From Spirosoma linguale DSM 74 (GTDB lineage Bacteria; Bacteroidota; Bacteroidia; Cytophagales; Spirosomataceae): DNA of 64,000 nucleotides. A program made the translations under genes and the position numbers. Location of the stretch: NCBI GenBank assembly GCA_000024525.1, contig CP001769.1, positions 496,001 through 560,000 of the forward strand, read 5' to 3'. Every line of letters begins with the position of its first letter. Position 1 is the stretch's first letter. Below, one piece after another: positions 1 through 64,000 of the stretch. The notes beneath the pieces are model-generated. The model was not told the origin of the DNA, searched no databases, and saw nothing but the letters and a program-made list of their open reading frames with translations.

Positions 1-1
1 A

Positions 2-679
2 ACGCTCTTGCTGACGCCCGATTCTACGACTGGTTTGGTTAAAACGGATTTGCCCGGCAAGGGCGTTTACCAATTGACCAGTTCAGCCAATGGCTATGGC
101 GATTTTACAAAGTCCATTAGGCTGGATAGTGTACAGAGCGAGGCACGGGTTATGCTGACGCCTAAAAAAGCGCCGGACATCACAAAAACACAAGCGCTCC
201 CCGAAGCCGTAGTAAAATCGGCAAAGACAGCCTATGTGGAGACTCCGACGGCAAAACCAGCAATAAAAGTGCCTGTTCTTTCCAGCAATCTACCGATGCC
301 TGCTGTTACGAATAAGCCGTTTGGCCCTCTCGAAAAAGGGAAAGCCATCCCGCTCAGGAACATCTACTTCGACCAGAGTTCTCCGGTTTTGCGGCCGGAG
401 TCTTCCACGGAGCTCGACCAATTGGCGGCTGTATTACTGGAAAGCCCAACGACAAAAATCGAAATCCGTGGACATACCGATAACCAGGGCGATTTTGACT
501 CAAATGTAAAACTCTCCCGCGACCGCTGTCAGGCGGTTATTGACTACCTCGCCAGTAAAGGAATCGCCAAAAATCGTCTGAAAGCCGTCGGTCGTGGTCC
601 CATCGACCCTGTTGCCCCGAATAACAATGAGGAAAACCGGAAGAAGAACCGGCGGGTGGAGGTAGTGCCTGTTCTCTGA
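2..679 (+). CDS. OmpA-family outer membrane protein, C-terminal part (gene starts before the window)
   Basis: The open frame runs in from the left edge, so the N-terminus is missing; the apparent TTG start at 8 is only an internal codon. The last ~110 residues form an OmpA-like peptidoglycan-binding domain: IYFDQSSPVLRPES opens the domain, and GHTDNQGDFDSNVKLSRDR and NRRVEVVPVL are the usual core and end. The visible N-terminal stretch is Lys/Pro/Ala-rich and linker-like. Such proteins tether the outer membrane to the cell wall. The stop codon TGA (677-679) lies inside the arm of the inverted repeat at 674-990, so the end of the gene is repeat-derived or repeat-invaded. Confidence 0.88.
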   Translation, partial: TLLLTPDSTTGLVKTDLPGKGVYQLTSSANGYGDFTKSIRLDSVQSEARVMLTPKKAPDITKTQALPEAVVKSAKTAYVETPTAKPAIKVPVLSSNLPMPAVTNKPFGPLEKGKAIPLRNIYFDQSSPVLRPESSTELDQLAAVLLESPTTKIEIRGHTDNQGDFDSNVKLSRDRCQAVIDYLASKGIAKNRLKAVGRGPIDPVAPNNNEENRKKNRRVEVVPVL

Positions 680-990
680 ACCGCCGGGCGGCCCCGCGGG
701 ATTTTAGCAAGATTTGACCAATTAAAACAAGATTGCTACCGCGCTGCCCCGGCAACTCTCCGCTTAACGTGTATTCATGGTCCTTTGGAGAAAATGATTG
801 TTGAGATTACTACCGCGCTGCTTTAACAACTCCCTCCTTAGCCTGTTTCATTACAGGCTGAAGGGGATTATGCTTTACCCACAAAAGATGACATCTTGTA
901 GAGATTTTCTGAGTTGAGTAGCGCGGCAGTAATCTTGTTTAATCCTTTGAATCTTGTTATAATCCCGCAGGGCCGCCCGGCGGTTCAGAG
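674..990. repeat. Composite inverted-repeat element between two convergent genes
   Basis: The outer arms are 674-703 and 961-990, inverted and identical at 29 of 30 positions, with core CCGCCGGGCGGCC. Similarity continues inward, more diverged, for about 50 bp (around 704-758 and 911-960). The inner part holds a word like GATTACTACCGCGCTGC at 731, at 804 and inverted near 916-932. A small hairpin (AGCCTGT/ACAGGCT) lies at 840-859. No protein is apparent in the interior. It resembles a MITE or REP-type element. Both flanking genes end inside the outer arms, in different frames. Confidence 0.75.
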
Positions 991-2363
991 CCCCTAAATG
1001 CGTCTTTTTTATCTACTGCGGCTAACTTGACCGGTTTGCCTTCCCGTGCCGACTGGTAAATAGCTTCCATTATTTTCTGGTCCTGTAAGCCTTCTTCACC
1101 GGGCGTAAAGGGGATTTTATTGTCCAGAATGCATTCTGAGAAGTGATCCATTTCGGTGGCGAAATGGTCCTTGTCGGCAATCTTATGCTGAATGATCTGG
1201 TTTTCGGTGCCCTGTGCCTGACTAGTTTCCAGTTGCAGGCCGGTGTATGGAAAAGCGGGGTCCATTTTTATCCAACCCGTATCTGCCAGAACGCGGTAGC
1301 TCTTCTCGTCGTGGTGACCGTAGCTGGTGGCGCAACTGGCCTGAACGCCACTTGGAAATTTCATCAGCCAGTTTACCTGTTCTTCTACTTCTTTGAAGCG
1401 TGGGTCGTTTGGCGTACTATGAATGTACGCCATAACTTCAGTTGGCTCTTCGGCCAGCACAAACCGGATAGTGTTCAGGCAGTATAAGCCCACGTCGGAG
1501 AGGGAGCCGCCCCCGGCGAGGGCTTTGTTGAACCGCCAGTGTTTCGGGTTGTCGGAGTTTTGGCCATTGTTCGCGATGATACTTTTCACCTTCCCGAATT
1601 TCTCTGTCTGGACCATCTCACGCACCATCCTGTTGTGTGGCTCATACTGAATCCGGTAGGCGATCATAAGCTTACGATTTGCCTTTTTGCAGGCGTCGAT
1701 CATAGCCTGGCACTCCTGGGCGCTATTCGCCATCGGTTTTTCGCAGAGAATATGCTTGCCCGCCTGCGCGCCCCGAATGGTGTATTCAGCGTGCATACCG
1801 TTGGGCAACACAATGTAAATGGCCTGCACCTCCTTGTTATCCTTCAGTTTGTCGTAGTCGGCGTAACTATAGCAACTCGATTCCTTGATGCCATACTGAG
1901 CGGCAACCTTCTGCATTTTTTCGGGGCTGCCGCTCACCAGAGCGACTACTTTCGATTTTGTACAGCTGCCAAAAGCGGGCAAAATCTGATTCAGGGTTAG
2001 GTGGCCGAGACCAACAAGGGCATAACCCACGCGCTGGTCTTCAGCCAGGGGCGTAGGGGTCGGGCCTTCCTGCTGTTCAGTTTTGGCTTTGATCTGCTCC
2101 AGTTCAATGGGCTTGGTGGAGTCGGCGGGGACTTCGGCCGGGGGCGAGGTAGCCGGGAGTTTGGGGACGGGTCCGCTGGGCGTACTAGCTGTAGATGCGG
2201 AAGTGCTGCTGGCGTCGGGTTTTTTGTCGCAGGAGGCCAGGGCGGTGCCCAGCGCACCAACGGCGAGGCTCCGGCCCGTTAGCTGAAGGAAATCCTGCCT
2301 GGAAAGGGTAGACAGGGCAGGGTTTCCCAATAGGTTAGTAACAAAACGATCAATCGGTTTCAT
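957..2363 (-). CDS. Gfo/Idh/MocA-family oxidoreductase, lipoprotein-type
   Basis: NAD(P)-dependent sugar oxidoreductase of the glucose-fructose oxidoreductase type, 468 aa. A hydrophobic segment ends in ALASC near residue 44, a lipobox suggesting membrane anchoring outside the cytoplasm. A Ser/Thr/Pro-rich linker follows, then the Rossmann start YALVGLGHLTLNQILPAFG (about residue 113) and the family signature EKPMANSAQE. The substrate cannot be read. Such periplasmic members often oxidise sugars in Bacteroidota glycan pathways. The last 11 residues (GSEPPGGPAGL) are encoded by the inverted-repeat arm and are probably not native to the family. Confidence 0.85.
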   Translation of the reverse strand: MKPIDRFVTNLLGNPALSTLSRQDFLQLTGRSLAVGALGTALASCDKKPDASSTSASTASTPSGPVPKLPATSPPAEVPADSTKPIELEQIKAKTEQQEGPTPTPLAEDQRVGYALVGLGHLTLNQILPAFGSCTKSKVVALVSGSPEKMQKVAAQYGIKESSCYSYADYDKLKDNKEVQAIYIVLPNGMHAEYTIRGAQAGKHILCEKPMANSAQECQAMIDACKKANRKLMIAYRIQYEPHNRMVREMVQTEKFGKVKSIIANNGQNSDNPKHWRFNKALAGGGSLSDVGLYCLNTIRFVLAEEPTEVMAYIHSTPNDPRFKEVEEQVNWLMKFPSGVQASCATSYGHHDEKSYRVLADTGWIKMDPAFPYTGLQLETSQAQGTENQIIQHKIADKDHFATEMDHFSECILDNKIPFTPGEEGLQDQKIMEAIYQSAREGKPVKLAAVDKKDAFRGSEPPGGPAGL

Positions 2364-2418
2364 AACGTTGTTTGTTTACGTCAGGAAACCGATTGTCGAA
2401 AGGGGTTGTTTACCCGAG

Positions 2419-3207
2419 TTATTTAATAGGCGAATAGTCGGTTGGTTTCATGTAAACTGACTCGACTTTAGTCGTCAGTGATCCACCTGCTTCTTTTTCC
2501 GATGCATCTTTAACCGCAACCCACTTTGGATCTTTACGGAACTCGTCGAAATGGGCTTTCCCTTCAGCTTCGCTGGGGTGAGCCAGTATGTACACAAGCT
2601 TAGGCTGTTCATTCGGATCTTTCTCCTGCGTAACCCAGTAGGCTACGTTAGTCATACCGTGCTTGCTAAACAATTTCATCGTATGATCGCGGAAGCGAGA
2701 CAGCAGGTTGGGCAGTTTGCCGGGAGTACATGTGTAGGTACGTAATTCGAAGGTTCGCTCAGGTGATTTCTGGCTTAGTTTCAGCTTGGGTGAGAAGTCG
2801 GCATCGGTCATAAAAATCTGATCGACATGATCGACCAGTTTGCCGTTCGCTTCGGTTTTTGCTACTACCGCTTTCCATTCCGGATCGCTGCCGAAGGCTT
2901 TCCAGGAAGCATCCCGAGCTTCGCGGCTGGGGTAGGCCAGAATATAGATCAGTTTTTTCTGAGTGGTATCCGTTGGTGTCCAGTAACCAATGTTTTCCAT
3001 ACCGTGTTTCTCAAAAATTTTGGTGGTATACTGGCGAAAACGGTCTACTATTTCGGCGTATTTGCCCGGGGTCGGGTAATAAATTCGGACCTCGTAAAAT
3101 TTGGAACCCGCTGCCGGGGCTGTAGCTTTGCCGGGCTTGGTAGTTGCAAAAGCGGCCATGCTGAACAGCAGGCTAAAAAAGCATAGGGAATATAGTTTGG
3201 CTATCAT
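2419..3207 (-). CDS. Secreted NIPSNAP-family protein with two NIPSNAP domains
   Basis: A signal peptide (MIAKLYSLCFFSLLFSMAAF) is followed by two ferredoxin-like NIPSNAP repeats. The first starts at FYEVRIYYPTPGKYAEIVDR and the second at FELRTYTCTPGKLPNLLSR; both contain a KHGM..N..YW block and a YILA(Y/H)PS block, so they arose by duplication. The family's enzymatic role is unknown. In Bacteroidota such exported proteins often lie near sugar oxidoreductase genes, as here (Gfo/Idh gene 55 bp downstream, same strand), so the two may be co-transcribed. It diverges from the alpha-E gene. Confidence 0.85.
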   Translation of the reverse strand: MIAKLYSLCFFSLLFSMAAFATTKPGKATAPAAGSKFYEVRIYYPTPGKYAEIVDRFRQYTTKIFEKHGMENIGYWTPTDTTQKKLIYILAYPSREARDASWKAFGSDPEWKAVVAKTEANGKLVDHVDQIFMTDADFSPKLKLSQKSPERTFELRTYTCTPGKLPNLLSRFRDHTMKLFSKHGMTNVAYWVTQEKDPNEQPKLVYILAHPSEAEGKAHFDEFRKDPKWVAVKDASEKEAGGSLTTKVESVYMKPTDYSPIK

Positions 3208-3390
3208 ATTATTGCAGAAACGTACTAATAAAGCGTTCTGTGTTCAGAAGCGTTAACCAGCCTTTTTCTAACCATATTAACTTTTCGTCATGGAATGTTA
3301 ATGAGCCTGAGTAAGCGCTTTTGCCTGATAAATACAGGCTTGTTCTATATTTCAATGTTTTGCTTATAAGTTTGATTTGCGTATGTTTTC

Positions 3391-3420
3391 TTGTTTGGTG
3401 CGCCTAAAGCATTATTTTTG
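3391..3420 (+). promoter_or_regulatory. Predicted Bacteroidota-type promoter for the alpha-E gene
   Basis: A TTG at 3391-3393 is followed, after 19 bases, by TATTTTTG at 3413-3420, an exact match to the -7 consensus TAnnTTTG of Bacteroidota. The ATG at 3457 would lie 36 bases after the -7 box. This also argues against the upstream in-frame TTG at 3391 as translation start. Confidence 0.55.
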
Positions 3421-3456
3421 TCGGTCATCCACCGTTTTATCCCAATATTATACGTT

Positions 3457-4419
3457 ATGCTGAGCCGCGTTGCCAATTCTGTTTACTGGATGCACCGATA
3501 CATTGAGCGGGCCGAAAACTATGCCCGTTTCATGAGTGTGAATTTTAACCTGGCCCTCGATCTGCCCCCGAATGTAGACCAGCAGTGGGAGCCTTTACTG
3601 ATTGCTACCGCTGATCACGACTTGTTCACAAAGTATTATCAGCAACCTACTCGGGAGAATGTTATTCATTTTATGACCTTCGATAAGCGTAATCCCAATT
3701 CCATTGTGGCTTGCCTGAGCAACGCCCGGGAAAACGCCCGTACCATACGCGAAGTCATTTCGAAAGAAATGTGGGAACACCTGAACCAGTTTTACCTGAT
3801 GGTGCGAGACACGTCGCCCAAGCAGCAGTGGGAAGAAATTGAAACCCAGCATTTCTTTACCGAGATTCGGAACAGCACCCAGCTTTTCTATGGCATTATC
3901 GATGCGACCATTACCCGTAACGAAGCCTGGCATTTTGGCCGATTAGGCCGGTTTCTGGAGCGGGCCGATAAAACGTCACGGTTTCTGGATGTTAAATACT
4001 TTACGCTCCTGCCTGAAATAGAAGCCGTTGGTTCTACTATCGACTTAATGATTTGGTCGGCCGTATTGAAGTCGGTAAGTGCTTATAACATGCACCGTCA
4101 GCAGTACCGGTCGCTGACACCATCCAGCATTGTCGAGTTTCTCATTCTGGACCGGATGTTTCCCCGTTCGGTAGCGCATTGTATCCGGCAGGCGGAATTG
4201 TCGCTCTATGAAATTTCCGGCAATAACATCGCGCACGGCTTCGGAAACTCAGCAGAGCGCACCATGTCCAAACTGCGTTCGGAGATTGAGTTTACGGATA
4301 CGGCAGACATTTTCAGTGGAGGACTGCATCAATACCTTGATAATTTTCAGACCCGTACGAACGAAATTGGGTCCGCCATTTTTCAGACGTATTTCGATCT
4401 GAAACCAGTGGAGGTTTAG
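3457..4419 (+). CDS. Alpha-E domain protein (DUF403)
   Basis: The ATG at 3457 is chosen because MLSRVANSVYWMHRYIERAE is the standard start of the family; an in-frame extension to 3391 would overlap the promoter. The 320-aa product is all helical, the usual length, and ends at the conserved region FQTRTNEIGSAIFQTYFDL. Alpha-E proteins normally sit with a circularly permuted ATP-grasp protein and a transglutaminase-like protease in a presumed peptide-modification system. Neither partner is adjacent here: the neighbours are a NIPSNAP gene and a beta-barrel gene. Biochemical function is not established. Confidence 0.88.
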   Translation: MLSRVANSVYWMHRYIERAENYARFMSVNFNLALDLPPNVDQQWEPLLIATADHDLFTKYYQQPTRENVIHFMTFDKRNPNSIVACLSNARENARTIREVISKEMWEHLNQFYLMVRDTSPKQQWEEIETQHFFTEIRNSTQLFYGIIDATITRNEAWHFGRLGRFLERADKTSRFLDVKYFTLLPEIEAVGSTIDLMIWSAVLKSVSAYNMHRQQYRSLTPSSIVEFLILDRMFPRSVAHCIRQAELSLYEISGNNIAHGFGNSAERTMSKLRSEIEFTDTADIFSGGLHQYLDNFQTRTNEIGSAIFQTYFDLKPVEV

Positions 4420-4425
4420 TCATTC

Positions 4426-4480
4426 GTGGAGTGGTGGAGTAAGTGAATGTCGTTTTACTGCACTTACTCCACTATTCCAC
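4426..4480. repeat. Long hairpin between convergent genes (GTGGAGTAAGTG word)
   Basis: Arms 4426-4445 and 4461-4480 pair at 18 of 20 positions around a 15-nt spacer. It lies just after the alpha-E stop and just before the end of the opposing beta-barrel gene, so it could terminate both. The word GTGGAGTAAGTG (4434-4445) is also the first arm of the hairpin at 46801. Confidence 0.7.
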
Positions 4481-4486
4481 CAGTCA

Positions 4487-5260
4487 CTAATAAAAAATGG
4501 GTAATGTTACGGCGAGATAGGCCATACCCGCCCGATTACGGAACCGGTTGTTATCGGCAATAACATCGCGGTTCGAAACGGTTGTTTCAGTGGTGAGCCA
4601 CTGATAGCCCAGCTTAATACCCATTCGCTGACTTACGCGATAGCGGGCATAAATTTCGGTGGCTAGTGTGCCCCGGTCGTTGTCGCCAAGCAGCCGTACA
4701 TTGAGGGCGCTGGGCCTTGATTTCTGAAAGGTGTTGGCACCCTGAAAGTAAGCCGTCGTTGAATCGGTACCCTTACTGGAGTAAATTCTGTACTGACCCG
4801 TTGACGAAATATAGCGGCCCAGTCTCGACTTTCCGAAAGCGATCCCCAGCAAATCGGCACTGCCACCAATTTCCAGTTTTCCTAAATTAAGCTGCGCCCG
4901 AATGCCAATGTTGAGCGACGTATTGGTAATGTAGTCATACCGAACTGTATCAATATTATTCACGACGAGCGGGGCACCAATGGCACCTAAGCCACTTTTT
5001 CCACGCGTTAATCGAGCGGGAGCCGTATAATAATTCAGATTATCACCATAAAAAGCCCCCAGGCGGGCTGTCCACCCGAGGGAGAAGAGCTTGCGTTCAC
5101 CGATGTTTATAAGCTGGTAATAAGCGATGGATGGATTGTAGTGATCGTTTGAATAAGCCATCCCTAAATCATAACCACTGCTAAGTCGGGCCGATACGGG
5201 CGATTGCGCGAATGTGAAAAGAGGTAGTACTAGTAATAACGTAATGAGTATTTGCTTCAT
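4487..5260 (-). CDS. Exported outer-membrane beta-barrel-like protein, unrecognised
   Basis: 257 aa with a clear signal peptide (MKQILITLLLVLPLFTFAQ). The mature part has alternating hydrophobic/polar strands and many Gly, Tyr and Asn turns, and it ends in an aromatic terminal strand (YLAVTLPIFY). This suggests an outer-membrane barrel of about 10 strands. I do not recognise a named family and no catalytic motif is visible. It lies downstream of glgB on the same strand, but the strong terminator at 5316-5357 lies between them, so it probably has its own promoter. Confidence 0.75.
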   Translation of the reverse strand: MKQILITLLLVLPLFTFAQSPVSARLSSGYDLGMAYSNDHYNPSIAYYQLINIGERKLFSLGWTARLGAFYGDNLNYYTAPARLTRGKSGLGAIGAPLVVNNIDTVRYDYITNTSLNIGIRAQLNLGKLEIGGSADLLGIAFGKSRLGRYISSTGQYRIYSSKGTDSTTAYFQGANTFQKSRPSALNVRLLGDNDRGTLATEIYARYRVSQRMGIKLGYQWLTTETTVSNRDVIADNNRFRNRAGMAYLAVTLPIFY

Positions 5261-5315
5261 CAGCTAAGTCAACATTGTACGGATAAAACAATAAAAAAGT
5301 AAACGGGCACAAAAA

Positions 5316-5357
5316 AGGAAGTGGATAGCCTGCGTATACACCGGCTATCCACTTCCT
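5316..5357 (-). terminator. Intrinsic terminator of glgB
   Basis: A perfect 15-bp stem (5316-5330 with 5343-5357, AGGAAGTGGATAGCC and its complement), a 12-nt loop, and a run of six T on the minus strand immediately after. It starts 11 bases past the glgB stop. Confidence 0.85.
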
Positions 5358-5368
5358 CTTGGGCTTTA

Positions 5369-7381
5369 CTACATCATTTTTAGAACGACAGCTCCCAGAG
5401 GAGGAACGTTTACGTCGATAGCTTGCGGACGACCGTGCCATACCTGTTCGTAGCTGGCAATAGGCTGCGAATTGCTGACACCACTACCGAAAAACTCAAC
5501 AGCATCGCTGTTGAAGACTTCTTTGTATGAACCCGCCGACGGCACACCGATGCGATAGCCGGAGCGTGGAATCGGGGTCATATTCAGTATGATAAGCAAG
5601 TTTTCTTCCGGACGGTTGCCTTTACGAATGTACGTAATGACACTGTTTTCGCGGTCGGTGGTGTCGATCCACTCGAAACCTTCGGCACTGAAATTGCGCT
5701 CGTACAAGGCAGGTTCAGCTTTGTAAAGTGTGTTTAAGGCTTTTACGCAGGCTGCCATGCCCTTATGGGGCGCATATTCGAGCAGGTGCCAATCCAGGCT
5801 GGCATCGAATTTCCACTCCGACGTTTGACCGAACTCACCCCCCATGAAGAGTAGTTTGGTACCCGAATGGGTAAACATGTACGAGAAAAGTAGCCGCAAA
5901 TTGGCGAATCGCTGCCATTCGTCGCCGGGCATTTTACCAATCAGGGAGTGCTTGCCGTAAACAACTTCATCGTGCGACAAAGGCAGCATGAAGTTCTCCG
6001 TGAAAGCGTATACCGTACTGAACGTCAGTTCGTCCTGGTGGAACTTGCGGAAAGCCGGATCACGCTGGAAATACCGGAGTGTATCGTTCATCCAGCCCAT
6101 CATCCACTTCATTCCGAAGCCGAGTCCACCCATGAAAACCGGCCGCGATACGCCCGGGAAAGCCGTTGACTCCTCGGCGATGGTTTGCGTATCTGGGAAT
6201 TCTTTATAAACCGCTTCGTTGATTTCTTTAATGAGCGAGATAACTTCCAGATTCTCGCGGCCACCGAATACGTTCGGCTCCCACTCACCCGCATTGCGCG
6301 AGTAATCCAGATACAGCATGGAGGCCACGGCATCTACCCGCAGACCATCAGCGTGGCAGCGGTCGAGCCAGAACATGGCATTGCTGATCAGGAACGAGCG
6401 GACCTCGGGGCGGCCGTAGTTGAAAATGTAGCTTTTCCAGTCGGGGTGATAGCCTTTGCGTAAATCGGGATGCTCGTATAAATGCGAGCCATCGAACTCA
6501 TACAGGCCATGAGCGTCGCCGGGGAAGTGGGAGGGGACCCAGTCCAGCAACACGCCGATACCCGCCTGATGCAGCCTTTCAATGAGTTTCATGAACTCCT
6601 GCGGTGTACCAAAGCGGCTGCTGGGCGCGTAGTATCCGGTAATCTGATACCCCCAGGAAGGAGCGTACGGATACTGCATAACAGGCATGAACTCCACGTG
6701 CGTAAAGCCCATATCCTGTAGATAAGGCACCAGCGCGTCGGCAATTTCACCATAGGACAACTCGCGCTCCGGATTGCCGGGATCGCGTCGCCAGGAGGAC
6801 ATGTGCATTTCGTACACGGAAATGGGCGCGTTGAGGGCGTTTTTGGCACCCCGATTAGCCATCCATTCCTGATCCTGCCATTCGTAATAGGTATCCCAAA
6901 CGACCGAAGCGGTTTTGGGCGGCACTTCCCACCAATGGGCGTAGGGATCGCCTTTTTCTACTTCACGACCGCCTTCGTGGACGATAAAATATTTATAGGT
7001 TTCGCCCCGGCCGATGTTCGGAATGAACACCTCCCAAATGCCCGACGAATCCCAGCGAACATTCATGGAATGGCTGCCTTTGTCCCAGCCGTTGAAGTTG
7101 CCAATAACCGCTACATAGCGGGCGGAGGGTGCCCATACGGCGAAATAGGTGCCTGTTACACCGTTGTGCTCAACGACATGAGATCCAAATTTATCGTATA
7201 GTTTTTGATGCTTCCCACTCCGAAACAGGTGAATGTCGAAATCAGAGAAACGGGAGTAAACCCCATCCTGTTGGGTCGGCTTGTCCGACGAGGCCGGTTG
7301 GTTCGTCACTTGTTCGGGTAGAGCAGGCTGCACCGCTTGTTCGGTTTCGGCCGAGGGGGTAGGAGTTTTGCGTTTTGCCAT
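5369..7381 (-). CDS. glgB: 1,4-alpha-glucan branching enzyme
   Basis: GH13 enzyme that makes alpha-1,6 branches in glycogen. The N-terminal ~40 residues are a Pro/Gln/Thr-rich extension. A CBM48 domain follows (FGSHVVEHNGVTGTYFAVWA), then the GH13 barrel with GLRVDAVASMLYLDYSR (nucleophile Asp near residue 350), IAEEST (acid/base Glu near 402) and LSHDEV (near 469), and a C-terminal beta domain. The length (670 aa) suits the family. The maltokinase-like gene lies upstream on the same strand, so the pair is probably one alpha-glucan unit. Confidence 0.95.
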   Translation of the reverse strand: MAKRKTPTPSAETEQAVQPALPEQVTNQPASSDKPTQQDGVYSRFSDFDIHLFRSGKHQKLYDKFGSHVVEHNGVTGTYFAVWAPSARYVAVIGNFNGWDKGSHSMNVRWDSSGIWEVFIPNIGRGETYKYFIVHEGGREVEKGDPYAHWWEVPPKTASVVWDTYYEWQDQEWMANRGAKNALNAPISVYEMHMSSWRRDPGNPERELSYGEIADALVPYLQDMGFTHVEFMPVMQYPYAPSWGYQITGYYAPSSRFGTPQEFMKLIERLHQAGIGVLLDWVPSHFPGDAHGLYEFDGSHLYEHPDLRKGYHPDWKSYIFNYGRPEVRSFLISNAMFWLDRCHADGLRVDAVASMLYLDYSRNAGEWEPNVFGGRENLEVISLIKEINEAVYKEFPDTQTIAEESTAFPGVSRPVFMGGLGFGMKWMMGWMNDTLRYFQRDPAFRKFHQDELTFSTVYAFTENFMLPLSHDEVVYGKHSLIGKMPGDEWQRFANLRLLFSYMFTHSGTKLLFMGGEFGQTSEWKFDASLDWHLLEYAPHKGMAACVKALNTLYKAEPALYERNFSAEGFEWIDTTDRENSVITYIRKGNRPEENLLIILNMTPIPRSGYRIGVPSAGSYKEVFNSDAVEFFGSGVSNSQPIASYEQVWHGRPQAIDVNVPPLGAVVLKMM

Positions 7382-7476
7382 TGTTGGAACTAAATAGATA
7401 CGTTGATGAACGTATTCAGGGGCTGAAAGTTAGAAAAAATCCGCACCGTTCGCAGATACATGACCTCAATTTATAG

Positions 7477-7516
7477 AGTTGCGCCCCCGGCTTTCCATAG
7501 AAAGCGGGGGCGCAGC
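7477..7516 (-). terminator. GC-rich hairpin between maltokinase-like gene and glgB
   Basis: Arms 7477-7494 and 7501-7516 (TGCGCCCCC paired with GGGGGCGCA, then CTTT/AAAG with one bulge) close a small loop. There is no strong T-run, so it may be a weak terminator or an RNA processing site that lowers glgB relative to the upstream gene. Confidence 0.5.
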
Positions 7517-7569
7517 TCGTAGCTGATGGCCTTATGGCAGCAGGCTGAGCGTGTATTTTGCCGGATACG

Positions 7570-9246
7570 CTACTCGCGTTTTGTTTGCAGCAGGCCTGTT
7601 TGCAGCATGGGTACGTGGGGCGTGACCTCACCATCGCTCAGTCGGATTTTTTCGATCTCGCGTACCACATCAATAATGCCCTTCAGCGGGATTTTAACCC
7701 ACGATGGACGGTAGCTAATTTCGTACCCTAGTTCATACACGGCCTTTTCGAGTAGGTAGATTAGAAGCAGGAAATTGATTTCGCTGTTGTTTTTGAAAAG
7801 CGGATGCGGGGCGCCGAATACGTCCAGATACGCATCCAGAAAGGTGTCCCTGATGAGGTAGAACCACCGGTCCGATACGCGCTGTAGGTGGTCGGGGTTG
7901 AGTTCGTCCGTTTCGACAGAGTTGAACAGCTTGGCCGAAACGGCGTAATGGTACGACCGAATCATACCCGCTACGTCTTTGAGCGGTGAGTGCTTAATCT
8001 TTCGTTCGGCAATGCTGCTTTCGGGTTCGCCCTCAAAGTCGATGATGACAAAGTCGTTTTCCGTTGCCAGCACCTGCCCAAGGTGGTAGTCGCCGTGGAT
8101 TCGGATGCGCTGCGAACTGAGCGGGCGGGTGCGGAAGTCGGCAATGAAGGTGTCGATCATCTCTTTGGCTTCCATAAATACCCAGGCCAGCCGCTGCGCC
8201 TGTAAATCGAGTTTAGTGTAGTTGTCGATCAGCAATGCATACCGGCGTTCGAGCAGGTCTTCTAACCGGTTGATCATGAACTCGCGGTATTCGTCGGTGA
8301 AGGGCTCGGGTTCAAAAGCCGGATCGGTGGGGGCGTTGGGTTTGGAGGGTTTGTACAGAGCGCAATGCATCTCGCCCGTTCGTCGGCCCAGCAGTTCGAC
8401 TTTATCGAACACATCTTCCCGAATGGCAAACAGCCGCTGCGGAACGGCATACAGAAAATCGTTGAGGTAATCGCCGGTTTGCATCCACGAATCCTTATCG
8501 TTGGGCACCATCCGCTGCACCATTCCGAGCGTAATATCCGGCCGGTCGTTGCCCTGCCAGATAATACTGCCGCCGAAAGCCGGAATATGGTCAAAGCTGC
8601 TTTCGTCGGTCAGAAACGCCACCATATCGACTTCCGGGTTCGTTTCCTGAAAGAGTTTTCGGTAAAGTTTCAGGAAATATTTATCGCCAAAGGTCATTGC
8701 CGAGTTGCTTGAGTCGACGGGCAGCACCCGCGACGGAAGCTGTTCGTCGCCCTCATCAAGACCTTTCCCCCGGTGAAACGTCAGGGTTCCATCGGTTTGC
8801 GGCATTGTCTGGTTCTGATAAATGGCCGTAAAAAGCACAGCTCGGAAGCGGTCGTCGTAGATGGCGTCGATAAGCATCCCGGTTTCTTTCCCAATGGTGA
8901 TGTCGTCGCTGATACGGGCCTTTTCCGGAACAGACGCCGGTTGAAACGACAGCGTATGTGTGGTATGATCGGTCAGGAAAGAAATGGGTAACAAATATTT
9001 TTCAGGCCTGCCATCGGCATAAGCCGCTTCAAGAATGAGAAGGTAAGCGATATCGCCATCAGAAAGCGCCAGGGTGTGAACCGTTTTCACCGAAAAGCCG
9101 GTTTGGGGCCGGGCCTTCCCCGCAAACCAGCGACAGGTGTTGACATAAGGCGGCAACAGGGTTTGCGCCAGCATTGCCCAAAATTGGGGGTCCGAGTGGC
9201 TATCGCGCCAGGCAGTATCAGAGGTCATGGGTTGCGAAATAAGCAT
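7570..9246 (-). CDS. Maltokinase-like aminoglycoside-phosphotransferase-fold protein
   Basis: The N-terminal cap CRWFAGKARPQTGFSVKTVH is typical of maltokinases and the kinase part of TreS-Mak fusions. The kinase core has IRIHGDYHLGQVL (near residue 387) with the catalytic Asp and Asn-equivalent region, and FVIIDFEGEPESS (near 402), the metal-binding DFEGE of maltokinases. It predicts ATP-dependent phosphorylation of maltose to maltose-1-phosphate, the donor for GlgE. The start at 9246 is kept, but an internal ATG seven codons in is possible. Its partner here is glgB; treS and glgE are not in the window and may lie elsewhere. Confidence 0.85.
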   Translation of the reverse strand: MLISQPMTSDTAWRDSHSDPQFWAMLAQTLLPPYVNTCRWFAGKARPQTGFSVKTVHTLALSDGDIAYLLILEAAYADGRPEKYLLPISFLTDHTTHTLSFQPASVPEKARISDDITIGKETGMLIDAIYDDRFRAVLFTAIYQNQTMPQTDGTLTFHRGKGLDEGDEQLPSRVLPVDSSNSAMTFGDKYFLKLYRKLFQETNPEVDMVAFLTDESSFDHIPAFGGSIIWQGNDRPDITLGMVQRMVPNDKDSWMQTGDYLNDFLYAVPQRLFAIREDVFDKVELLGRRTGEMHCALYKPSKPNAPTDPAFEPEPFTDEYREFMINRLEDLLERRYALLIDNYTKLDLQAQRLAWVFMEAKEMIDTFIADFRTRPLSSQRIRIHGDYHLGQVLATENDFVIIDFEGEPESSIAERKIKHSPLKDVAGMIRSYHYAVSAKLFNSVETDELNPDHLQRVSDRWFYLIRDTFLDAYLDVFGAPHPLFKNNSEINFLLLIYLLEKAVYELGYEISYRPSWVKIPLKGIIDVVREIEKIRLSDGEVTPHVPMLQTGLLQTKRE

Positions 9247-9474
9247 GAGTAGCGTGCATAGTTACCATCTATTCAAGCAGTTTTGACACAGTATTGTTTT
9301 TTCAACTTGTTCATGGTGAAGGTCAAAAATTTCTTGAATATATAATATAAAACTACTTAAATACACTAAGGGTTTGCAGGTGTATGGTAAAGCACCTTAC
9401 GTTTGCTATTGACATAAACGGATCAAGCTGAACGGTTAAGTCTGACAATCAGGCATCCTTATCCGGATTCGCTC

Positions 9475-9927
9475 TTAACCCGTATGGTCGCTTACAATTA
9501 CCCAGCGATTGTTGATTTTTCGCCAAAGTAAGGTAAAATACCCTTCGGCATTGCCAAGTTCGGGCCGGGTCAGGTGGAAGCGGCCAATGACGTAGGCTAC
9601 ACCGGGCGAGGGGAAGGTCAATTCCAGAATATCAAACTTAAGCGTACCCATGGATGCCCGGCTGGGGTAACGCTTCTTGTAATTAGCGAGTGTTGGCTGA
9701 TAGCCGTACGTGATACCGGCCTTACCAATGAACGTAAGCGAGTCAGAATCCCAGTAGGCCATCATGAATCGGTCGGTACGTCCGGCGTTCCAGTCATCGG
9801 TTTGCCGTTTCAGGATTTCCAGAATAGCTCGCCGGTCGCGGTTATCGGCCAGTGTCTGCGCTGTAGGCTGACTCACCGCTGGTACTGCCAGCAAGCAAAG
9901 TAAGGCTAGTTGAAAGACTTGTTTCAT
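9475..9927 (-). CDS. Exported SnoaL/DUF4440-like protein
   Basis: The ATG at 9927 is chosen because it begins a signal peptide (MKQVFQLALLCLLAVPAVS); a longer frame to 9975 adds residues before it. The mature 130 residues have the NTF2-like cone fold pattern: an N-terminal helix with ILEILKRQTDDWNAGRTDRF, then WDSDSLTFIGK and the closing strand pair YFTLLWRKINNRWVIVSDH. Proteins of this class bind small ligands or isomerise them; no specific function can be assigned. It diverges from the FabG-like gene. Confidence 0.8.
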   Translation of the reverse strand: MKQVFQLALLCLLAVPAVSQPTAQTLADNRDRRAILEILKRQTDDWNAGRTDRFMMAYWDSDSLTFIGKAGITYGYQPTLANYKKRYPSRASMGTLKFDILELTFPSPGVAYVIGRFHLTRPELGNAEGYFTLLWRKINNRWVIVSDHTG

Positions 9928-10050
9928 ATAAGGACGGGTTTTGACTAAAGCTATAGTATACATTTCATAACCCAAACAATGTTGGTGAATCGAATGGATT
10001 TTTGCGTTATTCGCTCATTCAATGCTAACCGATTTCCTGCTTACCAGGTT

Positions 10051-10788
10051 ATGAGATTACAAAACAAAGTTGCCATTATTACCGGAGCCGCCCGGGGTAT
10101 AGGACAGGCTGCCGCCGAAGTATTTTGTCGGGAAGGCGCCACGGTTATCATCTGGGATTTGCTGAATGAAGGAGAGGCTACGGCTCAGTCACTGCGCAAC
10201 CAGGGATTTGCGTGCACGTTCCAGCATGTCAGCACAACCGATGTGCCCGGTATTGAAGCAGCCGCCCGTTCTGTACACGAGCAGTATGGTCGGATTGATA
10301 TTCTGATTAACAACGCCGGGATTACTCGGGATAAAACCCTGCTGAAAATGTCGTTTGCCGACTGGCAGCAGGTGATCGACGTAAACCTGACGGGTGTTTT
10401 TAACTGCACAAAAGTTGTAGCACCCTACATGGTGGAGCAGAAATACGGACGTATCATCTGTACCTCCTCGATCAACGGGGTGCATGGTGCCTTTGGCCAA
10501 ACAAATTATGCCGCTGCTAAAGCGGGAATTATCGGCATGGTACGGTCCTGGGCCAAAGAGCTAGGCCCGAAAGGAATTACGGCCAATGCGGTGGCACCGG
10601 GTTTTATCCAAACGGCCATGACCGACGCCATGCCCGACGAGGTGCGCAACCAGGCCGTGGCAACCATTCCGGTTCGGCGCATTGGCAAACCGGAAGACAT
10701 CGCCAACGCATATCTGTTTCTGGCGTCCGACGAAGCTTCATTTGTGAACGGACACGTATTGTCGGTCAATGGCGGGCAGGCGTTGTAG
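10051..10788 (+). CDS. Short-chain dehydrogenase, 3-oxoacyl-ACP reductase type
   Basis: The ATG at 10051 gives MRLQNKVAIITGAARGIGQA, the standard SDR start; 24 extra in-frame residues upstream are not family-like. It has the TGAARGIG cofactor loop, NNAG at the central strand, catalytic Ser in TSSING, YAAAK, and the FabG-like end GKPEDIANAYLFLASDEA..VNGG. Its 245 aa fit FabG. FabG reduces beta-ketoacyl-ACP in fatty acid synthesis, but there are no other fab genes nearby, so a related NADPH reductase role is possible and no symbol is given. Confidence 0.88.
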   Translation: MRLQNKVAIITGAARGIGQAAAEVFCREGATVIIWDLLNEGEATAQSLRNQGFACTFQHVSTTDVPGIEAAARSVHEQYGRIDILINNAGITRDKTLLKMSFADWQQVIDVNLTGVFNCTKVVAPYMVEQKYGRIICTSSINGVHGAFGQTNYAAAKAGIIGMVRSWAKELGPKGITANAVAPGFIQTAMTDAMPDEVRNQAVATIPVRRIGKPEDIANAYLFLASDEASFVNGHVLSVNGGQAL

Positions 10789-10793
10789 GAACG

Positions 10794-10860
10794 TTGACGG
10801 GGCGGGTGTTTTAAACGCCATATCTTCAAGATATGGCGTTTAAAACACCCGCCCCGTCAA
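10794..10860. repeat. Perfect 33-bp palindrome with one-base centre
   Basis: Arms 10794-10826 and 10828-10860 are exact reverse complements around a single C at 10827. The arms include GACGGGGCGGGTGTTTTAAA. It starts five bases after the reductase stop. Such a structure can act as a terminator in RNA and would extrude as a cruciform in DNA. It lacks a T-tract. Confidence 0.8.
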
Positions 10861-10889
10861 AAATGGAATATCGAACGAAAACCACCCGT

Positions 10890-10897
10890 TATCTTTG
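10890..10897 (+). promoter_or_regulatory. Candidate -7 box for the small-peptide/lipid-kinase unit
   Basis: TATCTTTG matches TAnnTTTG exactly and lies 25 bases before the ATG at 10922. I see no convincing -33 TTTG at the right distance. Confidence 0.4.
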
Positions 10898-10921
10898 TAC
10901 CCGTATCCAGCGTAACAAATC

Positions 10922-11035
10922 ATGAAAAAAGTCCGGAAGTTTTACAACGATTACAAACCTTACATCTTCTCGGATGGTTGGTATTACATTTTTATCGTTG
11001 TTTTTATTTTAATCTTATTTATTTTTTTCTCCTGA
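10922..11035 (+). CDS. 37-aa single-pass membrane peptide
   Basis: This small gene begins at ATG 10922 and encodes a basic N-terminus (MKKVRKFYNDYKPYIF), a short loop SDGWYY and one hydrophobic segment of about 16 residues rich in Ile, Val, Leu and Phe, ending FFS. Its stop codon is followed without any spacer by the GTG start of the lipid kinase, which suggests translational coupling. Prediction rests on this layout, the plausible promoter box at 10890, and the clear topology (positive-inside, one helix). A role as a membrane anchor or partner of the kinase is inference. Confidence 0.6.
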   Translation: MKKVRKFYNDYKPYIFSDGWYYIFIVVFILILFIFFS

Positions 11036-11914
11036 GTGAGCAGTCGTTCGGTCGTTCTGGCCATCATCAATCCGCTTTCCGGTACTACCTCGGTTTCCGG
11101 GAAAGCCCTGCTTCAGGATGCGTTCATGCGTCGTGCTGAAGCGCTCGATTACGCACCCGAAGCCATTTTTACTACACATCCCGGTCATGCTACCGAACTA
11201 GCCGCCGATGCTGTGAAGCGGGGTGTCAATCGCGTACTGGCCATTGGGGGCGATGGTACCATCAACGAAACCGCTCAGGCCCTTCGTCGGTCGGCTACCG
11301 CACTTGGCATTGTGCCCATTGGCTCCGGCAATGGGCTGGCCCGCCATTTGGGCATTCCGCTCGCTCCGCTGAAAGCCATCGAACGCGCCCTGACCGGCCG
11401 ACCAGTGGTCATCGACAGTGGCGAGATAAACGAGCATCCTTTCTTCTGTACCGCCGGGCTCGGGTTTGAGGCCTATGTCGCGCACGCCTTTTCCCGGCAA
11501 CCCATTCGCGGACTGCCAACCTACGTTCGCACGGCATTCAAAGCATTTTTGGGGTACAAGCCCCCCGTGTTTTTACTGGATGGACAGGAGCAGAAACTTT
11601 TCTCACTCACCTTTGCCAACGCCGGGCAGTTCGGTAATAACGCCTGGATGGCACCCACCGCCAACATTGCCGACGGTCGGCTGGAACAGTGCGAAATTCA
11701 TCCGTTCCCCACCCAGGCCGCAGGTATGCTTACCTGGCGGTTATTTAACAAGACGCTCAATCAATCACCGTACTGGCGGGGGAAATCCGTTACCAAAGCG
11801 ACCGTAGAGGCCGACGGCCCCATACTGATTCATGCCGATGGCGAGCCGCTGACGCTGTCAACGGGTCAGGTAGAGGTTCGAGTGCTGCCAGGGAGTTTAC
11901 TGGTTTTATTGTAA
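11036..11914 (+). CDS. Diacylglycerol/lipid kinase family protein (DagK/YegS type)
   Basis: 292 aa. IINPLSG at the N-terminus, the nucleotide loop AIGGDGTINETAQAL (about residues 75-90) and GSGNGLARHLGIP are signatures of the DAGK catalytic fold used by YegS, DgkB and LCB5-like kinases. The C-terminal beta domain includes the usual ANAGQFGNNAWMAP region. It likely phosphorylates a lipid alcohol at the inner membrane; the substrate is not predictable. The start is GTG, directly after the stop of the 37-aa membrane peptide, an arrangement indicating co-translation. Confidence 0.88.
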   Translation: MSSRSVVLAIINPLSGTTSVSGKALLQDAFMRRAEALDYAPEAIFTTHPGHATELAADAVKRGVNRVLAIGGDGTINETAQALRRSATALGIVPIGSGNGLARHLGIPLAPLKAIERALTGRPVVIDSGEINEHPFFCTAGLGFEAYVAHAFSRQPIRGLPTYVRTAFKAFLGYKPPVFLLDGQEQKLFSLTFANAGQFGNNAWMAPTANIADGRLEQCEIHPFPTQAAGMLTWRLFNKTLNQSPYWRGKSVTKATVEADGPILIHADGEPLTLSTGQVEVRVLPGSLLVLL

Positions 11915-11987
11915 GGCTGATTGTTGGTAGTGATTACCTGACCAGAGTAATACTTCCTTTGTTGTTAGATTAGTCGGCAAGTGACTG

Positions 11988-12536
11988 TCAATGTTTCAGG
12001 CAGTAAGCGGCATACTCGTTAATTTTTCGGGCGAGTCTGTTTTCCAGATAGCTGTTGCCGCCTTTCAGTTCCTGAGCAATTTGTAGTGCCTGTGTCTGAT
12101 AGGCCTGTATTTTTTCGGACGACCAGTGGGCGGGTGGAGCCTGTAAATTGGTAATTCTGTCGGCCAGTTTTACCGCCCATACTTCTTTAGAAAGCTTTTT
12201 GATTCGGGTCAGGCTGTCAAGCATTCGCTCCTCTTTTGGGACGTTCTTGTTTTTGGTCAACGCCTGTACTGCCTGCGCCACTTCACTACTGAAGATTTCC
12301 TGTAACTCCTCAAACGTGGTATTCGTATCTTCCAGGGTATCATGCAGTAAGGCAACCTGAATGGCATACTTTAGGTCAAAATCTTTGGTTTCCTGAGCGG
12401 CCATCAGGATTTCCATAGCAACGTTGCTCAGGTGTACGACATACGGCAGGTTCGTTCCGGGAATAATCTGACTCGTTTCGCCATGCTTTCGGGCGGCAAA
12501 CTTTATCGTTTCCTGGTAGGTGGATTGTATATCCAT
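11988..12536 (-). CDS. HD-domain phosphohydrolase, small alarmone hydrolase candidate
   Basis: A 182-aa protein with the single HD domain of SpoT/MESH1: FAARKHGETSQ, then YVVHLSNVAMEIL, VALLHDTLEDTNTTFEEL and VWAVKLADRITNL, giving the H...HD...D metal set. The length equals that of stand-alone (p)ppGpp hydrolases; there is no synthetase or TGS/ACT domain. The inference is cleavage of (p)ppGpp or a similar nucleotide. Unlike classic members, it has GTNLPYVVHL where GxPYIxHP is usual (Leu replaces Pro), so specificity may differ. Confidence 0.8.
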   Translation of the reverse strand: MDIQSTYQETIKFAARKHGETSQIIPGTNLPYVVHLSNVAMEILMAAQETKDFDLKYAIQVALLHDTLEDTNTTFEELQEIFSSEVAQAVQALTKNKNVPKEERMLDSLTRIKKLSKEVWAVKLADRITNLQAPPAHWSSEKIQAYQTQALQIAQELKGGNSYLENRLARKINEYAAYCLKH

Positions 12537-12757
12537 ACGGGATTATTTATTTCACTGTTTTCAATACTATTTTTTTTGATGGTGCGAGGACCGGCAATCA
12601 TACCTACTATTACATAGATTACGGACGTACTCTTAATATTCTGCGTTTCGACTTGAGACCGGTCGATAACAGACACGAGTCTCCAGCCTCGTGCCATTAC
12701 GAGCTAAGTGGGGAGTTAAGGCATGGAAAAGTCTGCCATTATGCTGCAAATATGCTG

Positions 12758-13576
12758 TTAGCTATTGTACCTTTTTTCGTCAAGTAACAATAAGGTCATA
12801 AGCCGATCTTCCTTTTCTGCTTCTTCACTGAGTGGCGGGATTGTAATATGCCAACCGCTACTTCGTTCACCATAATACTTTCTGAAAAGAGTGCTGCTAA
12901 ACGTTTTCAATTCGTCATACTTCTTTTGTAATAGCTGCTTAATATCTTCCGGGATGTAGGTAATATTTGTCATTAAATAGTGAACTACTGCCTTCGTTGG
13001 TTCATCCATCTGATATTTAAACTGTTGATAGTCTGGCACCATATGAAAAAGCTTGTTTCGCAGCAGAGCTGCTTTTAGCTCATTGGGCTTAAATGTTCTA
13101 TAATGCCGAAAATGATCGGTAAGAGTTTGTCTTCTTTTATCAGAGAGAAATCGTTTGTACTCGGTTTTTAAATACTGAATTTTGCCTTTTTCGTTAATTA
13201 GCCAACCAAGCCCAATTAACGTATTTTTGAAAAGTTCTGGCAAAAATTGAGTTTCATAAAAGTCAAGCAGCTCTTGGAGATATAAAATGTCAGTTGTTTT
13301 TTCTGCATCCTCATCTATCAAACCTTGCTCATACCTGTCTATAGTCTCACGTAAAAGAGCTTTATGTTTTTTTAGTTGATCGTCGTTTAAAATTTCTGTA
13401 AAAACTGCTAACTCATAATCCCACTCTTCCCACGTAGAGAAATAGTATTTCCCAGAGTAGGCGTCCTTATCTTGCTCGAACAGATATATTTCTTTCGCTT
13501 GTTCAAATGTTAGGTCTAGGTATTGATATCTATCCTTGACCAAATTTACATGCCACTTGTACTCGTTAGCTGTCAT
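12758..13576 (-). CDS. Unrecognised 272-aa protein, AT-rich
   Basis: A long open frame with an ATG start (MTANEYKWHVNLVKDRYQYL) and a visibly lower GC content than the genes around it. The product is rich in Lys, Tyr, Glu and Leu, probably all-helical and soluble, with no signal peptide. Aromatic-acidic stretches recur (YYFSTWEEWDYELAVF, HFRHYRTFKPNELKAALL). I recognise no domain or catalytic motif. The base composition and the untypical protein suggest recent acquisition. It stands alone, separated from the HD gene by 221 bp and from argG by 469 bp. Confidence 0.7.
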   Translation of the reverse strand: MTANEYKWHVNLVKDRYQYLDLTFEQAKEIYLFEQDKDAYSGKYYFSTWEEWDYELAVFTEILNDDQLKKHKALLRETIDRYEQGLIDEDAEKTTDILYLQELLDFYETQFLPELFKNTLIGLGWLINEKGKIQYLKTEYKRFLSDKRRQTLTDHFRHYRTFKPNELKAALLRNKLFHMVPDYQQFKYQMDEPTKAVVHYLMTNITYIPEDIKQLLQKKYDELKTFSSTLFRKYYGERSSGWHITIPPLSEEAEKEDRLMTLLLLDEKRYNS

Positions 13577-14045
13577 AACATAGGGTTGTTTGTGGCTAAA
13601 TTACGCTGTGCTCGCGGCCGTCTGTACCGGCAAGAAGAGTGATTTTTGGTTAAAAGGAAAATTCAAACACGCGCTTTATTCCTATAATTAGTTTATTCAT
13701 ACCCACTCGAACCTTCTTGGTTACCTATATGGGCCAATTCAACTTCTGGTAGCAACTCTGGTCTGAACACACGGTATGTCGAAATTTTAAGTGTTGCCGT
13801 GGCCTATGAATTTACATGAATGTAATGAATAGTCTTTAGATGCCTTAATGTCAGAACCGGAGGTACTCTGGTTGGTCCGTTCCCGTGAGTGTTTATCTTG
13901 AGCAAAGCCGCCTATTTATGGGGTCAGGTTGCTAATACACGAAAGGATACGAATTCAGTCGGGTTTTTCATGAACAAGCCCGATATTTGTCCCACCAAAA
14001 CCATTCCGACAACGAGCGAGTCATTGCCCGGCGTCTTTTTCTCTA
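13577..14045. other. 469-bp gap upstream of argG
   Basis: No convincing gene. A 61-codon frame from 13889 overlaps argG and looks spurious. Close to argG, CGGGTTTTTCATGAACAAGCCCG (around 13959-13981) could form a short stem, followed by GATATTTG, which differs by one base from the Bacteroidota -7 box; this is the likely promoter area. I see no RNA gene. Confidence 0.4.
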
Positions 14046-15248
14046 ATGTCTCAAAAAGTAGTTCTCGCCTTTAGCGGAGGTCTCGATACCTCCTTCTGTG
14101 TTAAATATTTGTCTGAAGATCGCGGCATGGATGTCTATTCGGTGCTGGTCGATACGGGCGGTTTTTCGGATGCCGAGCTCAAAGCGATTGAGGAACGGGC
14201 CTATTCATTAGGAGTTAAATCGCACGTAACGATCTCGAAGACAGACGACTATTACCAGCAATGCCTGAAATTTCTGGTGTTCGGTAATGTCTTGAAAAAT
14301 AACACCTACCCGCTTAGCGTAAGCGCCGAGCGGATTTTTCAGGCCATTGCTGCCGCTGAATACGCCCGCGAAATCGGCGCGTCGGCTATTGCCCACGGAA
14401 GCACCGGTGCGGGTAACGACCAGGTTCGTTTCGATATGGCGTTTCGGATCATCGCACCCGAAGCCGAAATCATCACCCCAATTCGGGACCTGCGCCTGTC
14501 GCGTGAAGCCGAAATCGAATACCTCAAAGCAAAGGGCGTCGATCAGGAGTGGCACAAAGCCGCCTATTCGATCAACAAAGGACTGTGGGGGACATCCGTA
14601 GGGGGTAAAGAAACGCTGACATCCGATCAGTTCCTGCCCGAATCGGCCTGGCCAACCCAGGTAACGAAGTCGGAGCCGGAAACGATTACAGTCACGTTCC
14701 AGCACGGCGAAATAAAAGGTATTTCCGGCGCATTTGGCGACGAAACGTATAACAACCCGGTCGATGCCATTCGGAAACTGACCGAACTGGCCGGTCCGTT
14801 CGGGATTGGCCGCGACATTCACGTTGGCGACACCATCATCGGTATCAAAGGTCGGGTTGGTTTCGAAGCGCCCGCCCCCCTCATCATCATCAAAGCGCAC
14901 CATACCCTCGAAAAACACGTGCTGGGCAAATGGCAGCTGTACTGGAAAGAGCAGTTGGCTAACTGGTACGGTACCATGCTCCACGAAGGCCAGTTCATGG
15001 ACCCCGTCATGCGTAACATCGAGACCTTCCTGGCCGATTCGCAGGCGCATGTGTCGGGTAAAGTGCATGTGCTACTGGCACCCTACCGGTTCCAGGTGAT
15101 GGGTATCGAGTCGGATCATGATCTGATGTCGTCGAAATTCGGTTCGTATGGCGAAATGAACAATGCCTGGACGGGCGACGACGTGCGCGGCTTCTCGAAA
15201 GTAGCCTCCAATCAGGTGATGATCTACGAGAAAATCAACAACCAGTGA
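14046..15248 (+). CDS. argG: Argininosuccinate synthase
   Basis: Joins citrulline and aspartate with ATP to argininosuccinate, the seventh step of arginine synthesis. The ATP pyrophosphatase loop AFSGGLDTS is at residues 8-16. The substrate loops AHGSTGAGNDQVRFD and SINKGLWGTSVGG follow in the expected order, and the length (400 aa) is standard. The stop overlaps the GTG start of the glycosyltransferase by four bases, so the two are translationally linked, and argC follows. Confidence 0.96.
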   Translation: MSQKVVLAFSGGLDTSFCVKYLSEDRGMDVYSVLVDTGGFSDAELKAIEERAYSLGVKSHVTISKTDDYYQQCLKFLVFGNVLKNNTYPLSVSAERIFQAIAAAEYAREIGASAIAHGSTGAGNDQVRFDMAFRIIAPEAEIITPIRDLRLSREAEIEYLKAKGVDQEWHKAAYSINKGLWGTSVGGKETLTSDQFLPESAWPTQVTKSEPETITVTFQHGEIKGISGAFGDETYNNPVDAIRKLTELAGPFGIGRDIHVGDTIIGIKGRVGFEAPAPLIIIKAHHTLEKHVLGKWQLYWKEQLANWYGTMLHEGQFMDPVMRNIETFLADSQAHVSGKVHVLLAPYRFQVMGIESDHDLMSSKFGSYGEMNNAWTGDDVRGFSKVASNQVMIYEKINNQ

Positions 15249-16459
15249 TTGGAAAAGCGCGGAAATATTGCGCTCCCCGGAGCATTGCCTATCCGTTGCA
15301 ACTACTTGATATAGTGGTTGATGCCTACGCGGGCAAGTCTGCGCGTAGGCACGATAGCTTGCCCGTTACCGATGAGCCAGCCATTCTCCTGATGACCTCC
15401 GGGCATCTGGGCGATGCGCTGATTCTGTCGTATACATTTCCCCTCATCCGGCAGCAGTACCCCAATGCCCGGATTGATATTCTGGCCGGTAGCTGGTGCG
15501 ACCCCATTTGGCAGGATAACCCGTACATACGGCGGGTTATCCACCTCAATCACGTTGGAACAAGTCGTCGGCCACTATCTAAACTACAGAAGTGGCGGGA
15601 CTTCTGGCAGACGACGAAAGCAGCCGTAAAAACGCTCAGCGACACGGTCTACGATTATTCCGTTGATATTCGCTTCTCGGATTCTCCCATGCATTTTGTC
15701 CTGCCTTATCTGAAGGTCGGGCGAAAAATTGGTTATGGCACAAGGGGATTCGGTGGTTTGCTCGATGATGAGTTTTTCATGCCGGATGGAGAAGTGCATA
15801 ACTTTGACCTGATTCTCCGACTTCTGAAGCCGATGGGAATTGAGGCCAGCCTGAAAACTGTTGAACCGTACTTCGTTCATCCTCCTCAATCGCCGGAGCA
15901 GTTGTGGGCCAAACTGAATAGCCCGGTACCAGCGAATAAACCCATCCTGATTTGCCCTGAGTCGGGAGACCCCGTTCGGATGTTGTCGGTCGACTACTGG
16001 TGCCGGTTCGCAACCCAATTGTTACAGGAAAGCCCAAATCCAATGGTGTTCAGCGGGCAGAAAGCCTTCACGGTGGAGGTATACGAACGTGTTCGTGACG
16101 CAAATCCAGCGGCTGCTGACCGGTTGATCCCCGCCGTCAATAAACTAACCCTTCAGGATATGGCCAGCCTGAGCGAACAGGCGTATGCTGCCTTTACGCT
16201 CGACTCGTTGCCCATGCATTTGTGCTGTCTGGGTTGCCCAACATTGTCGTTCCAGAAAAGTGGGGTAGGCATTCAGTTTTTTCCCATTGCCAGCAAGCCA
16301 ACTCTGGTGATACACAATCATGAATTAAGTCGCTCATTAACGCTCGACCGGCCGGGATTTGAAAGCGAGTACGTGCCGGTCTTCGATGAAAGCGTATTGA
16401 ACCGGGCACTGGTCTGGTTTCGGGCCATTGGCGAGCAGAGCCGGGCGTCGATCAGGTAA
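15245..16459 (+). CDS. Family 9 glycosyltransferase (heptosyltransferase-like)
   Basis: The start is a GTG overlapping the argG stop. After ~30 residues comes PAILLMTSGHLGDALILSYT, the GT9 nucleotide-sugar fold start (the LGD..L motif of WaaC/WaaF/OpsX proteins), then PLIRQQYPNARIDILAG. In the C-terminal half, PILICPESGDPVRMLSVDYW and the conserved LSEQAYAAFTLDSLPMHLCCL take the donor-binding positions. It should transfer a sugar to lipopolysaccharide-like glycans at the inner membrane. Its presence between argG and argC is unexpected and probably reflects insertion into the arginine operon. The acceptor is unknown. Confidence 0.85.
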   Translation: MIGKARKYCAPRSIAYPLQLLDIVVDAYAGKSARRHDSLPVTDEPAILLMTSGHLGDALILSYTFPLIRQQYPNARIDILAGSWCDPIWQDNPYIRRVIHLNHVGTSRRPLSKLQKWRDFWQTTKAAVKTLSDTVYDYSVDIRFSDSPMHFVLPYLKVGRKIGYGTRGFGGLLDDEFFMPDGEVHNFDLILRLLKPMGIEASLKTVEPYFVHPPQSPEQLWAKLNSPVPANKPILICPESGDPVRMLSVDYWCRFATQLLQESPNPMVFSGQKAFTVEVYERVRDANPAAADRLIPAVNKLTLQDMASLSEQAYAAFTLDSLPMHLCCLGCPTLSFQKSGVGIQFFPIASKPTLVIHNHELSRSLTLDRPGFESEYVPVFDESVLNRALVWFRAIGEQSRASIR

Positions 16460-16540
16460 AATACGGTCTACATAACTGGTGTCAGGAGCGTATGCTGACA
16501 TAACATTGAATCAATAAAAGAACGTGGTCGTTCAGAAAAT

Positions 16541-17524
16541 ATGGAAAAAATTAACGTTGGCATTATTGGCGGAGCCGGGTATACAGGTGGCGAGTTACTG
16601 CGTATCCTAATCAATCACCCGTTTGTGAATGTGGCTTTTACACATAGTAAAAGTCAGGCGGGTAAACCCGTTTGGGCCACGCATACCGATCTGCTGGGTG
16701 ATACCGACCTCACCTTTTCGGGTGAAGAGATTAGCGAATTGCTGGCACAGGACGGGTTGGATGCTATTTTTCTGTGTTCGGGGCATGGGGCGTCGGCAAC
16801 GTTCATGGCGGAGCACGAGGTGTCTGACGATATTGCTGTGATTGACCTCAGCGCCGATTTTCGGGATGAGCACGACGATTTCGTGTACGGCCTTCCGGAA
16901 CTGAACCGGGAGCGTATTCAGGAAGCCATGCGCATTGCTAATCCCGGCTGCTTTGCCAGCAGTATTCAACTGGCGCTGCTACCGCTGGCGAAAGCCGGTA
17001 AACTAACCGACGGCGTTCACGTAAGTGCCATAACCGGCAGCACGGGGGCGGGGCAGGCGCTTGTGCCTACTACGGGCTTTACCTGGCGTAATAATAACGT
17101 GTCGATCTACAAGGCGTTTTCACACCAGCACCTGACCGAAATACGCCAGAGTTTGACGCAACTCGATCCGGATTTTACACAGGCGATCAACTTTATTCCT
17201 TACCGGGGCGACTTCACACGGGGTATTATGGCTAACGTCTACACGCCATTTGCCGGAACGCTCGAAGAAGCCAAACAACTATACCGGTCCTTTTACGAAA
17301 ATCACCCGTTTACCCACGTTAGCGATGCGCCGGTGGATGTGAAACAGGTTGTAAACACTAACAAATGCCTGGTGCATCTGGAAGTCCACGACGGGCAGTT
17401 GTTGATCACGAGTGTAATCGACAACCTCACCAAAGGGGCCTCCGGTCATGCCGTCCAGAACCTCAATCTGGTATTCGGTTTGCCGGAAGACACCGGACTT
17501 CGGTTGAAGTCAGTAGCATTTTAA
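16541..17524 (+). CDS. argC: N-acetyl-gamma-glutamyl-phosphate reductase
   Basis: NADPH-dependent third step of arginine synthesis. It has NVGIIGGAGYTGGELLRIL at the N-terminus (Rossmann loop) and the active-site NPGCFASSIQLALLPL with Cys near residue 137. SAITGSTGAGQ and the His-containing region FSHQHLTEIRQSL follow. Length 327 aa is normal for the family. It lies 81 bp after the glycosyltransferase on the same strand, so an arginine operon with an inserted gene is likely. A large inverted repeat starts at the stop codon. Confidence 0.95.
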   Translation: MEKINVGIIGGAGYTGGELLRILINHPFVNVAFTHSKSQAGKPVWATHTDLLGDTDLTFSGEEISELLAQDGLDAIFLCSGHGASATFMAEHEVSDDIAVIDLSADFRDEHDDFVYGLPELNRERIQEAMRIANPGCFASSIQLALLPLAKAGKLTDGVHVSAITGSTGAGQALVPTTGFTWRNNNVSIYKAFSHQHLTEIRQSLTQLDPDFTQAINFIPYRGDFTRGIMANVYTPFAGTLEEAKQLYRSFYENHPFTHVSDAPVDVKQVVNTNKCLVHLEVHDGQLLITSVIDNLTKGASGHAVQNLNLVFGLPEDTGLRLKSVAF

Positions 17525-17730
17525 CGTGAATAATGGCCGCGTAGCGGACTAATGTTTGTAGAACAGGGTGGTCGTGCACTCGACTGGCGTGTCGTAGGTA
17601 CGCAACAATTGGTAAGGGTTGCGTACCTACGGCACGCCAGTCGAGTGCACGACCACCCCGTTCTACAAACATTCCGTGCCTACGGCACTTAACGTCCTGA
17701 TAGCCAGAAATCTTTATCCATTATTCACGT
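17524..17730. repeat. Nested inverted repeat with 56-bp arms after argC
   Basis: The inner arms are 17551-17606 and 17618-17673; they pair over about 56 bp with only two mismatches and an 11-nt loop. A second, outer pair (ACGTGAATAATGG at 17524-17536 and its complement at 17718-17730) encloses it, and a third small dyad GTGCCTACGGCAC lies at 17676-17688. The 81-bp gap before argC shows nothing comparable. It may be a terminator, but the size and nesting suggest a mobile repeat. Confidence 0.85.
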
Positions 17731-17755
17731 CATTTTAGTAATTCAGCCTACCAGA

Positions 17756-18268
17756 ATGCTACTAACGGAGCGCCTACTGCTTACAAAATTTACGGTCGAT
17801 GATGCTGCTTTCGTACTGTCGTTGTTAAACACGCCGTCATGGCTTGAGTTTATTGGTGACCGGGGCGTACGAACGCTTGACGATGCCCATCAATACATTG
17901 TTAACGGACCGTTGAAGAGTTATGAACAGATGGGCTACGGGTCGTATGTAGTCAGGCTGAAAGCTACTGAGCAACCCATTGGCATGTGCGGTTTGTTCAA
18001 GCGCGAGATGCTGGATGCGCCTGATATCGGGTTCGCGTTTTTGCCCGGTTATACCGGAACCGGATACGGGTTCGAAGCGGCTTCGGCGGTGATGGCCTAT
18101 GCCCGTGAAACGTTTGGATTAACTCGTATTCTGGGATTTACGAGTCCTGCAAACCAGCCGTCCATCCACTTGCTCGAAAAGCTGGGGCTGCGTTTCGAGC
18201 GAAAAATCATGTACAAGGCTGATGGCGAGGAGAGTTTGTTATTTGGTACGCCCGCCATCGACATATAG
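17756..18268 (+). CDS. GNAT-family N-acetyltransferase
   Basis: 170 aa, of the RimJ/RimL type. MLLTERLLLTKFTVDDAAFVL is the usual start, PIGMCGLFKREMLDAPDIGFAF precedes the acetyl-CoA-binding segment LPGYTGTGYGFEAASAVMAYA, and LEKLGLRFERKI closes the domain. The acceptor (amine or protein N-terminus) cannot be predicted. The gene overlaps the end of the FGGY kinase gene on the other strand by 30 bp, so the two end tail to tail with no terminator room. Confidence 0.88.
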   Translation: MLLTERLLLTKFTVDDAAFVLSLLNTPSWLEFIGDRGVRTLDDAHQYIVNGPLKSYEQMGYGSYVVRLKATEQPIGMCGLFKREMLDAPDIGFAFLPGYTGTGYGFEAASAVMAYARETFGLTRILGFTSPANQPSIHLLEKLGLRFERKIMYKADGEESLLFGTPAIDI

Positions 18269-19726
18269 CATTTTCTGACCTTCCTGCCATTTTACAAATT
18301 CCTTCCGATACACCGTATGACGGTTTAGATCGGGTTGAAACGTATGGCCAAATGCAACCTTCTCCGCAGCTTCGTCCAGTGTTTTTACCATACCGATGGC
18401 TTTCATAGTCAGTAATATAGCACCCATGGAGCCGCTTTCGTTGCTGGCGTTGAGTCGTACGGGAACACCTGCCATATCGGCCAGCATTTGTACCCACAGG
18501 TCCGACTGGGCGAAGCCTCCGTTGGCATGGATAACCCTGGCCGGTCCGGTGTGATCAATCAGCAGTTCATTGATGCTGAGCAGATTGAACAAAACCCCTT
18601 CCAGCGCGGCTCTTACAAAGTGCGCTCTGGTATGCTGCCAGTCGACATTGAGGTAGCCCCCCCGGGCAGAAGCGTCCCATAATGGTGCCCGTTCGCCTTG
18701 TAAATAAGGAAGAAATAGTAATCCATCCGAGCCGGGAGCTATCGTGGCGGCTTCGGCCAGAACGGCGTCTGTATCCTGTAGCGTCAGTTTTTCGGTGAGC
18801 CACTCCAGTACGTTGCCCCCGTTGTTGGTAGGCCCGCCAACTACGTAATAGCCCTCATCCAGAAAATAGCAGAATAACCGAAGCTCAGCATCGCGCAGTG
18901 GTTTTCGGACCGTTTGGCGGATGGCTCCGCTGGTACCGATGGTGAGCGTGGCCGTTCCGGTTTTAATAGCCCCCGCACCCAGATTGGCCAGACAGCCATC
19001 CGACGCACCAATGACAAGGGAAACGCCCGCCGGAAGTCCCGTTCCGGCTGTTTCTGACCCGGGCTGGTACGAACGCTGAAAAGTCGTTGGAACGGGTGTC
19101 GATAATTGATCAGCCCGGACACCGGCGTAGTTCAGCGCTGGTTCGCTCCATGCCCGCTTGCTTTCGTTAAACAGTCCCGTAGCCGTGGCAATGGAGAAAT
19201 CAACTTCAAACTGACCGGTTAATTTATGCCATAAAAATTCCTTGATGGAGCCGAAACGAGCGGTTCGGCGCAGCAGTCGCGGGTCATTTTCACGGAGCCA
19301 GGCCAGTTTGCAAAGCGGAATCATGGGGTGGATGGGCGTTCCGGTTTGTGCGTAAATCGACTTTCCTAATTCCGCCTGCGTTGTCCGTAAAGCTTTTGCC
19401 TGTTCCTCGGCCCGGTTGTCGGACCAGAGAATGGCATTCCCGATCGGCGACCCGTCGTCGTTCATGGGCAGTAGACTGTGCATAGCCGTACAAAAAGCCA
19501 CATGCGTAATGACATGACCACCCTGCGCGACTTCTCGATTGACTTCGGCTATGACCTCGACAAAAGCCGCCCATATTTCGGCCGGGTCCTGTTCGGCGTA
19601 GCCGGGTTCGGGGTTGAGGGTCGTAACGGGAGCGGAGGCATGGGCCAGAATCTGGCTTAAATCCGGCGGCATGGCCAGCGCTTTTATATTCGTCGTTCCG
19701 ACATCAACACCAACAAAGCAATTCAT
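18239..19726 (-). CDS. FGGY-family carbohydrate kinase, gluconokinase-like
   Basis: 495 aa. FVGVDVGTTNIKALAM (residues 4-19) is the first phosphate loop, TGLFNESKRAW and IGASDGCLANLGAGAI the middle region, and VIHANGGFAQSDLWVQMLADMAGVPVR the C-terminal FGGY signature. The overall pattern is closest to bacterial gluconate kinases, but xylulose or other keto-sugar substrates are possible. It precedes no transporter here. It sits downstream of the fuconolactonase-like gene on the same strand, so it may serve the same sugar cluster. Confidence 0.85.
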   Translation of the reverse strand: MNCFVGVDVGTTNIKALAMPPDLSQILAHASAPVTTLNPEPGYAEQDPAEIWAAFVEVIAEVNREVAQGGHVITHVAFCTAMHSLLPMNDDGSPIGNAILWSDNRAEEQAKALRTTQAELGKSIYAQTGTPIHPMIPLCKLAWLRENDPRLLRRTARFGSIKEFLWHKLTGQFEVDFSIATATGLFNESKRAWSEPALNYAGVRADQLSTPVPTTFQRSYQPGSETAGTGLPAGVSLVIGASDGCLANLGAGAIKTGTATLTIGTSGAIRQTVRKPLRDAELRLFCYFLDEGYYVVGGPTNNGGNVLEWLTEKLTLQDTDAVLAEAATIAPGSDGLLFLPYLQGERAPLWDASARGGYLNVDWQHTRAHFVRAALEGVLFNLLSINELLIDHTGPARVIHANGGFAQSDLWVQMLADMAGVPVRLNASNESGSMGAILLTMKAIGMVKTLDEAAEKVAFGHTFQPDLNRHTVYRKEFVKWQEGQKMLYVDGGRTK

Positions 19727-19748
19727 AAACGAAGGGAAAGGGTTATGC

Positions 19749-19856
19749 CACAGAGATTCGCAGAGAGTAAAAGAGATTCACTGAGAATAAAAGTTTCTAA
19801 TAGAGTAACAACAAAAAAACTCTGTGTATCTCAGTGCGACTCTGTGAATCTCTGTG
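19749..19856. repeat. Imperfect inverted repeat of CACAGAG words
   Basis: CACAGAGATTCGCAGAGAGT (19749-19768) faces ACTCTGTGAATCTCTGTG (19839-19856). Further imperfect copies of the same word fill the region between. The sequence CTCTGTGAATCTCTGTG at 19840 recurs exactly at 49031. It occupies the gap between two minus-strand genes. Confidence 0.65.
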
Positions 19857-19866
19857 ACAAAACCCA

Positions 19867-20691
19867 TTATAACTTGTAAAACGACACCGCATTCGCACCA
19901 AATACTTTCGCCCGGACCTCCTCCCCCCAGTTGACAACGTATTCATCAACCAGTGTTCTGACCTGCGTGTAGTTGGCAGCTACCAGACACACGGGCCAGT
20001 CGGAACCAAACATGAGCCGGTCCGGGCCGAAGTGTTCAAAGACAACATCCAGATAAGGGAAAAAGTCTTTTTTGCTCCAGTTATGCCAGTCGGCTTCGGT
20101 GACCATACCGGAGAGTTTGCACGAAACGTGTTTGTTTTTGGCGATCTCGGCCATGAAGTTCGACCAGCGGCTGATTTCTCCTTTCTTAATATAGGGCTTT
20201 GCCAGATGGTCGATCACAAAGTTGACGTTGGGCACTGACCGCACTAACTGCAAAGCCGCTTTCAACTGTGTCGGGTAGATCAGAATATCGTACGTCAGGC
20301 CAAAATTGGCTAACTGCCGGATACCATCAATTACGGCAGGACGGGCCAGAAAGTCGTCGGGTTCGGCTTGCGCCACATGTCGGTAGCCTTTGATCTCTTG
20401 ATACTGAGAAAGCGCCTGCAATCGCTCCGGCAACTGGTCTGATTGCAGATCAACCCAACCAACAACACCTTTCACAATGTCGTACGTCTGAGCCATGCGA
20501 ACCAGAAACATCGTCTCGTCTTCCGATTGCGATGCCTGAACAGCTACGCACCCATCGATCCCGTTCTCTTTCAGAACAGGCTCCAGATCAGCGGGCAGGA
20601 AGTCGCGTTGGATGTTGGCCATATCGTCCGTAATCCAGCTATCCCGAACCGGATCGAAGTGCCAGAAATGTTGGTGAGCGTCGATTGTCAT
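19867..20691 (-). CDS. Amidohydrolase-family lactonase, L-fuconolactonase-like
   Basis: A 274-aa TIM-barrel metal hydrolase. IDAHQHFWHFDPVRDSWI is the metal-binding start shared by fuconolactonases and related sugar lactonases, with VAVQASQSEDETMFLVRMA next. HLAKPYI and LMFGSDWPV follow at the usual spacing; the last carries the final metal/catalytic Asp. It likely opens a sugar-acid lactone (fuconolactone or rhamnonolactone) in the cytoplasm. The neighbouring FAH-family hydrolase, SDR and UxaA-like dehydratase fit such a pathway. Confidence 0.85.
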   Translation of the reverse strand: MTIDAHQHFWHFDPVRDSWITDDMANIQRDFLPADLEPVLKENGIDGCVAVQASQSEDETMFLVRMAQTYDIVKGVVGWVDLQSDQLPERLQALSQYQEIKGYRHVAQAEPDDFLARPAVIDGIRQLANFGLTYDILIYPTQLKAALQLVRSVPNVNFVIDHLAKPYIKKGEISRWSNFMAEIAKNKHVSCKLSGMVTEADWHNWSKKDFFPYLDVVFEHFGPDRLMFGSDWPVCLVAANYTQVRTLVDEYVVNWGEEVRAKVFGANAVSFYKL

Positions 20692-20731
20692 GACCGTACG
20701 GGCTATCCCGCAGTAGTTGCGTGGTTGAAAC

Positions 20732-20765
20732 GATTTTCATGATTGCTGACGTAATCATGAAAATC
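20732..20765 (-). terminator. Perfect 13-bp hairpin after the FAH-family gene
   Basis: GATTTTCATGATT at 20732-20744 pairs with 20753-20765 around an 8-nt loop. It lies in the 97-bp gap behind the FAH gene. The stem is AT-rich with a modest T stretch after it on the minus strand, so termination may be partial. Confidence 0.55.
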
Positions 20766-20788
20766 TTTAAAATCATAAGAATCCCGGT

Positions 20789-21643
20789 TCAGACAAATGC
20801 TACGGCTGTCTGTTTCTGTTCGCCCAGGCCTTCGATGCCCAGTTCGACTACGTCGCCGGGCTTCAGGTACCAGGGCGGGTTCATGCCCAGACCTACGCCA
20901 GCGGGTGTGCCAGTCGAGATAATATCGCCGGGCAGCAGCGTCATGAACTGGCTGATGTAGCTGACCAGTGTTGGGACGTTGAAAATCATATCGTCGGTAT
21001 TCGAATCCTGCAGGCGCTTGCCATTAATGCTGAGCCACAGGTGAAGATTATTTGGCTCGGGGACTTCGTCAGCTGTTACTAAGTAGGGTCCCAGTGGCGC
21101 GAAGGTATCGGCACTCTTCCCTTTTACCCACTGCCCACCGCGCTCCAACTGCCATGCCCGTTCGCTGTAATCGTTGTGCAGCGCGTAGCCCGCAATGTAC
21201 TCCGTCGCTTCGTCCAGTTCGACATAGCTGGCCCGTTTGCCGATGATGATGGCCAGTTCAACTTCCCAGTCTGTTTTTTCGGAACGCTTCGGGATGACAA
21301 CATTGTCGTTGGGGCCGCAGAGTGCCGTAGTTGCCTTGAAGAAAAGAATGGGCTCGGCGGGTGTGGCGGCACCAGTTTCGGCGGCATGTTTGGCGTAGTT
21401 TAGCCCCACACAAACGATTTTCGATGGCCGTTTGATGCACGGGCCAAAGCGCTCATCGGCCGATACTTCCGGGCAGGTATGGGCGTGGGCCGTCAGCCAG
21501 TGCGCCAGACGTTCGGGGCCATTGCTGGCAAAAAACGATTCGTCGTAATCTTCGCCAAAGTGCGTTACGTCGATATGTTGACCGGTGGGTAATACAACAC
21601 CAGGGTGTTCGTGGTCGGGCGAGCCGAAGCGGAAGAGTTTCAT
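20789..21643 (-). CDS. Fumarylacetoacetate-hydrolase-family protein, diketo-deoxy-acid hydrolase candidate
   Basis: 284 aa. The N-terminal cap (MKLFRFGSPDHEHPGVVLPT) is followed by the FAH fold: VCVGLNYAKHAAETG, then the metal ligand region DWEVELAIIIG, HNDYSERAWQLERGGQW and the C-terminal LLPGDIISTGTPAGVGLG. Family members cleave C-C bonds of acylpyruvates; related genes next to fuconate dehydratases act on 2,4-diketo-3-deoxy-L-fuconate, giving pyruvate and lactate. That assignment is inferred from the neighbours. Confidence 0.85.
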   Translation of the reverse strand: MKLFRFGSPDHEHPGVVLPTGQHIDVTHFGEDYDESFFASNGPERLAHWLTAHAHTCPEVSADERFGPCIKRPSKIVCVGLNYAKHAAETGAATPAEPILFFKATTALCGPNDNVVIPKRSEKTDWEVELAIIIGKRASYVELDEATEYIAGYALHNDYSERAWQLERGGQWVKGKSADTFAPLGPYLVTADEVPEPNNLHLWLSINGKRLQDSNTDDMIFNVPTLVSYISQFMTLLPGDIISTGTPAGVGLGMNPPWYLKPGDVVELGIEGLGEQKQTAVAFV

Positions 21644-21789
21644 GAAGAAAGAAGATTCTTTGAACGAAAAGCAGTCTAGACTGCAAGTTTAACCATTCTG
21701 CCGTAAACGTAGGCTGTCCGAATAAAATGAACATCAGCCTACCCTTGGTTTTCAGCCTACTATCAGATGGCAAACCAGCCGGGTTTTCT

Positions 21790-21797
21790 TATATTTG
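21790..21797 (+). promoter_or_regulatory. Candidate -7 box for the Uma2-family gene
   Basis: TATATTTG is an exact TAnnTTTG match 27 bases before the ATG at 21825. The position supports the ATG rather than the upstream in-frame TTG, which overlaps this box. No clear -33 element is seen. Confidence 0.45.
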
Positions 21798-21824
21798 CTT
21801 AATCCCAAAAGATTAATCTGTAGT

Positions 21825-22436
21825 ATGACCGCTCTTGACGAAATTAGTCAGTCGCCCAATCTTCGCGAATTGTTGGACAAGCTCGAACAAACCTGGGCGA
21901 AAGAGCAGCGCCGTCGTCATGAATTCTGGGCGGATGCTGATGAGGGTGTAAAAGCCGAATTTATTCTCGGCGAAATAATTTATCACTCACCAATTTATGG
22001 CCGTCACTGGATGGCATCCACCAACATCACGCGTTATTTGATCCCTTATGTGTATGACAATAAACTAGGTAAAGTAGGCTATGAGAAAGTAATGGTTCGT
22101 ATGACTCGTAATGACTACGAACCGGATATCTGTTTTTGGCATACTGAAAAAACAGTTGATTTCGGCCAGAAGCAGTCCGCTTTCCCTCCGCCCGATTTTG
22201 TCGTAGAAATTTTGTCTGACAGCACAAAAGAAAGGGACTATGGAATTAAAATGACAGACTATGCCCTGCATGGGGTTCGGGAGTATTGGATTGTTGATAC
22301 AGAGCATGAAACCATTGAGCAGTATTTGCTGGAGGGTAATACCTTCATTTTAGCACAGAAACTTAGAGATGGTATCCTGGAAGCCGAAACGATTGAAGGC
22401 TTTAAAATTGGGGTAAAAGCCGTATTTGCTGAATAA
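21825..22436 (+). CDS. Uma2-family putative restriction-like endonuclease
   Basis: 203 aa from the ATG at 21825. The PD-(D/E)XK fold motifs are visible: the helix RREFWADADE-like region, AEFILGEIIYHSPIYGRH, then YEPDICFW (catalytic Asp), PPDFVVEILSDSTKERD (catalytic Glu) and the Tyr-rich HGVREYWIVD. Uma2 proteins are widespread in cyanobacteria and Bacteroidota; their role, DNA cleavage or otherwise, is not established. It faces the other way from the sugar-acid genes on both sides, as if inserted. Confidence 0.88.
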   Translation: MTALDEISQSPNLRELLDKLEQTWAKEQRRRHEFWADADEGVKAEFILGEIIYHSPIYGRHWMASTNITRYLIPYVYDNKLGKVGYEKVMVRMTRNDYEPDICFWHTEKTVDFGQKQSAFPPPDFVVEILSDSTKERDYGIKMTDYALHGVREYWIVDTEHETIEQYLLEGNTFILAQKLRDGILEAETIEGFKIGVKAVFAE

Positions 22437-22441
22437 TAGGA

Positions 22442-22504
22442 TTAGTATAAACACCGGGGAGTGAAGAAATTTGTATTTTCTTCACTCCCCGGTGTTTATA
22501 CTAA
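22442..22504. terminator. Perfect 28-bp hairpin between convergent genes
   Basis: The arms 22442-22469 and 22477-22504 are exact reverse complements (core ACACCGGGGAGTGAAGAAA) around a 7-nt loop. It follows the Uma2 stop by five bases and precedes the end of the convergent SDR gene, so it can serve both as a bidirectional terminator. Confidence 0.75.
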
Positions 22505-22526
22505 CTCGTTAATAAGGTCCTGTTTT

Positions 22527-23300
22527 TTAGCTGTTCAGCCGGGTAAAGCCCCCATCGAGCAGGTAATCGCAACCGGTGACGAAACCTGCTTCATCGGAGC
22601 AGAGATAAAGCGCCAGTGCGCCCACTTCGGCTGGTTCGGCCATGCGCCCGATAGGTTGTGTTTTTGATAGCTTCTCGAACATTTCGGCTTCCTGCCCCGG
22701 ATAGTTTTTAGCAATAAACCCATCCACGAAAGGCGTGTGTACACGGGCGGGAGAGATGCAGTTGCACCGAATGTTGTCTTTCAGGTAGTCTTTGGCTACG
22801 GACAACGTCATGGTCAGTACAGCTCCTTTACTCATCGAATACGCAAACCGGTCGGAGAGACCCAGCGTGGCGGCTACCGAGGCCATATTCAGGATGACGC
22901 CCCCACCATTGGTTTTGAAATGCGGAATAACGGCATACAAACAGTTGTAAACCCCTTTCACATTGATGCGGAAAATCCGGTCGAAATCAGCTTCCTGTGT
23001 TGTATCCGCCTTGCCAATGTGCGCCACACCAGCGTTGTTAACGAGAATGTGAATGGGCGATTCGGCCGCTATCTGGCCAATCAGCGCTATTACCTGCGCC
23101 TGATCGGAGACGTCGACCGTGTGGGCATGAGCTTTTCCGCCAGCCGCCGTAATATCATTGGCCACCTGCTGCGCCAGCTCGCCGTTAATTTCGAGAATGT
23201 GAACCGTTGCACCCGCCTGGGCAAATGTCTGCGAAATCGCCAGCCCGATACCACTGGCCCCGCCTGTAACCAGTGCGGTTTTGTTGTTGAGAGAGAACAT
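22527..23300 (-). CDS. SDR dehydrogenase, 2-keto-3-deoxy-sugar-acid type candidate
   Basis: 257 aa. TALVTGGASGIGLAI is the NAD-binding loop, HILVNNAG the central strand, and MASVAATLGLSDRFAYSMSK gives catalytic Ser, Tyr and Lys. The segment RCNCISPARVHTPFVDGFI, with Arg in the C-terminal part, resembles dehydrogenases of 2-keto-3-deoxy-L-fuconate or -rhamnonate. Between an FAH-type hydrolase and a UxaA-type dehydratase it would oxidise the 4-hydroxyl to the diketo acid. An L-fucose dehydrogenase role is the alternative. Confidence 0.8.
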   Translation of the reverse strand: MFSLNNKTALVTGGASGIGLAISQTFAQAGATVHILEINGELAQQVANDITAAGGKAHAHTVDVSDQAQVIALIGQIAAESPIHILVNNAGVAHIGKADTTQEADFDRIFRINVKGVYNCLYAVIPHFKTNGGGVILNMASVAATLGLSDRFAYSMSKGAVLTMTLSVAKDYLKDNIRCNCISPARVHTPFVDGFIAKNYPGQEAEMFEKLSKTQPIGRMAEPAEVGALALYLCSDEAGFVTGCDYLLDGGFTRLNS

Positions 23301-23312
23301 AAATAATGCGTG

Positions 23313-23384
23313 AATTTTGAATGCGTGAATGATTGAATCGCTATTTCAACTAGTCAATCATTCACGCATTCAATCATTCAAAAT
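23313..23384. repeat. Inverted repeat of AATGCGTGAATGATTGA words
   Basis: 23313-23336 pairs with 23354-23384, the right arm carrying an extra eight bases (TCATTCAA duplicated). The left side also repeats AATGCGTGA in tandem. It fills the gap between the UxaA-like gene and the SDR gene (same strand) and may modulate read-through. Confidence 0.65.
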
Positions 23385-23387
23385 TAA

Positions 23388-25061
23388 TTAGAGTGAAACG
23401 CCCCGTTTCCAGGGGATGAAATCGTCCTGACCCAGCCGCTCGGCTTGGGTAATTACTTCGCCGGAGGCCAGCTTGATAATATATTCCAGCATGGCGTTGG
23501 CGTTTTGTTCGATGCTTTGTTCGCCGTCGATGATCGGGCCGCTATCGAAGTCGATAACATCGGGCATCCGGTTTTTGAGGACTGTATTTGTCGATACTTT
23601 CACAACCGGGCAAACAGGGTTGCCTGTGGGCGTGCCCAGACCCGTTGTGAAGAGGATAACGTTGGTGCCGGAACCTGCCATACCGGTTGTGGCTTCAACG
23701 TCGTTGCCGGGCGTGCAAAGCAGGTTAAGGCCGGGGGTAGTGGCGGGTTCGGCATAATCCAGCACATCGGCTACCGGTGCCGTTCCCCCTTTCTTAGCTG
23801 CTCCGGCAGATTTAATGGCATCCGTAATCAGGCCATCCTTAATATTTCCCGGCGATGGGTTCATGTCGAAGCCTGAGCCTACCGCTTCGGCCTGGGCCGA
23901 GTAATCGCCCATCAGGGTGATAAATTTCTGCGCTTTGTCGGTATCGTCGGTGCGGTTGATCAGTTCCTGTTCAACGCCGTTCAGTTCCGGAAATTCGGCC
24001 AGCACCGTTTTGCCGCCCAGCGTTACCAGAATATCGGACAGTTGCCCAAGGGCCGGATTCGCTGAAATGCCGGAGAACCCGTCGGAACCACCACATTTCA
24101 ACCCAACCGTCAGGGCGCTGAGTGGTGCCGGTTGGCGTTCGAGTTTATTGATGTCGACCAGACCCAGGAACGTTTGTTTGACTGCCTCCGACATTAGGGC
24201 GTACTCCGTACCCGCCTGTTGTTCGAACAGCAGCAGGGGTTTGTCGAACTTAGGGTTCTGTCGTTTGATTTCGGCTGAGATCATATCGGTTTGCAAATGC
24301 TGACAACCGAGGCTGAGCACGGTGGCTCCGGCCACGTTGGGGTTATTGATAAACCCGGCCAGCAGCGAACATAGATAACCTGAGTCCTGCCGGGTACCGC
24401 CACAACCCATTTCGTGGGTCAGGAACTTGATGCCGTCAACGTTTTTGAAGGGGCGATTTGCCTGATGTCGGGCCGAATTAAGCGTCTGATTCTGCGATTC
24501 ATCGACGAAGGGCTGCATCTTTTTGGCAATATCCATTTCACCGGCTTTGTACAAACTCAGCAACTCGTGAACCTGCACCCGGTAGGTTTCGGGCTGGGCG
24601 TAACCCAGCTCCCGCTCGAAGGCATCTTTCAGAATCAGCACATTGCGGTTTTCGCAAAACACCAGCGGCACCACCAACCAGTAGTTTCTGGTGCCAACAC
24701 TGCCATCCGCCCGATGGTATCCCATAAACGTCCGGCCTTCCCAGGCCAAAGTGTTGGGTGGCTGCCAGCTGTACGGCTGCTTTTTATCAAGGCCATACGT
24801 GTCTGCATCATGTTTGAGGTTGAACGTTGTAATGGGTTCGCCCCGGCGAATTGGCTGAGTTGCCTTGCCAACGAGTACGCCGTACATCGTAATTGGATCA
24901 CCGGGCTGGCGGTCTTCGGTCACAAATTTATGTTTGGCCCCAACGGCATAGGGTAGTTCATAGAGAGTATTCTCGAACTCTATTTTTTCACCAGCCGCCA
25001 GGTTGCGCAGGGCAACGATGACATTATCGGCAGGGTGAACTTTCAACACACGGGCAGGCAT
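23388..25061 (-). CDS. UxaA-family (altronate-dehydratase-like) hydro-lyase
   Basis: Start at ATG 25061 (MPARVLKVHPADNVIVALRN); the longer open frame to 25196 overlaps the divergent gene and is unlikely. It has an N-terminal SAF domain to about residue 90, then GTRNYWLVVP and the metal site HEMGCGGTRQDS with its Cys near residue 215. CTPGNDVEATTGMAGSGTN closes the large domain. This is altronate dehydratase with both parts fused (557 aa). With fuconolactonase-, SDR- and FAH-type neighbours it is more likely a fuconate-type dehydratase; Campylobacter fucose clusters also use UxaA-like proteins. Confidence 0.85.
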   Translation of the reverse strand: MPARVLKVHPADNVIVALRNLAAGEKIEFENTLYELPYAVGAKHKFVTEDRQPGDPITMYGVLVGKATQPIRRGEPITTFNLKHDADTYGLDKKQPYSWQPPNTLAWEGRTFMGYHRADGSVGTRNYWLVVPLVFCENRNVLILKDAFERELGYAQPETYRVQVHELLSLYKAGEMDIAKKMQPFVDESQNQTLNSARHQANRPFKNVDGIKFLTHEMGCGGTRQDSGYLCSLLAGFINNPNVAGATVLSLGCQHLQTDMISAEIKRQNPKFDKPLLLFEQQAGTEYALMSEAVKQTFLGLVDINKLERQPAPLSALTVGLKCGGSDGFSGISANPALGQLSDILVTLGGKTVLAEFPELNGVEQELINRTDDTDKAQKFITLMGDYSAQAEAVGSGFDMNPSPGNIKDGLITDAIKSAGAAKKGGTAPVADVLDYAEPATTPGLNLLCTPGNDVEATTGMAGSGTNVILFTTGLGTPTGNPVCPVVKVSTNTVLKNRMPDVIDFDSGPIIDGEQSIEQNANAMLEYIIKLASGEVITQAERLGQDDFIPWKRGVSL

Positions 25062-25194
25062 CAGCAAAAGGATTATTTTATAGTAAAGAGTCTCATTCGT
25101 TCGAAATATACCACCTCTGCGAAAAACTTTAACCAACTCTATTGCGAATGTGACGGGCAATGCTAAGTTTTGATGACTAATTCCTACCTTAATC

Positions 25195-26403
25195 ATGCCC
25201 CCACCGTTGTCTACTACCCAGCCGGGCGCTGCCTTGCCCGGTCGCCTGATGTCTATGGATGCCTATCGAGGCTTTGTCATGGTGTTAATGGCGGCCGAAA
25301 TGCTGCAATTTGATCATTTACACGAAACCTTTCCCGACAGTGCGTTCTGGGCCTTTCTCGCGCACCATCAAAGTCATGTTGCCTGGGCCGGGTGCTCGCT
25401 GCATGATTTGATCCAGCCGTCTTTTTCGTTTCTGGTGGGTGTTGCCCTGCTTTTTTCCATGGCCAGCCGTGGCAGTCAGGGGCAATCGTTTGCTACGCAG
25501 TTTGGCCATGCTTTACGCCGTTCGCTGATTCTGATTCTTTTGGGTATTTTTCTGCGTTCTACCCATGCCAGTCAGACCAACTTCACGTTTGAGGATACGC
25601 TGACCCAAATTGGTCTTGGCTATCCTTTCCTGTTCTTGCTGGGTAAGTACAGCTCGCGAACCGGCTGGATCGCCCTGGGTGTCGTGCTGGTGGGTTACTG
25701 GCTGGCTTTCGTGCTCTATCCGGCTCCGGGAGCCGGGTTTGATTACAGTGCGGTGGGTGTCCCACCCGACTGGCCGGAGCATTACAACGGTATAATGGCG
25801 CACTTCAACAAGAACAGCAACCTCGCCTGGGCGTTCGATACCTGGTTTCTTAACTTGTTTCCGAGAGAAAAACCGTTTCTGTTCAATGGCGGTGGCTATG
25901 CCACACTCAGCTTTATTCCAACGCTGGGTACCATGCTCCTTGGGTTACAGGCTGGGCGGTGGCTACGTTCAGACATGGACAAACGGGCACTGATCCAGCG
26001 TTTTCTGCTGGTGGGTGGTATCTGTATGGCAGTGGGTATCCTGCTGCATGTAGCGGGCATTTGCCCCATTGTAAAACGTATCTGGACACCCGCCTGGGTA
26101 TTGTTTAGCGGAGGTTGGTGCTTCTGGCTGCTTGCACTTTTTTACGGGATAATTGACGTTGCCAACCGACGTAGCTGGGCTTTTCCGTTGATTGTCGTTG
26201 GCATGAACTCCATTGCGATCTACTGTCTGGTACACCTTATTGACCGGTTCATCGTTACGTCACTCCATACCCATCTGGGAACCGGCCCTTTTCTGATTCT
26301 CGGTCCGGCCTACGAAACGCTGCTGACAGGTCTGGTTACGCTCGGTATTTTTTACCTCATTCTGCGGTGGATGTACCGTCGCAAACTCTTTATACGCATC
26401 TGA
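25195..26403 (+). CDS. Membrane acyltransferase-like protein (DUF5009/NagX type)
   Basis: 402 aa with about 10 hydrophobic segments. The start [21 protein letters not shown] and the family's [19 protein letters not shown] are characteristic of the heparan-alpha-glucosaminide N-acetyltransferase-like group (NagX, DUF5009). It likely acts on a saccharide at the inner membrane, but an acetyl acceptor is not known. It is divergent from the UxaA-like gene (134 bp) and only four bases before the adenine deaminase gene, so those two are probably cotranscribed. Confidence 0.82.
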
Positions 26404-26407
26404 TTTT

Positions 26408-28063
26408 ATGCTTACAGCGAACATCCTAAATCTGTTTGATCAATCTATTTACTACGGTACCATCGCTGTCGAAAACGGGCGCATCAGTCAACTCACTCAA
26501 CTCGGTCCCGAACGCCCGGATGAGCCCTATGTGCTTCCGGGCTTTGTTGACGCCCACGTTCATGTAGAAAGCTCTTTACTGACACCGCCCCAGTTTGCGC
26601 GTCTGGCGGTTGTGCACGGCACAGTAGCTACCGTTTCGGACCCGCACGAGATTGGAAATGTGCTGGGCGTTGCCGGTGTAAAGTACATGATTGAAGAGGC
26701 TCGTCGGGTTCCCTTTAAGTTTATGTTCGGGGCACCTTCCTGTGTACCTGCCACGACGTTCGAAACAGCAGGAGCGACGATCAGCGCGCAGGATGTCAGG
26801 CAATTGCTGGCGATGAAAGAAATTGGTTACCTGGCCGAGGTGATGAACTTCCCGGGTGTGCTGCATCAAGACCCTGACATGATGACCAAGATTAGTTTGG
26901 CCAACGCGTTTAATAAACCCGTAGATGGACATGCCCCCGGCCTGACCGGCGACGAAGCTCAACGATACATAGACGCCGGAATCAGCACCGACCACGAATG
27001 TTTTACCTACGAAGAGGGGCTTGACAAAGCCCGGCGCGGGATGAACATCCTGATTCGGGAAGGTAGTGCGGCCCGCAACTTCGAAGCCCTGATTCCGTTG
27101 CTGGCTGAGTTTCCGGGTCAGGTTATGTTCTGTTCGGATGATAAACACCCCGATACACTGGCCGAAGGTCATATTAATCAACTAGTCGTGCGCGCTCTTG
27201 GCAAAGGTCATTCGCTCTGGCATGTGCTGCGGGCGGCCTGCCTAAATCCCGTACTTCATTACCGAATGCCGGTTGGACTCCTGCGCGAAGGCGACCCCGC
27301 CGATTATATCGTTGTCAATAATCTCCGTGAGTTTCAGGTGCAGCAAACAGTGATCAACGGAGAAGTTGTAGCCGAACGCGGGCAATCGACTATTCCCGAT
27401 CTGCGCAGTGAGCCTGTAAACCAGTTTTCCTGTTCGCTCAAAACGCCTGAAGATTTTGTTGTAAAGGCAATCGTTTCGGATGAGCCTGTATTGATCCGGG
27501 TCATAGAAGCGCTCGACGGACAGCTGATCACGAACGAGCTGCATCTGGAAGCGAAGGTCGAAGATGGCCAGCTTGTACCCGATGTTGAGGGAGATATATT
27601 AAAGCTGGTTGTCGTCAATCGGTATCAGGATACGCCCCCCGCCGTGGCGTTTATCAAAAATTTCGGGCTTACCTCAGGCGCTCTTGCCTCCTCCGTGGGA
27701 CATGATTCGCACAATATAACGGCGGTGGGTTGTAATGACGAGAGCATTTGCAAAGCCATTAATTTAATTATTGAAGCAAAAGGAGGCTTATCGGCTGTGG
27801 GAGAGGGGCCTGCTGCCAAATCTATCCTCCTGCCACTACCCGTAGCGGGGCTTATGAGCGACATAGATGGATATACTATAGCCAAACAGTATACTAAGTT
27901 AGATGAGTACGCTAAGTATAAACTTAAAAGTACCCTGTTAGCCCCCTTTATGACCTTATCATTCATGGCGCTACTGGTCATTCCTAAGGTCAAACTGAGT
28001 GACTTAGGCTTATTTGATGGCAAAACGTTCAATTTTGTTCCTCTTCAAATAGTGAAATCGTGA
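26408..28063 (+). CDS. ade: Adenine deaminase
   Basis: A 551-aa amidohydrolase converting adenine to hypoxanthine in purine salvage. VLPGFVDAHVHVESSLLTP gives the HxH metal ligands, VSDPHEIGNVLG the next, GHAPGL the third His, and SDDKHPD the metal-binding Asp. The C-terminal domain with FGLTSGALASSVGHDSHNI and GGLSAVGEG is specific to Ade. The gene follows the NagX-like gene after only four bases. Confidence 0.95.
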   Translation: MLTANILNLFDQSIYYGTIAVENGRISQLTQLGPERPDEPYVLPGFVDAHVHVESSLLTPPQFARLAVVHGTVATVSDPHEIGNVLGVAGVKYMIEEARRVPFKFMFGAPSCVPATTFETAGATISAQDVRQLLAMKEIGYLAEVMNFPGVLHQDPDMMTKISLANAFNKPVDGHAPGLTGDEAQRYIDAGISTDHECFTYEEGLDKARRGMNILIREGSAARNFEALIPLLAEFPGQVMFCSDDKHPDTLAEGHINQLVVRALGKGHSLWHVLRAACLNPVLHYRMPVGLLREGDPADYIVVNNLREFQVQQTVINGEVVAERGQSTIPDLRSEPVNQFSCSLKTPEDFVVKAIVSDEPVLIRVIEALDGQLITNELHLEAKVEDGQLVPDVEGDILKLVVVNRYQDTPPAVAFIKNFGLTSGALASSVGHDSHNITAVGCNDESICKAINLIIEAKGGLSAVGEGPAAKSILLPLPVAGLMSDIDGYTIAKQYTKLDEYAKYKLKSTLLAPFMTLSFMALLVIPKVKLSDLGLFDGKTFNFVPLQIVKS

Positions 28064-28078
28064 CCGAAAAAAATTTTA

Positions 28079-28107
28079 TTTGGTAACTGTTTTAAATTCT
28101 ATTTTTT
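28079..28107 (+). promoter_or_regulatory. Weak candidate promoter of the sigma factor gene
   Basis: TTTG at 28079-28082 and TATTTTTT at 28100-28107 (one base off TAnnTTTG) are 17 bases apart, 58 bases before the sigma gene start. Confidence 0.3.
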
Positions 28108-28165
28108 ATGGGTACGTTTACACTTCCCTAGGCTATTCCTAACCTTTACCTCTCTATTACGAACT

Positions 28166-28765
28166 ATGGCTCGCTCACGCTCCCAAACCGGCCCCGACGA
28201 CGAAACCCTCTGGAATCTGTTCCGCGGTGGCGATGAAAATGCGTTTGCCCGATTGTATCAAAATTATGTTCAAACCCTCTACCACTACTGCGCGCACTTC
28301 GCTACTGATCGCGCCTTAATTAAAGATTGCATCCACGATTTGTTTGTCGAACTCTGGAAGCACCGGAACACAATAGGTCCAACCACCTCCGTTCGTTTTT
28401 ACCTGATGGCTTCCATCAAACGTAAGCTGGTCCGCCACCTGACGGCCGAACAGAAATTGGTTAGCCAGGACGATATGATCAATGGTCGGCGCGTGGGCGA
28501 TACACTGCCGGGAGCTGATCCATCACACGAAAACCTGCTGATCGCCCATGAAGAGGATTCGTACGTAAATGACTGCCTGCACCAGGCGCTTGACAAACTT
28601 CCCCGCCGTCAGCGCGAAGCCGTTCATCTGCGGTATTTCCAGAATATGAGCAACGAAGAAATTTCTGCGCTGATGGAAATCAATATTCAATCGGTGTACA
28701 ACTTGATATTTGGAGCTATGAGCAATCTCAAGCGTTATGTTACGCTTGAAAATGTGTCGCTCTGA
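28166..28765 (+). CDS. ECF RNA polymerase sigma-70 factor
   Basis: 199 aa. Region 2 is seen in FARLYQNYVQTLYHYCAHFA and LIKDCIHDLFVELWKHR, and region 4 in LDKLPRRQREAVHLRYFQNM followed by SNEEISALMEINIQSVYNLI. The form is that of Bacteroidota ECF factors that answer FecR anti-sigma proteins and SusC/D transporters. Here there is no adjacent fecR or susC; the only FecR gene in the window (55127) lies 26 kb away. A strong terminator follows. Confidence 0.92.
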   Translation: MARSRSQTGPDDETLWNLFRGGDENAFARLYQNYVQTLYHYCAHFATDRALIKDCIHDLFVELWKHRNTIGPTTSVRFYLMASIKRKLVRHLTAEQKLVSQDDMINGRRVGDTLPGADPSHENLLIAHEEDSYVNDCLHQALDKLPRRQREAVHLRYFQNMSNEEISALMEINIQSVYNLIFGAMSNLKRYVTLENVSL

Positions 28766-28790
28766 CGCTGTTTTTGCCAAACCTTCCTCA

Positions 28791-28824
28791 AGCCGGTAAC
28801 CTTCAAACAGTTACCGGCTTTTTT
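28791..28824 (+). terminator. Intrinsic terminator of the ECF sigma gene
   Basis: AGCCGGTAAC (28791-28800) pairs perfectly with 28810-28819 around a 9-nt loop, followed by a T-run (28819-28824). Confidence 0.88.
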
Positions 28825-28914
28825 GTTTGTCGTCAATTCTTTACAGCGACAACGGGACGTACGATTTACCCGATTGTGGTTAACAACTGAAGTAAAGTCC
28901 CGATTCAGGCTGGG

Positions 28915-28946
28915 TTTGCGAAGAATATATGGTTCGGGTAACTTCG
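28915..28946 (+). promoter_or_regulatory. Candidate promoter giving a leaderless rarA transcript
   Basis: TTTG at 28915-28918, a 20-base spacer, and TAACTTCG at 28939-28946 (one base from TAnnTTTG). The ATG of rarA is at 28951, so transcription would start at or within a base or two of the start codon. Confidence 0.4.
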
Positions 28947-28950
28947 CTGA

Positions 28951-30222
28951 ATGAATACAGACTCAACGCCACTACCCGAGCGGGTGCGCCCACAAACACT
29001 GAATGATGTTATTGGCCAACGTAAGCTGATTGGCCCAACGGGCGCACTTCGGCGGGCGGTAGATGCCGGACGTTTACCATCCATGATATTATGGGGGCCG
29101 CCGGGTGTGGGTAAAACGACACTGGCTCTTTTGCTGGCAGAGGCCGTTAAGCGGCCATTCATTGCGCTGAGTGCCATAAACTCGGGCGTAAAAGAGATTC
29201 GTGACGTACTGAGTCGACCCAGCGGGATGTTTCCGCCGGTTGTTTTCATCGACGAAATTCACCGTTTCAACAAAAGCCAGCAGGACGCACTGCTGGGTGC
29301 CGTTGAGAAAGGACAGATTACCCTCATTGGTGCCACGACCGAAAACCCATCGTTCGAAGTAAACAGCGCGTTGCTATCACGCTGTCAGGTATACATCCTC
29401 GAAGCCTTAAGTCGTGAAGAGCTTATCCAGCTCGTAGACCGGGCTATTGCACAGGATAGGTTTTTGCAGTCGAAACAGATTACTGTTGAGTCGTATGACG
29501 CCCTTTTACGGCTATCGGGTGGCGACGGGCGCAAGCTGTTAAACCTGCTGGAACTGGTGGCATCGGCACATGTGGCGGCTGAACCGTTGGTTATAACGGA
29601 TGAAGGTGTAACGGCTGTAGCCCAGCAAAACATTGCCCGGTATGATAAATCCGGGGAACAGCATTACGATATTATTTCGGCCTTTATCAAGTCGCTGCGT
29701 GGTTCCGACCCCAATGCCGCCCTGTACTGGATGGCTCGCATGATCGTGGCGGGTGAAGACCCGATCTTTATTGCCCGGCGTATGCTCATCATGGCATCGG
29801 AAGATATTGGCAACGCCAACCCAACGGCTATGATTATGGCTTCCGAAGCGGTACAGGCTATTCGGGCCATTGGTATGCCCGAAGGCCGGATAATTCTATC
29901 GCAGGTGGCAGTATATCTGGCTACATCACCCAAGAGCAATGCGAGTTATGTAGCCATCGACGAGGCTATGGCGCTGGCTGAGCAGACGGCCCATTTGCCC
30001 GTGCCTTTACATCTGCGCAATGCACCCACCAAACTGATGAAACAGATTGGCTATGGAAAAGAGTATCAGTATGCCCACGCCCACGAAGGAAACTTTGCCC
30101 AGCAGAACTTTCTGCCCGACGATCTAAAAGGGCATAAACTCTATGAACCCGGTCATAACGCCCGCGAAGCCGAAATCCGACGGAGCCTGCAAAAATGGTG
30201 GGGCGACTGGTATGGCTATTAA
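28951..30222 (+). CDS. rarA: Replication-associated recombination protein A
   Basis: AAA+ ATPase (MgsA/RarA) acting at stalled replication forks, 423 aa. The Walker A motif [17 protein letters not shown] is at about residues 49-65 and Walker [18 protein letters not shown] near 98. The sensor [19 protein letters not shown] and the C-terminal tetramerisation domain with [26 protein letters not shown] are both characteristic. It stands alone between the sigma factor and the convergent LytTR gene. Confidence 0.96.
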
Positions 30223-30248
30223 GCGTAAGAGATAAGATCTGCAGGAAG

Positions 30249-30932
30249 CTATTTCCGCAACAGACGTTGCTCCAGCAGTTGTCGGTAGCCAGACGCCAGC
30301 GGTATGATAACGTCCCCAACTGTTACCTGATGCCGTTCAATTTTGCGGATGGCTTTCAGCGCAACGATATACGATTTGTGAATCCGGATAAATTGCTCGC
30401 CGGGAAGTATGTCCATTAGCTCCGACAGGGTCATGCGGGTGTTCACCTGCCGGCCGGGTTCGTGGATGAATAGGAGATTTGTATCCGAGTGAATATAAAG
30501 AACTTCGCTCAGGTTTACCCGAACCCAGTCGTACCCGTCTTTTACAAAAATGCCCGACGGCTCTCCCTGCTGAAGCTGGTACTGGGTATAAGCCCGATTA
30601 CAACTGTGCAGAAAGCGGGCAAAATCGATGGGTTTAAGCAAATAATCAAGGGCATTCAGTGTAAAGCCTTCCAGCGCATAATCGGCGTAGGCCGTTGTAA
30701 AGACAATCGACTTTTTGAGGGGAGCAACCAGTTGGGCAAAATCCGTTCCCATCAGATCCGGCATCCGGATATCCAGGAAGATTAAATCGACTTTGTGTGC
30801 GTAGAGGTACGTCAGCGCATCGGTTGTATTGATAAACGTTTGCATCAGGTCTACAAACGGAACTTTATTGGCATATCGACTCAGCACATCCAGCGCAGCA
30901 GGTTCATCGTCAATGGCAATAGCACGAAGCAT
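30249..30932 (-). CDS. LytTR-type response regulator
   Basis: Receiver domain with IDDEP at the start, phosphoacceptor Asp in LIFLDIRMPDLMG (about residue 55), TTAYADYALEGF and the Lys of YLLKPIDF. A C-terminal LytTR DNA-binding domain follows (VLYIHSDTNLLFIHEPGRQV..FIRIHKSYIVAL). It is downstream of the sensor kinase gene by five bases and surely its partner. Bacteroidota LytTR regulators commonly control envelope or surface genes; the targets cannot be read from the window. Confidence 0.95.
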   Translation of the reverse strand: MLRAIAIDDEPAALDVLSRYANKVPFVDLMQTFINTTDALTYLYAHKVDLIFLDIRMPDLMGTDFAQLVAPLKKSIVFTTAYADYALEGFTLNALDYLLKPIDFARFLHSCNRAYTQYQLQQGEPSGIFVKDGYDWVRVNLSEVLYIHSDTNLLFIHEPGRQVNTRMTLSELMDILPGEQFIRIHKSYIVALKAIRKIERHQVTVGDVIIPLASGYRQLLEQRLLRK

Positions 30933-30937
30933 ACGAT

Positions 30938-31960
30938 TTATAAATCTATTCGTAAAGAAACCACAAAGAATTGAGTTGATTGTTCTACCCGCAGTTCGTG
31001 CCGATCTGGATATAGAAGCGCCAGGCGTTGACGAGCGTTTTTTATACCCGTCCCCGAGCCGTTCTTGCTTATGGCGGCTACTCCAAGGGTATTAAAAACC
31101 CGTAGGTCGAGTTGCCTGTTCTCAACCCGCACGTCTAGTTCCAGTGTTGCCGGATGTTCCAGACTAACCCCGTACTGGAACATATTCTCAATGAAGGGAA
31201 TCAATAAAAGCGGGGGGAGCTGAGCGGGCTGACCGTCCCAGTCCAGGTGTGTATGCACATGCAGGTTGTTAAGTTTTGGAAGCCGGGCACGCTGCAACGC
31301 CAGGTATTTTTCCAGGAATTTAAACTCCTGCTCAACCGAAATCAGCGAACGGCTGGATTCCTGAAGGGTAAACCGCATAATACTGGCTAACTGTTCTATC
31401 AAATCCGCTACGGATTGGTTCTCTGATTGTTGCGCTTCATTATAAATCGTATTAAGCGCATTGAATAGGAAGTGAGGGTTGATTTGCGCTTTTAAGGCTG
31501 TGAGTTCAGCCTCTGTTTTTTGCTGAATCAACCGTTGTTGCTGGCGTTTGCTTTGTAGGGAGTCCGCTACGAAACCATACAGGATTACCAGGCCGGTCAG
31601 GAGTAACGTTACCAGAATATTTTCGTCAACGAAAGCGGGTTCCTGATCGGTGCGCCACTGGAGTACTTCAAATAATAACCAGGCCAGAAAACACAGCCAG
31701 CACCAGTAATAAAGCCGCTTTTCTGGCTGATGCATCCAGCGCTGAAATGTAAATCGGTAGCTCAGGTAGGCCAGCAGCCAGATAACGATCAGGAGTACAA
31801 ACAAACCCAGCAGGTAGCTGGCCAGACTGCCTAAATCCGGCAGTTCCTGTGTGAGCTGCGGACCCAAAAGGCGGTAAAGAAGCCAGCCCCAATAGCCAAG
31901 TAAAGCGATTAAACAGCCTATCAACAGCAGAGGTGCCCGTAATGAGGAGGATATACGCAC
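30938..31960 (-). CDS. LytS-like sensor histidine kinase, four-helix membrane type
   Basis: 340 aa. Four hydrophobic helices occupy the N-terminal ~140 residues (from LLLIGCLIALLGYWGWLLY), then a coiled-coil (QSKRQQQRLIQQKTEAELTA) and the His_kinase domain with LKAQINPHFLFNALNTIYNE, where His is the phosphorylation site. The C-terminal ATPase has PPLLLIPFIENMFQYGV and GTGIKNARQRLALLY. There is no extracellular sensory domain beyond the membrane helices. It forms an operon with the response regulator just downstream. Confidence 0.93.
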   Translation of the reverse strand: MRISSSLRAPLLLIGCLIALLGYWGWLLYRLLGPQLTQELPDLGSLASYLLGLFVLLIVIWLLAYLSYRFTFQRWMHQPEKRLYYWCWLCFLAWLLFEVLQWRTDQEPAFVDENILVTLLLTGLVILYGFVADSLQSKRQQQRLIQQKTEAELTALKAQINPHFLFNALNTIYNEAQQSENQSVADLIEQLASIMRFTLQESSRSLISVEQEFKFLEKYLALQRARLPKLNNLHVHTHLDWDGQPAQLPPLLLIPFIENMFQYGVSLEHPATLELDVRVENRQLDLRVFNTLGVAAISKNGSGTGIKNARQRLALLYPDRHELRVEQSTQFFVVSLRIDL

Positions 31961-31988
31961 GAATTATCGGTTTGGGAACTTGGTGAAT

Positions 31989-32414
31989 CTAGTCTGGTTT
32001 GGCAATTGGCTGAGTATACTCCGGCTTCATTCGGCTAAGTTCCTGTTGTGCTTTTTGCGGATCAATAGGAGCCATGACGATGGTGGTGCTCAAAAAGTCA
32101 ATTTCTACAACGACTTTCACGTAATACGTTTGACCGGCCTGCACCCGGAGCCAGAGCGGTCGGCTGTCCAAAAGGTAGTTACTATCGAACTCCAGTTTTA
32201 TACGGCCGGGATTTACGGCTAGCTGCAAATACCGATTAGGTGAGAGTTTCCCCATCTTCTCCTCATTAATCTTAAATGGGTAGCCCTTGCCCATGCCCGA
32301 AATAAACTCTTTCTCGCGGTATAAAATCAACTGAGCCTGCTCTGGCTGGCTGTTCTGCGGCTGCCCACTTCCCATTAGCAGGAAGAGGAGCCAGGGGAGT
32401 ATAAGTAGTCTCAT
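31989..32414 (-). CDS. Secreted DUF2846-domain protein
   Basis: 141 aa. A short signal-like hydrophobic start (MRLLILPWLLFLLMGSG) leads into a DUF2846 domain: AQLILYREKEFISGMGKGYPFKINEEKMGKL, then LEFDSNYLLDSRPLWLRVQAGQTYYVKV. The pattern is a beta-sandwich found in envelope proteins of Bacteroidota; the molecular role is unknown. Its start overlaps the stop of the upstream beta-barrel gene by four bases (ATGA), so they are translationally coupled. Confidence 0.82.
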   Translation of the reverse strand: MRLLILPWLLFLLMGSGQPQNSQPEQAQLILYREKEFISGMGKGYPFKINEEKMGKLSPNRYLQLAVNPGRIKLEFDSNYLLDSRPLWLRVQAGQTYYVKVVVEIDFLSTTIVMAPIDPQKAQQELSRMKPEYTQPIAKPD

Positions 32415-33166
32415 CGCTTTTGACGAGCCATGTAGTTGCGAGAAATATATAAGCTAAACTGAGCATAGAACTGACTGACCCGGTCCGAAGGGGCATCGAT
32501 CAGTTGGTACGCGTCAGACTGCCAAGCATCTGCGGTGAAACCACGTCGGTAGCCAAATCGGCTCACCCACTGAAGAGCATGCCTGTGTTTTTCCCGTTGA
32601 GAAACTTCTATGTTTACGTCCCAATAACTACTGGTGAGAAATAGGGAAGGAATGCTTCCGGAAGTATTGTTCTGTAATATTGTCTGGAAAGGAACAGCCT
32701 GGTTCGTGGTCCGGAACACATTGTACTCATACCGAATGCCACCAACGCCTGCGTTTAAAAATACGCGTTGATTTCGGGTATTCGCCAGGTCGTACCCCAC
32801 AAAAAGAACAGCACCGCTAAAATTCTGACGTCGGGCTACCAGAGAAGCTTGGCCTGTATTACCGGACGTACGTGAATTCTGGTCAATGCCATAAGACGCG
32901 TACAGACTGCCTTTAAACCGCTGCCGACGGTAGCCAAAACCAACGGTAACAAAGTTATCAAGGCCATAATTTTCCTTGATTTGATTACTCTTGAAAAAGG
33001 CACGCATGTTGGGCAGCCGGGTATAGGCATAGCCATACCCTAACTCCACCATGGTGCTGGACCTGAAATTACTTTTTGTCGGTAGGTCGGCTGTTGCGGT
33101 GGAGTCGGATGACTGGCTCCAGGCAGGGTACGTACTTAGCAGAACAAGTAAAAAGGAGAATCTCAT
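32411..33166 (-). CDS. Outer-membrane beta-barrel-like protein, unrecognised
   Basis: The ATG at 33166 starts a good signal peptide (MRFSFLLVLLSTYPAWSQS); an ATG eight codons earlier also exists. The remaining ~235 residues alternate polar and hydrophobic strands (MVELGYGYAYTRLPNMRAF, VGFGYRRQRFKGSLYASYG) and the protein ends ...LYISRNYMARQKR, without the usual terminal aromatic. I do not recognise a named family. It is coupled to the DUF2846 gene, suggesting both act in the envelope. Confidence 0.7.
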   Translation of the reverse strand: MRFSFLLVLLSTYPAWSQSSDSTATADLPTKSNFRSSTMVELGYGYAYTRLPNMRAFFKSNQIKENYGLDNFVTVGFGYRRQRFKGSLYASYGIDQNSRTSGNTGQASLVARRQNFSGAVLFVGYDLANTRNQRVFLNAGVGGIRYEYNVFRTTNQAVPFQTILQNNTSGSIPSLFLTSSYWDVNIEVSQREKHRHALQWVSRFGYRRGFTADAWQSDAYQLIDAPSDRVSQFYAQFSLYISRNYMARQKR

Positions 33167-33304
33167 ACACAGGAAGTCCGTTTGGTTCATGAACCAAAAG
33201 AACTCGTGTCTGATGCTCTTTGCAAGCAGATATGGTAAACGTAGGGTACTTTGTGGCCAAACCCCTAAACTTTGTTTTAAACACTCAATGACGGAGGAAT
33301 AAAA

Positions 33305-34555
33305 CTACCACCTTACCTGCCCGTCGCCCACCACAATCCATTTTTCCGTCACCAGCTTTTCCAGTGCAAAAGGCCCACGGGCGTGGAGTTTCTGGGTCGA
33401 AATACCTATCTCGGCACCTAGGCCAAACACACCACCGTCGGTGAAGCGCGTCGACGCGTTGGCGTATACAGCTGCTGCATCAACTTCGCTGAGGAACTGG
33501 TCGATAAACGATTGGTTCTGCGATAAAATGGCTTCGGAATGACGCGACGAGTAGGTTTGGATGTGGGAAAGGGCTTCGTCCAGTCCAGCAACTACTTTTA
33601 CCGCACATTTGTAGTCCAGAAACTCGCGGCCAAAATCTTCGGGACGGGCATGTTGGAGGTTTGTATAACCGGCTTTCTCGAAAATGCCATACGAGGTTTC
33701 ATCGGCAAATACTTCCACATTCCACTTGGTAAAGTCGGCGGTAAGCATGGGCAGGAAACGGTCGGCGATGGCTTCATCAACCAACACGCAGTCGAGGGAG
33801 TTACAGACCGATGGGCGCGAGACGCGGGCATTCACCACAATGGCGGCTGCTTTGTCTAAGTCGGCCGTTTGCTCAACGTAAGCGTGGCACACACCAGCCC
33901 CGGTTTCGATGGTGGGCACCAGCGAGTTTTTTCGGACGAACTGAATCAGCGACTCCGACCCGCGAGGAATAATAATATCGACATATCGGGTGGCGGTAAG
34001 CAATTCATTCACCACGGCCCGATCGGGGGGGAGGAGGGTGACAGCGGATTTGGGTACGCCAAACTCGACCAGTACCCCTTGAATCAGACTAATCAGGTAC
34101 CGATTGGAGAAGTCGGCCTCTTTGCCACCTTTCAATACACACGCATTGCCCGATCGAAGACAAAGCGAAGCTACGTCGACAGTTACGTTGGGACGCGCTT
34201 CGTAGATGACACCTACCACACCCAGCGGAACAGCAATTTTTTTGAGTTTCAACCCCTGCTCAATGGTTCGATCCAGAATAACTTCGCCGGCCGGGTCGGG
34301 TAACACGGCCACCTCCCGCAAGCTTTTGGAGAGGTCTGCCACGCGACTTTCGGTCAGTTTCAACCGGTCGTATTTAGGGTCCGCAGCGTCCATGCGGTCG
34401 AGATCTTTTTGATTCTCGGCGACGATCGTGGCGGAATGGGCAGCCAGAACATCGGCCAGCCGATTCAATAAATCGGTTTTCTGGTCGGGGCTAAGCCGCC
34501 GAACGGCTGCCGCAGCCTGCTGAGCAGCCTGGAGGAGTGGCGTAATTGGTGTCAT
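33305..34555 (-). CDS. proA: Gamma-glutamyl phosphate reductase
   Basis: NADPH-dependent reduction of glutamyl phosphate, second step of proline synthesis, 416 aa. VIYEARPNVTVDVASLCLRSGNACVLKGGKEA and the catalytic region ARVSRPSVCNSLDCVLV with the active Cys are typical. The C-terminal ARGPFALEKLVTEKWIVVGDG matches the family. proB lies two bases upstream, forming the normal proBA operon. Confidence 0.96.
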   Translation of the reverse strand: MTPITPLLQAAQQAAAAVRRLSPDQKTDLLNRLADVLAAHSATIVAENQKDLDRMDAADPKYDRLKLTESRVADLSKSLREVAVLPDPAGEVILDRTIEQGLKLKKIAVPLGVVGVIYEARPNVTVDVASLCLRSGNACVLKGGKEADFSNRYLISLIQGVLVEFGVPKSAVTLLPPDRAVVNELLTATRYVDIIIPRGSESLIQFVRKNSLVPTIETGAGVCHAYVEQTADLDKAAAIVVNARVSRPSVCNSLDCVLVDEAIADRFLPMLTADFTKWNVEVFADETSYGIFEKAGYTNLQHARPEDFGREFLDYKCAVKVVAGLDEALSHIQTYSSRHSEAILSQNQSFIDQFLSEVDAAAVYANASTRFTDGGVFGLGAEIGISTQKLHARGPFALEKLVTEKWIVVGDGQVRW

Positions 34556-34557
34556 GA

Positions 34558-35592
34558 TTACAAAAGTACAATATCATTCGCATTGGCGACCTCCACATTT
34601 TGCTGATTAAGCTGTTGAGCCAGTGTTTCGGACGAAATTCGGGCGCGGGCAACGGCGATTGTCTTCTGTTCGTCGTCCAGAATTTCAATCATTTCGCCCG
34701 TGGCAAATTCGCCCACTATCGCCCGAACACCAACGGCCAGCAGGCTTCTTCGCTGTTGCAGCGCCCGAACGGCGCCTGCATCGATCTGTACCCGGCCTAC
34801 TGCCAGGCTTCCTGAGCCGAGCCACCGGTTTCGGGCAGAGAGAACGGTGGGTTGAGGTGTAAATTCGGTACCTACTTCACGATCAAGGGCCCGCCTGATA
34901 CTATCCGGTTCGCTCAACCCAAAAATAACGACCCTAATACCCATGCGGGTAGCCAGCTTGGCGAAGGTTAATTTGGAGGCCATACCGCCCAACCCGAGGG
35001 AAGATTTATCCGTTCGAACTACGCCGAATATGCGCTCGTCGAAGTCTTTTACTTCCCTGATAATGGTGCCGTCGGCATCCAGCAACCCACCAACGGACGT
35101 GCAAAGCATCAGGGCTTCAGCGCCAAAGCCTACCGCAATAAGCGTAGCCAGTTCGTCGTTATCCGAAAACTTCAGTTCGCGGTTGCTCACGACGTCGTTC
35201 TCGTTTGCGATGGGAATCAGATCATTAGCCCAAAGCTCTTCGTACGTTTGTTTTAGCTGAAGGAACTGGTCGCGGTCGGCAAAATGGTGTCGTTCGCACA
35301 GACTTTGAGCGATTGAAATGCCGTATATCGAGAAGAAACGGGAGTATTGATTGAGCAAGAGCAGATTACCAACTGCGGCTGCGGCCTTACGCTGGGTAAT
35401 ATCGCCCCGGTATTCACGAATCAGCGATTTGCCCGCGCCAACGGCCCCGGACGATACCAGGACAATACGATAGCGCGTATGCAGGGCAGCTACCTGGCGG
35501 GCAATGTCTACCATAACCGGCTCATTCGGCTCACCATTGGGTTTCGTGATGGAAGCAGTACCGAATTTAAGAACAAGAACGGGTTTTGTCAT
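34558..35592 (-). CDS. proB: Glutamate 5-kinase
   Basis: ATP-dependent first step of proline synthesis. The ATG at 35592 gives MTKPVLVLKFGTASITKPN, the normal start; 15 more upstream codons are open but not family-like. VLVSSGAVGAGKSL and NENDVVSNRELKFSDNDELA form the amino-acid kinase site, GLGGMASKLTFAKLATRMG is the conserved regulatory region, and the C-terminus (LAVGRVQIDAGAVRALQQR) is PUA-like. It lies directly before proA. Confidence 0.95.
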   Translation of the reverse strand: MTKPVLVLKFGTASITKPNGEPNEPVMVDIARQVAALHTRYRIVLVSSGAVGAGKSLIREYRGDITQRKAAAAVGNLLLLNQYSRFFSIYGISIAQSLCERHHFADRDQFLQLKQTYEELWANDLIPIANENDVVSNRELKFSDNDELATLIAVGFGAEALMLCTSVGGLLDADGTIIREVKDFDERIFGVVRTDKSSLGLGGMASKLTFAKLATRMGIRVVIFGLSEPDSIRRALDREVGTEFTPQPTVLSARNRWLGSGSLAVGRVQIDAGAVRALQQRRSLLAVGVRAIVGEFATGEMIEILDDEQKTIAVARARISSETLAQQLNQQNVEVANANDIVLL

Positions 35593-35703
35593 GCCGCAAA
35601 GATACGGGTTTCCCGTTTCGGCGTCTGGTTTTGCCATACGGTTTATGACAGGGGGGGCATGAATGGTATGGCCGAAGGGGTAACCGGGTTCATACGCTGC
35701 GTT

Positions 35704-36312
35704 TTACACCTTCTCCCGCACAAGCTCCGTGAATTTTGCTTTCTGACGAAGTGCCGCTTTAAGTTGTTTAAGATAATCGGCTTTCGGAATTTCGATGGCC
35801 CCATATCGACGCACATTGTCATTGATAAACTGCGTATCGAGTAAGCTGAAGCGTTGCTGGCGAAGGATCAGAATTAAGTAATGGAAAGCGACTTTCGACG
35901 CATTACTGACTTTATTGAACATCGACTCACCAAAAAAAGCAGATCCCAGAGCCACACCGTAGAGGCCCCCAACCAGCCTGTCATCCATATACGTTTCAAC
36001 GCTGTGAGCAAGGCCCATATGGTGTAGTTCCGTGTAAGCCTGGATGATCTCTTCCGAAATCCAGACGCTGTCATCATCTGAACGGGGAATAGAACAATTT
36101 CGCATGACTTCGTTAAATGCGGTATTTATCCGTACTTCAAATTGATTGCGGTTAAGAACAGGACGGAGTGATTTGGCGGGTTTATACGTGTCTATTGGAA
36201 TGATTGCACGCGGGTCTGGCGCGTACCAGTAAAGTGTACCGTCGGCATCGGCCATGGGGAAAATACCATTAATATAGCCGTAAACAAGATCGTCGGCGGT
36301 TAACTTTTCCAT
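35704..36312 (-). CDS. aat: Leucyl/phenylalanyl-tRNA--protein transferase
   Basis: This 202-aa protein adds Leu or Phe to N-terminal Arg/Lys residues, marking proteins for degradation by ClpAP (N-end rule). GYINGIFPMAD, WYAPDPRAIIPID, MGLAHSVETYMDDRLVGGLYGVALGSAFFGESMF and DTQFINDNVRRYGA are the family's conserved blocks. It is upstream of proBA on the same strand, 111 bp away. Confidence 0.94.
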   Translation of the reverse strand: MEKLTADDLVYGYINGIFPMADADGTLYWYAPDPRAIIPIDTYKPAKSLRPVLNRNQFEVRINTAFNEVMRNCSIPRSDDDSVWISEEIIQAYTELHHMGLAHSVETYMDDRLVGGLYGVALGSAFFGESMFNKVSNASKVAFHYLILILRQQRFSLLDTQFINDNVRRYGAIEIPKADYLKQLKAALRQKAKFTELVREKV

Positions 36313-36660
36313 TAAACTCAGGCATGTAGAAAGACAAATATAAGGTATTCGACCACTATTTTACAGGCCCATAAACAGGAAAGTGGAACGTAGCAGTCTG
36401 TTTGCAAGAACTTCGCTCTGAAGCTAAACTATAGGCGTTTGGCCATTGCTATGCCAGTTGAATTACTAGTTGTAAAACTGTATGCCAATCGTGTAGCTTA
36501 TAGTTAATTCATTTTAGTTATATTTACTTATATTTGTTAATGTTAATATGTTATATATAATTATTGCAATTAGTTTAATTGTCAGAATTATCTCATTTGA
36601 TTTTTGCCTTGCATAGCTAAATAAATATATTACCTCCTGATACAAACGCGTCTACCCACC
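36313..36660. other. 348-bp AT-rich divergent intergenic region
   Basis: This gap between aat and the DUF3857 gene is strikingly AT-rich from about 36460 to 36640 and carries no gene I can see. It holds the promoter box at 36529 and a second possible TTTTTG near 36601. A long untranslated leader or regulatory RNA cannot be excluded, but I see no defined structure. Confidence 0.5.
36529..36536 (+). promoter_or_regulatory. Candidate -7 box upstream of the DUF3857 operon
   Basis: TATATTTG matches TAnnTTTG exactly, in an AT-rich context, 124 bases before the start codon. No clear -33 box accompanies it. Confidence 0.35.
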
Positions 36661-38697
36661 ATGTTTTCTTTCCTAGCTTACCGGCACTTTCCGTTGCCGA
36701 TGATTCTTTGCCTCTGCTTTGGCCTGTCAGTAGGTCTGGCCCAATCCGCTAAAGAGCCCGATCCAGCTCCCGTCGTTAAATTCGGCAAGATTTCTCCCGA
36801 CCAGTTTTTAACATCTTCGGCCGATTCTACCGCCGAAGCCATTGTTCTTTACGATTATGGCGAAGTAACCTTCGAGAACGGTAGCAGCGAATTATGGATG
36901 GTGAGTAAATTCCATGTGCGGGTTCAAATCCGTAAGAAATCGGCCTACGATCGGGCCACGATCGAATTACTCACCCGGCGTGGTAAGTCGGGGCAGCACG
37001 AGTTAGTGTCTGATTTTGATGGCTATACGTACAACCTCACAAAAGGGGATGTTTCCATTGATCGGTTGACCAAAGCGGGCCATTTTACGGAAAAAGCAAC
37101 GGATCAATTCTGGATAGAGAAATACACGCTCCCGAATGTTCGGGAAGGGTCAATTGTTGATTACCAATACACGATTCGTACACCGTTTGGTGTGAGTTAC
37201 AACCCCAAAACATGGCGATTCCAGCAGGATGTACCCGTTAAATGGAGTGAATACCGGATTACAATTCCTGATTATTTCTTTTACAAGGTATTACAGAGTG
37301 GGTATATAGAGATGACCGTCAACAAGCGGGAGTCGAAAACGACCGATTTATTTCCGGGCCAACCAACTGCGTCCGCATCGGCTTATCGCTTTGCCATGAA
37401 AGATGTACCGGCGTTTCGGAATGAAGCGTATATCACAACCGCCAACGATTATATGGCGAAAATCGAGTTCGAGCTGGCCAGCTATCAAGTACCCAGCGCG
37501 ACGGGTTTTATTAGTAAAAATATTGCTGTTGGCTGGGACGCTATGGACAAAACACTGCTCGATGATCCTGACTTTGGCGGGCAGATAAACCGAACCGGTT
37601 TTCTGCGGGAAACAGCCAAAGCACTGACCGGGCAGGGGACTGATACCCTGAGCCGGATTAAGGCTGCGTATAACTTTATCCGTCAGTCGATCAAATGGAA
37701 TGACGAAGCGTCATACTGGTCGAAAAGTATCAAAAAGGTTTTTGACGCTAAAAAAGGGGATGCCGGTGATATCAACTTAATGTTGATCGCTCTGCTGCGG
37801 GAGATGGACATTGATGCAAACCCGGTCATCCTCAGCACTCGCTCGCATGGTCGTATCAATGAGTCGTATGCCTTGCTTAAAAAATTCAATTATGTAGTTG
37901 CGCATGTTTCGGTTGGCGGGAAAGATGTTTTGCTGGATGCTACTGATCCTTATCTGCTACCCGGCATGTTGCCGTCCCATTGCCTGAATGGCACAGGACG
38001 GCTTGTTCATCCCACAAAGGCGCGGTTCCTGTCATTACTTCCGACTGAACGTGATGTTGAGGTGTATAACACCAGGCTGGTGATCGATAGTAATGGTGAC
38101 CTCTCGGGCTCACTGTCGCACTCACATGGCGGCTATAGTGCATGGAGCAGCCGGAAGCTGTTTGCCGCTGTAGGGAAAGCAAAGTACTTGGAGGGTATTC
38201 AGAAAGAACATGCCTCCTGGCAGATCGAGAAGGCCGAGTTCTCGGGAACGGATGTGACAAATGGAACATTCAACGAAGATTACACGGTCACTATTCCGGA
38301 AGCCTGTTCCAAAGCGGGTGATCGGCTGTATTTACACCCCATGCTGACAGAGGGCCGCAGCGTCAATCCGTTTCGGGAAACGGAGCGGCTTTACCCGGTT
38401 GACTTTGGGGTGCTGATCGATGAGACGTTCTCGGCTACCTATATACTTCCCAGGGGATTTCAGGTTGAGGAGATGCCCAAAGCGGTGTCGATGGTTTTGC
38501 CGGAGAATGGCGGACGATTTATGTATCAGGTAGTGGCCGATGGCGATATTCTTCAGATCATAAGTCGGATTTCGCTACGCCGGACACAGTATTTTGCCGG
38601 AGAATATGGCCCGCTGCGGGAATTGTTTAGTAAAATTGTTGCCAAACATGCCGAACAGATCGTTCTGAAACGGGTGACTGTCGCTGAAAAGAAATAG
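36661..38697 (+). CDS. DUF3857 protein with degenerate transglutaminase-like domain
   Basis: 678 aa with a signal peptide ending near SVGLAQS. The DUF3857 domain (to about residue 330) is followed by a transglutaminase-like domain. The position usually held by the catalytic Cys is Ala (KKGDAGDINLMLIAL, Ala near residue 368), while the His (NYVVAHVSV) and Asp (LLDATDPYL) regions persist. So the fold is present but cysteine catalysis is unlikely, suggesting a binding or scaffold role. It lies eight bases before a paralogue with an intact Cys. Confidence 0.85.
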   Translation: MFSFLAYRHFPLPMILCLCFGLSVGLAQSAKEPDPAPVVKFGKISPDQFLTSSADSTAEAIVLYDYGEVTFENGSSELWMVSKFHVRVQIRKKSAYDRATIELLTRRGKSGQHELVSDFDGYTYNLTKGDVSIDRLTKAGHFTEKATDQFWIEKYTLPNVREGSIVDYQYTIRTPFGVSYNPKTWRFQQDVPVKWSEYRITIPDYFFYKVLQSGYIEMTVNKRESKTTDLFPGQPTASASAYRFAMKDVPAFRNEAYITTANDYMAKIEFELASYQVPSATGFISKNIAVGWDAMDKTLLDDPDFGGQINRTGFLRETAKALTGQGTDTLSRIKAAYNFIRQSIKWNDEASYWSKSIKKVFDAKKGDAGDINLMLIALLREMDIDANPVILSTRSHGRINESYALLKKFNYVVAHVSVGGKDVLLDATDPYLLPGMLPSHCLNGTGRLVHPTKARFLSLLPTERDVEVYNTRLVIDSNGDLSGSLSHSHGGYSAWSSRKLFAAVGKAKYLEGIQKEHASWQIEKAEFSGTDVTNGTFNEDYTVTIPEACSKAGDRLYLHPMLTEGRSVNPFRETERLYPVDFGVLIDETFSATYILPRGFQVEEMPKAVSMVLPENGGRFMYQVVADGDILQIISRISLRRTQYFAGEYGPLRELFSKIVAKHAEQIVLKRVTVAEKK

Positions 38698-38704
38698 GAG
38701 AGCT

Positions 38705-40615
38705 ATGAAGAAACTATTTTTCCTACCGCTCCTGTTGAGTCAGCCGGTGCTGGCTCAGACCGAATACCAGGCCGACGTACTCCCCCAGGCCTTGCGTGAA
38801 AACGCCCATGCGGTGGTTCGCCGTCATGAAACGCTTTTTACAGTCAAGTCGTCGGGGGAGGCTACCCAGCGTATACATAGTATCGTAACCGTACTGGATG
38901 AGCAGGGTGATAACCACGCTAAAATGGCCGTGGCCTACGATAAACTATCCAAAGTGACCAATCTGGAAGGATCTTTGTACGACGCTGCCGGGAAGTTGAT
39001 CAAAAAGTTGAAAAAAACGGATATAAGCGATTATAGCAGCTATACCGATTATAACCTTTTCGACGACAACCGCTTAAAGTCGGCATCGTTTCCAAAACAA
39101 CCTGTTTATCCGTATACTGTTGAATTTACTGTTGAGACGAATGAGCGTAACCTGATGTTTTACCCGACCTGGTTACCCCAGAATGAGGAACACCTGTCGG
39201 TGGAGCAGGCTACGTTTACAGTGAGCATGCCCAAGGGGCTGGCTTTGCGGTATAAGGAAATGAATTTGCCGCTGGCGGGCGTATCGACCCCATCAGCCGG
39301 TGGTGGTACGCTATACAGCTGGAAACTGGCTAATACACCGGCAATGGAATTGGAACCCATCTCGCCACCAGCCCGTGAGCAGCTTCCGATGGTATATACG
39401 GCACCGGCCGATTTTGACGTAGACGATTATAAAGGGCATCTGACAAGCTGGAGTGACGTAGGCCAATTTTATTATAAACTGAACGAAGGTCGCGATCAAC
39501 TCCCCGAAGATCTGCGTCAGCGGGTGCTCGAGTTGGTGAAAAATGAGACGACCACGCTGAGTAAGGTGCGGAAAATCTATCAGTATTTGCAGGAACACAC
39601 CCGTTATGTCAGCATTCAGTTAGGCATTGGTGGATGGCAGACAATAGGCGCTGATAAAGTGGCGGTTAGTAAATACGGTGATTGTAAGGCGCTGACAAAC
39701 TACACAAAAGCACTCCTGAAAGCAGCTGGCATACCGGCTTACCCGGCCTTGGTCCGGGCGGGTGATAATGAACCCGATATTCTGACCGATTTTCCCAGTT
39801 TTCAATTTAACCACGTTATTCTGTGCGTACCTAACGACCGGGATACCCTCTTTCTGGAATGTACCAGTGGGCATGGCCCGGCCGGTTATATGAGCGATTT
39901 TACCGGCAGTCGGCATGCACTGCTCGTCTTGCCCGATGGGAGCCACCTGATCAAAACGCCAGCTTACCAATCTGCCGATAATCTTCAGCAACGCCGGATC
40001 GTCGTTACCCTCACCGAACGGGGCGATGCTACGGCCAATGTCCGGACCCGGTACACCGGTTTGCAGCAGGACGATTATACTAGCGTGATCCATCAGCTCA
40101 ATCTGGACGATCAGCGTAGCTGGCTGCTAAAAAGGATTCGTATTCCTGCTTATGAACTAATGAACTTTGCCTTCAGTGAACAGCCGGGACCTATTCCCGC
40201 CGTGACAGAAACACTCACCCTGGCTGTTCGTCAATGCGCTACGGTAAGTGGCACACGGCTGTTCCTGACCCTGAACCTGATGTCGGCGCTTTCTCCGGCC
40301 CCTCCGGTCTTACAAGCCCGCAGAGCAGCCGTCGACCTGGGGCCAAACTACGATTTTTCGGATAGTGACACGATTACTTACCAGATTCCCCAGGGCTACA
40401 CGCCAGAGTTTACGTTGGAACCATTGGTAGTGGAATCGAAGTTCGGGAGATACCAGGCACAACTAACGGTCAATGGCGACCGGATAACCTACATCCGCCA
40501 TATAGCGATGCATCGGGGGCGTTTCCCCGCTTCAACCTACAGCGAATGGATTGATTTTCGGAAAAAGGTGGCCAAAGCAGATCGGGCACAGATGGTTTTT
40601 GTTAAACGCAATTAA
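38705..40615 (+). CDS. DUF3857 protein with intact transglutaminase-like domain
   Basis: 636 aa with a signal peptide (MKKLFFLPLLLSQPVLAQ). The DUF3857 domain begins near residue 50, and the transglutaminase-like domain has catalytic Cys in YGDCKALTNYTKALLKAAG (Cys near residue 327), His in FQFNHVIL (near 370) and the acidic LECTSG. It is exported and probably acts on peptide or protein substrates in the envelope. Activity is inferred only from the triad. It follows its paralogue in the same operon. Confidence 0.88.
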   Translation: MKKLFFLPLLLSQPVLAQTEYQADVLPQALRENAHAVVRRHETLFTVKSSGEATQRIHSIVTVLDEQGDNHAKMAVAYDKLSKVTNLEGSLYDAAGKLIKKLKKTDISDYSSYTDYNLFDDNRLKSASFPKQPVYPYTVEFTVETNERNLMFYPTWLPQNEEHLSVEQATFTVSMPKGLALRYKEMNLPLAGVSTPSAGGGTLYSWKLANTPAMELEPISPPAREQLPMVYTAPADFDVDDYKGHLTSWSDVGQFYYKLNEGRDQLPEDLRQRVLELVKNETTTLSKVRKIYQYLQEHTRYVSIQLGIGGWQTIGADKVAVSKYGDCKALTNYTKALLKAAGIPAYPALVRAGDNEPDILTDFPSFQFNHVILCVPNDRDTLFLECTSGHGPAGYMSDFTGSRHALLVLPDGSHLIKTPAYQSADNLQQRRIVVTLTERGDATANVRTRYTGLQQDDYTSVIHQLNLDDQRSWLLKRIRIPAYELMNFAFSEQPGPIPAVTETLTLAVRQCATVSGTRLFLTLNLMSALSPAPPVLQARRAAVDLGPNYDFSDSDTITYQIPQGYTPEFTLEPLVVESKFGRYQAQLTVNGDRITYIRHIAMHRGRFPASTYSEWIDFRKKVAKADRAQMVFVKRN

Positions 40616-40671
40616 ACCAAATCTTTTCGTGCCTGTCGAACGTTTATTGTAAAAATGATTATCAAACCATC

Positions 40672-41289
40672 ATGAAAAAAAGCATTTTTTGCCTACTGCT
40701 GGCCTTGCCGTTGTTGTTTAGCCAGTGTAGCTCCAATAGTCAGCTATCGCAGGCCAAAGCCCTGGGCAACTGCCGATATACACTAGCGTCGGCAGACAGT
40801 ATCTACCTGGCGGGTATCGACGTACGGCAGTTGCGTAAGCTAGAGGATTTGAACCCGGCCCGTTTTCCACGGCTGGCAGCCGGATTGTTAACACGTAATG
40901 TACCCTTAGATGCGCGAATCAATCTTGACATTACCAATCCAACCAATAAAATGGCCGGCATCAACCAACTGGAATACCGGGTTCTGCTAGCCGGGCAGGA
41001 GTTGTTCAACGGATTTTTAAACCAGCGTATCGAAGTACAGCCGGGTGGGGGAAAAACCCGCGTTCCGGTTCGCCTGAATACCAATGCGTACCAACTGCTT
41101 ACCGATAGTAAAACCCGGGATGCATTTACACAGCTGGTTCAGAATCTTTCGGGTGCGTCGGGTAGTCAGCCTTCCAAACTGACTATCAAGATCAAGCCGA
41201 CGCTGGATCTGCTGGGTAAGCAGGTTAATTATCCGGGCTATATCACCATCGATCAGGACGTGACGAACAAAATTTTGCTGGGAAACTAG
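40672..41289 (+). CDS. LEA14-like lipoprotein
   Basis: 205 aa. The signal MKKSIFCLLLALPLLFSQC ends in a lipobox cysteine (residue 19). The mature region has the strand pattern and the LDITNPTNKMAGINQLEYRVLLAGQ segment typical of LEA type 2 (water-stress) domains, which usually cap beta-sandwich proteins in the envelope. The function is unknown. It follows the DUF3857 pair on the same strand after about 56 bp and may share the transcript. Confidence 0.7.
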   Translation: MKKSIFCLLLALPLLFSQCSSNSQLSQAKALGNCRYTLASADSIYLAGIDVRQLRKLEDLNPARFPRLAAGLLTRNVPLDARINLDITNPTNKMAGINQLEYRVLLAGQELFNGFLNQRIEVQPGGGKTRVPVRLNTNAYQLLTDSKTRDAFTQLVQNLSGASGSQPSKLTIKIKPTLDLLGKQVNYPGYITIDQDVTNKILLGN

Positions 41290-41414
41290 TCACATCCGGC
41301 TTTTCTTCTTAACGTATTCAGTAGCATTTGATGTGCCCCGGCTTTTTCAGGTCGGGGCAATTTGCTTTATGCCCCAAACCAGTAATTGCACGGCTGATTA
41401 ACTACTCTAATTCA

Positions 41415-42440
41415 ATGCGCTATTTACTCATTTCCTGTCTGGTTGTAAGCTCAATGTTATCAGTTCAGGCCCAATCGAATCAAATCCGTGTCACCCACGA
41501 TGAAGCCCAGAAACGTGTTTCGGTTACCGTAGATGGCAAACCTTTCACGGCCTATATTTACCCCGGTCCAGCCGTACTGAAAAAGCCGGTTTTATATCCA
41601 ATACTGTCTGCCGGTGGTAACTTCATAACCCGCGGCTGGCCGTTAGATCCTCGCCCCGGCGAGCGCATCGATCACCCACACCATGTAGGTATGTGGTTTA
41701 ATTACGGTGATGTGAATGGCCACGATTTCTGGAACAATTCAATTGATGTGGGGCCGGAGCACAAAGGGCCATTCGGTACGATTGTTCATACGGGTGTAAA
41801 ATCCATGAAAAGCGGAAAGGGGCAGGGCGAACTCGTTGTAACAGCAAACTGGCTCGATAAAGACAATAAGGTGATGCTTCAGGAAACGACAACTTTCCAG
41901 TTCAAGGCCGGTACCAATAATCGGATCATTGACCGTACCACAACGCTCAAAGCGATGGATAAAGACGTTGTTTTTAAAGACAATAAAGAAGGTATGATTG
42001 CTTTACGCTTGGCCCGCCAGCTCGAACAGCCATCTACTAAAGCTGAGGTATTTACCGATGCGCAGGGTGTAGCTACCAAAGTACCCGTTCTGAATAATGC
42101 GGGTGTAACCGGCCTGTACCATACCAGCGAGGGCGTGGAAGGTGATGCCGTTTGGGGCACACGCGCCCAATGGAATAAACTTACGGGCACTATCAACAAT
42201 GAGAACGTATCCGTGGTGTTGTCAGATGATCCGAACAACGTTGGTTATCCAACCTACTGGCATGCCCGGGGCTATGGGCTGTTTGCCGCCAATCCGCTGG
42301 GGCCATCGGTGTTTACCAACGGAAAGGCACCTGCTATGAATTACACGCTGGGGGCGGGTAAATCGGTTACGTTTCATTACAAGCTGCTTATCCAATCGGG
42401 CGATTTGACGGACATTGCGCTGAAGCAGTTGATAAAGTAG
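41415..42440 (+). CDS. PmoA-like (DUF6807) exported protein
   Basis: The ATG at 41415 is chosen since it begins a signal peptide (MRYLLISCLVVSSMLSVQA); a frame from 41328 adds 29 non-family residues. The mature protein has the DUF6807/PmoA blocks VDGKPFTAYIYPGPAVLKKPVLYPI, GERIDHPHHVGMWFNYGDVNG and the later HARGYGLFAANPLGPS. These beta-sandwich proteins occur near methane monooxygenase genes and in glycan loci; here the role is unknown. It is followed by a good terminator. Confidence 0.85.
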   Translation: MRYLLISCLVVSSMLSVQAQSNQIRVTHDEAQKRVSVTVDGKPFTAYIYPGPAVLKKPVLYPILSAGGNFITRGWPLDPRPGERIDHPHHVGMWFNYGDVNGHDFWNNSIDVGPEHKGPFGTIVHTGVKSMKSGKGQGELVVTANWLDKDNKVMLQETTTFQFKAGTNNRIIDRTTTLKAMDKDVVFKDNKEGMIALRLARQLEQPSTKAEVFTDAQGVATKVPVLNNAGVTGLYHTSEGVEGDAVWGTRAQWNKLTGTINNENVSVVLSDDPNNVGYPTYWHARGYGLFAANPLGPSVFTNGKAPAMNYTLGAGKSVTFHYKLLIQSGDLTDIALKQLIK

Positions 42441-42478
42441 TTGGTTAAGCGGTTGATAGGCGCTTACATTAATTGACA

Positions 42479-42514
42479 AGAAAGCCCGTGAAAGTTGACT
42501 TTCGCGGGCTTTCT
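42479..42514. terminator. Bidirectional hairpin terminator
   Basis: AGAAAGCCCG...ACTTTCG forms a 17-bp stem (42479-42495 with 42498-42514, one wobble) around a tiny loop, 38 bases past the PmoA-like stop and before the end of the convergent gene at 42538. Confidence 0.75.
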
Positions 42515-42537
42515 AATGAAAAATTGAAGCTACTGGC

Positions 42538-42933
42538 CTAGTTCAGGTGGACAAGTGCTGATCGGTAAACGCGTCCTTCCGTTTTGCCCATCCATGAACG
42601 AAGCATATGGCTTTCGTTTGTGGCCCGGCCCAGTTCGTTATCTATTTGCCGAAGCAGAAAAAACAATTGATGAACGTGCATCCACTGGGTGGCTAGCTGG
42701 TTCTCCGTTTTCGGTTGCTGCTTTTGTTGCCGTGCTTCCTGGGTCAACAGGCGCAGGCTCATTTTAAGATGATAACGCAGTATTATGAGCCGACTGGCCA
42801 TTGGTAACTCGCCTGGATTACGCTCCATGTGCGAAATACTTTTGGCCAACATGTTGTTGCGCTGCTGAAGTTGGTCGGATACAATCATCCAGGCATGTTC
42901 AGCTTGAAGCGAGTCATACGTTACAGTTTTCAT
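42538..42933 (-). CDS. Unrecognised 131-aa helical protein
   Basis: A small soluble protein, no signal peptide. It is rich in Leu, Gln, Met and His, with helical heptad-like patterns (LQQRNNMLAKSISHMERN; RQQKQQPKTENQLATQWMHVH). No motif is recognised. An ATG start, a fair distance from any neighbour, and the convergent terminator on its far side support it being real. A regulatory or coiled-coil partner role is only a guess, and I make none. Confidence 0.6.
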   Translation of the reverse strand: MKTVTYDSLQAEHAWMIVSDQLQQRNNMLAKSISHMERNPGELPMASRLIILRYHLKMSLRLLTQEARQQKQQPKTENQLATQWMHVHQLFFLLRQIDNELGRATNESHMLRSWMGKTEGRVYRSALVHLN

Positions 42934-43147
42934 GGCGATTTGTACAAATACGGTTTATGACAAATATACTAACAAGTCTATTAAATTAATTGGCTAAAAA
43001 GCAATTCGGTAAAATTTTTTTTGGCTTATCGAGTAATGTGCCAATGTTTAGATATCTGTTCGTTATACAGGTTTAATCAATGCCCAGAAAAAAAGAGATT
43101 TTGCGGGTACCCTTAATACGGGTTGACGTATATAATCTGATTCGGAA

Positions 43148-43182
43148 GTTTGAAGTATAGGGTTTAACTACGAACTTCAAAC
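43148..43182. promoter_or_regulatory. Short dyad upstream of the DJ-1/PfpI gene
   Basis: GTTTGAAGT at 43148-43156 faces ACTTCAAAC at 43174-43182 with a 17-nt spacer, 20 bases before the start codon. It could be an operator or a leader hairpin. It is short, so chance cannot be ruled out. Confidence 0.3.
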
Positions 43183-43201
43183 CATCAATTCACTTCTGCT
43201 C

Positions 43202-43894
43202 ATGGACCCCATTTACCGCGCGCTGATTGTTTGTACCAACCATACCGACTACCCGACCAAGCCCTTCAAAACAGGTCTTTGGTTAAGCGAAGCCACGCAC
43301 TTCTACGATGAACTGGCGGACAGAAATTTGCCGTATGATATTGCCAGTCCGAAGGGGGGAGCGGTGCCGATTGATGAACGGAGTATGGATCGGCGAGACA
43401 CGGTCAACGAGAAGTGGTATAATAACCCAACGTTTCGCGCCAAACTGGATAACTCGTTACCGCTGGCCGATGTGAATCCGGAAAACTATCAGATTATTTA
43501 TTTTACCGGCGGACATGGTACCATGTGGGATTTTCCCGACAATGAAATCGTGAAGCGGTTAACGCGCCAGATTTATGAAAAAGGCGGTATGGTGTCGGCT
43601 GTTTGCCACGGGGTGAGTGCGTTGCTGAACGTTACCCTTTCGGACGGGACGCTGCTGATTGACAATCGACAGGTTACGGGTTTTTCCAATATGGAAGAGA
43701 AACTCGTTCGGCTCGATGAAGAAGTCCCTTTCCTGCTCGAAGATGCGCTTAAGCAACAAAAGGCGTTGTACAGCAAAAGTCTGATTCCGTTTCTGCCGTA
43801 TATTGAGGTAGATGAGCGGCTGGTTACCGGGCAGAATCCCCTTTCGGCCCGTAAAGTAGGCCGAAAGGTACTCGAAGAAATGTATGAAAAGTAA
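43202..43894 (+). CDS. DJ-1/PfpI-family protein (Hsp31-like)
   Basis: 230 aa. YRALIVCTNHTDYPTKPFKTGLW is the usual N-terminal strand, and NYQIIYFTGGHGTMWDFPDN and GGMVSAVCHGVSALLNVTLSDG carry the nucleophile Cys (residue ~135) followed by His. The class I glutamine-amidotransferase-like fold and the segment DIASPKGGAVPIDERSMD resemble Hsp31/HchA glyoxalase-chaperones. It likely detoxifies glyoxals or repairs damaged proteins, but family members vary. Confidence 0.86.
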   Translation: MDPIYRALIVCTNHTDYPTKPFKTGLWLSEATHFYDELADRNLPYDIASPKGGAVPIDERSMDRRDTVNEKWYNNPTFRAKLDNSLPLADVNPENYQIIYFTGGHGTMWDFPDNEIVKRLTRQIYEKGGMVSAVCHGVSALLNVTLSDGTLLIDNRQVTGFSNMEEKLVRLDEEVPFLLEDALKQQKALYSKSLIPFLPYIEVDERLVTGQNPLSARKVGRKVLEEMYEK

Positions 43895-43907
43895 AGCCAG
43901 ATAAGGC

Positions 43908-44453
43908 TTACACGACTGTGTGAGGGAACACCTCACGGAATAATTTCAATTCCTTGTCTTTTTCGGAAACAATCGGATTGGCAATACCCCAGTCGATGTT
44001 CAGATCCGGGTCGTTCCAGATAATACCGGACTCGGCAGCTTTATTGTACACATTCGTGCACTTGTAGCTGAAAACGCTGTCTTCCAGCGCTACGAAGCCA
44101 TGTGCAAATCCTTCGGGTATATAAGCCATGTTGGCACGTTTGGCATCCAGCAGGAAGGCTTCATACTGACCGAAAGTTGGCGAATCGGGCCGTAAATCAA
44201 CGGCAATATCCAATACTTGACCACTGATAACCCGTACCAGTTTACCCTGAGCAAACGGCTGGTTTTGCATGTGTAGTCCGCGCAAAACCCCTTTCGTTGA
44301 AAAGGATTGATTATCCTGAACGAAATCCATGGGTAGGCCCAGAGATTCGAAAAGAGGCTTGTTGTAAGACTCAAAAAAATGGCCGCGTTCATCCTCAAAA
44401 ACGCGTGGAGTTAATTCAATCAGGCCTTGTATTGATGTTTGCCGAACTTGCAT
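43908..44453 (-). CDS. rfbC: dTDP-4-dehydrorhamnose 3,5-epimerase
   Basis: 181-aa cupin of the RmlC family. FEDERGHFFESYNKPLFESL, GVLRGLHMQNQPFAQGKLVRV, GQVLDIAVDLRPDSPTFGQY and YIPEGFAHGFVAL are the family blocks, with the catalytic His in RGLHMQ and Tyr regions present. It serves dTDP-L-rhamnose synthesis for surface glycan. The rest of the rml set is not adjacent, so it is a stand-alone copy or the operon is split in this genome. Confidence 0.93.
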   Translation of the reverse strand: MQVRQTSIQGLIELTPRVFEDERGHFFESYNKPLFESLGLPMDFVQDNQSFSTKGVLRGLHMQNQPFAQGKLVRVISGQVLDIAVDLRPDSPTFGQYEAFLLDAKRANMAYIPEGFAHGFVALEDSVFSYKCTNVYNKAAESGIIWNDPDLNIDWGIANPIVSEKDKELKLFREVFPHTVV

Positions 44454-44491
44454 GATGCAGGTTTTTTCGTAGAGGTAGTTACTATCCGGCT

Positions 44492-44499
44492 CAAATTTA
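44492..44499 (-). promoter_or_regulatory. Candidate -7 box for rfbC
   Basis: On the minus strand this reads TAAATTTG, an exact TAnnTTTG match, about 38 bases before the rfbC start. The -33 element is not clear. Confidence 0.4.
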
Positions 44500-44520
44500 T
44501 GAAACTGGTACCATTAGTTG

Positions 44521-44528
44521 TACTTTTG
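44521..44528 (+). promoter_or_regulatory. Candidate -7 box for pyrF
   Basis: TACTTTTG matches TAnnTTTG, 35 bases before the pyrF start. It is arranged back to back with the rfbC box. Confidence 0.45.
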
Positions 44529-44563
44529 GGCTCAATCATTTACTGTAGTGCTTTTATTCAGGC

Positions 44564-45403
44564 ATGACTTACTCGGAATTAAGCGACCAGATTTTTCAAA
44601 AACAGTCCTATTTATGTGTCGGGTTAGATACCGATCCGCGCAAGTTGCCTCCGCATCTACTGACTGAAAAAGATCCTGTCTTTGCGTTCAACAAAGCTAT
44701 TATTGATGCCACGGTCGACTTCGCCGTCTCTTACAAACCCAACATCGCTTTTTATGAAGCACAGGGGCCACGCGGTTGGGAAAGTCTGCAAAAAACACTG
44801 GAGTACATTCCCGCCCGTTGCTTTACCATCGCCGATGCCAAACGGGGCGACATCGGCAACACATCCGACTTATACGCTCGTACATTCTTCGACCCAACGG
44901 CAGCTGGTCTGGATTTCGATTCGGTGACCGTCGCTCCGTACATGGGGCACGACTCCGTAACGCCTTTTCTGGCTTACGAAGGCAAATGGGTGATTCTGTT
45001 AGCGCTGACATCCAACGCGGGCAGCGCCGACTTTCAATACCAACAACTTGCTTCCGAAACGGGTGCTCCGAAGCTATTATTCGAGAACGTTATCGAAACC
45101 GCCCAGCGGTGGGCCGGTCCCGATCAGCTGATGTTCGTTGTTGGAGCTACGCAGACAAGCGAACTGGAACGGATTCGGCAACTGGCTCCCGACAACTTTT
45201 TGCTTGTGCCCGGAGTAGGAGCGCAGGGTGGTAGTCTGGCCGATGTATCGCGCCTTGGGTTAACCAAAGGGGGAGGCCTTCTGGTCAACGCATCAAGAAG
45301 TATATTATATGCGTCAAGTGGACTTGACTTCGCTGAACGGGCAAGAGACGAAGCGCAGCGGCTACAGGGAGAAATGGCCGGCTACCTCAATCAGTTTCAG
45401 TGA
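44564..45403 (+). CDS. pyrF: Orotidine-5'-phosphate decarboxylase, type 2
   Basis: Final step of UMP synthesis, 279 aa, the longer bacterial type 2 form. YLCVGLDTDPRKLP is at the N-terminus and the catalytic Asp-Lys motif is in IADAKRGDIGNTSDLYA (near residue 91). LVPGVGAQGG and GLLVNASRSILYAS bind the phosphate. It is divergent from rfbC. Confidence 0.95.
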   Translation: MTYSELSDQIFQKQSYLCVGLDTDPRKLPPHLLTEKDPVFAFNKAIIDATVDFAVSYKPNIAFYEAQGPRGWESLQKTLEYIPARCFTIADAKRGDIGNTSDLYARTFFDPTAAGLDFDSVTVAPYMGHDSVTPFLAYEGKWVILLALTSNAGSADFQYQQLASETGAPKLLFENVIETAQRWAGPDQLMFVVGATQTSELERIRQLAPDNFLLVPGVGAQGGSLADVSRLGLTKGGGLLVNASRSILYASSGLDFAERARDEAQRLQGEMAGYLNQFQ

Positions 45404-45511
45404 GTGGCTAGCCCTATCGGCAAAACATCCCGCTGTAAGGTATCTCTTTCGATGATTGTGTTTATATTGATGGCATAATCAGATGTTATACTTAACTGCC
45501 CGCTGTTTTCC

Positions 45512-46801
45512 GTGCCTGAAGCGTTTCTGTACTTTCTTTGGCAATATCAGTACTTTGCAACCCAACATCTAACCACTACCGATGGCGAAGTGGTGCAGGT
45601 ATTACGTCCCGGTTTCCGAAATCACGATTCCGGCCCTGACTTCACAAACGCCCGTTTGTTGATAAACGATGTAGAATGGGTAGGTACGGTAGAAATGCAT
45701 ACCCGTACATCGGACTGGCTGGCTCATCGCCACCAGTTCGACCGGGCATACGACAATGTTATCCTGCACGTTGTCTGGGAAGATGATCGCCCAATTAACG
45801 GTCGGCGTGTTGACCGGTCGAACGGTACACCCTTACCCACAATCGAACTGAGTTCACGCACGGACGCCATCCTGCTGGATCGATATCGGCTACTCACCGA
45901 ATCGCCGGACGTGATTCCCTGTGCCGGACAGTTTAAATCCGTATCGCCTTTACGAGTGACGTCTATGCTTGATAAGGCTATGCTTCAGCGATTGGAGCGG
46001 AAGGCCGAAGGGGTTCTGGCTGTCTTCAAACAAACAGGGAGTGACTGGGAAGAAACCGCTTATCGTCTGTTAGCGATAAACATGGGTTTTAAAGTCAATG
46101 CGGCCCCCATGGAACAGCTAAGCCGGTCTGTATCGCTGAAAGTTATTCATAAACACCGTGATCAAATCCATCAGGTGGAGGCTATGCTTTTTGGCACAGC
46201 TGGCTTACTGGAAACCCAATTGTCGGATGACTACACGGTAACGCTTGTGCGGGAATATCGATTTCTGGGCGCTAAATACAGTCTGACTGAGAAACAGTTA
46301 ACGGAGCCTGCCTGGAAGTGGGGGCGGCTGCGGCCAGCTAATTTTCCAACCCTTCGCCTGGCCCAACTGGCCCGTCTGTTAACGAAGCACCCCAGCTTGT
46401 TTTCACTTTTTGTCAGTACAACTGATTTGAACGTGTTGCTGAAGTCATTGCAGGTAACGCCTTCTGACTACTGGCAATCGCATTATCAGTTCGGTAAGCT
46501 AACCGGGAAAGGAATACCCGCATTGGGTAGTACAGCAGCTGAAAATATTGTGATCAACACCGTTGTGCCTTTGTTGGCAGCTTATGCCCACCATCGGGAG
46601 CAGCCCGCTTATATTGACCGGGCCATCATGCTCCTGGAAGCACTTCCCCCCGAAAAAAACCGCCTGACCGATAGCTGGGATATCCTCGGACTAGGTATCC
46701 GAACAGCGTTCGATTCGCAGGCGGCTATTGAACTTTACAATGAATTCTGTTGCGTCAAAAAATGCTTGAGCTGCCAGATTGGAGCTGGTATTTTGAAATA
46801 G
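45512..46801 (+). CDS. DUF2851-family protein
   Basis: 429 aa from a GTG start. The start PEAFLYFLWQYQYFATQHLTTTDG and the block RPGFRNHDSGPDFTNARLLIND..WVGTVEMHTRTSDW are hallmarks of DUF2851, a protein set conserved across Bacteroidota. ILHVVWEDDR follows. The function is not established; part of the N-terminal fold looks nuclease-like, which is inference. A GTG start is chosen since the conserved region begins a few residues later and no ATG is near. It ends directly at the hairpin at 46801. Confidence 0.88.
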   Translation: MPEAFLYFLWQYQYFATQHLTTTDGEVVQVLRPGFRNHDSGPDFTNARLLINDVEWVGTVEMHTRTSDWLAHRHQFDRAYDNVILHVVWEDDRPINGRRVDRSNGTPLPTIELSSRTDAILLDRYRLLTESPDVIPCAGQFKSVSPLRVTSMLDKAMLQRLERKAEGVLAVFKQTGSDWEETAYRLLAINMGFKVNAAPMEQLSRSVSLKVIHKHRDQIHQVEAMLFGTAGLLETQLSDDYTVTLVREYRFLGAKYSLTEKQLTEPAWKWGRLRPANFPTLRLAQLARLLTKHPSLFSLFVSTTDLNVLLKSLQVTPSDYWQSHYQFGKLTGKGIPALGSTAAENIVINTVVPLLAAYAHHREQPAYIDRAIMLLEALPPEKNRLTDSWDILGLGIRTAFDSQAAIELYNEFCCVKKCLSCQIGAGILK

Positions 46802-46878
46802 TGGAGTAAGTGGAATTAGTGAAGTGGGTGGAGTATGCAACCTGACTTCACTAATTCCACTTACTCCACCCACTTCAC
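46801..46878. repeat. Hairpin with two competing pairing registers
   Basis: Register 1: 46801-46825 pairs perfectly with 46845-46869 (25 bp). Register 2: 46819-46834 (GTGAAGTGGGTGGAGT) pairs perfectly with 46863-46878. Because the arms are circularly permuted copies of short words, both hairpins share bases and exclude each other. It sits between two convergent genes and shares GTGGAGTAAGTG with the hairpin at 4426. Confidence 0.8.
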
Positions 46879-46893
46879 TTTATTACCTAATCA

Positions 46894-48219
46894 CTAACTA
46901 ATCACCATATCGTTCTTGACGGCATCCCAGGTTACGCGCTTGCCAGTGTGTAGCGCTGTAGTAGCCATGATGTTGGCAACGGAGTGATTGAAACCAACCC
47001 GTGCTGGCGCATTTGGCTCTTTACGGCTACGAACGCAATTCATCCAGTTCAGCATGTGTAACGAAGTCATAGGGTCACCACCAGTGTTAGCAGAGGTTTC
47101 TATTTTGGCAGCTTCGCCTAATGACATGGTCGGCAACATGTTGGCCTGCATATTCATCTCTTTCGCGTATTTCGCTTCCAGACCACCCTCCGGCGAAATC
47201 TTGTTCGTGTCGAGGTTAATCATGCCGCCGTTCGAATAATAATATTCTTTTACACCACCCGCTTCGTTATTCATGCGGGATGAATACAGCACCTGGAAAC
47301 CCTTGGTTTTGTCGTTATCCGGGCCGTAATCAAATACTGCCGTGAACGTGTCGGCGTTGACACGACCATCTTTCCAGCTGTATACACCGCCGTTGGCAAC
47401 TACCGAACGGGGATGATCCAGACCACTGAACCAGTGTACGGTGTCGATCTGGTGCGACATCCACTGGCCGGGAATACCCGACGAGTAGGGGTAGAATAGC
47501 CGGAACTCTAAGTACTTGCGCGGGTCCCAGGCCGTTTTCGGCCGGTTCAGCTGGTAGCGATCCCAGTCGGTATCTTCCTTCCGGATTTCAGATACTAACT
47601 TCGGCCGACGCCAGCGACCCGGCTGGTTGACGTTCCAAGTCATTTCGACCATGGTGATATCACCGAATTTACCAGACTTAATGAAATCGTTAGCTGAATG
47701 GTAGTTAGGGGCCGACCGGCGCTGTGAACCAACCTGCACAATCCGCTTCGAGCTTTCTACTGCTTTAACAGCTTTACGAGCATCATCCAGTGATTCAGCA
47801 AAGGGTTTTTCGCAGTAGGCATCCCGACCCGACTCCACGGCGGCTACGCAATGCAGCGCATGCTGGAAATCGGCGGTACTGATGATAACGGCGTCGACAT
47901 CTTTGCGGTCGAGGAGTTCGTCGTTATTTCGGGCTTTGAAGAACGAACTGTCGTTCCAGCCTTTGCCTTTGAGGAACTGCTCCGCTTCTTCGCGACGGCG
48001 GCTCCAGATGTCCGACACACCGACGAAGGCAAAATTCTGTGCTTTGGCATGTTCCATAAAGGCGGGAGCCAATGACGCCCGAAAACGGTCGGAGAAGCCA
48101 ATGATGCCTACCCGAACGCGGTCGTTCGAGCCAAGAATGCGGGCATAACTACCAGCCGAGAAGCTCATGCCGAGACCAGCCAAAGCCGATTTTTTTATAA
48201 AATCACGACGATTTTCCAT
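46894..48219 (-). CDS. Gfo/Idh/MocA-family oxidoreductase with twin-arginine signal
   Basis: 441 aa. The signal NRRDFIKKSALAGLGMSFSA has a twin-arginine motif, so the folded NAD-bound enzyme should be exported. RVRVGIIGFSDRFRASLAPAF is the Rossmann start, with YCEKPFAESLDDARKAVKAV for the central motif and a C-terminal substrate domain. With the DUF1080 hydrolase and TIM-barrel isomerase, it is the candidate dehydrogenase that would oxidise a glycoside at C3 in the periplasm. Substrate is inferred from context only. Confidence 0.87.
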   Translation of the reverse strand: MENRRDFIKKSALAGLGMSFSAGSYARILGSNDRVRVGIIGFSDRFRASLAPAFMEHAKAQNFAFVGVSDIWSRRREEAEQFLKGKGWNDSSFFKARNNDELLDRKDVDAVIISTADFQHALHCVAAVESGRDAYCEKPFAESLDDARKAVKAVESSKRIVQVGSQRRSAPNYHSANDFIKSGKFGDITMVEMTWNVNQPGRWRRPKLVSEIRKEDTDWDRYQLNRPKTAWDPRKYLEFRLFYPYSSGIPGQWMSHQIDTVHWFSGLDHPRSVVANGGVYSWKDGRVNADTFTAVFDYGPDNDKTKGFQVLYSSRMNNEAGGVKEYYYSNGGMINLDTNKISPEGGLEAKYAKEMNMQANMLPTMSLGEAAKIETSANTGGDPMTSLHMLNWMNCVRSRKEPNAPARVGFNHSVANIMATTALHTGKRVTWDAVKNDMVIS

Positions 48220-48278
48220 AGGATCAAGTTGATTTAAATAGAAATGATAGGAGTTGATCTAAGGTTATTAGTCTCAGA

Positions 48279-49022
48279 TTAGAGTGCTTTAATTTTCATA
48301 TTTCGGTAGAACACCCGATTGCCGTGGTCCTGAAGCAGAATATGGCCTTTTGCGGCTTCACCAAAGCGGCCGTGCGCATTGTATGCCGGCGCTTTGTATT
48401 TGCTCATGGCAACCAGTTCTCTGAACTGTTCACTGCCTCGTTCATACTCAACAACTTTTTTGCCGTTCAGCCAGTGTTCTACGTGTTTGCCTTTTGAAAC
48501 AACGCGGCCGGTATTCCATTCGCCAATGGGGTTTGCTTTTTTGCCACTGGCCGGAATCAGATCATACAGTGAGCCCACCGTGCGGTTACCATTGCGGCCC
48601 ATTTTAGCGTCGGGGTGTTTGTCGTCATCCAGCACCTGAAATTCCAAGCCAAAAGCCGAACCTTTTGGCTTGGGCGATTCCTCAACCACATAATATTTAA
48701 CGCCACTGTTAGCCCCTTCGGTTAGTTTGAAGTCGAACATCAGATCGAAGTCGCTGTACTCACCATCGGTCACGATGTCGCCAAAGCTTTGCGATTCAGA
48801 GCCGTCCGACTGCTGAATGGTCAACTGGCCATCCGTAATGCTCCATCCTTTTTCCGGAAACTTGTCTTTGTAAGCTCCGCGCCAGCCATTCGTTGTTTTA
48901 CCATCAAAAAGCAGCTTCCAGCCGTCTTTTTTCTCCTGGGCTGTCAGCGTGTTCGGAGCCTGCGGTTTTTCGGCTGCAATTAAACTAAGGGCTAGAAGGC
49001 CTAAAATGAATGTTTTTTTCAT
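48279..49022 (-). CDS. DUF1080 protein (3-keto-disaccharide hydrolase family)
   Basis: The ATG at 49022 begins a signal (MKKTFILGLLALSLIAA); codons upstream (to 49085) derive from the CACAGAG repeat. The mature 230 residues form a concanavalin-like jelly roll with DGWKLLFDGKTTNGWRG, then LTEGANSGVKYYVVEESPKPKGSAFGLEFQVLDDDKHPDA and HVEHWLNGKKVVEY. The family cleaves 3-keto-disaccharides made by Gfo/Idh dehydrogenases, and such a gene lies 60 bp downstream. Confidence 0.87.
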   Translation of the reverse strand: MKKTFILGLLALSLIAAEKPQAPNTLTAQEKKDGWKLLFDGKTTNGWRGAYKDKFPEKGWSITDGQLTIQQSDGSESQSFGDIVTDGEYSDFDLMFDFKLTEGANSGVKYYVVEESPKPKGSAFGLEFQVLDDDKHPDAKMGRNGNRTVGSLYDLIPASGKKANPIGEWNTGRVVSKGKHVEHWLNGKKVVEYERGSEQFRELVAMSKYKAPAYNAHGRFGEAAKGHILLQDHGNRVFYRNMKIKAL

Positions 49023-49030
49023 AATGTTTT

Positions 49031-49047
49031 CTCTGTGAATCTCTGTG
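49031..49047. repeat. CTCTGTGAATCTCTGTG word shared with the 19.8-kb repeat
   Basis: This 17-base sequence is identical to 19840-19856, about 29 kb away. More degenerate copies (TATCTCCGTGTATCTCCGTG; GACACAGAGATACAG inverted) follow to 49095. It lies in the gap before the DUF1080 gene start. Confidence 0.6.
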
Positions 49048-49112
49048 CTATCTCCGTGTATCTCCGTGAAACAAAAATATGACACAGAGATACAGCGAGT
49101 AAACCTAGAGAC

Positions 49113-50039
49113 TCAAAGCGGGAAATTTAATGTTTTTGTAATGTAATCTTTATTGATCTGAGCACACTGCGCGGCTGTCTTGTCTTTTTCGGGTACGCCG
49201 TCCAATTCAATAATGCCCCATCCTTTGAACTTTATTTCCTCCAGCGCTTTAAATACAGCCGGGACGTTTACGTTACCCCGTCCTAATTCGACAAACTTGT
49301 AAGCCTTAGGGTTATCCGGTTTATCTGGCAGGGGCGACATGGTGTCTTTCAGGTGAAGCGCGTAAATGATGTCTTTGTATTGCTTCACGGCTTTTTCGGG
49401 CTCGCCACCGCCTTGCTTGTAATGAGCAATGTCGAGTTCCAGTTTTACGAACTTAGGGTTCATCGCCTGAATAATCACATCTACTTCTTCGGGTGTTTCG
49501 CCAAGTTGGTGCATGTGGTTGTGGTAGGTGGCCTGCACCCCCAGGTCGGCGGTTTGTTTACCGATTTCGTTCATGACGGCAGCCAACCGTTTCAGTTCAT
49601 CGGTCGTTGGCAGTCGATCTTTGGGACGAGCCGAGTTGGTTAACTGAATGGCTGAGCCTCCCAGCGCCTTTACAAAGCTGGCATGAGCCACGTGCATGTC
49701 GACAGTGCTCTGTTCCTTGGCCGGATCGATTTCAACGTTCCCACTCGAAAACATGGCTAGTGCCAAATGGTGCTGGTCGAGCAGGGCTTTTAATTCCGAT
49801 GGTTTGGCTTTATAAGGGCCAAACGCATTGGCGCGCAGTTGAATACCCCTGTATCCTAAGGCCGACAGGTCGGTAATGGCCTGGGCATCGTTACCGCCCC
49901 ACGTAATAGCCGAATAGGCGATTTTAAGCCCGGATGGTTTGGCAACAGCGCCAAGCAGCCGATTGGTACCAGCCAGTAAAGTCAGGGCCGAAACGCCTGC
50001 CGTTGTCAGAAATTGCCGTCGGTTTACCGTTTCCAGCAT
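49113..50039 (-). CDS. TIM-barrel sugar isomerase/epimerase with twin-arginine signal
   Basis: The ATG at 50039 gives MLETVNRRQFLTTAGVSAL, a twin-arginine signal; an alternative ATG is five codons upstream. The 309-aa mature fold is AP-endonuclease-2-like, with IAYSAITWGGNDAQAI, LGYRGIQLRANAFGPY, YHNHMHQLGETPEEVD and a metal-binding Glu/His set at WGIIELDG. Such genes are common with DUF1080 and Gfo/Idh genes, where they isomerise or dehydrate the 3-keto sugar. The exact reaction is inference. Confidence 0.86.
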   Translation of the reverse strand: MLETVNRRQFLTTAGVSALTLLAGTNRLLGAVAKPSGLKIAYSAITWGGNDAQAITDLSALGYRGIQLRANAFGPYKAKPSELKALLDQHHLALAMFSSGNVEIDPAKEQSTVDMHVAHASFVKALGGSAIQLTNSARPKDRLPTTDELKRLAAVMNEIGKQTADLGVQATYHNHMHQLGETPEEVDVIIQAMNPKFVKLELDIAHYKQGGGEPEKAVKQYKDIIYALHLKDTMSPLPDKPDNPKAYKFVELGRGNVNVPAVFKALEEIKFKGWGIIELDGVPEKDKTAAQCAQINKDYITKTLNFPL

Positions 50040-50150
50040 AATTGTGAGGATCAATAATCAGTGGTAAACTGATTGTTATGAATAAAATCGTTTTGTATAA
50101 AAACTGCCAAAATAAGCGCTGAGGCCCTTACTTCTACTGAGGTGAAAGAA

Positions 50151-50241
50151 CGAAAGAGTAAAAGGGCGAAAGAGTGAAAGAGCCAGAATTGCTTTCGCCA
50201 GTGTTTTCGCTCTTTCACTCTTTCGCCCTTTTACTCTTTCG
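50151..50241. repeat. Perfect 33-bp-arm hairpin of GAAAGAG words
   Basis: Arms 50151-50183 and 50209-50241 are exact reverse complements and consist of tandem GAAAGAG/GTAAAAG words. It lies between the SusD stop and the isomerase gene, within a same-strand set, where it could attenuate expression of the enzymes relative to the transporter. Confidence 0.82.
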
Positions 50242-50252
50242 CGTTTGTTCTA

Positions 50253-51938
50253 TTAGAACCCTGGATTCTGTGCGAACCCTGCATTTTCTGTACGGTCAAT
50301 CTGCGTTTGCGGAATTGGGCGCAGATTGTGCGTTTCTTTTACGTTAACAGCTCCGTCTGGGTTGTATTTTTTTACGCGCTCTACCAGAATTCCCCAGCGT
50401 TTTAGATCCATCCAACGGGTTTGCTCACCGGCTAATTCGCGGGCACGCTCTTCGTAGATTGTTTCCATCGTGAGGTCGCTAGCCTGGAGTTCCATAGCGG
50501 ACTCTTTCCCCGGCCACGCAGCCCGGCGACGAACGGCATTAATAGCGGCTGCGGCTTCAGTGGTTTTACCCTGTTTCAGCTGAGCTTCGGCCAGGATCAA
50601 ATACGTTTCGGCCAGGCGGAACGCCAGGTAATCGCGGCTACCCTGTTCGTAGGTCAGGTCAGGACGGAGCGGGTCAAGGAATTTCTGCAGTGTTGGGAAA
50701 AGAGCGGCTGTGTAAGCACTGGGTACCAAAACCTGATAAGGCTTGGCGGCCCGCTGTGCCAGTGACCACTCAACACCCGGAATGTAAATTGCCGTATCAC
50801 CCGCTTTTAGCGTCATCTTGGCCTTACTGTTGTCGAACGAGGTGTTCAGGTTCGTACCGGGGTTGTTGCTTAGCCAGGTATCCTTGAAGGTTTTCTTGTA
50901 GCGGGAGTCATTTACCCGATCTTTGAAAACGGTTTCAAGCAGGTACATTGTTGGACGAAGCCGTTTGAAGGGGCGGTCGTTGGCAATATCCCGTTTCATA
51001 CCGGGCTGCACATCGTACTGCATACCAAAGTACAAGTGTAGCTTGTTACCATCACCGTTATTGGTGTTGGCCGTGTTCATGTTGGTCAGCGGGTCAGAGG
51101 TGTACTGAACGGAGAAGATGACCTCATCGTTGATTTCACCACTGCCCTGGGCAAACACACTCGCAAAATCAGGCAGAAGCTTAAAGCCGTAGTTGGCAAT
51201 AACACTCTGGGCCAGGGTTGCCGCTTTGGCATAATCATCAGACGCTTTAGCCGACGACGTTGCTTTGGTCAGATAAACACGTGCCAGTAAATGTTCGGCG
51301 GCCGCTTTGGTAGCCCGACCATAGTCAGATGAGCGCATCTTTGGGTCTAGATCAGGGATGGCTGCTTCAAGATCGGTTGTGATTTGCTTATATATATCGG
51401 CTTCTGAAGCCCGGCTGGTTACTTTCGTAGGCCCTAAGGTTTCTTTCAGGCGTAGATCAACACCGCCAAACTGCTGCACCAGAATAAAGTAATAATGCGC
51501 CCTTAGAAACTTCATTTCGGCTACACGCAGTTTTTTTACAGCATCCGTAACGGTAGCTGCCGGTGCACGCTCGATAACAGCATTACAGGTGTTAATGCCC
51601 CGATATAGCTCTTCCCAAACCTGCTGGATGATATCAACGAAGCTATTCATCTGGGTATCGTAAAAGTGAAACCCTTTGTAGCTTCCATCCGCTCCGGCCT
51701 GGTAAATATCCGTACCATACTCGGTCATGGTCAGCCCACGCTCCGATGCGTAGAAGTTACGCAGGGATGAATAGGCGGCCTTACTGGCATCTTCGAAACC
51801 TTTGGGTGTATTGATGTAATCGTTCGGAATAGCCGAGACTACAGTTTCCTTCAGCACATCCTTACATGCCTGCCCGCTAAGTAGCAGGGCGGCAAGAGCC
51901 AGTGTACGGAGTGATTTATGTGCAATAGTTGATTTCAT
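50253..51938 (-). CDS. RagB/SusD-family nutrient-binding lipoprotein
   Basis: 561 aa. The signal ends in LLLSGQAC (lipobox Cys near residue 25), anchoring it on the outer leaflet. TPR-like helices follow, with YYFILVQQFGGVDLRLKETLG and the C-terminal DYLAFRLAETYLILAEAQLKQGK..AAINAVRRRA..ERARELAGEQTRWMDLKRWG that define the family. It caps the SusC channel and binds an oligosaccharide. Its partner SusC gene is 52 bp upstream. Confidence 0.95.
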   Translation of the reverse strand: MKSTIAHKSLRTLALAALLLSGQACKDVLKETVVSAIPNDYINTPKGFEDASKAAYSSLRNFYASERGLTMTEYGTDIYQAGADGSYKGFHFYDTQMNSFVDIIQQVWEELYRGINTCNAVIERAPAATVTDAVKKLRVAEMKFLRAHYYFILVQQFGGVDLRLKETLGPTKVTSRASEADIYKQITTDLEAAIPDLDPKMRSSDYGRATKAAAEHLLARVYLTKATSSAKASDDYAKAATLAQSVIANYGFKLLPDFASVFAQGSGEINDEVIFSVQYTSDPLTNMNTANTNNGDGNKLHLYFGMQYDVQPGMKRDIANDRPFKRLRPTMYLLETVFKDRVNDSRYKKTFKDTWLSNNPGTNLNTSFDNSKAKMTLKAGDTAIYIPGVEWSLAQRAAKPYQVLVPSAYTAALFPTLQKFLDPLRPDLTYEQGSRDYLAFRLAETYLILAEAQLKQGKTTEAAAAINAVRRRAAWPGKESAMELQASDLTMETIYEERARELAGEQTRWMDLKRWGILVERVKKYNPDGAVNVKETHNLRPIPQTQIDRTENAGFAQNPGF

Positions 51939-51990
51939 GTTCTTTTTGAATCTTTAGTAAGTGTAAGCCCAATGCCTGAGAGCTATGCGC

Positions 51991-54900
51991 TTAGAATTTG
52001 ACGTTCAAACCAAAGGTTACTACGCGGGTAGCAGGCGTAACACCGTTGCTTACCGTGCCATCGCTTGTCTCTGGGTCAACACCGTTGTACTTCGACCGGT
52101 ACGACGAGAAGATGAACGGCTGCTGAATGCTACTGAACAGACGTAGCGACTGCATGCGCAGTTTCGACGTAATGCTCGATGGGAACGTATAACCAAAGTT
52201 GATGTTCCGTACTTTCACAAACGATCCATCGAAATAGATGATAGCTGAGTTATAGACCGGGAACTCCTGGCTGGAGTTAGGCCGTGGGAACTCGTTCGTT
52301 GGGTTGTTAGGTGTCCAGTAGTCAACTTTGATTTGCTCATAACGACCAGCCAACTGGTTGTTGTCGCGGTGGAAACCGCTTAGAATGGTCTGGCCAATAC
52401 GGGCATAAATAAAGAAGTTCAGGTCAAATCCTTTATAGCTGAACCGGTTCGTGATACCGCCACTCCAGGTTGGAATGTCAGAGCCTAAGTATACCCGGTC
52501 ATCAGCCGTGATTTTACCATCGCCGTTGGTGTCCTGCACTTTAATCTGGCCAACTGCACTCTGGTAGGATTTAGCGGCATCTGCTTCACTGGTTTGCCAG
52601 ATACCCGCTTTTTTGTAATCATACATGGCCGTCAAAGGCTTGCCAATGAAGCGTTTGTTACCCACGTCATCAACCGGTCCGTTGAAAAGGGAGATGATGG
52701 CTTCCGAATTTTTAGAGAACACAATGTCGGATGTCCATTTGAATCCACTTTTTGAATTCACGTTCACCGTTGATACACTCACTTCTATCCCTTTATTCTG
52801 GGTCTCGCCAATGTTGCGGGTCACAGAGTTGAAACCGATTGATGTAGGCAGCAGATCGGATAGTAGCAGGTCGGTCGTGCGGGTATTATATAATTCAATA
52901 GCACCTGATACCCGGCCCCGCCAGAGACTGAAGTCAATACCAATGTTTGTGCTGGTTGACGTTTCCCAGCGCAAATCAGGGTTGCCAATCGTGTTAGGGC
53001 GATAGCCATAAGCGGGTGTATTGCCAAAGGCATATACCGTGCGGTCCAATAATCCCTGCGTTTGATAGGGAGCTACACCCTGGTTACCTACCGAACCACG
53101 GCTGGCCCGGATTTTTAGCAGATCGACCCAGCTAGATCCCTTCATGAAGTCTTCGTTGCTGACATTCCAGCCTAGGGCGATACCGGGGAAATTACCATAT
53201 TTGGTATTTTCGCCAAATCGGCTCGATCCGTCCCGGCGCAACGTAGCGGTTACCAGGTACTTATCTTTATAATCGTAGTTGATACGACCCATGTACGAGT
53301 TAATGGTCCACTGCCGCAATCCACTACCTACTCCCAATACAGCACTGGCGTTGCCTACATTGTAGAACTGCTGCGATTCGGCTGGCACACCTTGAACAGA
53401 GATGTTATTCTGCTCGAAGTTATCCCGCTGAATGGATTGCAGGGCGGTAAAACCGAAGTTGTGATCGCCCACTTTTTTGTTATACGTCACCACGTTCTCC
53501 AGCGTGTAGTTGAAGCCAAATGCACTGGCCGTCTGCGCCTGTGGGTCACCACCTTTCCGGGCGTTTGTTTGCGCACCGATAAAGCGGCCAAATCGGTTGA
53601 TGGTAAAGTCTGGCCCGAAGTTAACGCGGTATTTTAAGCCCTCAAGGATGTTTACTTCTGCGTAAACGCTGTTGAAAATGCGGTATTTCTTTCTATTCTC
53701 TACCTGAGCACCCGGCACAACTTCGGCGAGTGGATTGGTAAGCAGCGCATCGTTCGTAGGCGAGAAGATCAGGTTACCGTTATCGTCGTAAGGCCGACCA
53801 AGCGGATTTTGCTGAAGGGTAAAGTTATAGGGGTTCAGCGTCTCTCCGTTCCGTACGCTATACATCATATACGAGGCAATCCCCACTTTAAGAGCCTTGT
53901 TGATCTGGTGATCAATATTGGCACGCAGCGACTGACGGGTAAAGTCCAGACCAGGCATAATCCCTTTGTCCTGGAAAAAACCAGCCGATATATAAAACTG
54001 CGTTTTCTCGTTGCCGCCCTGAATACCCAACGAGTGATTCTGCTGAACTCCCTGCTTCAGAATCAACGACTGCCAGTCAGTATTCCGGTTGGCGGCAAGG
54101 CCAGCTGCAACGTTCGGGTCACCACCCAGTACCGCCACTTTGGAGTCGGCATATGGATCGGCCACACCCGTTGGAACGGGATTGCCGTTCGCGTCTTTGT
54201 AGTTGCCTGTAGTCCGGTAAGCTTCCCGAACAAATTCGGCAAATTCAGAGCCACTGAACAGCTTTACTTTATCCAGCGCATCGGTAAAACCGACGTAGTT
54301 ATCGTAGCTGATGGTTGTTTTACCAACCGGATTACCCCGCTTGGTTGTAACCAGAATAACGCCATTGGCACCTCTGGCACCATAAATGGCCGTTGCGGTA
54401 GCATCTTTCAGGATTTCCATCGAACCCACATCGTTCGGGTTAATGTCTTCATAACCTTCTGAAAGGGGAATCCCGTCAACTACATAGAGCGGGTCGTTAC
54501 CGGCATTGAACGAACGACGCCCACGAACCCGGATTGTTGGTACGGAACCTGGTCGGCTACCCGACTGTGCTACGTCGACACCTGCTACCCGGCCTTGCAT
54601 GGCCTGACCAATGTTGGTAATAGGCTGTTCTGTAATTTGCTTTGGCGTAACTGACGAAATAGCTCCCGTTGTCTGGCTCTTTTTCTGAGAACCGTAGCCA
54701 ATAACAACGACTTCATTCAGGGCGCGTGTATCAGTGCTTAGGGTTAGATTAACCGTTGACTTATTGCCGATAGTAACTTCCTGGCTAATAAAGCCAACAG
54801 CGGAGAAAACCAGAACAGCCCGTTCGTTAGGTATGCTGATTTTGTACTCGCCGTTAGCGTCAGTAGTTGTACCGCGCGTGGTGCCCTTCACGGCAACGCT

Positions 54901-55095
54901 TACACCCGGTAATCCAGTGTTATCATCGCCTGATAATACTTTACCAGCAACGGAGCGTTCCTGAGTTGGGCTGGCTAACTTAAGTTTTACTGTTGGTGGC
55001 GCACTAAACGCCGGTTGGCTTACCAGCGTAAGTGCCGCTAAGCCAAGCAGAGGAAGCCACGCCAGGCGTGGTGGTTGGGTAATTGTTGAATGCAT
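51991..55095 (-). CDS. SusC/RagA-family TonB-linked outer membrane transporter
   Basis: A 1034-aa TonB-dependent channel. After a signal there is a carboxypeptidase-like domain (GKVLSGDDNTGLPGVSVAVKG..ISQEVTIG), then the plug region with RPGSVPTIRVRGRRSFNAGNDPLYVVDGIPL and ILKDATATAIYGARGANGVILVTTKRG, and a 22-strand barrel ending TPATRVVTFGLNVKF. It imports a glycan together with SusD. FecR lies 31 bp upstream, suggesting control by that anti-sigma system. Confidence 0.96.
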   Translation of the reverse strand: MHSTITQPPRLAWLPLLGLAALTLVSQPAFSAPPTVKLKLASPTQERSVAGKVLSGDDNTGLPGVSVAVKGTTRGTTTDANGEYKISIPNERAVLVFSAVGFISQEVTIGNKSTVNLTLSTDTRALNEVVVIGYGSQKKSQTTGAISSVTPKQITEQPITNIGQAMQGRVAGVDVAQSGSRPGSVPTIRVRGRRSFNAGNDPLYVVDGIPLSEGYEDINPNDVGSMEILKDATATAIYGARGANGVILVTTKRGNPVGKTTISYDNYVGFTDALDKVKLFSGSEFAEFVREAYRTTGNYKDANGNPVPTGVADPYADSKVAVLGGDPNVAAGLAANRNTDWQSLILKQGVQQNHSLGIQGGNEKTQFYISAGFFQDKGIMPGLDFTRQSLRANIDHQINKALKVGIASYMMYSVRNGETLNPYNFTLQQNPLGRPYDDNGNLIFSPTNDALLTNPLAEVVPGAQVENRKKYRIFNSVYAEVNILEGLKYRVNFGPDFTINRFGRFIGAQTNARKGGDPQAQTASAFGFNYTLENVVTYNKKVGDHNFGFTALQSIQRDNFEQNNISVQGVPAESQQFYNVGNASAVLGVGSGLRQWTINSYMGRINYDYKDKYLVTATLRRDGSSRFGENTKYGNFPGIALGWNVSNEDFMKGSSWVDLLKIRASRGSVGNQGVAPYQTQGLLDRTVYAFGNTPAYGYRPNTIGNPDLRWETSTSTNIGIDFSLWRGRVSGAIELYNTRTTDLLLSDLLPTSIGFNSVTRNIGETQNKGIEVSVSTVNVNSKSGFKWTSDIVFSKNSEAIISLFNGPVDDVGNKRFIGKPLTAMYDYKKAGIWQTSEADAAKSYQSAVGQIKVQDTNGDGKITADDRVYLGSDIPTWSGGITNRFSYKGFDLNFFIYARIGQTILSGFHRDNNQLAGRYEQIKVDYWTPNNPTNEFPRPNSSQEFPVYNSAIIYFDGSFVKVRNINFGYTFPSSITSKLRMQSLRLFSSIQQPFIFSSYRSKYNGVDPETSDGTVSNGVTPATRVVTFGLNVKF

Positions 55096-55126
55096 GTTAG
55101 ATTAGATTGGCGTAAAAGTTAACAAA

Positions 55127-55915
55127 CTAGGGTAATGTCTTGGTTGTACCTGCGGCAATCTCAATGGATTCGCCCGGTTTAAGCCGTATTGGGTCTTTCG
55201 ATTTTACGAGTAAACTTACCTGCCCCGAAGTAAGCGCTACCGATGTTCCTGTTGGTCGTTGTCTCACCCGAAAGATAGTTCCTACAGCTTCGATGGTCAG
55301 GCCAGCAGTATGGACTCTGAACAAACGTGCCGACGAGGTGTCGTTTCGGTGGATGATCGAGAAATCAGCTTCTCCCTTTAACCATACCGCTCTTGGTGTC
55401 TCGTCAGACCAACGCCGTGCGTAGCGGGCGGTGCTGTTCGGATACAACGTCATGGTTGAATTGTCCGGTAAGCGAATCTGACGGGTTTGGTAGGCGTGAG
55501 TACTGACGCTCCATACCGATTGCTCGGGTCCGTACTGCATCCAGAGCGCCCAGCCAATAAGAGCTATCACACCAAATACAGCCAGAACAGTTCGCATAAA
55601 GTACCACCACCCAACCATTGCCCGAACATCGGGCTGAAGTGGCCTGACGTCTTCCATAGTCTGAAGCGACTCGCGTATGCGTCCCCATACTGTTGAAATC
55701 TCGTCAGACGACAGAGCTGGTAAATCAGAATGCCGGGCCGTTTGAATGAGGTACCGTGCTGTCTCTACTGTTTCTTCCTGGTGAGGATGGTTCGACAACC
55801 ATATCTGCCAATAGGACGCGACCTCTTCGTCGTTCGGGTGTTTAACCCATCGTACGAATAAGTCATCAAGGACGAATTCCTCAGCGCTATAAGCAGAATA
55901 TGACTTTTGTGACAC
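55127..55915 (-). CDS. FecR-family anti-sigma regulator
   Basis: 262 aa with one membrane helix (around TVLAVFGVIALIGWALWM) after a cytoplasmic anti-sigma region (EEFVLDDLFVRWVKHPND). The periplasmic FecR domain begins with HAYQTRQIRLPDNSTMTLYPNSTARYARRW and WLKGEADFSI. It senses the transporter and releases an ECF sigma factor. No sigma gene is beside it; upstream is a 562-bp gap. Confidence 0.93.
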   Translation of the reverse strand: MSQKSYSAYSAEEFVLDDLFVRWVKHPNDEEVASYWQIWLSNHPHQEETVETARYLIQTARHSDLPALSSDEISTVWGRIRESLQTMEDVRPLQPDVRAMVGWWYFMRTVLAVFGVIALIGWALWMQYGPEQSVWSVSTHAYQTRQIRLPDNSTMTLYPNSTARYARRWSDETPRAVWLKGEADFSIIHRNDTSSARLFRVHTAGLTIEAVGTIFRVRQRPTGTSVALTSGQVSLLVKSKDPIRLKPGESIEIAAGTTKTLP

Positions 55916-56477
55916 GGTGTATAACTGTTTCGTGTAAACAAAAGCGTCTGGAATAAGGGTTTCTACTTACCTCGACAAAAGAAGTAGATCACTACCAAAC
56001 TCCCGTTGACTCACTCAGGTGAATTGTGGATAATTTGATGAATCTCTATCGATATATTTAGTTCGTTTACGTTAAAACCTGTATGTAAGCTTCTCAATTA
56101 TATTAGATATAACAAAGAAAATTCCTCATTTTTTTTATGCAAGCGTTGCCGGGAACGTTGCCAAAAGGGAGAACACGAAGATATAGTTGTAAAAAAATGA
56201 GTTGGAGACCCCATTTCAAGTGTACTGCAACGAAGTAAATGTAAGATGACACAAACAGGGAAAATAGTATTTTTTAAAGATAAGGTTCCCTTTAGAATGG
56301 CATGTGTAATACATTTCCTGCTAACCTAATACTACATCAGCTCTCTATAAGTACCTTTGAAGGTATCTTAATCCAGGAAAATGAAATACATAATCGGGTT
56401 ATTACTCGAAATTTTACCCGCAAAAAGCTTACTTTTTAACTATTATCCTCGAAAGCCGTTATGTTATCATCAACGCG
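55916..56477. other. 562-bp gap upstream of fecR
   Basis: The place where an ECF sigma gene would normally precede fecR holds no recognisable gene. The region is AT-rich in parts. A possible -7 box for the rightward gene is at 56352. A 70-codon frame from 56381 overlaps the next gene in a different frame and looks spurious. Confidence 0.5.
56352..56359 (+). promoter_or_regulatory. Candidate -7 box for the beta-barrel gene at 56478
   Basis: TACCTTTG matches TAnnTTTG exactly but no -33 box is evident. It would give a leader of about 115 bases. Confidence 0.35.
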
Positions 56478-57290
56478 ATGGAAAACACAATTCGACGGCA
56501 GCGGACGTCTGGGCATTATTCGTTCTGCGGTATATACATACTCTTCCTGCTTACTCTACTGGCATTCCCCGGCTTTGCTGTGCCCAAATTTGAAACCGGA
56601 TTAATGGTGGCTGATACGACTGGTCCCAAAGAGGCTAAGCCCAAGTCGTTGACATTTACCGCGTCTACTGACCAGCGTTTTTTTTTCTTCAATGATACAC
56701 GCACCGAAGACAACCGCCGTGTGCCGGTAAGCGTATATGGGATAAGGGCAGGGTTCTTGTTTCCCCCCAGCCAGCGTCGGGATGCGCTCAGGTCTGGTCG
56801 GTCAGCCAGTTTTAAGGCCGGAGCCGGGTTCTATTTTGTAAACCAACGGCTCGACCGCCCTGGTCTGCTCCCGAATACATCGGAGTCCGTTACCCGTCAT
56901 TTGCGCATTGCGACCGTTTATTACGAGCGGTATCTGCTGCGTCGGCAATCGTTTGAAGTTAGTATGCCAATCGAACTTGGCTATGGGCATTCCCGGTACG
57001 AAATCAACGATGAACAGGCCGAAAAATATGAAGTGGCTCGTGGTGTGTTTCTGCCTTTAGGCGTAGGCGTATCGGCAGCTTATCAGTTTCCGACCGTGCG
57101 GTGGCTAAGGCCATTACACTGGTTTGGTCTGAATTTCCTGACAGGCTACCGATTCATCCTAAAGCGCGATGTTCCCGAAAGTCAAATAAATTATACGGGC
57201 TTATATTTTTCGGTGGGACCCTCTTTCTTTCTCGAAAATCTCACCGCTGACATCAAGCGGTGGCGGCAAAAGAGAAAAAACAAGCGATAA
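56478..57290 (+). CDS. Exported beta-barrel-like protein, unrecognised
   Basis: 270 aa, start at ATG 56478. A signal-like segment (ILFLLTLLAFPGFAVP) follows a basic, unusually long n-region (MENTIRRQRTSGHYSFCG). Barrel-like strands follow, among them SFKAGAGFYFVNQRL, ATVYYERYLLRRQSFEVSMP and YTGLYFSVGPSFFLENL. The C-terminus is very basic (KRWRQKRKNKR), which is unusual for an outer-membrane barrel. No family is recognised. It converges on the osmC gene. Confidence 0.7.
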   Translation: MENTIRRQRTSGHYSFCGIYILFLLTLLAFPGFAVPKFETGLMVADTTGPKEAKPKSLTFTASTDQRFFFFNDTRTEDNRRVPVSVYGIRAGFLFPPSQRRDALRSGRSASFKAGAGFYFVNQRLDRPGLLPNTSESVTRHLRIATVYYERYLLRRQSFEVSMPIELGYGHSRYEINDEQAEKYEVARGVFLPLGVGVSAAYQFPTVRWLRPLHWFGLNFLTGYRFILKRDVPESQINYTGLYFSVGPSFFLENLTADIKRWRQKRKNKR

Positions 57291-57311
57291 GTCCGCCGTT
57301 GATGAAGCCAG

Positions 57312-57746
57312 CTACTCGGTGGTGACAGCGCGTTCCGTCCATTGAATACGCACCGCTTGCTCAATATCGGGATGGAGGCTGATAGCTACCGGACAGGTAT
57401 GCGCAATTTTTTCGAGCCGCGCGCGGGTTTCGGCATCTGGCATAGCATCCGTATGCAGAACCAGATCGACCTCAATACGAGCGATGCGCCGGGGCGGTTG
57501 AGCCGTCATGATCTTTGTTACTTCCAGCGTACTGCCCGCCAGCTCAATTCCATCCCGCCGGGCGAAGATGGCCATGGTTGTTATAATGCAGGTGCCTAAC
57601 GCATTGGCTACCAGGTCGGTTGGCGAAAATGCCTCACCCCGGCCCTGATTATCGGTGGGCGCATCGGTATTGATGTGGGTGCCGGATTGTAGATGGATGC
57701 AATCGGTGCGTAAGCCACCTAAGTAATCGATGTGAATTGTTGGCAT
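57312..57746 (-). CDS. OsmC-family protein
   Basis: 144 aa, OsmC/YhfA subgroup rather than Ohr by its short form. The active Cys is in TDLVANALGTCIITTMAIFARR (near residue 53) and a second Cys is in KIAHTCPVAISL, the peroxidatic/resolving pair typical of the family. It is expected to reduce organic peroxides or act on electrophilic stress products in the cytoplasm. A hairpin begins right behind its start codon. Confidence 0.9.
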   Translation of the reverse strand: MPTIHIDYLGGLRTDCIHLQSGTHINTDAPTDNQGRGEAFSPTDLVANALGTCIITTMAIFARRDGIELAGSTLEVTKIMTAQPPRRIARIEVDLVLHTDAMPDAETRARLEKIAHTCPVAISLHPDIEQAVRIQWTERAVTTE

Positions 57747-57770
57747 TGAGATTTAGTCAGTTAGTTAGAA

Positions 57771-57873
57771 AGTCAGTAAGTTGGTAAGTGGCCCCGCCTA
57801 AGTCAGTAAGTGGCTGACACAAGCAAATACCTCTGGCGTCAGCCAATTACCAACTTACTGACTAAAAAGACTT
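57771..57873. repeat. Inverted repeat of the AGTCAGTAAGTTGG family, left copy
   Basis: 57771-57792 pairs with 57842-57863 with one mismatch of 22. An inner dyad, GTCAGTAAGTGGCTGAC with complement at 57838-57845, nests within. The right arm continues into 57847-57873, which is identical for 27 bases (inverted) to the left part of the repeat at 59798. Confidence 0.8.
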
Positions 57874-57919
57874 TTGCGAAACATATAAATAATCATCTGG
57901 TTACGCTAATAGTTAGTGC

Positions 57920-57955
57920 CTATTTTGTGAGGGACCACAAAATAGTGTATTTTTA
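57920..57955 (+). promoter_or_regulatory. Candidate operator between promoter elements of the 57974 gene
   Basis: A perfect 10-bp dyad, CTATTTTGTG (57920-57929) and CACAAAATAG (57936-57945), overlaps a TTTG at 57924-57927 and lies just before TATTTTTA at 57948-57955, one base off the -7 consensus; the spacer is 20 bases. A protein bound there would block the promoter. An RNA hairpin is the alternative. Confidence 0.45.
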
Positions 57956-57973
57956 TTTCAGCATTCTACGACA

Positions 57974-58759
57974 ATGAAAACTATATACGGAATACTGGGA
58001 CTTATGGTCGGCATGTGGCTCCTACCAGGTCAGACTACGCTGGCCCAACGGGTTGACAGCGAAGACGATTCCTACTCAACCATAACAACGTTTGGTATCA
58101 CGACCAATACAAACTCCGGCATTGTTGGCGGGTTTGCGTTCCGGCAATCTAAATTACTATCATCTTCCCTGTTTGGCCTACCCCAGTATCGCTATCTGAG
58201 CGTTGAACTGGTTAACGTAAAGCATCCCAAAGAACTTCGCTCGTCTATCAATAACGTTGGTTCGGGCTATCTGGATGGGAAAGAAAATTATTTGTTTGTA
58301 TTGCGACCCCAATACGGCCGTGAGGTGAAGCTGTTTCAGCGCAGTTCCGACGAAGGTATCGCTATCAGTGGCATTCTGGCGGGAGGGCCGTCTGTGGGCA
58401 TTATTAAACCTTACTATCTGGAAGTTTCGTATGGCAATCAGACCAGATCGGTGCCAGCTTCTCAGGTAAATGGGTTTGCTACCTCGGCAGGGGAGACCGT
58501 TACTGGTGCCGGTGGCTTTTTTCAGGGTATTGGCGAGTCGAAGTTAACGGTTGGCCTCAACGTAAAAGCGGCACTCAGCTTTGAACTCAGCGCCTTTAGA
58601 AATAATACGACAGGGGTAGAAATCGGCTTTCTGGCCGAGGCTTTCCCGAATAGAATCATTATCATTCCTAATTCAAGCCCCAACGGTAGCCGTGAGGATG
58701 GAAATCGGAGTTTCTTCACAACGGGCTATATTACCTTGTTTTTCGGAAGTAAGAAATAA
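57974..58759 (+). CDS. Exported beta-barrel-like protein, unrecognised
   Basis: 261 aa with a good signal peptide (MKTIYGILGLMVGMWLLPGQTTLAQ). Barrel-like strands follow (TTFGITTNTNSGIVGGFAFRQ, YLFVLRPQYGREVKLFQR, GLNVKAALSFELSAFRN), ending FFTTGYITLFFGSKK. No family is recognised. Between its gene and lipA lies a perfect 20-bp hairpin, so it is probably a separate unit. A dyad at the promoter suggests regulation. Confidence 0.72.
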   Translation: MKTIYGILGLMVGMWLLPGQTTLAQRVDSEDDSYSTITTFGITTNTNSGIVGGFAFRQSKLLSSSLFGLPQYRYLSVELVNVKHPKELRSSINNVGSGYLDGKENYLFVLRPQYGREVKLFQRSSDEGIAISGILAGGPSVGIIKPYYLEVSYGNQTRSVPASQVNGFATSAGETVTGAGGFFQGIGESKLTVGLNVKAALSFELSAFRNNTTGVEIGFLAEAFPNRIIIIPNSSPNGSREDGNRSFFTTGYITLFFGSKK

Positions 58760-58765
58760 AAATTT

Positions 58766-58832
58766 CAAAGGGCGAGGGGCACTGGGTAAGGCAAAAATAA
58801 GCCAGATTTACACCAGTGCCCCTCGCCCTTTG
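58766..58832 (+). terminator. Perfect 20-bp hairpin after the 57974 gene
   Basis: CAAAGGGCGAGGGGCACTGG (58766-58785) pairs exactly with 58813-58832 around a 27-nt loop. It starts seven bases after the stop, so a terminator role is likely, though no T-tract follows. Confidence 0.7.
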
Positions 58833-58890
58833 GTATCGTTATGAACTTTACATCCAAAAAACGAATTTTGCTGGAAAGGATTGAGGAGAC

Positions 58891-59799
58891 ATGATTGAAC
58901 TACCCGTAATACCCTCCGAACAACAACGTAATCGGGCTGGCGCTGATGCAGCACCCCGGCCCAAACGCCCGGACTGGCTACGCGTTAAGCTGCCCATCGG
59001 CCCCGAATATGCTAAAGTCCGTAAGTTGGTGGATGAACACAAGCTCCATACGATTTGCGAAAGTGGCAATTGTCCAAACATGGGCGAATGCTGGGGAGCC
59101 GGTACCGCTACGTTTATGATTCTGGGGAATGTGTGTACCCGAAGCTGTACATTTTGTGCTGTCGCCACTGGCAGGCCCAATGAATACGACACCGATGAAC
59201 CCCGGCGTGTGGCCGAAGCAATCGTGCTTATGAAGGTCAAACATGCGGTGCTTACGTCGGTAAACCGGGATGAATTGAAAGACCGGGGCGCTGAGATATG
59301 GTACCAGACCGTTCGACTTATCAAAGAAGCATCGCCCGCAACGACTATCGAAACCCTGATTCCGGATACCAAAGGCAATTGGGAAGCGCTCGAACGGATG
59401 ATTTCGGCCGGGCAGGAGGTCGTTTCGCACAACATGGAAACCGTGGAGCGGCTCTACCGCCGGGTGCGTCCGCAGGCTCGATATGAGCGTAGCCTTGAAC
59501 AAATCCGGCGCACGAAAGACTATGGCCAGCGTACCAAATCGGGTATTATGCTGGGTCTGGGTGAAACAAAGGATGAAGTGGTCAAAGCTATGGATGATCT
59601 TGCCGCCAATGGACTGGATATTCTAACGCTGGGCCAATACCTCCAGCCGACGAAAATGCACCACGAAGTGATCGAGTGGATTCATCCGGAAACATTTGCC
59701 ATGTATCGTGAAGAAGGGCTCCGGCGTGGGCTGAAATACGTCGAGTCTGGTCCACTGGTTCGGTCGAGTTACCATGCAGAAAAGCATGTGAATGTGTAA
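58891..59799 (+). CDS. lipA: Lipoyl synthase
   Basis: Radical-SAM enzyme that inserts two sulfurs into octanoylated lipoyl domains, 302 aa. The auxiliary-cluster motif [12 protein letters not shown] is at residues 56-67, and the radical-[11 protein letters not shown] at 82-89. [24 protein letters not shown] and [20 protein letters not shown] follow in order, and [10 protein letters not shown] at the C-terminus has the conserved Ser/Arg end. lipB is not nearby. The repeat family member at 59798 starts at its stop codon. Confidence 0.96.
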
Positions 59800-59856
59800 G
59801 TCTTTTTAGTCAGTAAGTTGGTAAGCGGCCTCGTTAGGCGCAGCCACTTACTGACT
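59798..59856. repeat. Inverted repeat of the AGTCAGTAAGTTGG family, right copy
   Basis: 59808-59829 pairs with 59843-59856 after deletion of eight bases in the right arm. The left side (59798-59824) is identical for 27 bases, inverted, to 57847-57873. It begins at the lipA stop codon. The two copies flank the segment with lipA and the 57974 gene. Confidence 0.78.
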
Positions 59857-59898
59857 TATTAATTAAACAATTAGCTTTATTCGTTATTTAAAGAAGAG

Positions 59899-59925
59899 AG
59901 TCCGGGCCTAGGGTGCGGACTTTTT
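59899..59925 (+). terminator. Possible terminator or attenuator before the cyclase gene
   Basis: AGTCCG (59899-59904) pairs with CGGACT (59916-59921) around an 11-nt loop, with TTTTT following. It ends only ten bases before the cyclase start codon, so it may act as a leader attenuator rather than the end of lipA. Confidence 0.5.
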
Positions 59926-59934
59926 CTTTACTGC

Positions 59935-61116
59935 ATGAAAAAATACGACTTCATCATTGCCGGAGGAGGCATGGCTGGTTTAAGCCTTGCCTATTATCTT
60001 AGCCAGTCACCGCTGCGGAATCATAGCATTTTGATTCTTGACCGGGAAATAAAAAACAGCAATGACCGGACCTGGTGTTTCTGGGACCGGAAAAAGGGCG
60101 TTTCGGGCCGCGAACCGGCGCGTATGAACGCCTTTGAGTCAATTCTTTTCCGTACCTGGAGCAAAGTGAGCTTTCATGGAACAACCCATGCCGGGCTGCT
60201 GGATATGGGGCCGTACGACTACAAGATGCTGCGCGGCATAGACTTCTACGAATTTGTTCAGCGCGAACTGGCCAATCATCCGACAATTGAACGCAGGCAG
60301 GCAACCATCAACCGTATTAAAGATACCCCGCAGGGTGGATTCGTTATTGCGGATGATGAACCATACATTGCCGACTACGTATTCGACAGCACCTTTTCCC
60401 TCAAACTGGATCAATCCGAAAACCATAACCTGCTCCAGCATTTCAAGGGATGGGTCATCACCACGGAGAAGCCGTGTTTTAATCCGCATGAGCCCGAAAT
60501 AATGGACTTTCGAATCCATCAGCATGGCGATTGCCGGTTCGTGTATGTACTGCCTTTCACGGAAAAATCGGCACTGGTTGAGTTTACCCTCTTCAATGAT
60601 AAGCTGTTATCTGAACCAGAATACGATCTTGAAATCCGCAATTACATCGCCCAATTCCTGAATACCGGAGCTTATGAAATAAGCGAAACAGAGTATGGCG
60701 TTATTCCCATGTCGGACGAAGCAACGCAGGAGAATCCGTCAGAACATATTATTCGGATTGGCACATCCGGCGGATACACAAAACCCTCGACCGGGTATAC
60801 CTTTCAGCGAACCCAGCGCTACTTGCAGAGCATTGTCGATAATCTGGTACAAACCGGCAAACCCCAACGGCCTGTAAGCTGGTTGAAAAAGCGGTTTAAA
60901 CTTTACGACAGTATCTTCCTGAACGTACTCGAAAAGCACCGCCATCCGGCCGACGACATCTTTACGAGGGTCTATGCCGGCAATCCCGGACGCGTTTTCA
61001 CTTTTCTTGATGAAGAAACACGCTTTATCGACGAGCTGAGGTTGTTTGCCACGATGCCGTTTATGCCATTTCTTAAGGCTTTGTTTGACGTAATACGTCG
61101 GAAGCTATTCGGTTAA
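59935..61116 (+). CDS. Lycopene beta-cyclase family protein
   Basis: 393 aa. The FAD-binding start DFIIAGGGMAGLSLAYYL and DREIKNSNDRTWCFWDRKKG, with DRTWCFW, are signatures of the CrtY-type lycopene cyclases that form beta-carotene in yellow/orange Bacteroidota. MDFRIHQHGDCRFVYVLPF, EYGVIPMSDEATQENPS and RIGTSGGYTKPSTGYTF follow. The membrane-side C-terminal helix region FATMPFMPFLKALFDVI is present. No other carotenoid genes are in the window. Confidence 0.9.
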   Translation: MKKYDFIIAGGGMAGLSLAYYLSQSPLRNHSILILDREIKNSNDRTWCFWDRKKGVSGREPARMNAFESILFRTWSKVSFHGTTHAGLLDMGPYDYKMLRGIDFYEFVQRELANHPTIERRQATINRIKDTPQGGFVIADDEPYIADYVFDSTFSLKLDQSENHNLLQHFKGWVITTEKPCFNPHEPEIMDFRIHQHGDCRFVYVLPFTEKSALVEFTLFNDKLLSEPEYDLEIRNYIAQFLNTGAYEISETEYGVIPMSDEATQENPSEHIIRIGTSGGYTKPSTGYTFQRTQRYLQSIVDNLVQTGKPQRPVSWLKKRFKLYDSIFLNVLEKHRHPADDIFTRVYAGNPGRVFTFLDEETRFIDELRLFATMPFMPFLKALFDVIRRKLFG

Positions 61117-61159
61117 CTAGCTGAATGTGTACCGTGAATGCCTGGGTGCTGGCAGACAA

Positions 61160-64000
61160 TTAGGCAGGAGGTAAAGGAAGTTTGATCATAAAATCTGCAA
61201 ATTGTCCTTCGCTGGTATCGACACTCAATTCACCTTCATGGCCTTTTGTAATAATGTCATAGCTGAGTGATAAGCCCAGGCCGGTGCCCTGACCGCTGGG
61301 TTTGGTTGTAAAAAAAGGCTGGTAGATCTTTTCGAGTACTGTCTGCGGAATGCCGAGTCCATTATCGCGTATCCGTAGCTCAACGAAAGTTGGGTGCCGA
61401 CGGGTACTAACCCTTATTTCAGGCTCATAGTCCGCAGCTCTGCCTTTCTGTTTCGCAGCTATCGAATAAAACGCATTGTTGAATAGATTCAGAAGCACCC
61501 GGCCAATGTCCTGTGGCACTACATCCAGGACACCAATCGTAGGGTCGAAGTCTGTGACCAGGTGAACCGTAATTGATTTATCGTTTACGCGGACTCCCTG
61601 ATAAGCCAGACGCAGATGCTCATCAATCAGTTTGTTCAGGTTGGTCGGAAACTTTTTCCCGTTGCTGAAACGGCTGTGCTGTAGCATGTTTTTTACAATA
61701 GAGTCGGCCCGTTTGCCATGATGATTAATTTTTTGGAGGTTGGCCTGTATGTAGCTGGCCAGGGTGGCGGCATTTGCCTGCTGGCCATTTGCCAATAGAT
61801 CGAGAAGCTCTCCGGCCAGTTCAGTACTTACTTCCGAAAAGTTGTTGACGAAGTTGAGCGGGTTTTGAATTTCATGCGCAATACCCGCCGTCAATTCGCC
61901 CAGCGAAGCCATTTTTTCCCGATGAATCAATTGTCGTTGGGTAGAGGTCAGCTCGGTCAGGGTTTTTTCCAGGCTGTCGCGCTGCAATGCCAGTTCATCG
62001 CTCTGCCGCCGAATCTCGTTAGTTCGATTGGCTATAATATCTTCCAACTGCCGATTAGCCAGGAGTAACTTTCGGGATCGATACGTCGCCAATGCCCACA
62101 TACTGCCCAGCCCGGTTAATGTATACAGCACATAAGCAGGCCAAGTTTGCCACCAGGGGGCAAGAATCTGGATGGTAAGTGGGCTTTCGAGCTGGCGCCA
62201 GACGCCATCGCTATTAGCTGCTTTGACCTGAAAAGTATACTTTCCGGCCGGTAAATTCGTGTAGCTGGCAAATCGACGGCTCCCGTTTTTTATCCAGTCA
62301 TTGTCAATACCGCTTAGCTTATAGGCGTATTGATTTCGCTCCGGCAGGCCATACGTCAGGGCTACGAATTCAAACGACAGATAGTTTTCATGATGAGCCA
62401 GCGTATATTGTTTACGAGTTACCGGCAAAAAGCTATCGCCTACTTTAAACGTGGTAACGTAAACCGGAAAGGGTTGCCTGTCGGTTTGAATACTGTCGGG
62501 ATTGAACCGAACCAGCCCGTTGAGGGTACCAAAGAAAAGCGAGTTCCCGGACCGCGACACGGTATTTACCCGGAAGTCGTTATTTGGCAACCCGTCGTTG
62601 TTGTCGTAAGGACGAAACGATCTAGTTCGCGGATCAAACCGGCAAAGGCCCTTTTTGGTGCTCAGCCACAAGTAGCCTCGGTTGTCTTCCGTTATACCAA
62701 TAATCCAGTCGCTGGGTAGGCCGTCTTTGGTGGTAAGGTGTGAAAATTTGCCGGTTTTTGGATCAAACCAGTTTAGGCCGCCCCGGGTACTACCCAGCCA
62801 GATGGTGCCTGACTTGTCCTCATAAATGGTCCCGATCTCGTTGCTGTTTAACTGTCCCGGTTTCATGCCGGCTCTGTAGTGGGTAAATCGTCCCGATTGT
62901 GGATTTAATCTACTCAACCCTTTACCCCGAAGGGTTAGCCAGATATCGCCCGTCTGGCTGATCAGCATACCATAAATATACTTTTCGGGTAAGCCGCTCG
63001 TATCCGATGGGTTATACTTGTAATACGTGAATTTCGAGTTGAGAGGGTCGAAGGATGCTGCCCCGCCTTCACCACTCAGCCATATTTTGCCGTTTTTGCC
63101 CCGACCAACAAACTGGGCTGCAACTTCGGTCGGAAATTTAATGGAGCGGTTCGTGAGCTGATCCAGTTGATAAAGACCATCCCATGTACCAATCCAAAGT
63201 TTGTCTTGGCCATCCTGAAACAGGGCATGGAGGTTGTTTTTATGTTGTGGTGTGTTGCCAAACAGGCTTGCCGGAATTTCGGTAATCTGATTTGTCCGTA
63301 AATTCAATCGATACAGGTTTTCCTGATTACTGAACCAGACCCGGTTGCGGCTATCTATTGCCAGCGAAGCGACTTTATTTTCAGGCAGATTGACGATTCC
63401 TACACTGCGTCTTATCTGATACGTTGTAAACGGTTTAGTATTGAGTGCCTGTTTGTCGATACCGTTATCGGTACCTGCCCAGAGCGTACCAGCCCGGTCG
63501 TGATAAACAGCCTGCACATTCATACTCCCTAAATTATGGAGTGCATCCGGATTGGGAAGGTAGGTGAACGCCTGTGACGTTTTGGTGTCTATACGTTGCA
63601 ACCCATCGGTTGTACCCATCCACATAAAACCCTGCTGGTCGCGGTGGAGTGCGCCCAGATACATATACTTGTTGATTGTGCCTTTCGTGGCATGAGGCAC
63701 AATCCGGAGGGGTGAATGGCGGAGGTCAAGCTGAAAAAGGCCTTTCCCAACGGCACCAAGCCAGAGAACATCGTTGCTGTCCAGATACATGGGGCCGAAC
63801 CAGGGCTGCGGGTCCGTCGCTTTTTGAACGGGCATCAGTGCAAAGTGGCCGGTCTGCCGATCAAATAAATACAACCCCTGCGAGGTAGTTACCCAAAATC
63901 GGTTTTGCCGATCTTCGAAAACGCTTTTTACCGGAACTTCCCGTTTGGGCGATGGGTACAGCGTGAAATGATGTCTTTCCGGTTCATACCGAATAAGTCC
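61160..64000 (-). CDS. Two-component-regulator-propeller sensor histidine kinase (5' end beyond window)
   Basis: The open frame runs to the right edge without a stop, so the N-terminus lies beyond 64000; the TTG at 63872-63874 is not its true start. It has many Reg_prop blades (e.g. DVLWLGAVGKGLFQL, GTIWLGSTRGGLNWF), then a Y_Y_Y domain (NQYAYKLSGIDNDWIKNGS), one helix (YVLYTLTGLGSMWALAT), a coiled coil, HisKA with HEIQNPLNFVNNFSEVS (phosphorylated His), and HATPase with NLFNNAFYSI and GTGLGLSLSYDI. There is no receiver or DNA-binding domain in the visible C-terminus, unlike the hybrid two-component systems of glycan loci. Confidence 0.92.
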   Translation of the reverse strand, partial: GLIRYEPERHHFTLYPSPKREVPVKSVFEDRQNRFWVTTSQGLYLFDRQTGHFALMPVQKATDPQPWFGPMYLDSNDVLWLGAVGKGLFQLDLRHSPLRIVPHATKGTINKYMYLGALHRDQQGFMWMGTTDGLQRIDTKTSQAFTYLPNPDALHNLGSMNVQAVYHDRAGTLWAGTDNGIDKQALNTKPFTTYQIRRSVGIVNLPENKVASLAIDSRNRVWFSNQENLYRLNLRTNQITEIPASLFGNTPQHKNNLHALFQDGQDKLWIGTWDGLYQLDQLTNRSIKFPTEVAAQFVGRGKNGKIWLSGEGGAASFDPLNSKFTYYKYNPSDTSGLPEKYIYGMLISQTGDIWLTLRGKGLSRLNPQSGRFTHYRAGMKPGQLNSNEIGTIYEDKSGTIWLGSTRGGLNWFDPKTGKFSHLTTKDGLPSDWIIGITEDNRGYLWLSTKKGLCRFDPRTRSFRPYDNNDGLPNNDFRVNTVSRSGNSLFFGTLNGLVRFNPDSIQTDRQPFPVYVTTFKVGDSFLPVTRKQYTLAHHENYLSFEFVALTYGLPERNQYAYKLSGIDNDWIKNGSRRFASYTNLPAGKYTFQVKAANSDGVWRQLESPLTIQILAPWWQTWPAYVLYTLTGLGSMWALATYRSRKLLLANRQLEDIIANRTNEIRRQSDELALQRDSLEKTLTELTSTQRQLIHREKMASLGELTAGIAHEIQNPLNFVNNFSEVSTELAGELLDLLANGQQANAATLASYIQANLQKINHHGKRADSIVKNMLQHSRFSNGKKFPTNLNKLIDEHLRLAYQGVRVNDKSITVHLVTDFDPTIGVLDVVPQDIGRVLLNLFNNAFYSIAAKQKGRAADYEPEIRVSTRRHPTFVELRIRDNGLGIPQTVLEKIYQPFFTTKPSGQGTGLGLSLSYDIITKGHEGELSVDTSEGQFADFMIKLPLPPA

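Follow-up and report, generated by a model that had tools for sequence, protein, structure and literature searches.

A long inverted repeat between convergent genes of Spirosoma linguale as a probable copy of a REPIN-like family of gene-end hairpins

The junction between an OmpA-family gene and a convergent oxidoreductase gene near the start of the window (the whole 64,000-nucleotide stretch of Spirosoma linguale DSM 74 analyzed here) is filled by a long inverted repeat, which we favor reading as a composite member of a REPIN-like, long-hairpin family found in Spirosoma. Copies of this family lie at gene 3' ends, mostly against the stop codon, between both convergent and co-directional genes, and the same junctions are occupied across species. 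The account that we prefer as a whole, with some reservation, is that of a family of 3'-end hairpins with conserved ends, TC[TA]GAACCGGGATTT, and GATT-word arms, which are re-matched and rewritten genome by genome and probably play a role at the 3' ends of transcripts. The features of the junction are as follows (genomes and loci are cited by our own G and L labels):

675..989, no strand: whole element, TCTGA to TCAGA, filling the convergent junction (ends from 59 congener copies, 118 edges in six genomes; repeat and fold)
675..745, plus strand: left arm, with the end TCTGAACCG, a GC module and the GATT-word arm (inverted-repeat search, comparison of copies)
920..989, minus strand: right arm, the left arm inverted (inverted-repeat search, comparison of copies)
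684..697, plus strand: GC module of the left arm, limits approximate (optional between ACCG and GGGATT elsewhere)
967..980, minus strand: GC module of the right arm, limits approximate (comparison of copies)
804..846, plus strand: additional direct copy, within the loop, of the inner arm word at 730-772 (74% identity)
2..679, plus strand: OmpA-family gene, its 5' part beyond the window (Pfam PF00691)
957..2363, minus strand: Gfo/Idh/MocA-family oxidoreductase gene (Pfam PF01408, PF22725, PF02894)
677..679, plus strand: TGA stop of the OmpA-type gene, within the element's TCTGA end (same stop position in element-free congeners)
957..980, minus strand: PGGPAGL codons and oxidoreductase stop, lying in the right arm (translation, congener C-termini)
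981..989, minus strand: codons S-E-P, which may belong to the gene or be the TCTGAACCG end of the element (indistinguishable; comparison with G046)

An inverted-repeat search of the window found outer arms at 674-726 and 938-990 (53 nt, 85% complementary) that continue inward at 725-745 and 920-940 (21 nt, 90% complementary), and the fold of 664-1000, at -158 kcal/mol (z = -13.3), was equaled by none of 100 shuffled sequences. The inverted repeat described in the original prediction is therefore real, as are the related inner words that it reported: 730-772 and 804-846 are direct copies of each other (74%), and an inverted copy lies near 916-940. A chance palindrome is rejected by the comparison with shuffles, together with the half-site counts given below. 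Rfam yielded no matches at the gathering score across 18 loci and, for positions 500-1200 of the window, a single sub-threshold match outside the element. Intrinsic terminators consist of a stem and then a run of U; the terminator scan found no T-run behind the outer stem of the focal element, and the one terminator-like site, at 756-735 on the minus strand, is at the level of shuffled sequence (shuffle mean 0.6).

Other copies in the genome, expected from the original prediction, are plentiful. BLAST of 674-990 against the S. linguale genome (8,491,258 bases in 9 contigs) returned 61 matches, grouped manually into about 27 places, and the half-site GGGATTTTANCAAGATTNAAAGGATT (24 positions, at most 3 mismatches) occurred 27 times per strand, that is, 54 times, compared with 0 for the reversed-pattern control. 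By eye, the arms in this genome are made up of (TCTGA)ACCG, an optional GC module and GGGATTTTAACAAGATTTAAAGGATTAAACAAGATT, and the loops are unrelated between copies. The family ends, TC[TA]GAACCGGGATTT and its reverse complement, were derived by comparing 59 copies from six congeners, which provide 118 edges. The strict pair ACCGGGATTT...AAATCCCGGT occurred 121 times, in 20 of 36 congeners (control, 1 match), and the end TCNGAACCGGGATTT was found in 26 of the 36, with up to 78 copies (G005; control, 1 match). Outside the genus, four of the 186 other genomes in the taxonomic family had strict pairs: of the three inspected by eye, G164 looks real and G114 and G122 do not, the fourth being G235 with two matches. 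Across the phylum, the 14-base end was present in 35 of 395 genomes, mostly once (control, 2 genomes). Thus, the repeat family is concentrated in the genus Spirosoma, with no clear family outside it. We found no account of this hairpin family in the open-access literature searched.

The GC module (ACCGCMCGGGCGGCCCCG) was found in 28 of 36 congeners (25 in G042, 16 in G040 and 15 in the S. linguale genome; control, 0). It sits on one or both arms, is present at the purH junction of G046 and absent from that of S. linguale, and also occurs inside a hairpin in the 5' flank of a Y1 gene (L260); it behaves like a separate insertable unit. Another repeat, CGGGGCCGCCCGGCGG with its own inverted copy, was noticed in the S. 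linguale genome (G000), on its contig C1, at ~5661130-5661230 and ~5608990-5609070, and at ~6658214-6658400 a tRNA-like stretch is adjoined by a partial copy with a GC-rich insert matching the outer arm of the element (by eye).

Placement was read from 81 paired copies in seven genomes, with genes called by our own ORF rules rather than taken from an annotation. Six congeners contributed 59 copies of 77 strict matches (one off-target locus, L187, was left out, and the focal-junction copies of G039 and G042, L093 and L094, were read separately), and S. linguale contributed 22, excluding the spurious half-site at 646592 and 12 unpaired half-sites. None of the 81 lies between divergent genes: the congener copies divide into 27 convergent and 32 co-directional, and those of S. 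linguale into 9 and 13. As a comparison rate, 10 of the 53 junctions in the window are divergent; among the 12 unpaired half-sites, one (114795) lies between divergent ORFs. Most facing stops in the six congeners, 69 of 86, are at -1 to +9 nt from ACCGGG (7 are inside the arm and 10 farther away), whereas uniform placement in the facing spacers of the window would put 9.1% of stops in that interval. The distances peak at 0 and 5, because the true end is TC[TA]GA, and the stop either stands just before it (TAA directly followed by TCTGAACCGGG) or is its TGA. In S. linguale, the 31 facing stops comprise 14 at -1 to +9, 8 within the arm and 9 at greater distances, some of these owing to the GC module. 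At 5806764-5806896 of contig C1 in this genome, an element lies between a gene stop and an ordinary T-run hairpin, which gives the impression of an insertion between the two (by eye).

This arrangement recalls the REPs. According to excerpts of PMC3733652, REPs occur between convergent and unidirectional ORFs, in convergent cases mostly less than 20 bp from the 3' ends, and form two super-families distinguished by the end tags GTAG and CGTC, the GTAG REPs often providing a TAG stop. Like REPs and REPINs (BIMEs) as described there, the Spirosoma elements are palindromic, multi-copy intergenic units, often arranged as inverted pairs that form a larger hairpin, located near the 3' ends of convergent or unidirectional genes, with termini that can supply a stop. 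Unlike them, the family ends in TC[TA]GAACC, with neither GTAG nor CGTC at one end, and has arms of about 40 nt or more, which are matched within copies and are not conserved at orthologous sites. It also differs in that no flanked RAYT was found. Searches for Y1_Tnp genes gave 7 matches in S. linguale and 38 in the six congeners, and no family end (at most 3 mismatches) stood beside a Y1 gene in the 37 loci scanned (7 of 7 and 30 of 38, respectively), so the reading as a REP flanking its cognate RAYT gene was rejected; the nearest were a pair about 1.1 kb away (L272) and a single 3-mismatch match inside the gene (L132). Excerpts of PMC6006769 describe, for RAYT subclass 2.6 of the Bacteroidetes, atypical flanking structures that are repeated elsewhere in the genome. 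The Spirosoma family belongs to the same phylum, and its structures likewise recur in the genome, but the inspected Spirosoma Y1 flanks bear other hairpins than this family. These Y1_Tnp genes (L131, L132, L260, L269, L272, L273) carry palindromic flanks of their own, as in subclass 2.6.

For 36 congeners, we searched two junctions and read 30 loci at each. At the oxidoreductase/OmpA junction, the OmpA neighbor is present in 19 of the 30 loci, and an inverted repeat above the shuffled level was detected in 12 of these 19. Full elements occur in G014, G039, G042 and S. linguale, and other hairpins in G046 (a palindrome of 21 nt), G041 (another palindrome, of 53 nt) and G012 and G018 (small hairpins). 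In G004, G045 and G021, 1 nt separates the two stops, and in G010 and G007, 11 nt. At the purH/plsC junction, the inverted-repeat score reached at least 18 in 22 of 30 congeners and fold z was below -4 over the first 110 nt in 22 of 30, giving a hairpin by either measure in 25 of 30; the score was used alongside the 110-nt fold test, which misses longer hairpins (G000, G024, G045). Scripted sorting assigned 11 of the 30 purH junctions to a CCGGGATT type and 4 to a GTCATGC type, with 15 other or none; the junction is near-empty in G003 (TAATG overlap), and G009 has a 20-nt spacer. In G042, G039 and G014, the purH stop is adjoined by a distinct long hairpin that begins with GT[CT]ATGCTGA and looks like another repeat family. 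Hairpins are not obligatory, a clear one being missing from 7 of 19 oxidoreductase/OmpA and 5 of 30 purH junctions.

Comparison of the flanks of the 81 copies identified 37 orthologous junction pairs between genomes, 34 of them supported on both flanks, and gave 56 of the 81 copies an orthologous partner; about 0.5 shared pairs would be expected at random, assuming 5000 junctions per genome and independent placement. The arms follow a different pattern. Measured at inner positions only, because the strict search pattern dictates the outer 10 nt on both sides, mean arm identity was 0.835 within a copy and 0.732 to other copies of the same genome; between genomes, it was 0.605 at orthologous sites and 0.604 for unrelated copies. 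Arm sequence thus tracks copy and genome rather than the junction occupied. Within-copy matching exceeded the family level in G039, G005 and G021 (0 of 10000 permutations each) and in G042 (1 of 10000), was weak in G041 (850 of 10000), and was not observed in S. linguale (1772 of 10000); G024, with two copies only, has too few for this comparison. Arm differences in the 45 co-directional copies were not skewed toward G-U on the transcribed strand (65 vs 55, p 0.41; local alignment), and the same comparison in the 36 convergent copies gave 36 vs 42. RNA-level selection, expected to appear as such a bias, is therefore not supported, and the arm data fit DNA-level template switching, as described in an excerpt of PMC8794818, better than stepwise RNA selection.

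The main rival to a functional reading is an insertion hot spot, whereby a mover repeatedly places several hairpin families behind the stops of the same junctions, any 3'-end function being incidental. We consider this account less probable. It would explain why different hairpin types share the same place at purH, why orthologous arms keep no likeness, and why some congeners have near-empty junctions, with stops 1 nt apart or the TAATG of G003. Conversely, S. linguale and G046, the closest pair, still share recognizably related elements at two junctions, and copies are therefore inherited over short times; moreover, no mover was found next to copies, either at the Y1 loci or within intervals between widely spaced arms. 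We read the hairpin as functional mainly because different hairpins occupy the same place, and we infer a 3'-end function for the family.

The original prediction had proposed a MITE- or REP-like family, and its multi-copy nature and REP-like placement held up, whereas the evidence falls short of a classical MITE. An element of this kind, moved by a transposase in trans and inserted between the two genes, appears improbable, although the terminal inverted repeats, the many copies and the common ends would suit it, as would loops that are partly alike in G039 and G005 (by eye). No target duplication was recognized on non-systematic inspection of the listed edges, and loops in S. linguale differ between copies (by eye). 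Furthermore, both stops abut the element in many convergent copies, a position not to be expected from insertion into an ordinary spacer. Two intervals between widely spaced arm pairs in S. linguale hold ordinary genes, as judged from translations, and neither showed an autonomous transposon. That ordinary gene-end terminators have come to look alike by convergence, with no repeat family involved, is very improbable: small ordinary hairpins do occur at the oxidoreductase/OmpA junction of G012 and G018, but the focal element has no T-run, and convergence cannot give a 24-position word common to 54 half-sites against none in the control, which rejects this reading as to family membership.

As originally described, the left arm contains the TGA of the OmpA-type gene (677-679), and the frame of the oxidoreductase crosses the right arm to a TAA at 957-959. 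The OmpA-type protein has not, however, gained a new end from the element as had been claimed, for it ends in the same Leu-TGA at the same place in the element-free congeners G004, G045 and G021. The proposed 11-residue tail of the oxidoreductase is unique among the congeners read, but its GSEP aligns with the usual C-terminus (...DAFRG[PSEA]EP.. in most), leaving only PGGPAGL without a counterpart and a net gain of 5 residues over the ...DAFRGPKPTV end of the closest relative. None of the 29 other congeneric C-termini read contains PGGPAGL, and the tail is likewise missing from all 22 C-termini that could be read among 77 loci in a scan of named genomes, whose species overlap with those of the 29. 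G046, 96% identical, reads GGA CCGAAGCCAACTG TCTAAACCGCC where the window reads GGC TCTGAACCGCC, with 13 nt fewer and no in-frame stop; the shortfall falls before the ACCG of the element, and the stop is thereby gone. G014, G039 and G042 carry a full element at this junction yet keep an ordinary oxidoreductase C-terminus and stop, so the idea that insertion rewrote the C-terminus gives way to a border deletion. As TCTGAACCG fits both the terminus of the element and the S-E-P codons of the gene, the breakpoint has no unique position. PGGPAGL is best explained by a 13-nt deletion that removed the stop where gene and element meet, and it would then be a by-product rather than a result of the insertion itself. 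Arm-encoded tails recur: in the six congeners the arm holds 7 of the 86 facing stops, in S. linguale 8 of 31, with protein ends such as ...SEPGF, ...NRDFNKI and, through the GC module, ...TGGPAGF (each followed by the stop). At the unpaired half-site 7941133, an aminotransferase-like ORF (by eye) also ends through the GC module. Like the Rickettsia palindromic elements mentioned in excerpts of PMC3733652, these are palindromic repeats that add residues to proteins; unlike those, they give only short C-terminal tails at the border.

In the preferred account of a REPIN-like gene-end hairpin family, the elements would be the transcribed hairpin at the 3' end of one neighbor or of both, serving as a transcript boundary or a 3' shield. 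Ribosome stalling has been reported for E. coli REPs located within 15 nt of a stop codon (excerpt of PMC12306157); the Spirosoma hairpin similarly stands directly behind the stop and may perhaps also slow the termination of translation. Arms may be re-matched via replication template switching and overwritten through exchange with other copies of the same genome. A bolder version, which we offer only tentatively, is that each Spirosoma genome keeps a set of hairpin-furnished stop-codon junctions rewritten in its own sequence dialect, with site and pairing persisting while the sequence is erased between species, by way of a copying process that recognizes stop-codon junctions.

Bacterial gene 3' ends are poorly annotated, and the present junctions can be compared across about 30 related species, some filled, some empty and some holding a replacement. 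Such junctions make it possible to test selection for pairing against template switching and against delivery of gene-end hairpins by mobile elements, and they show that gene-end elements add short tails to proteins.
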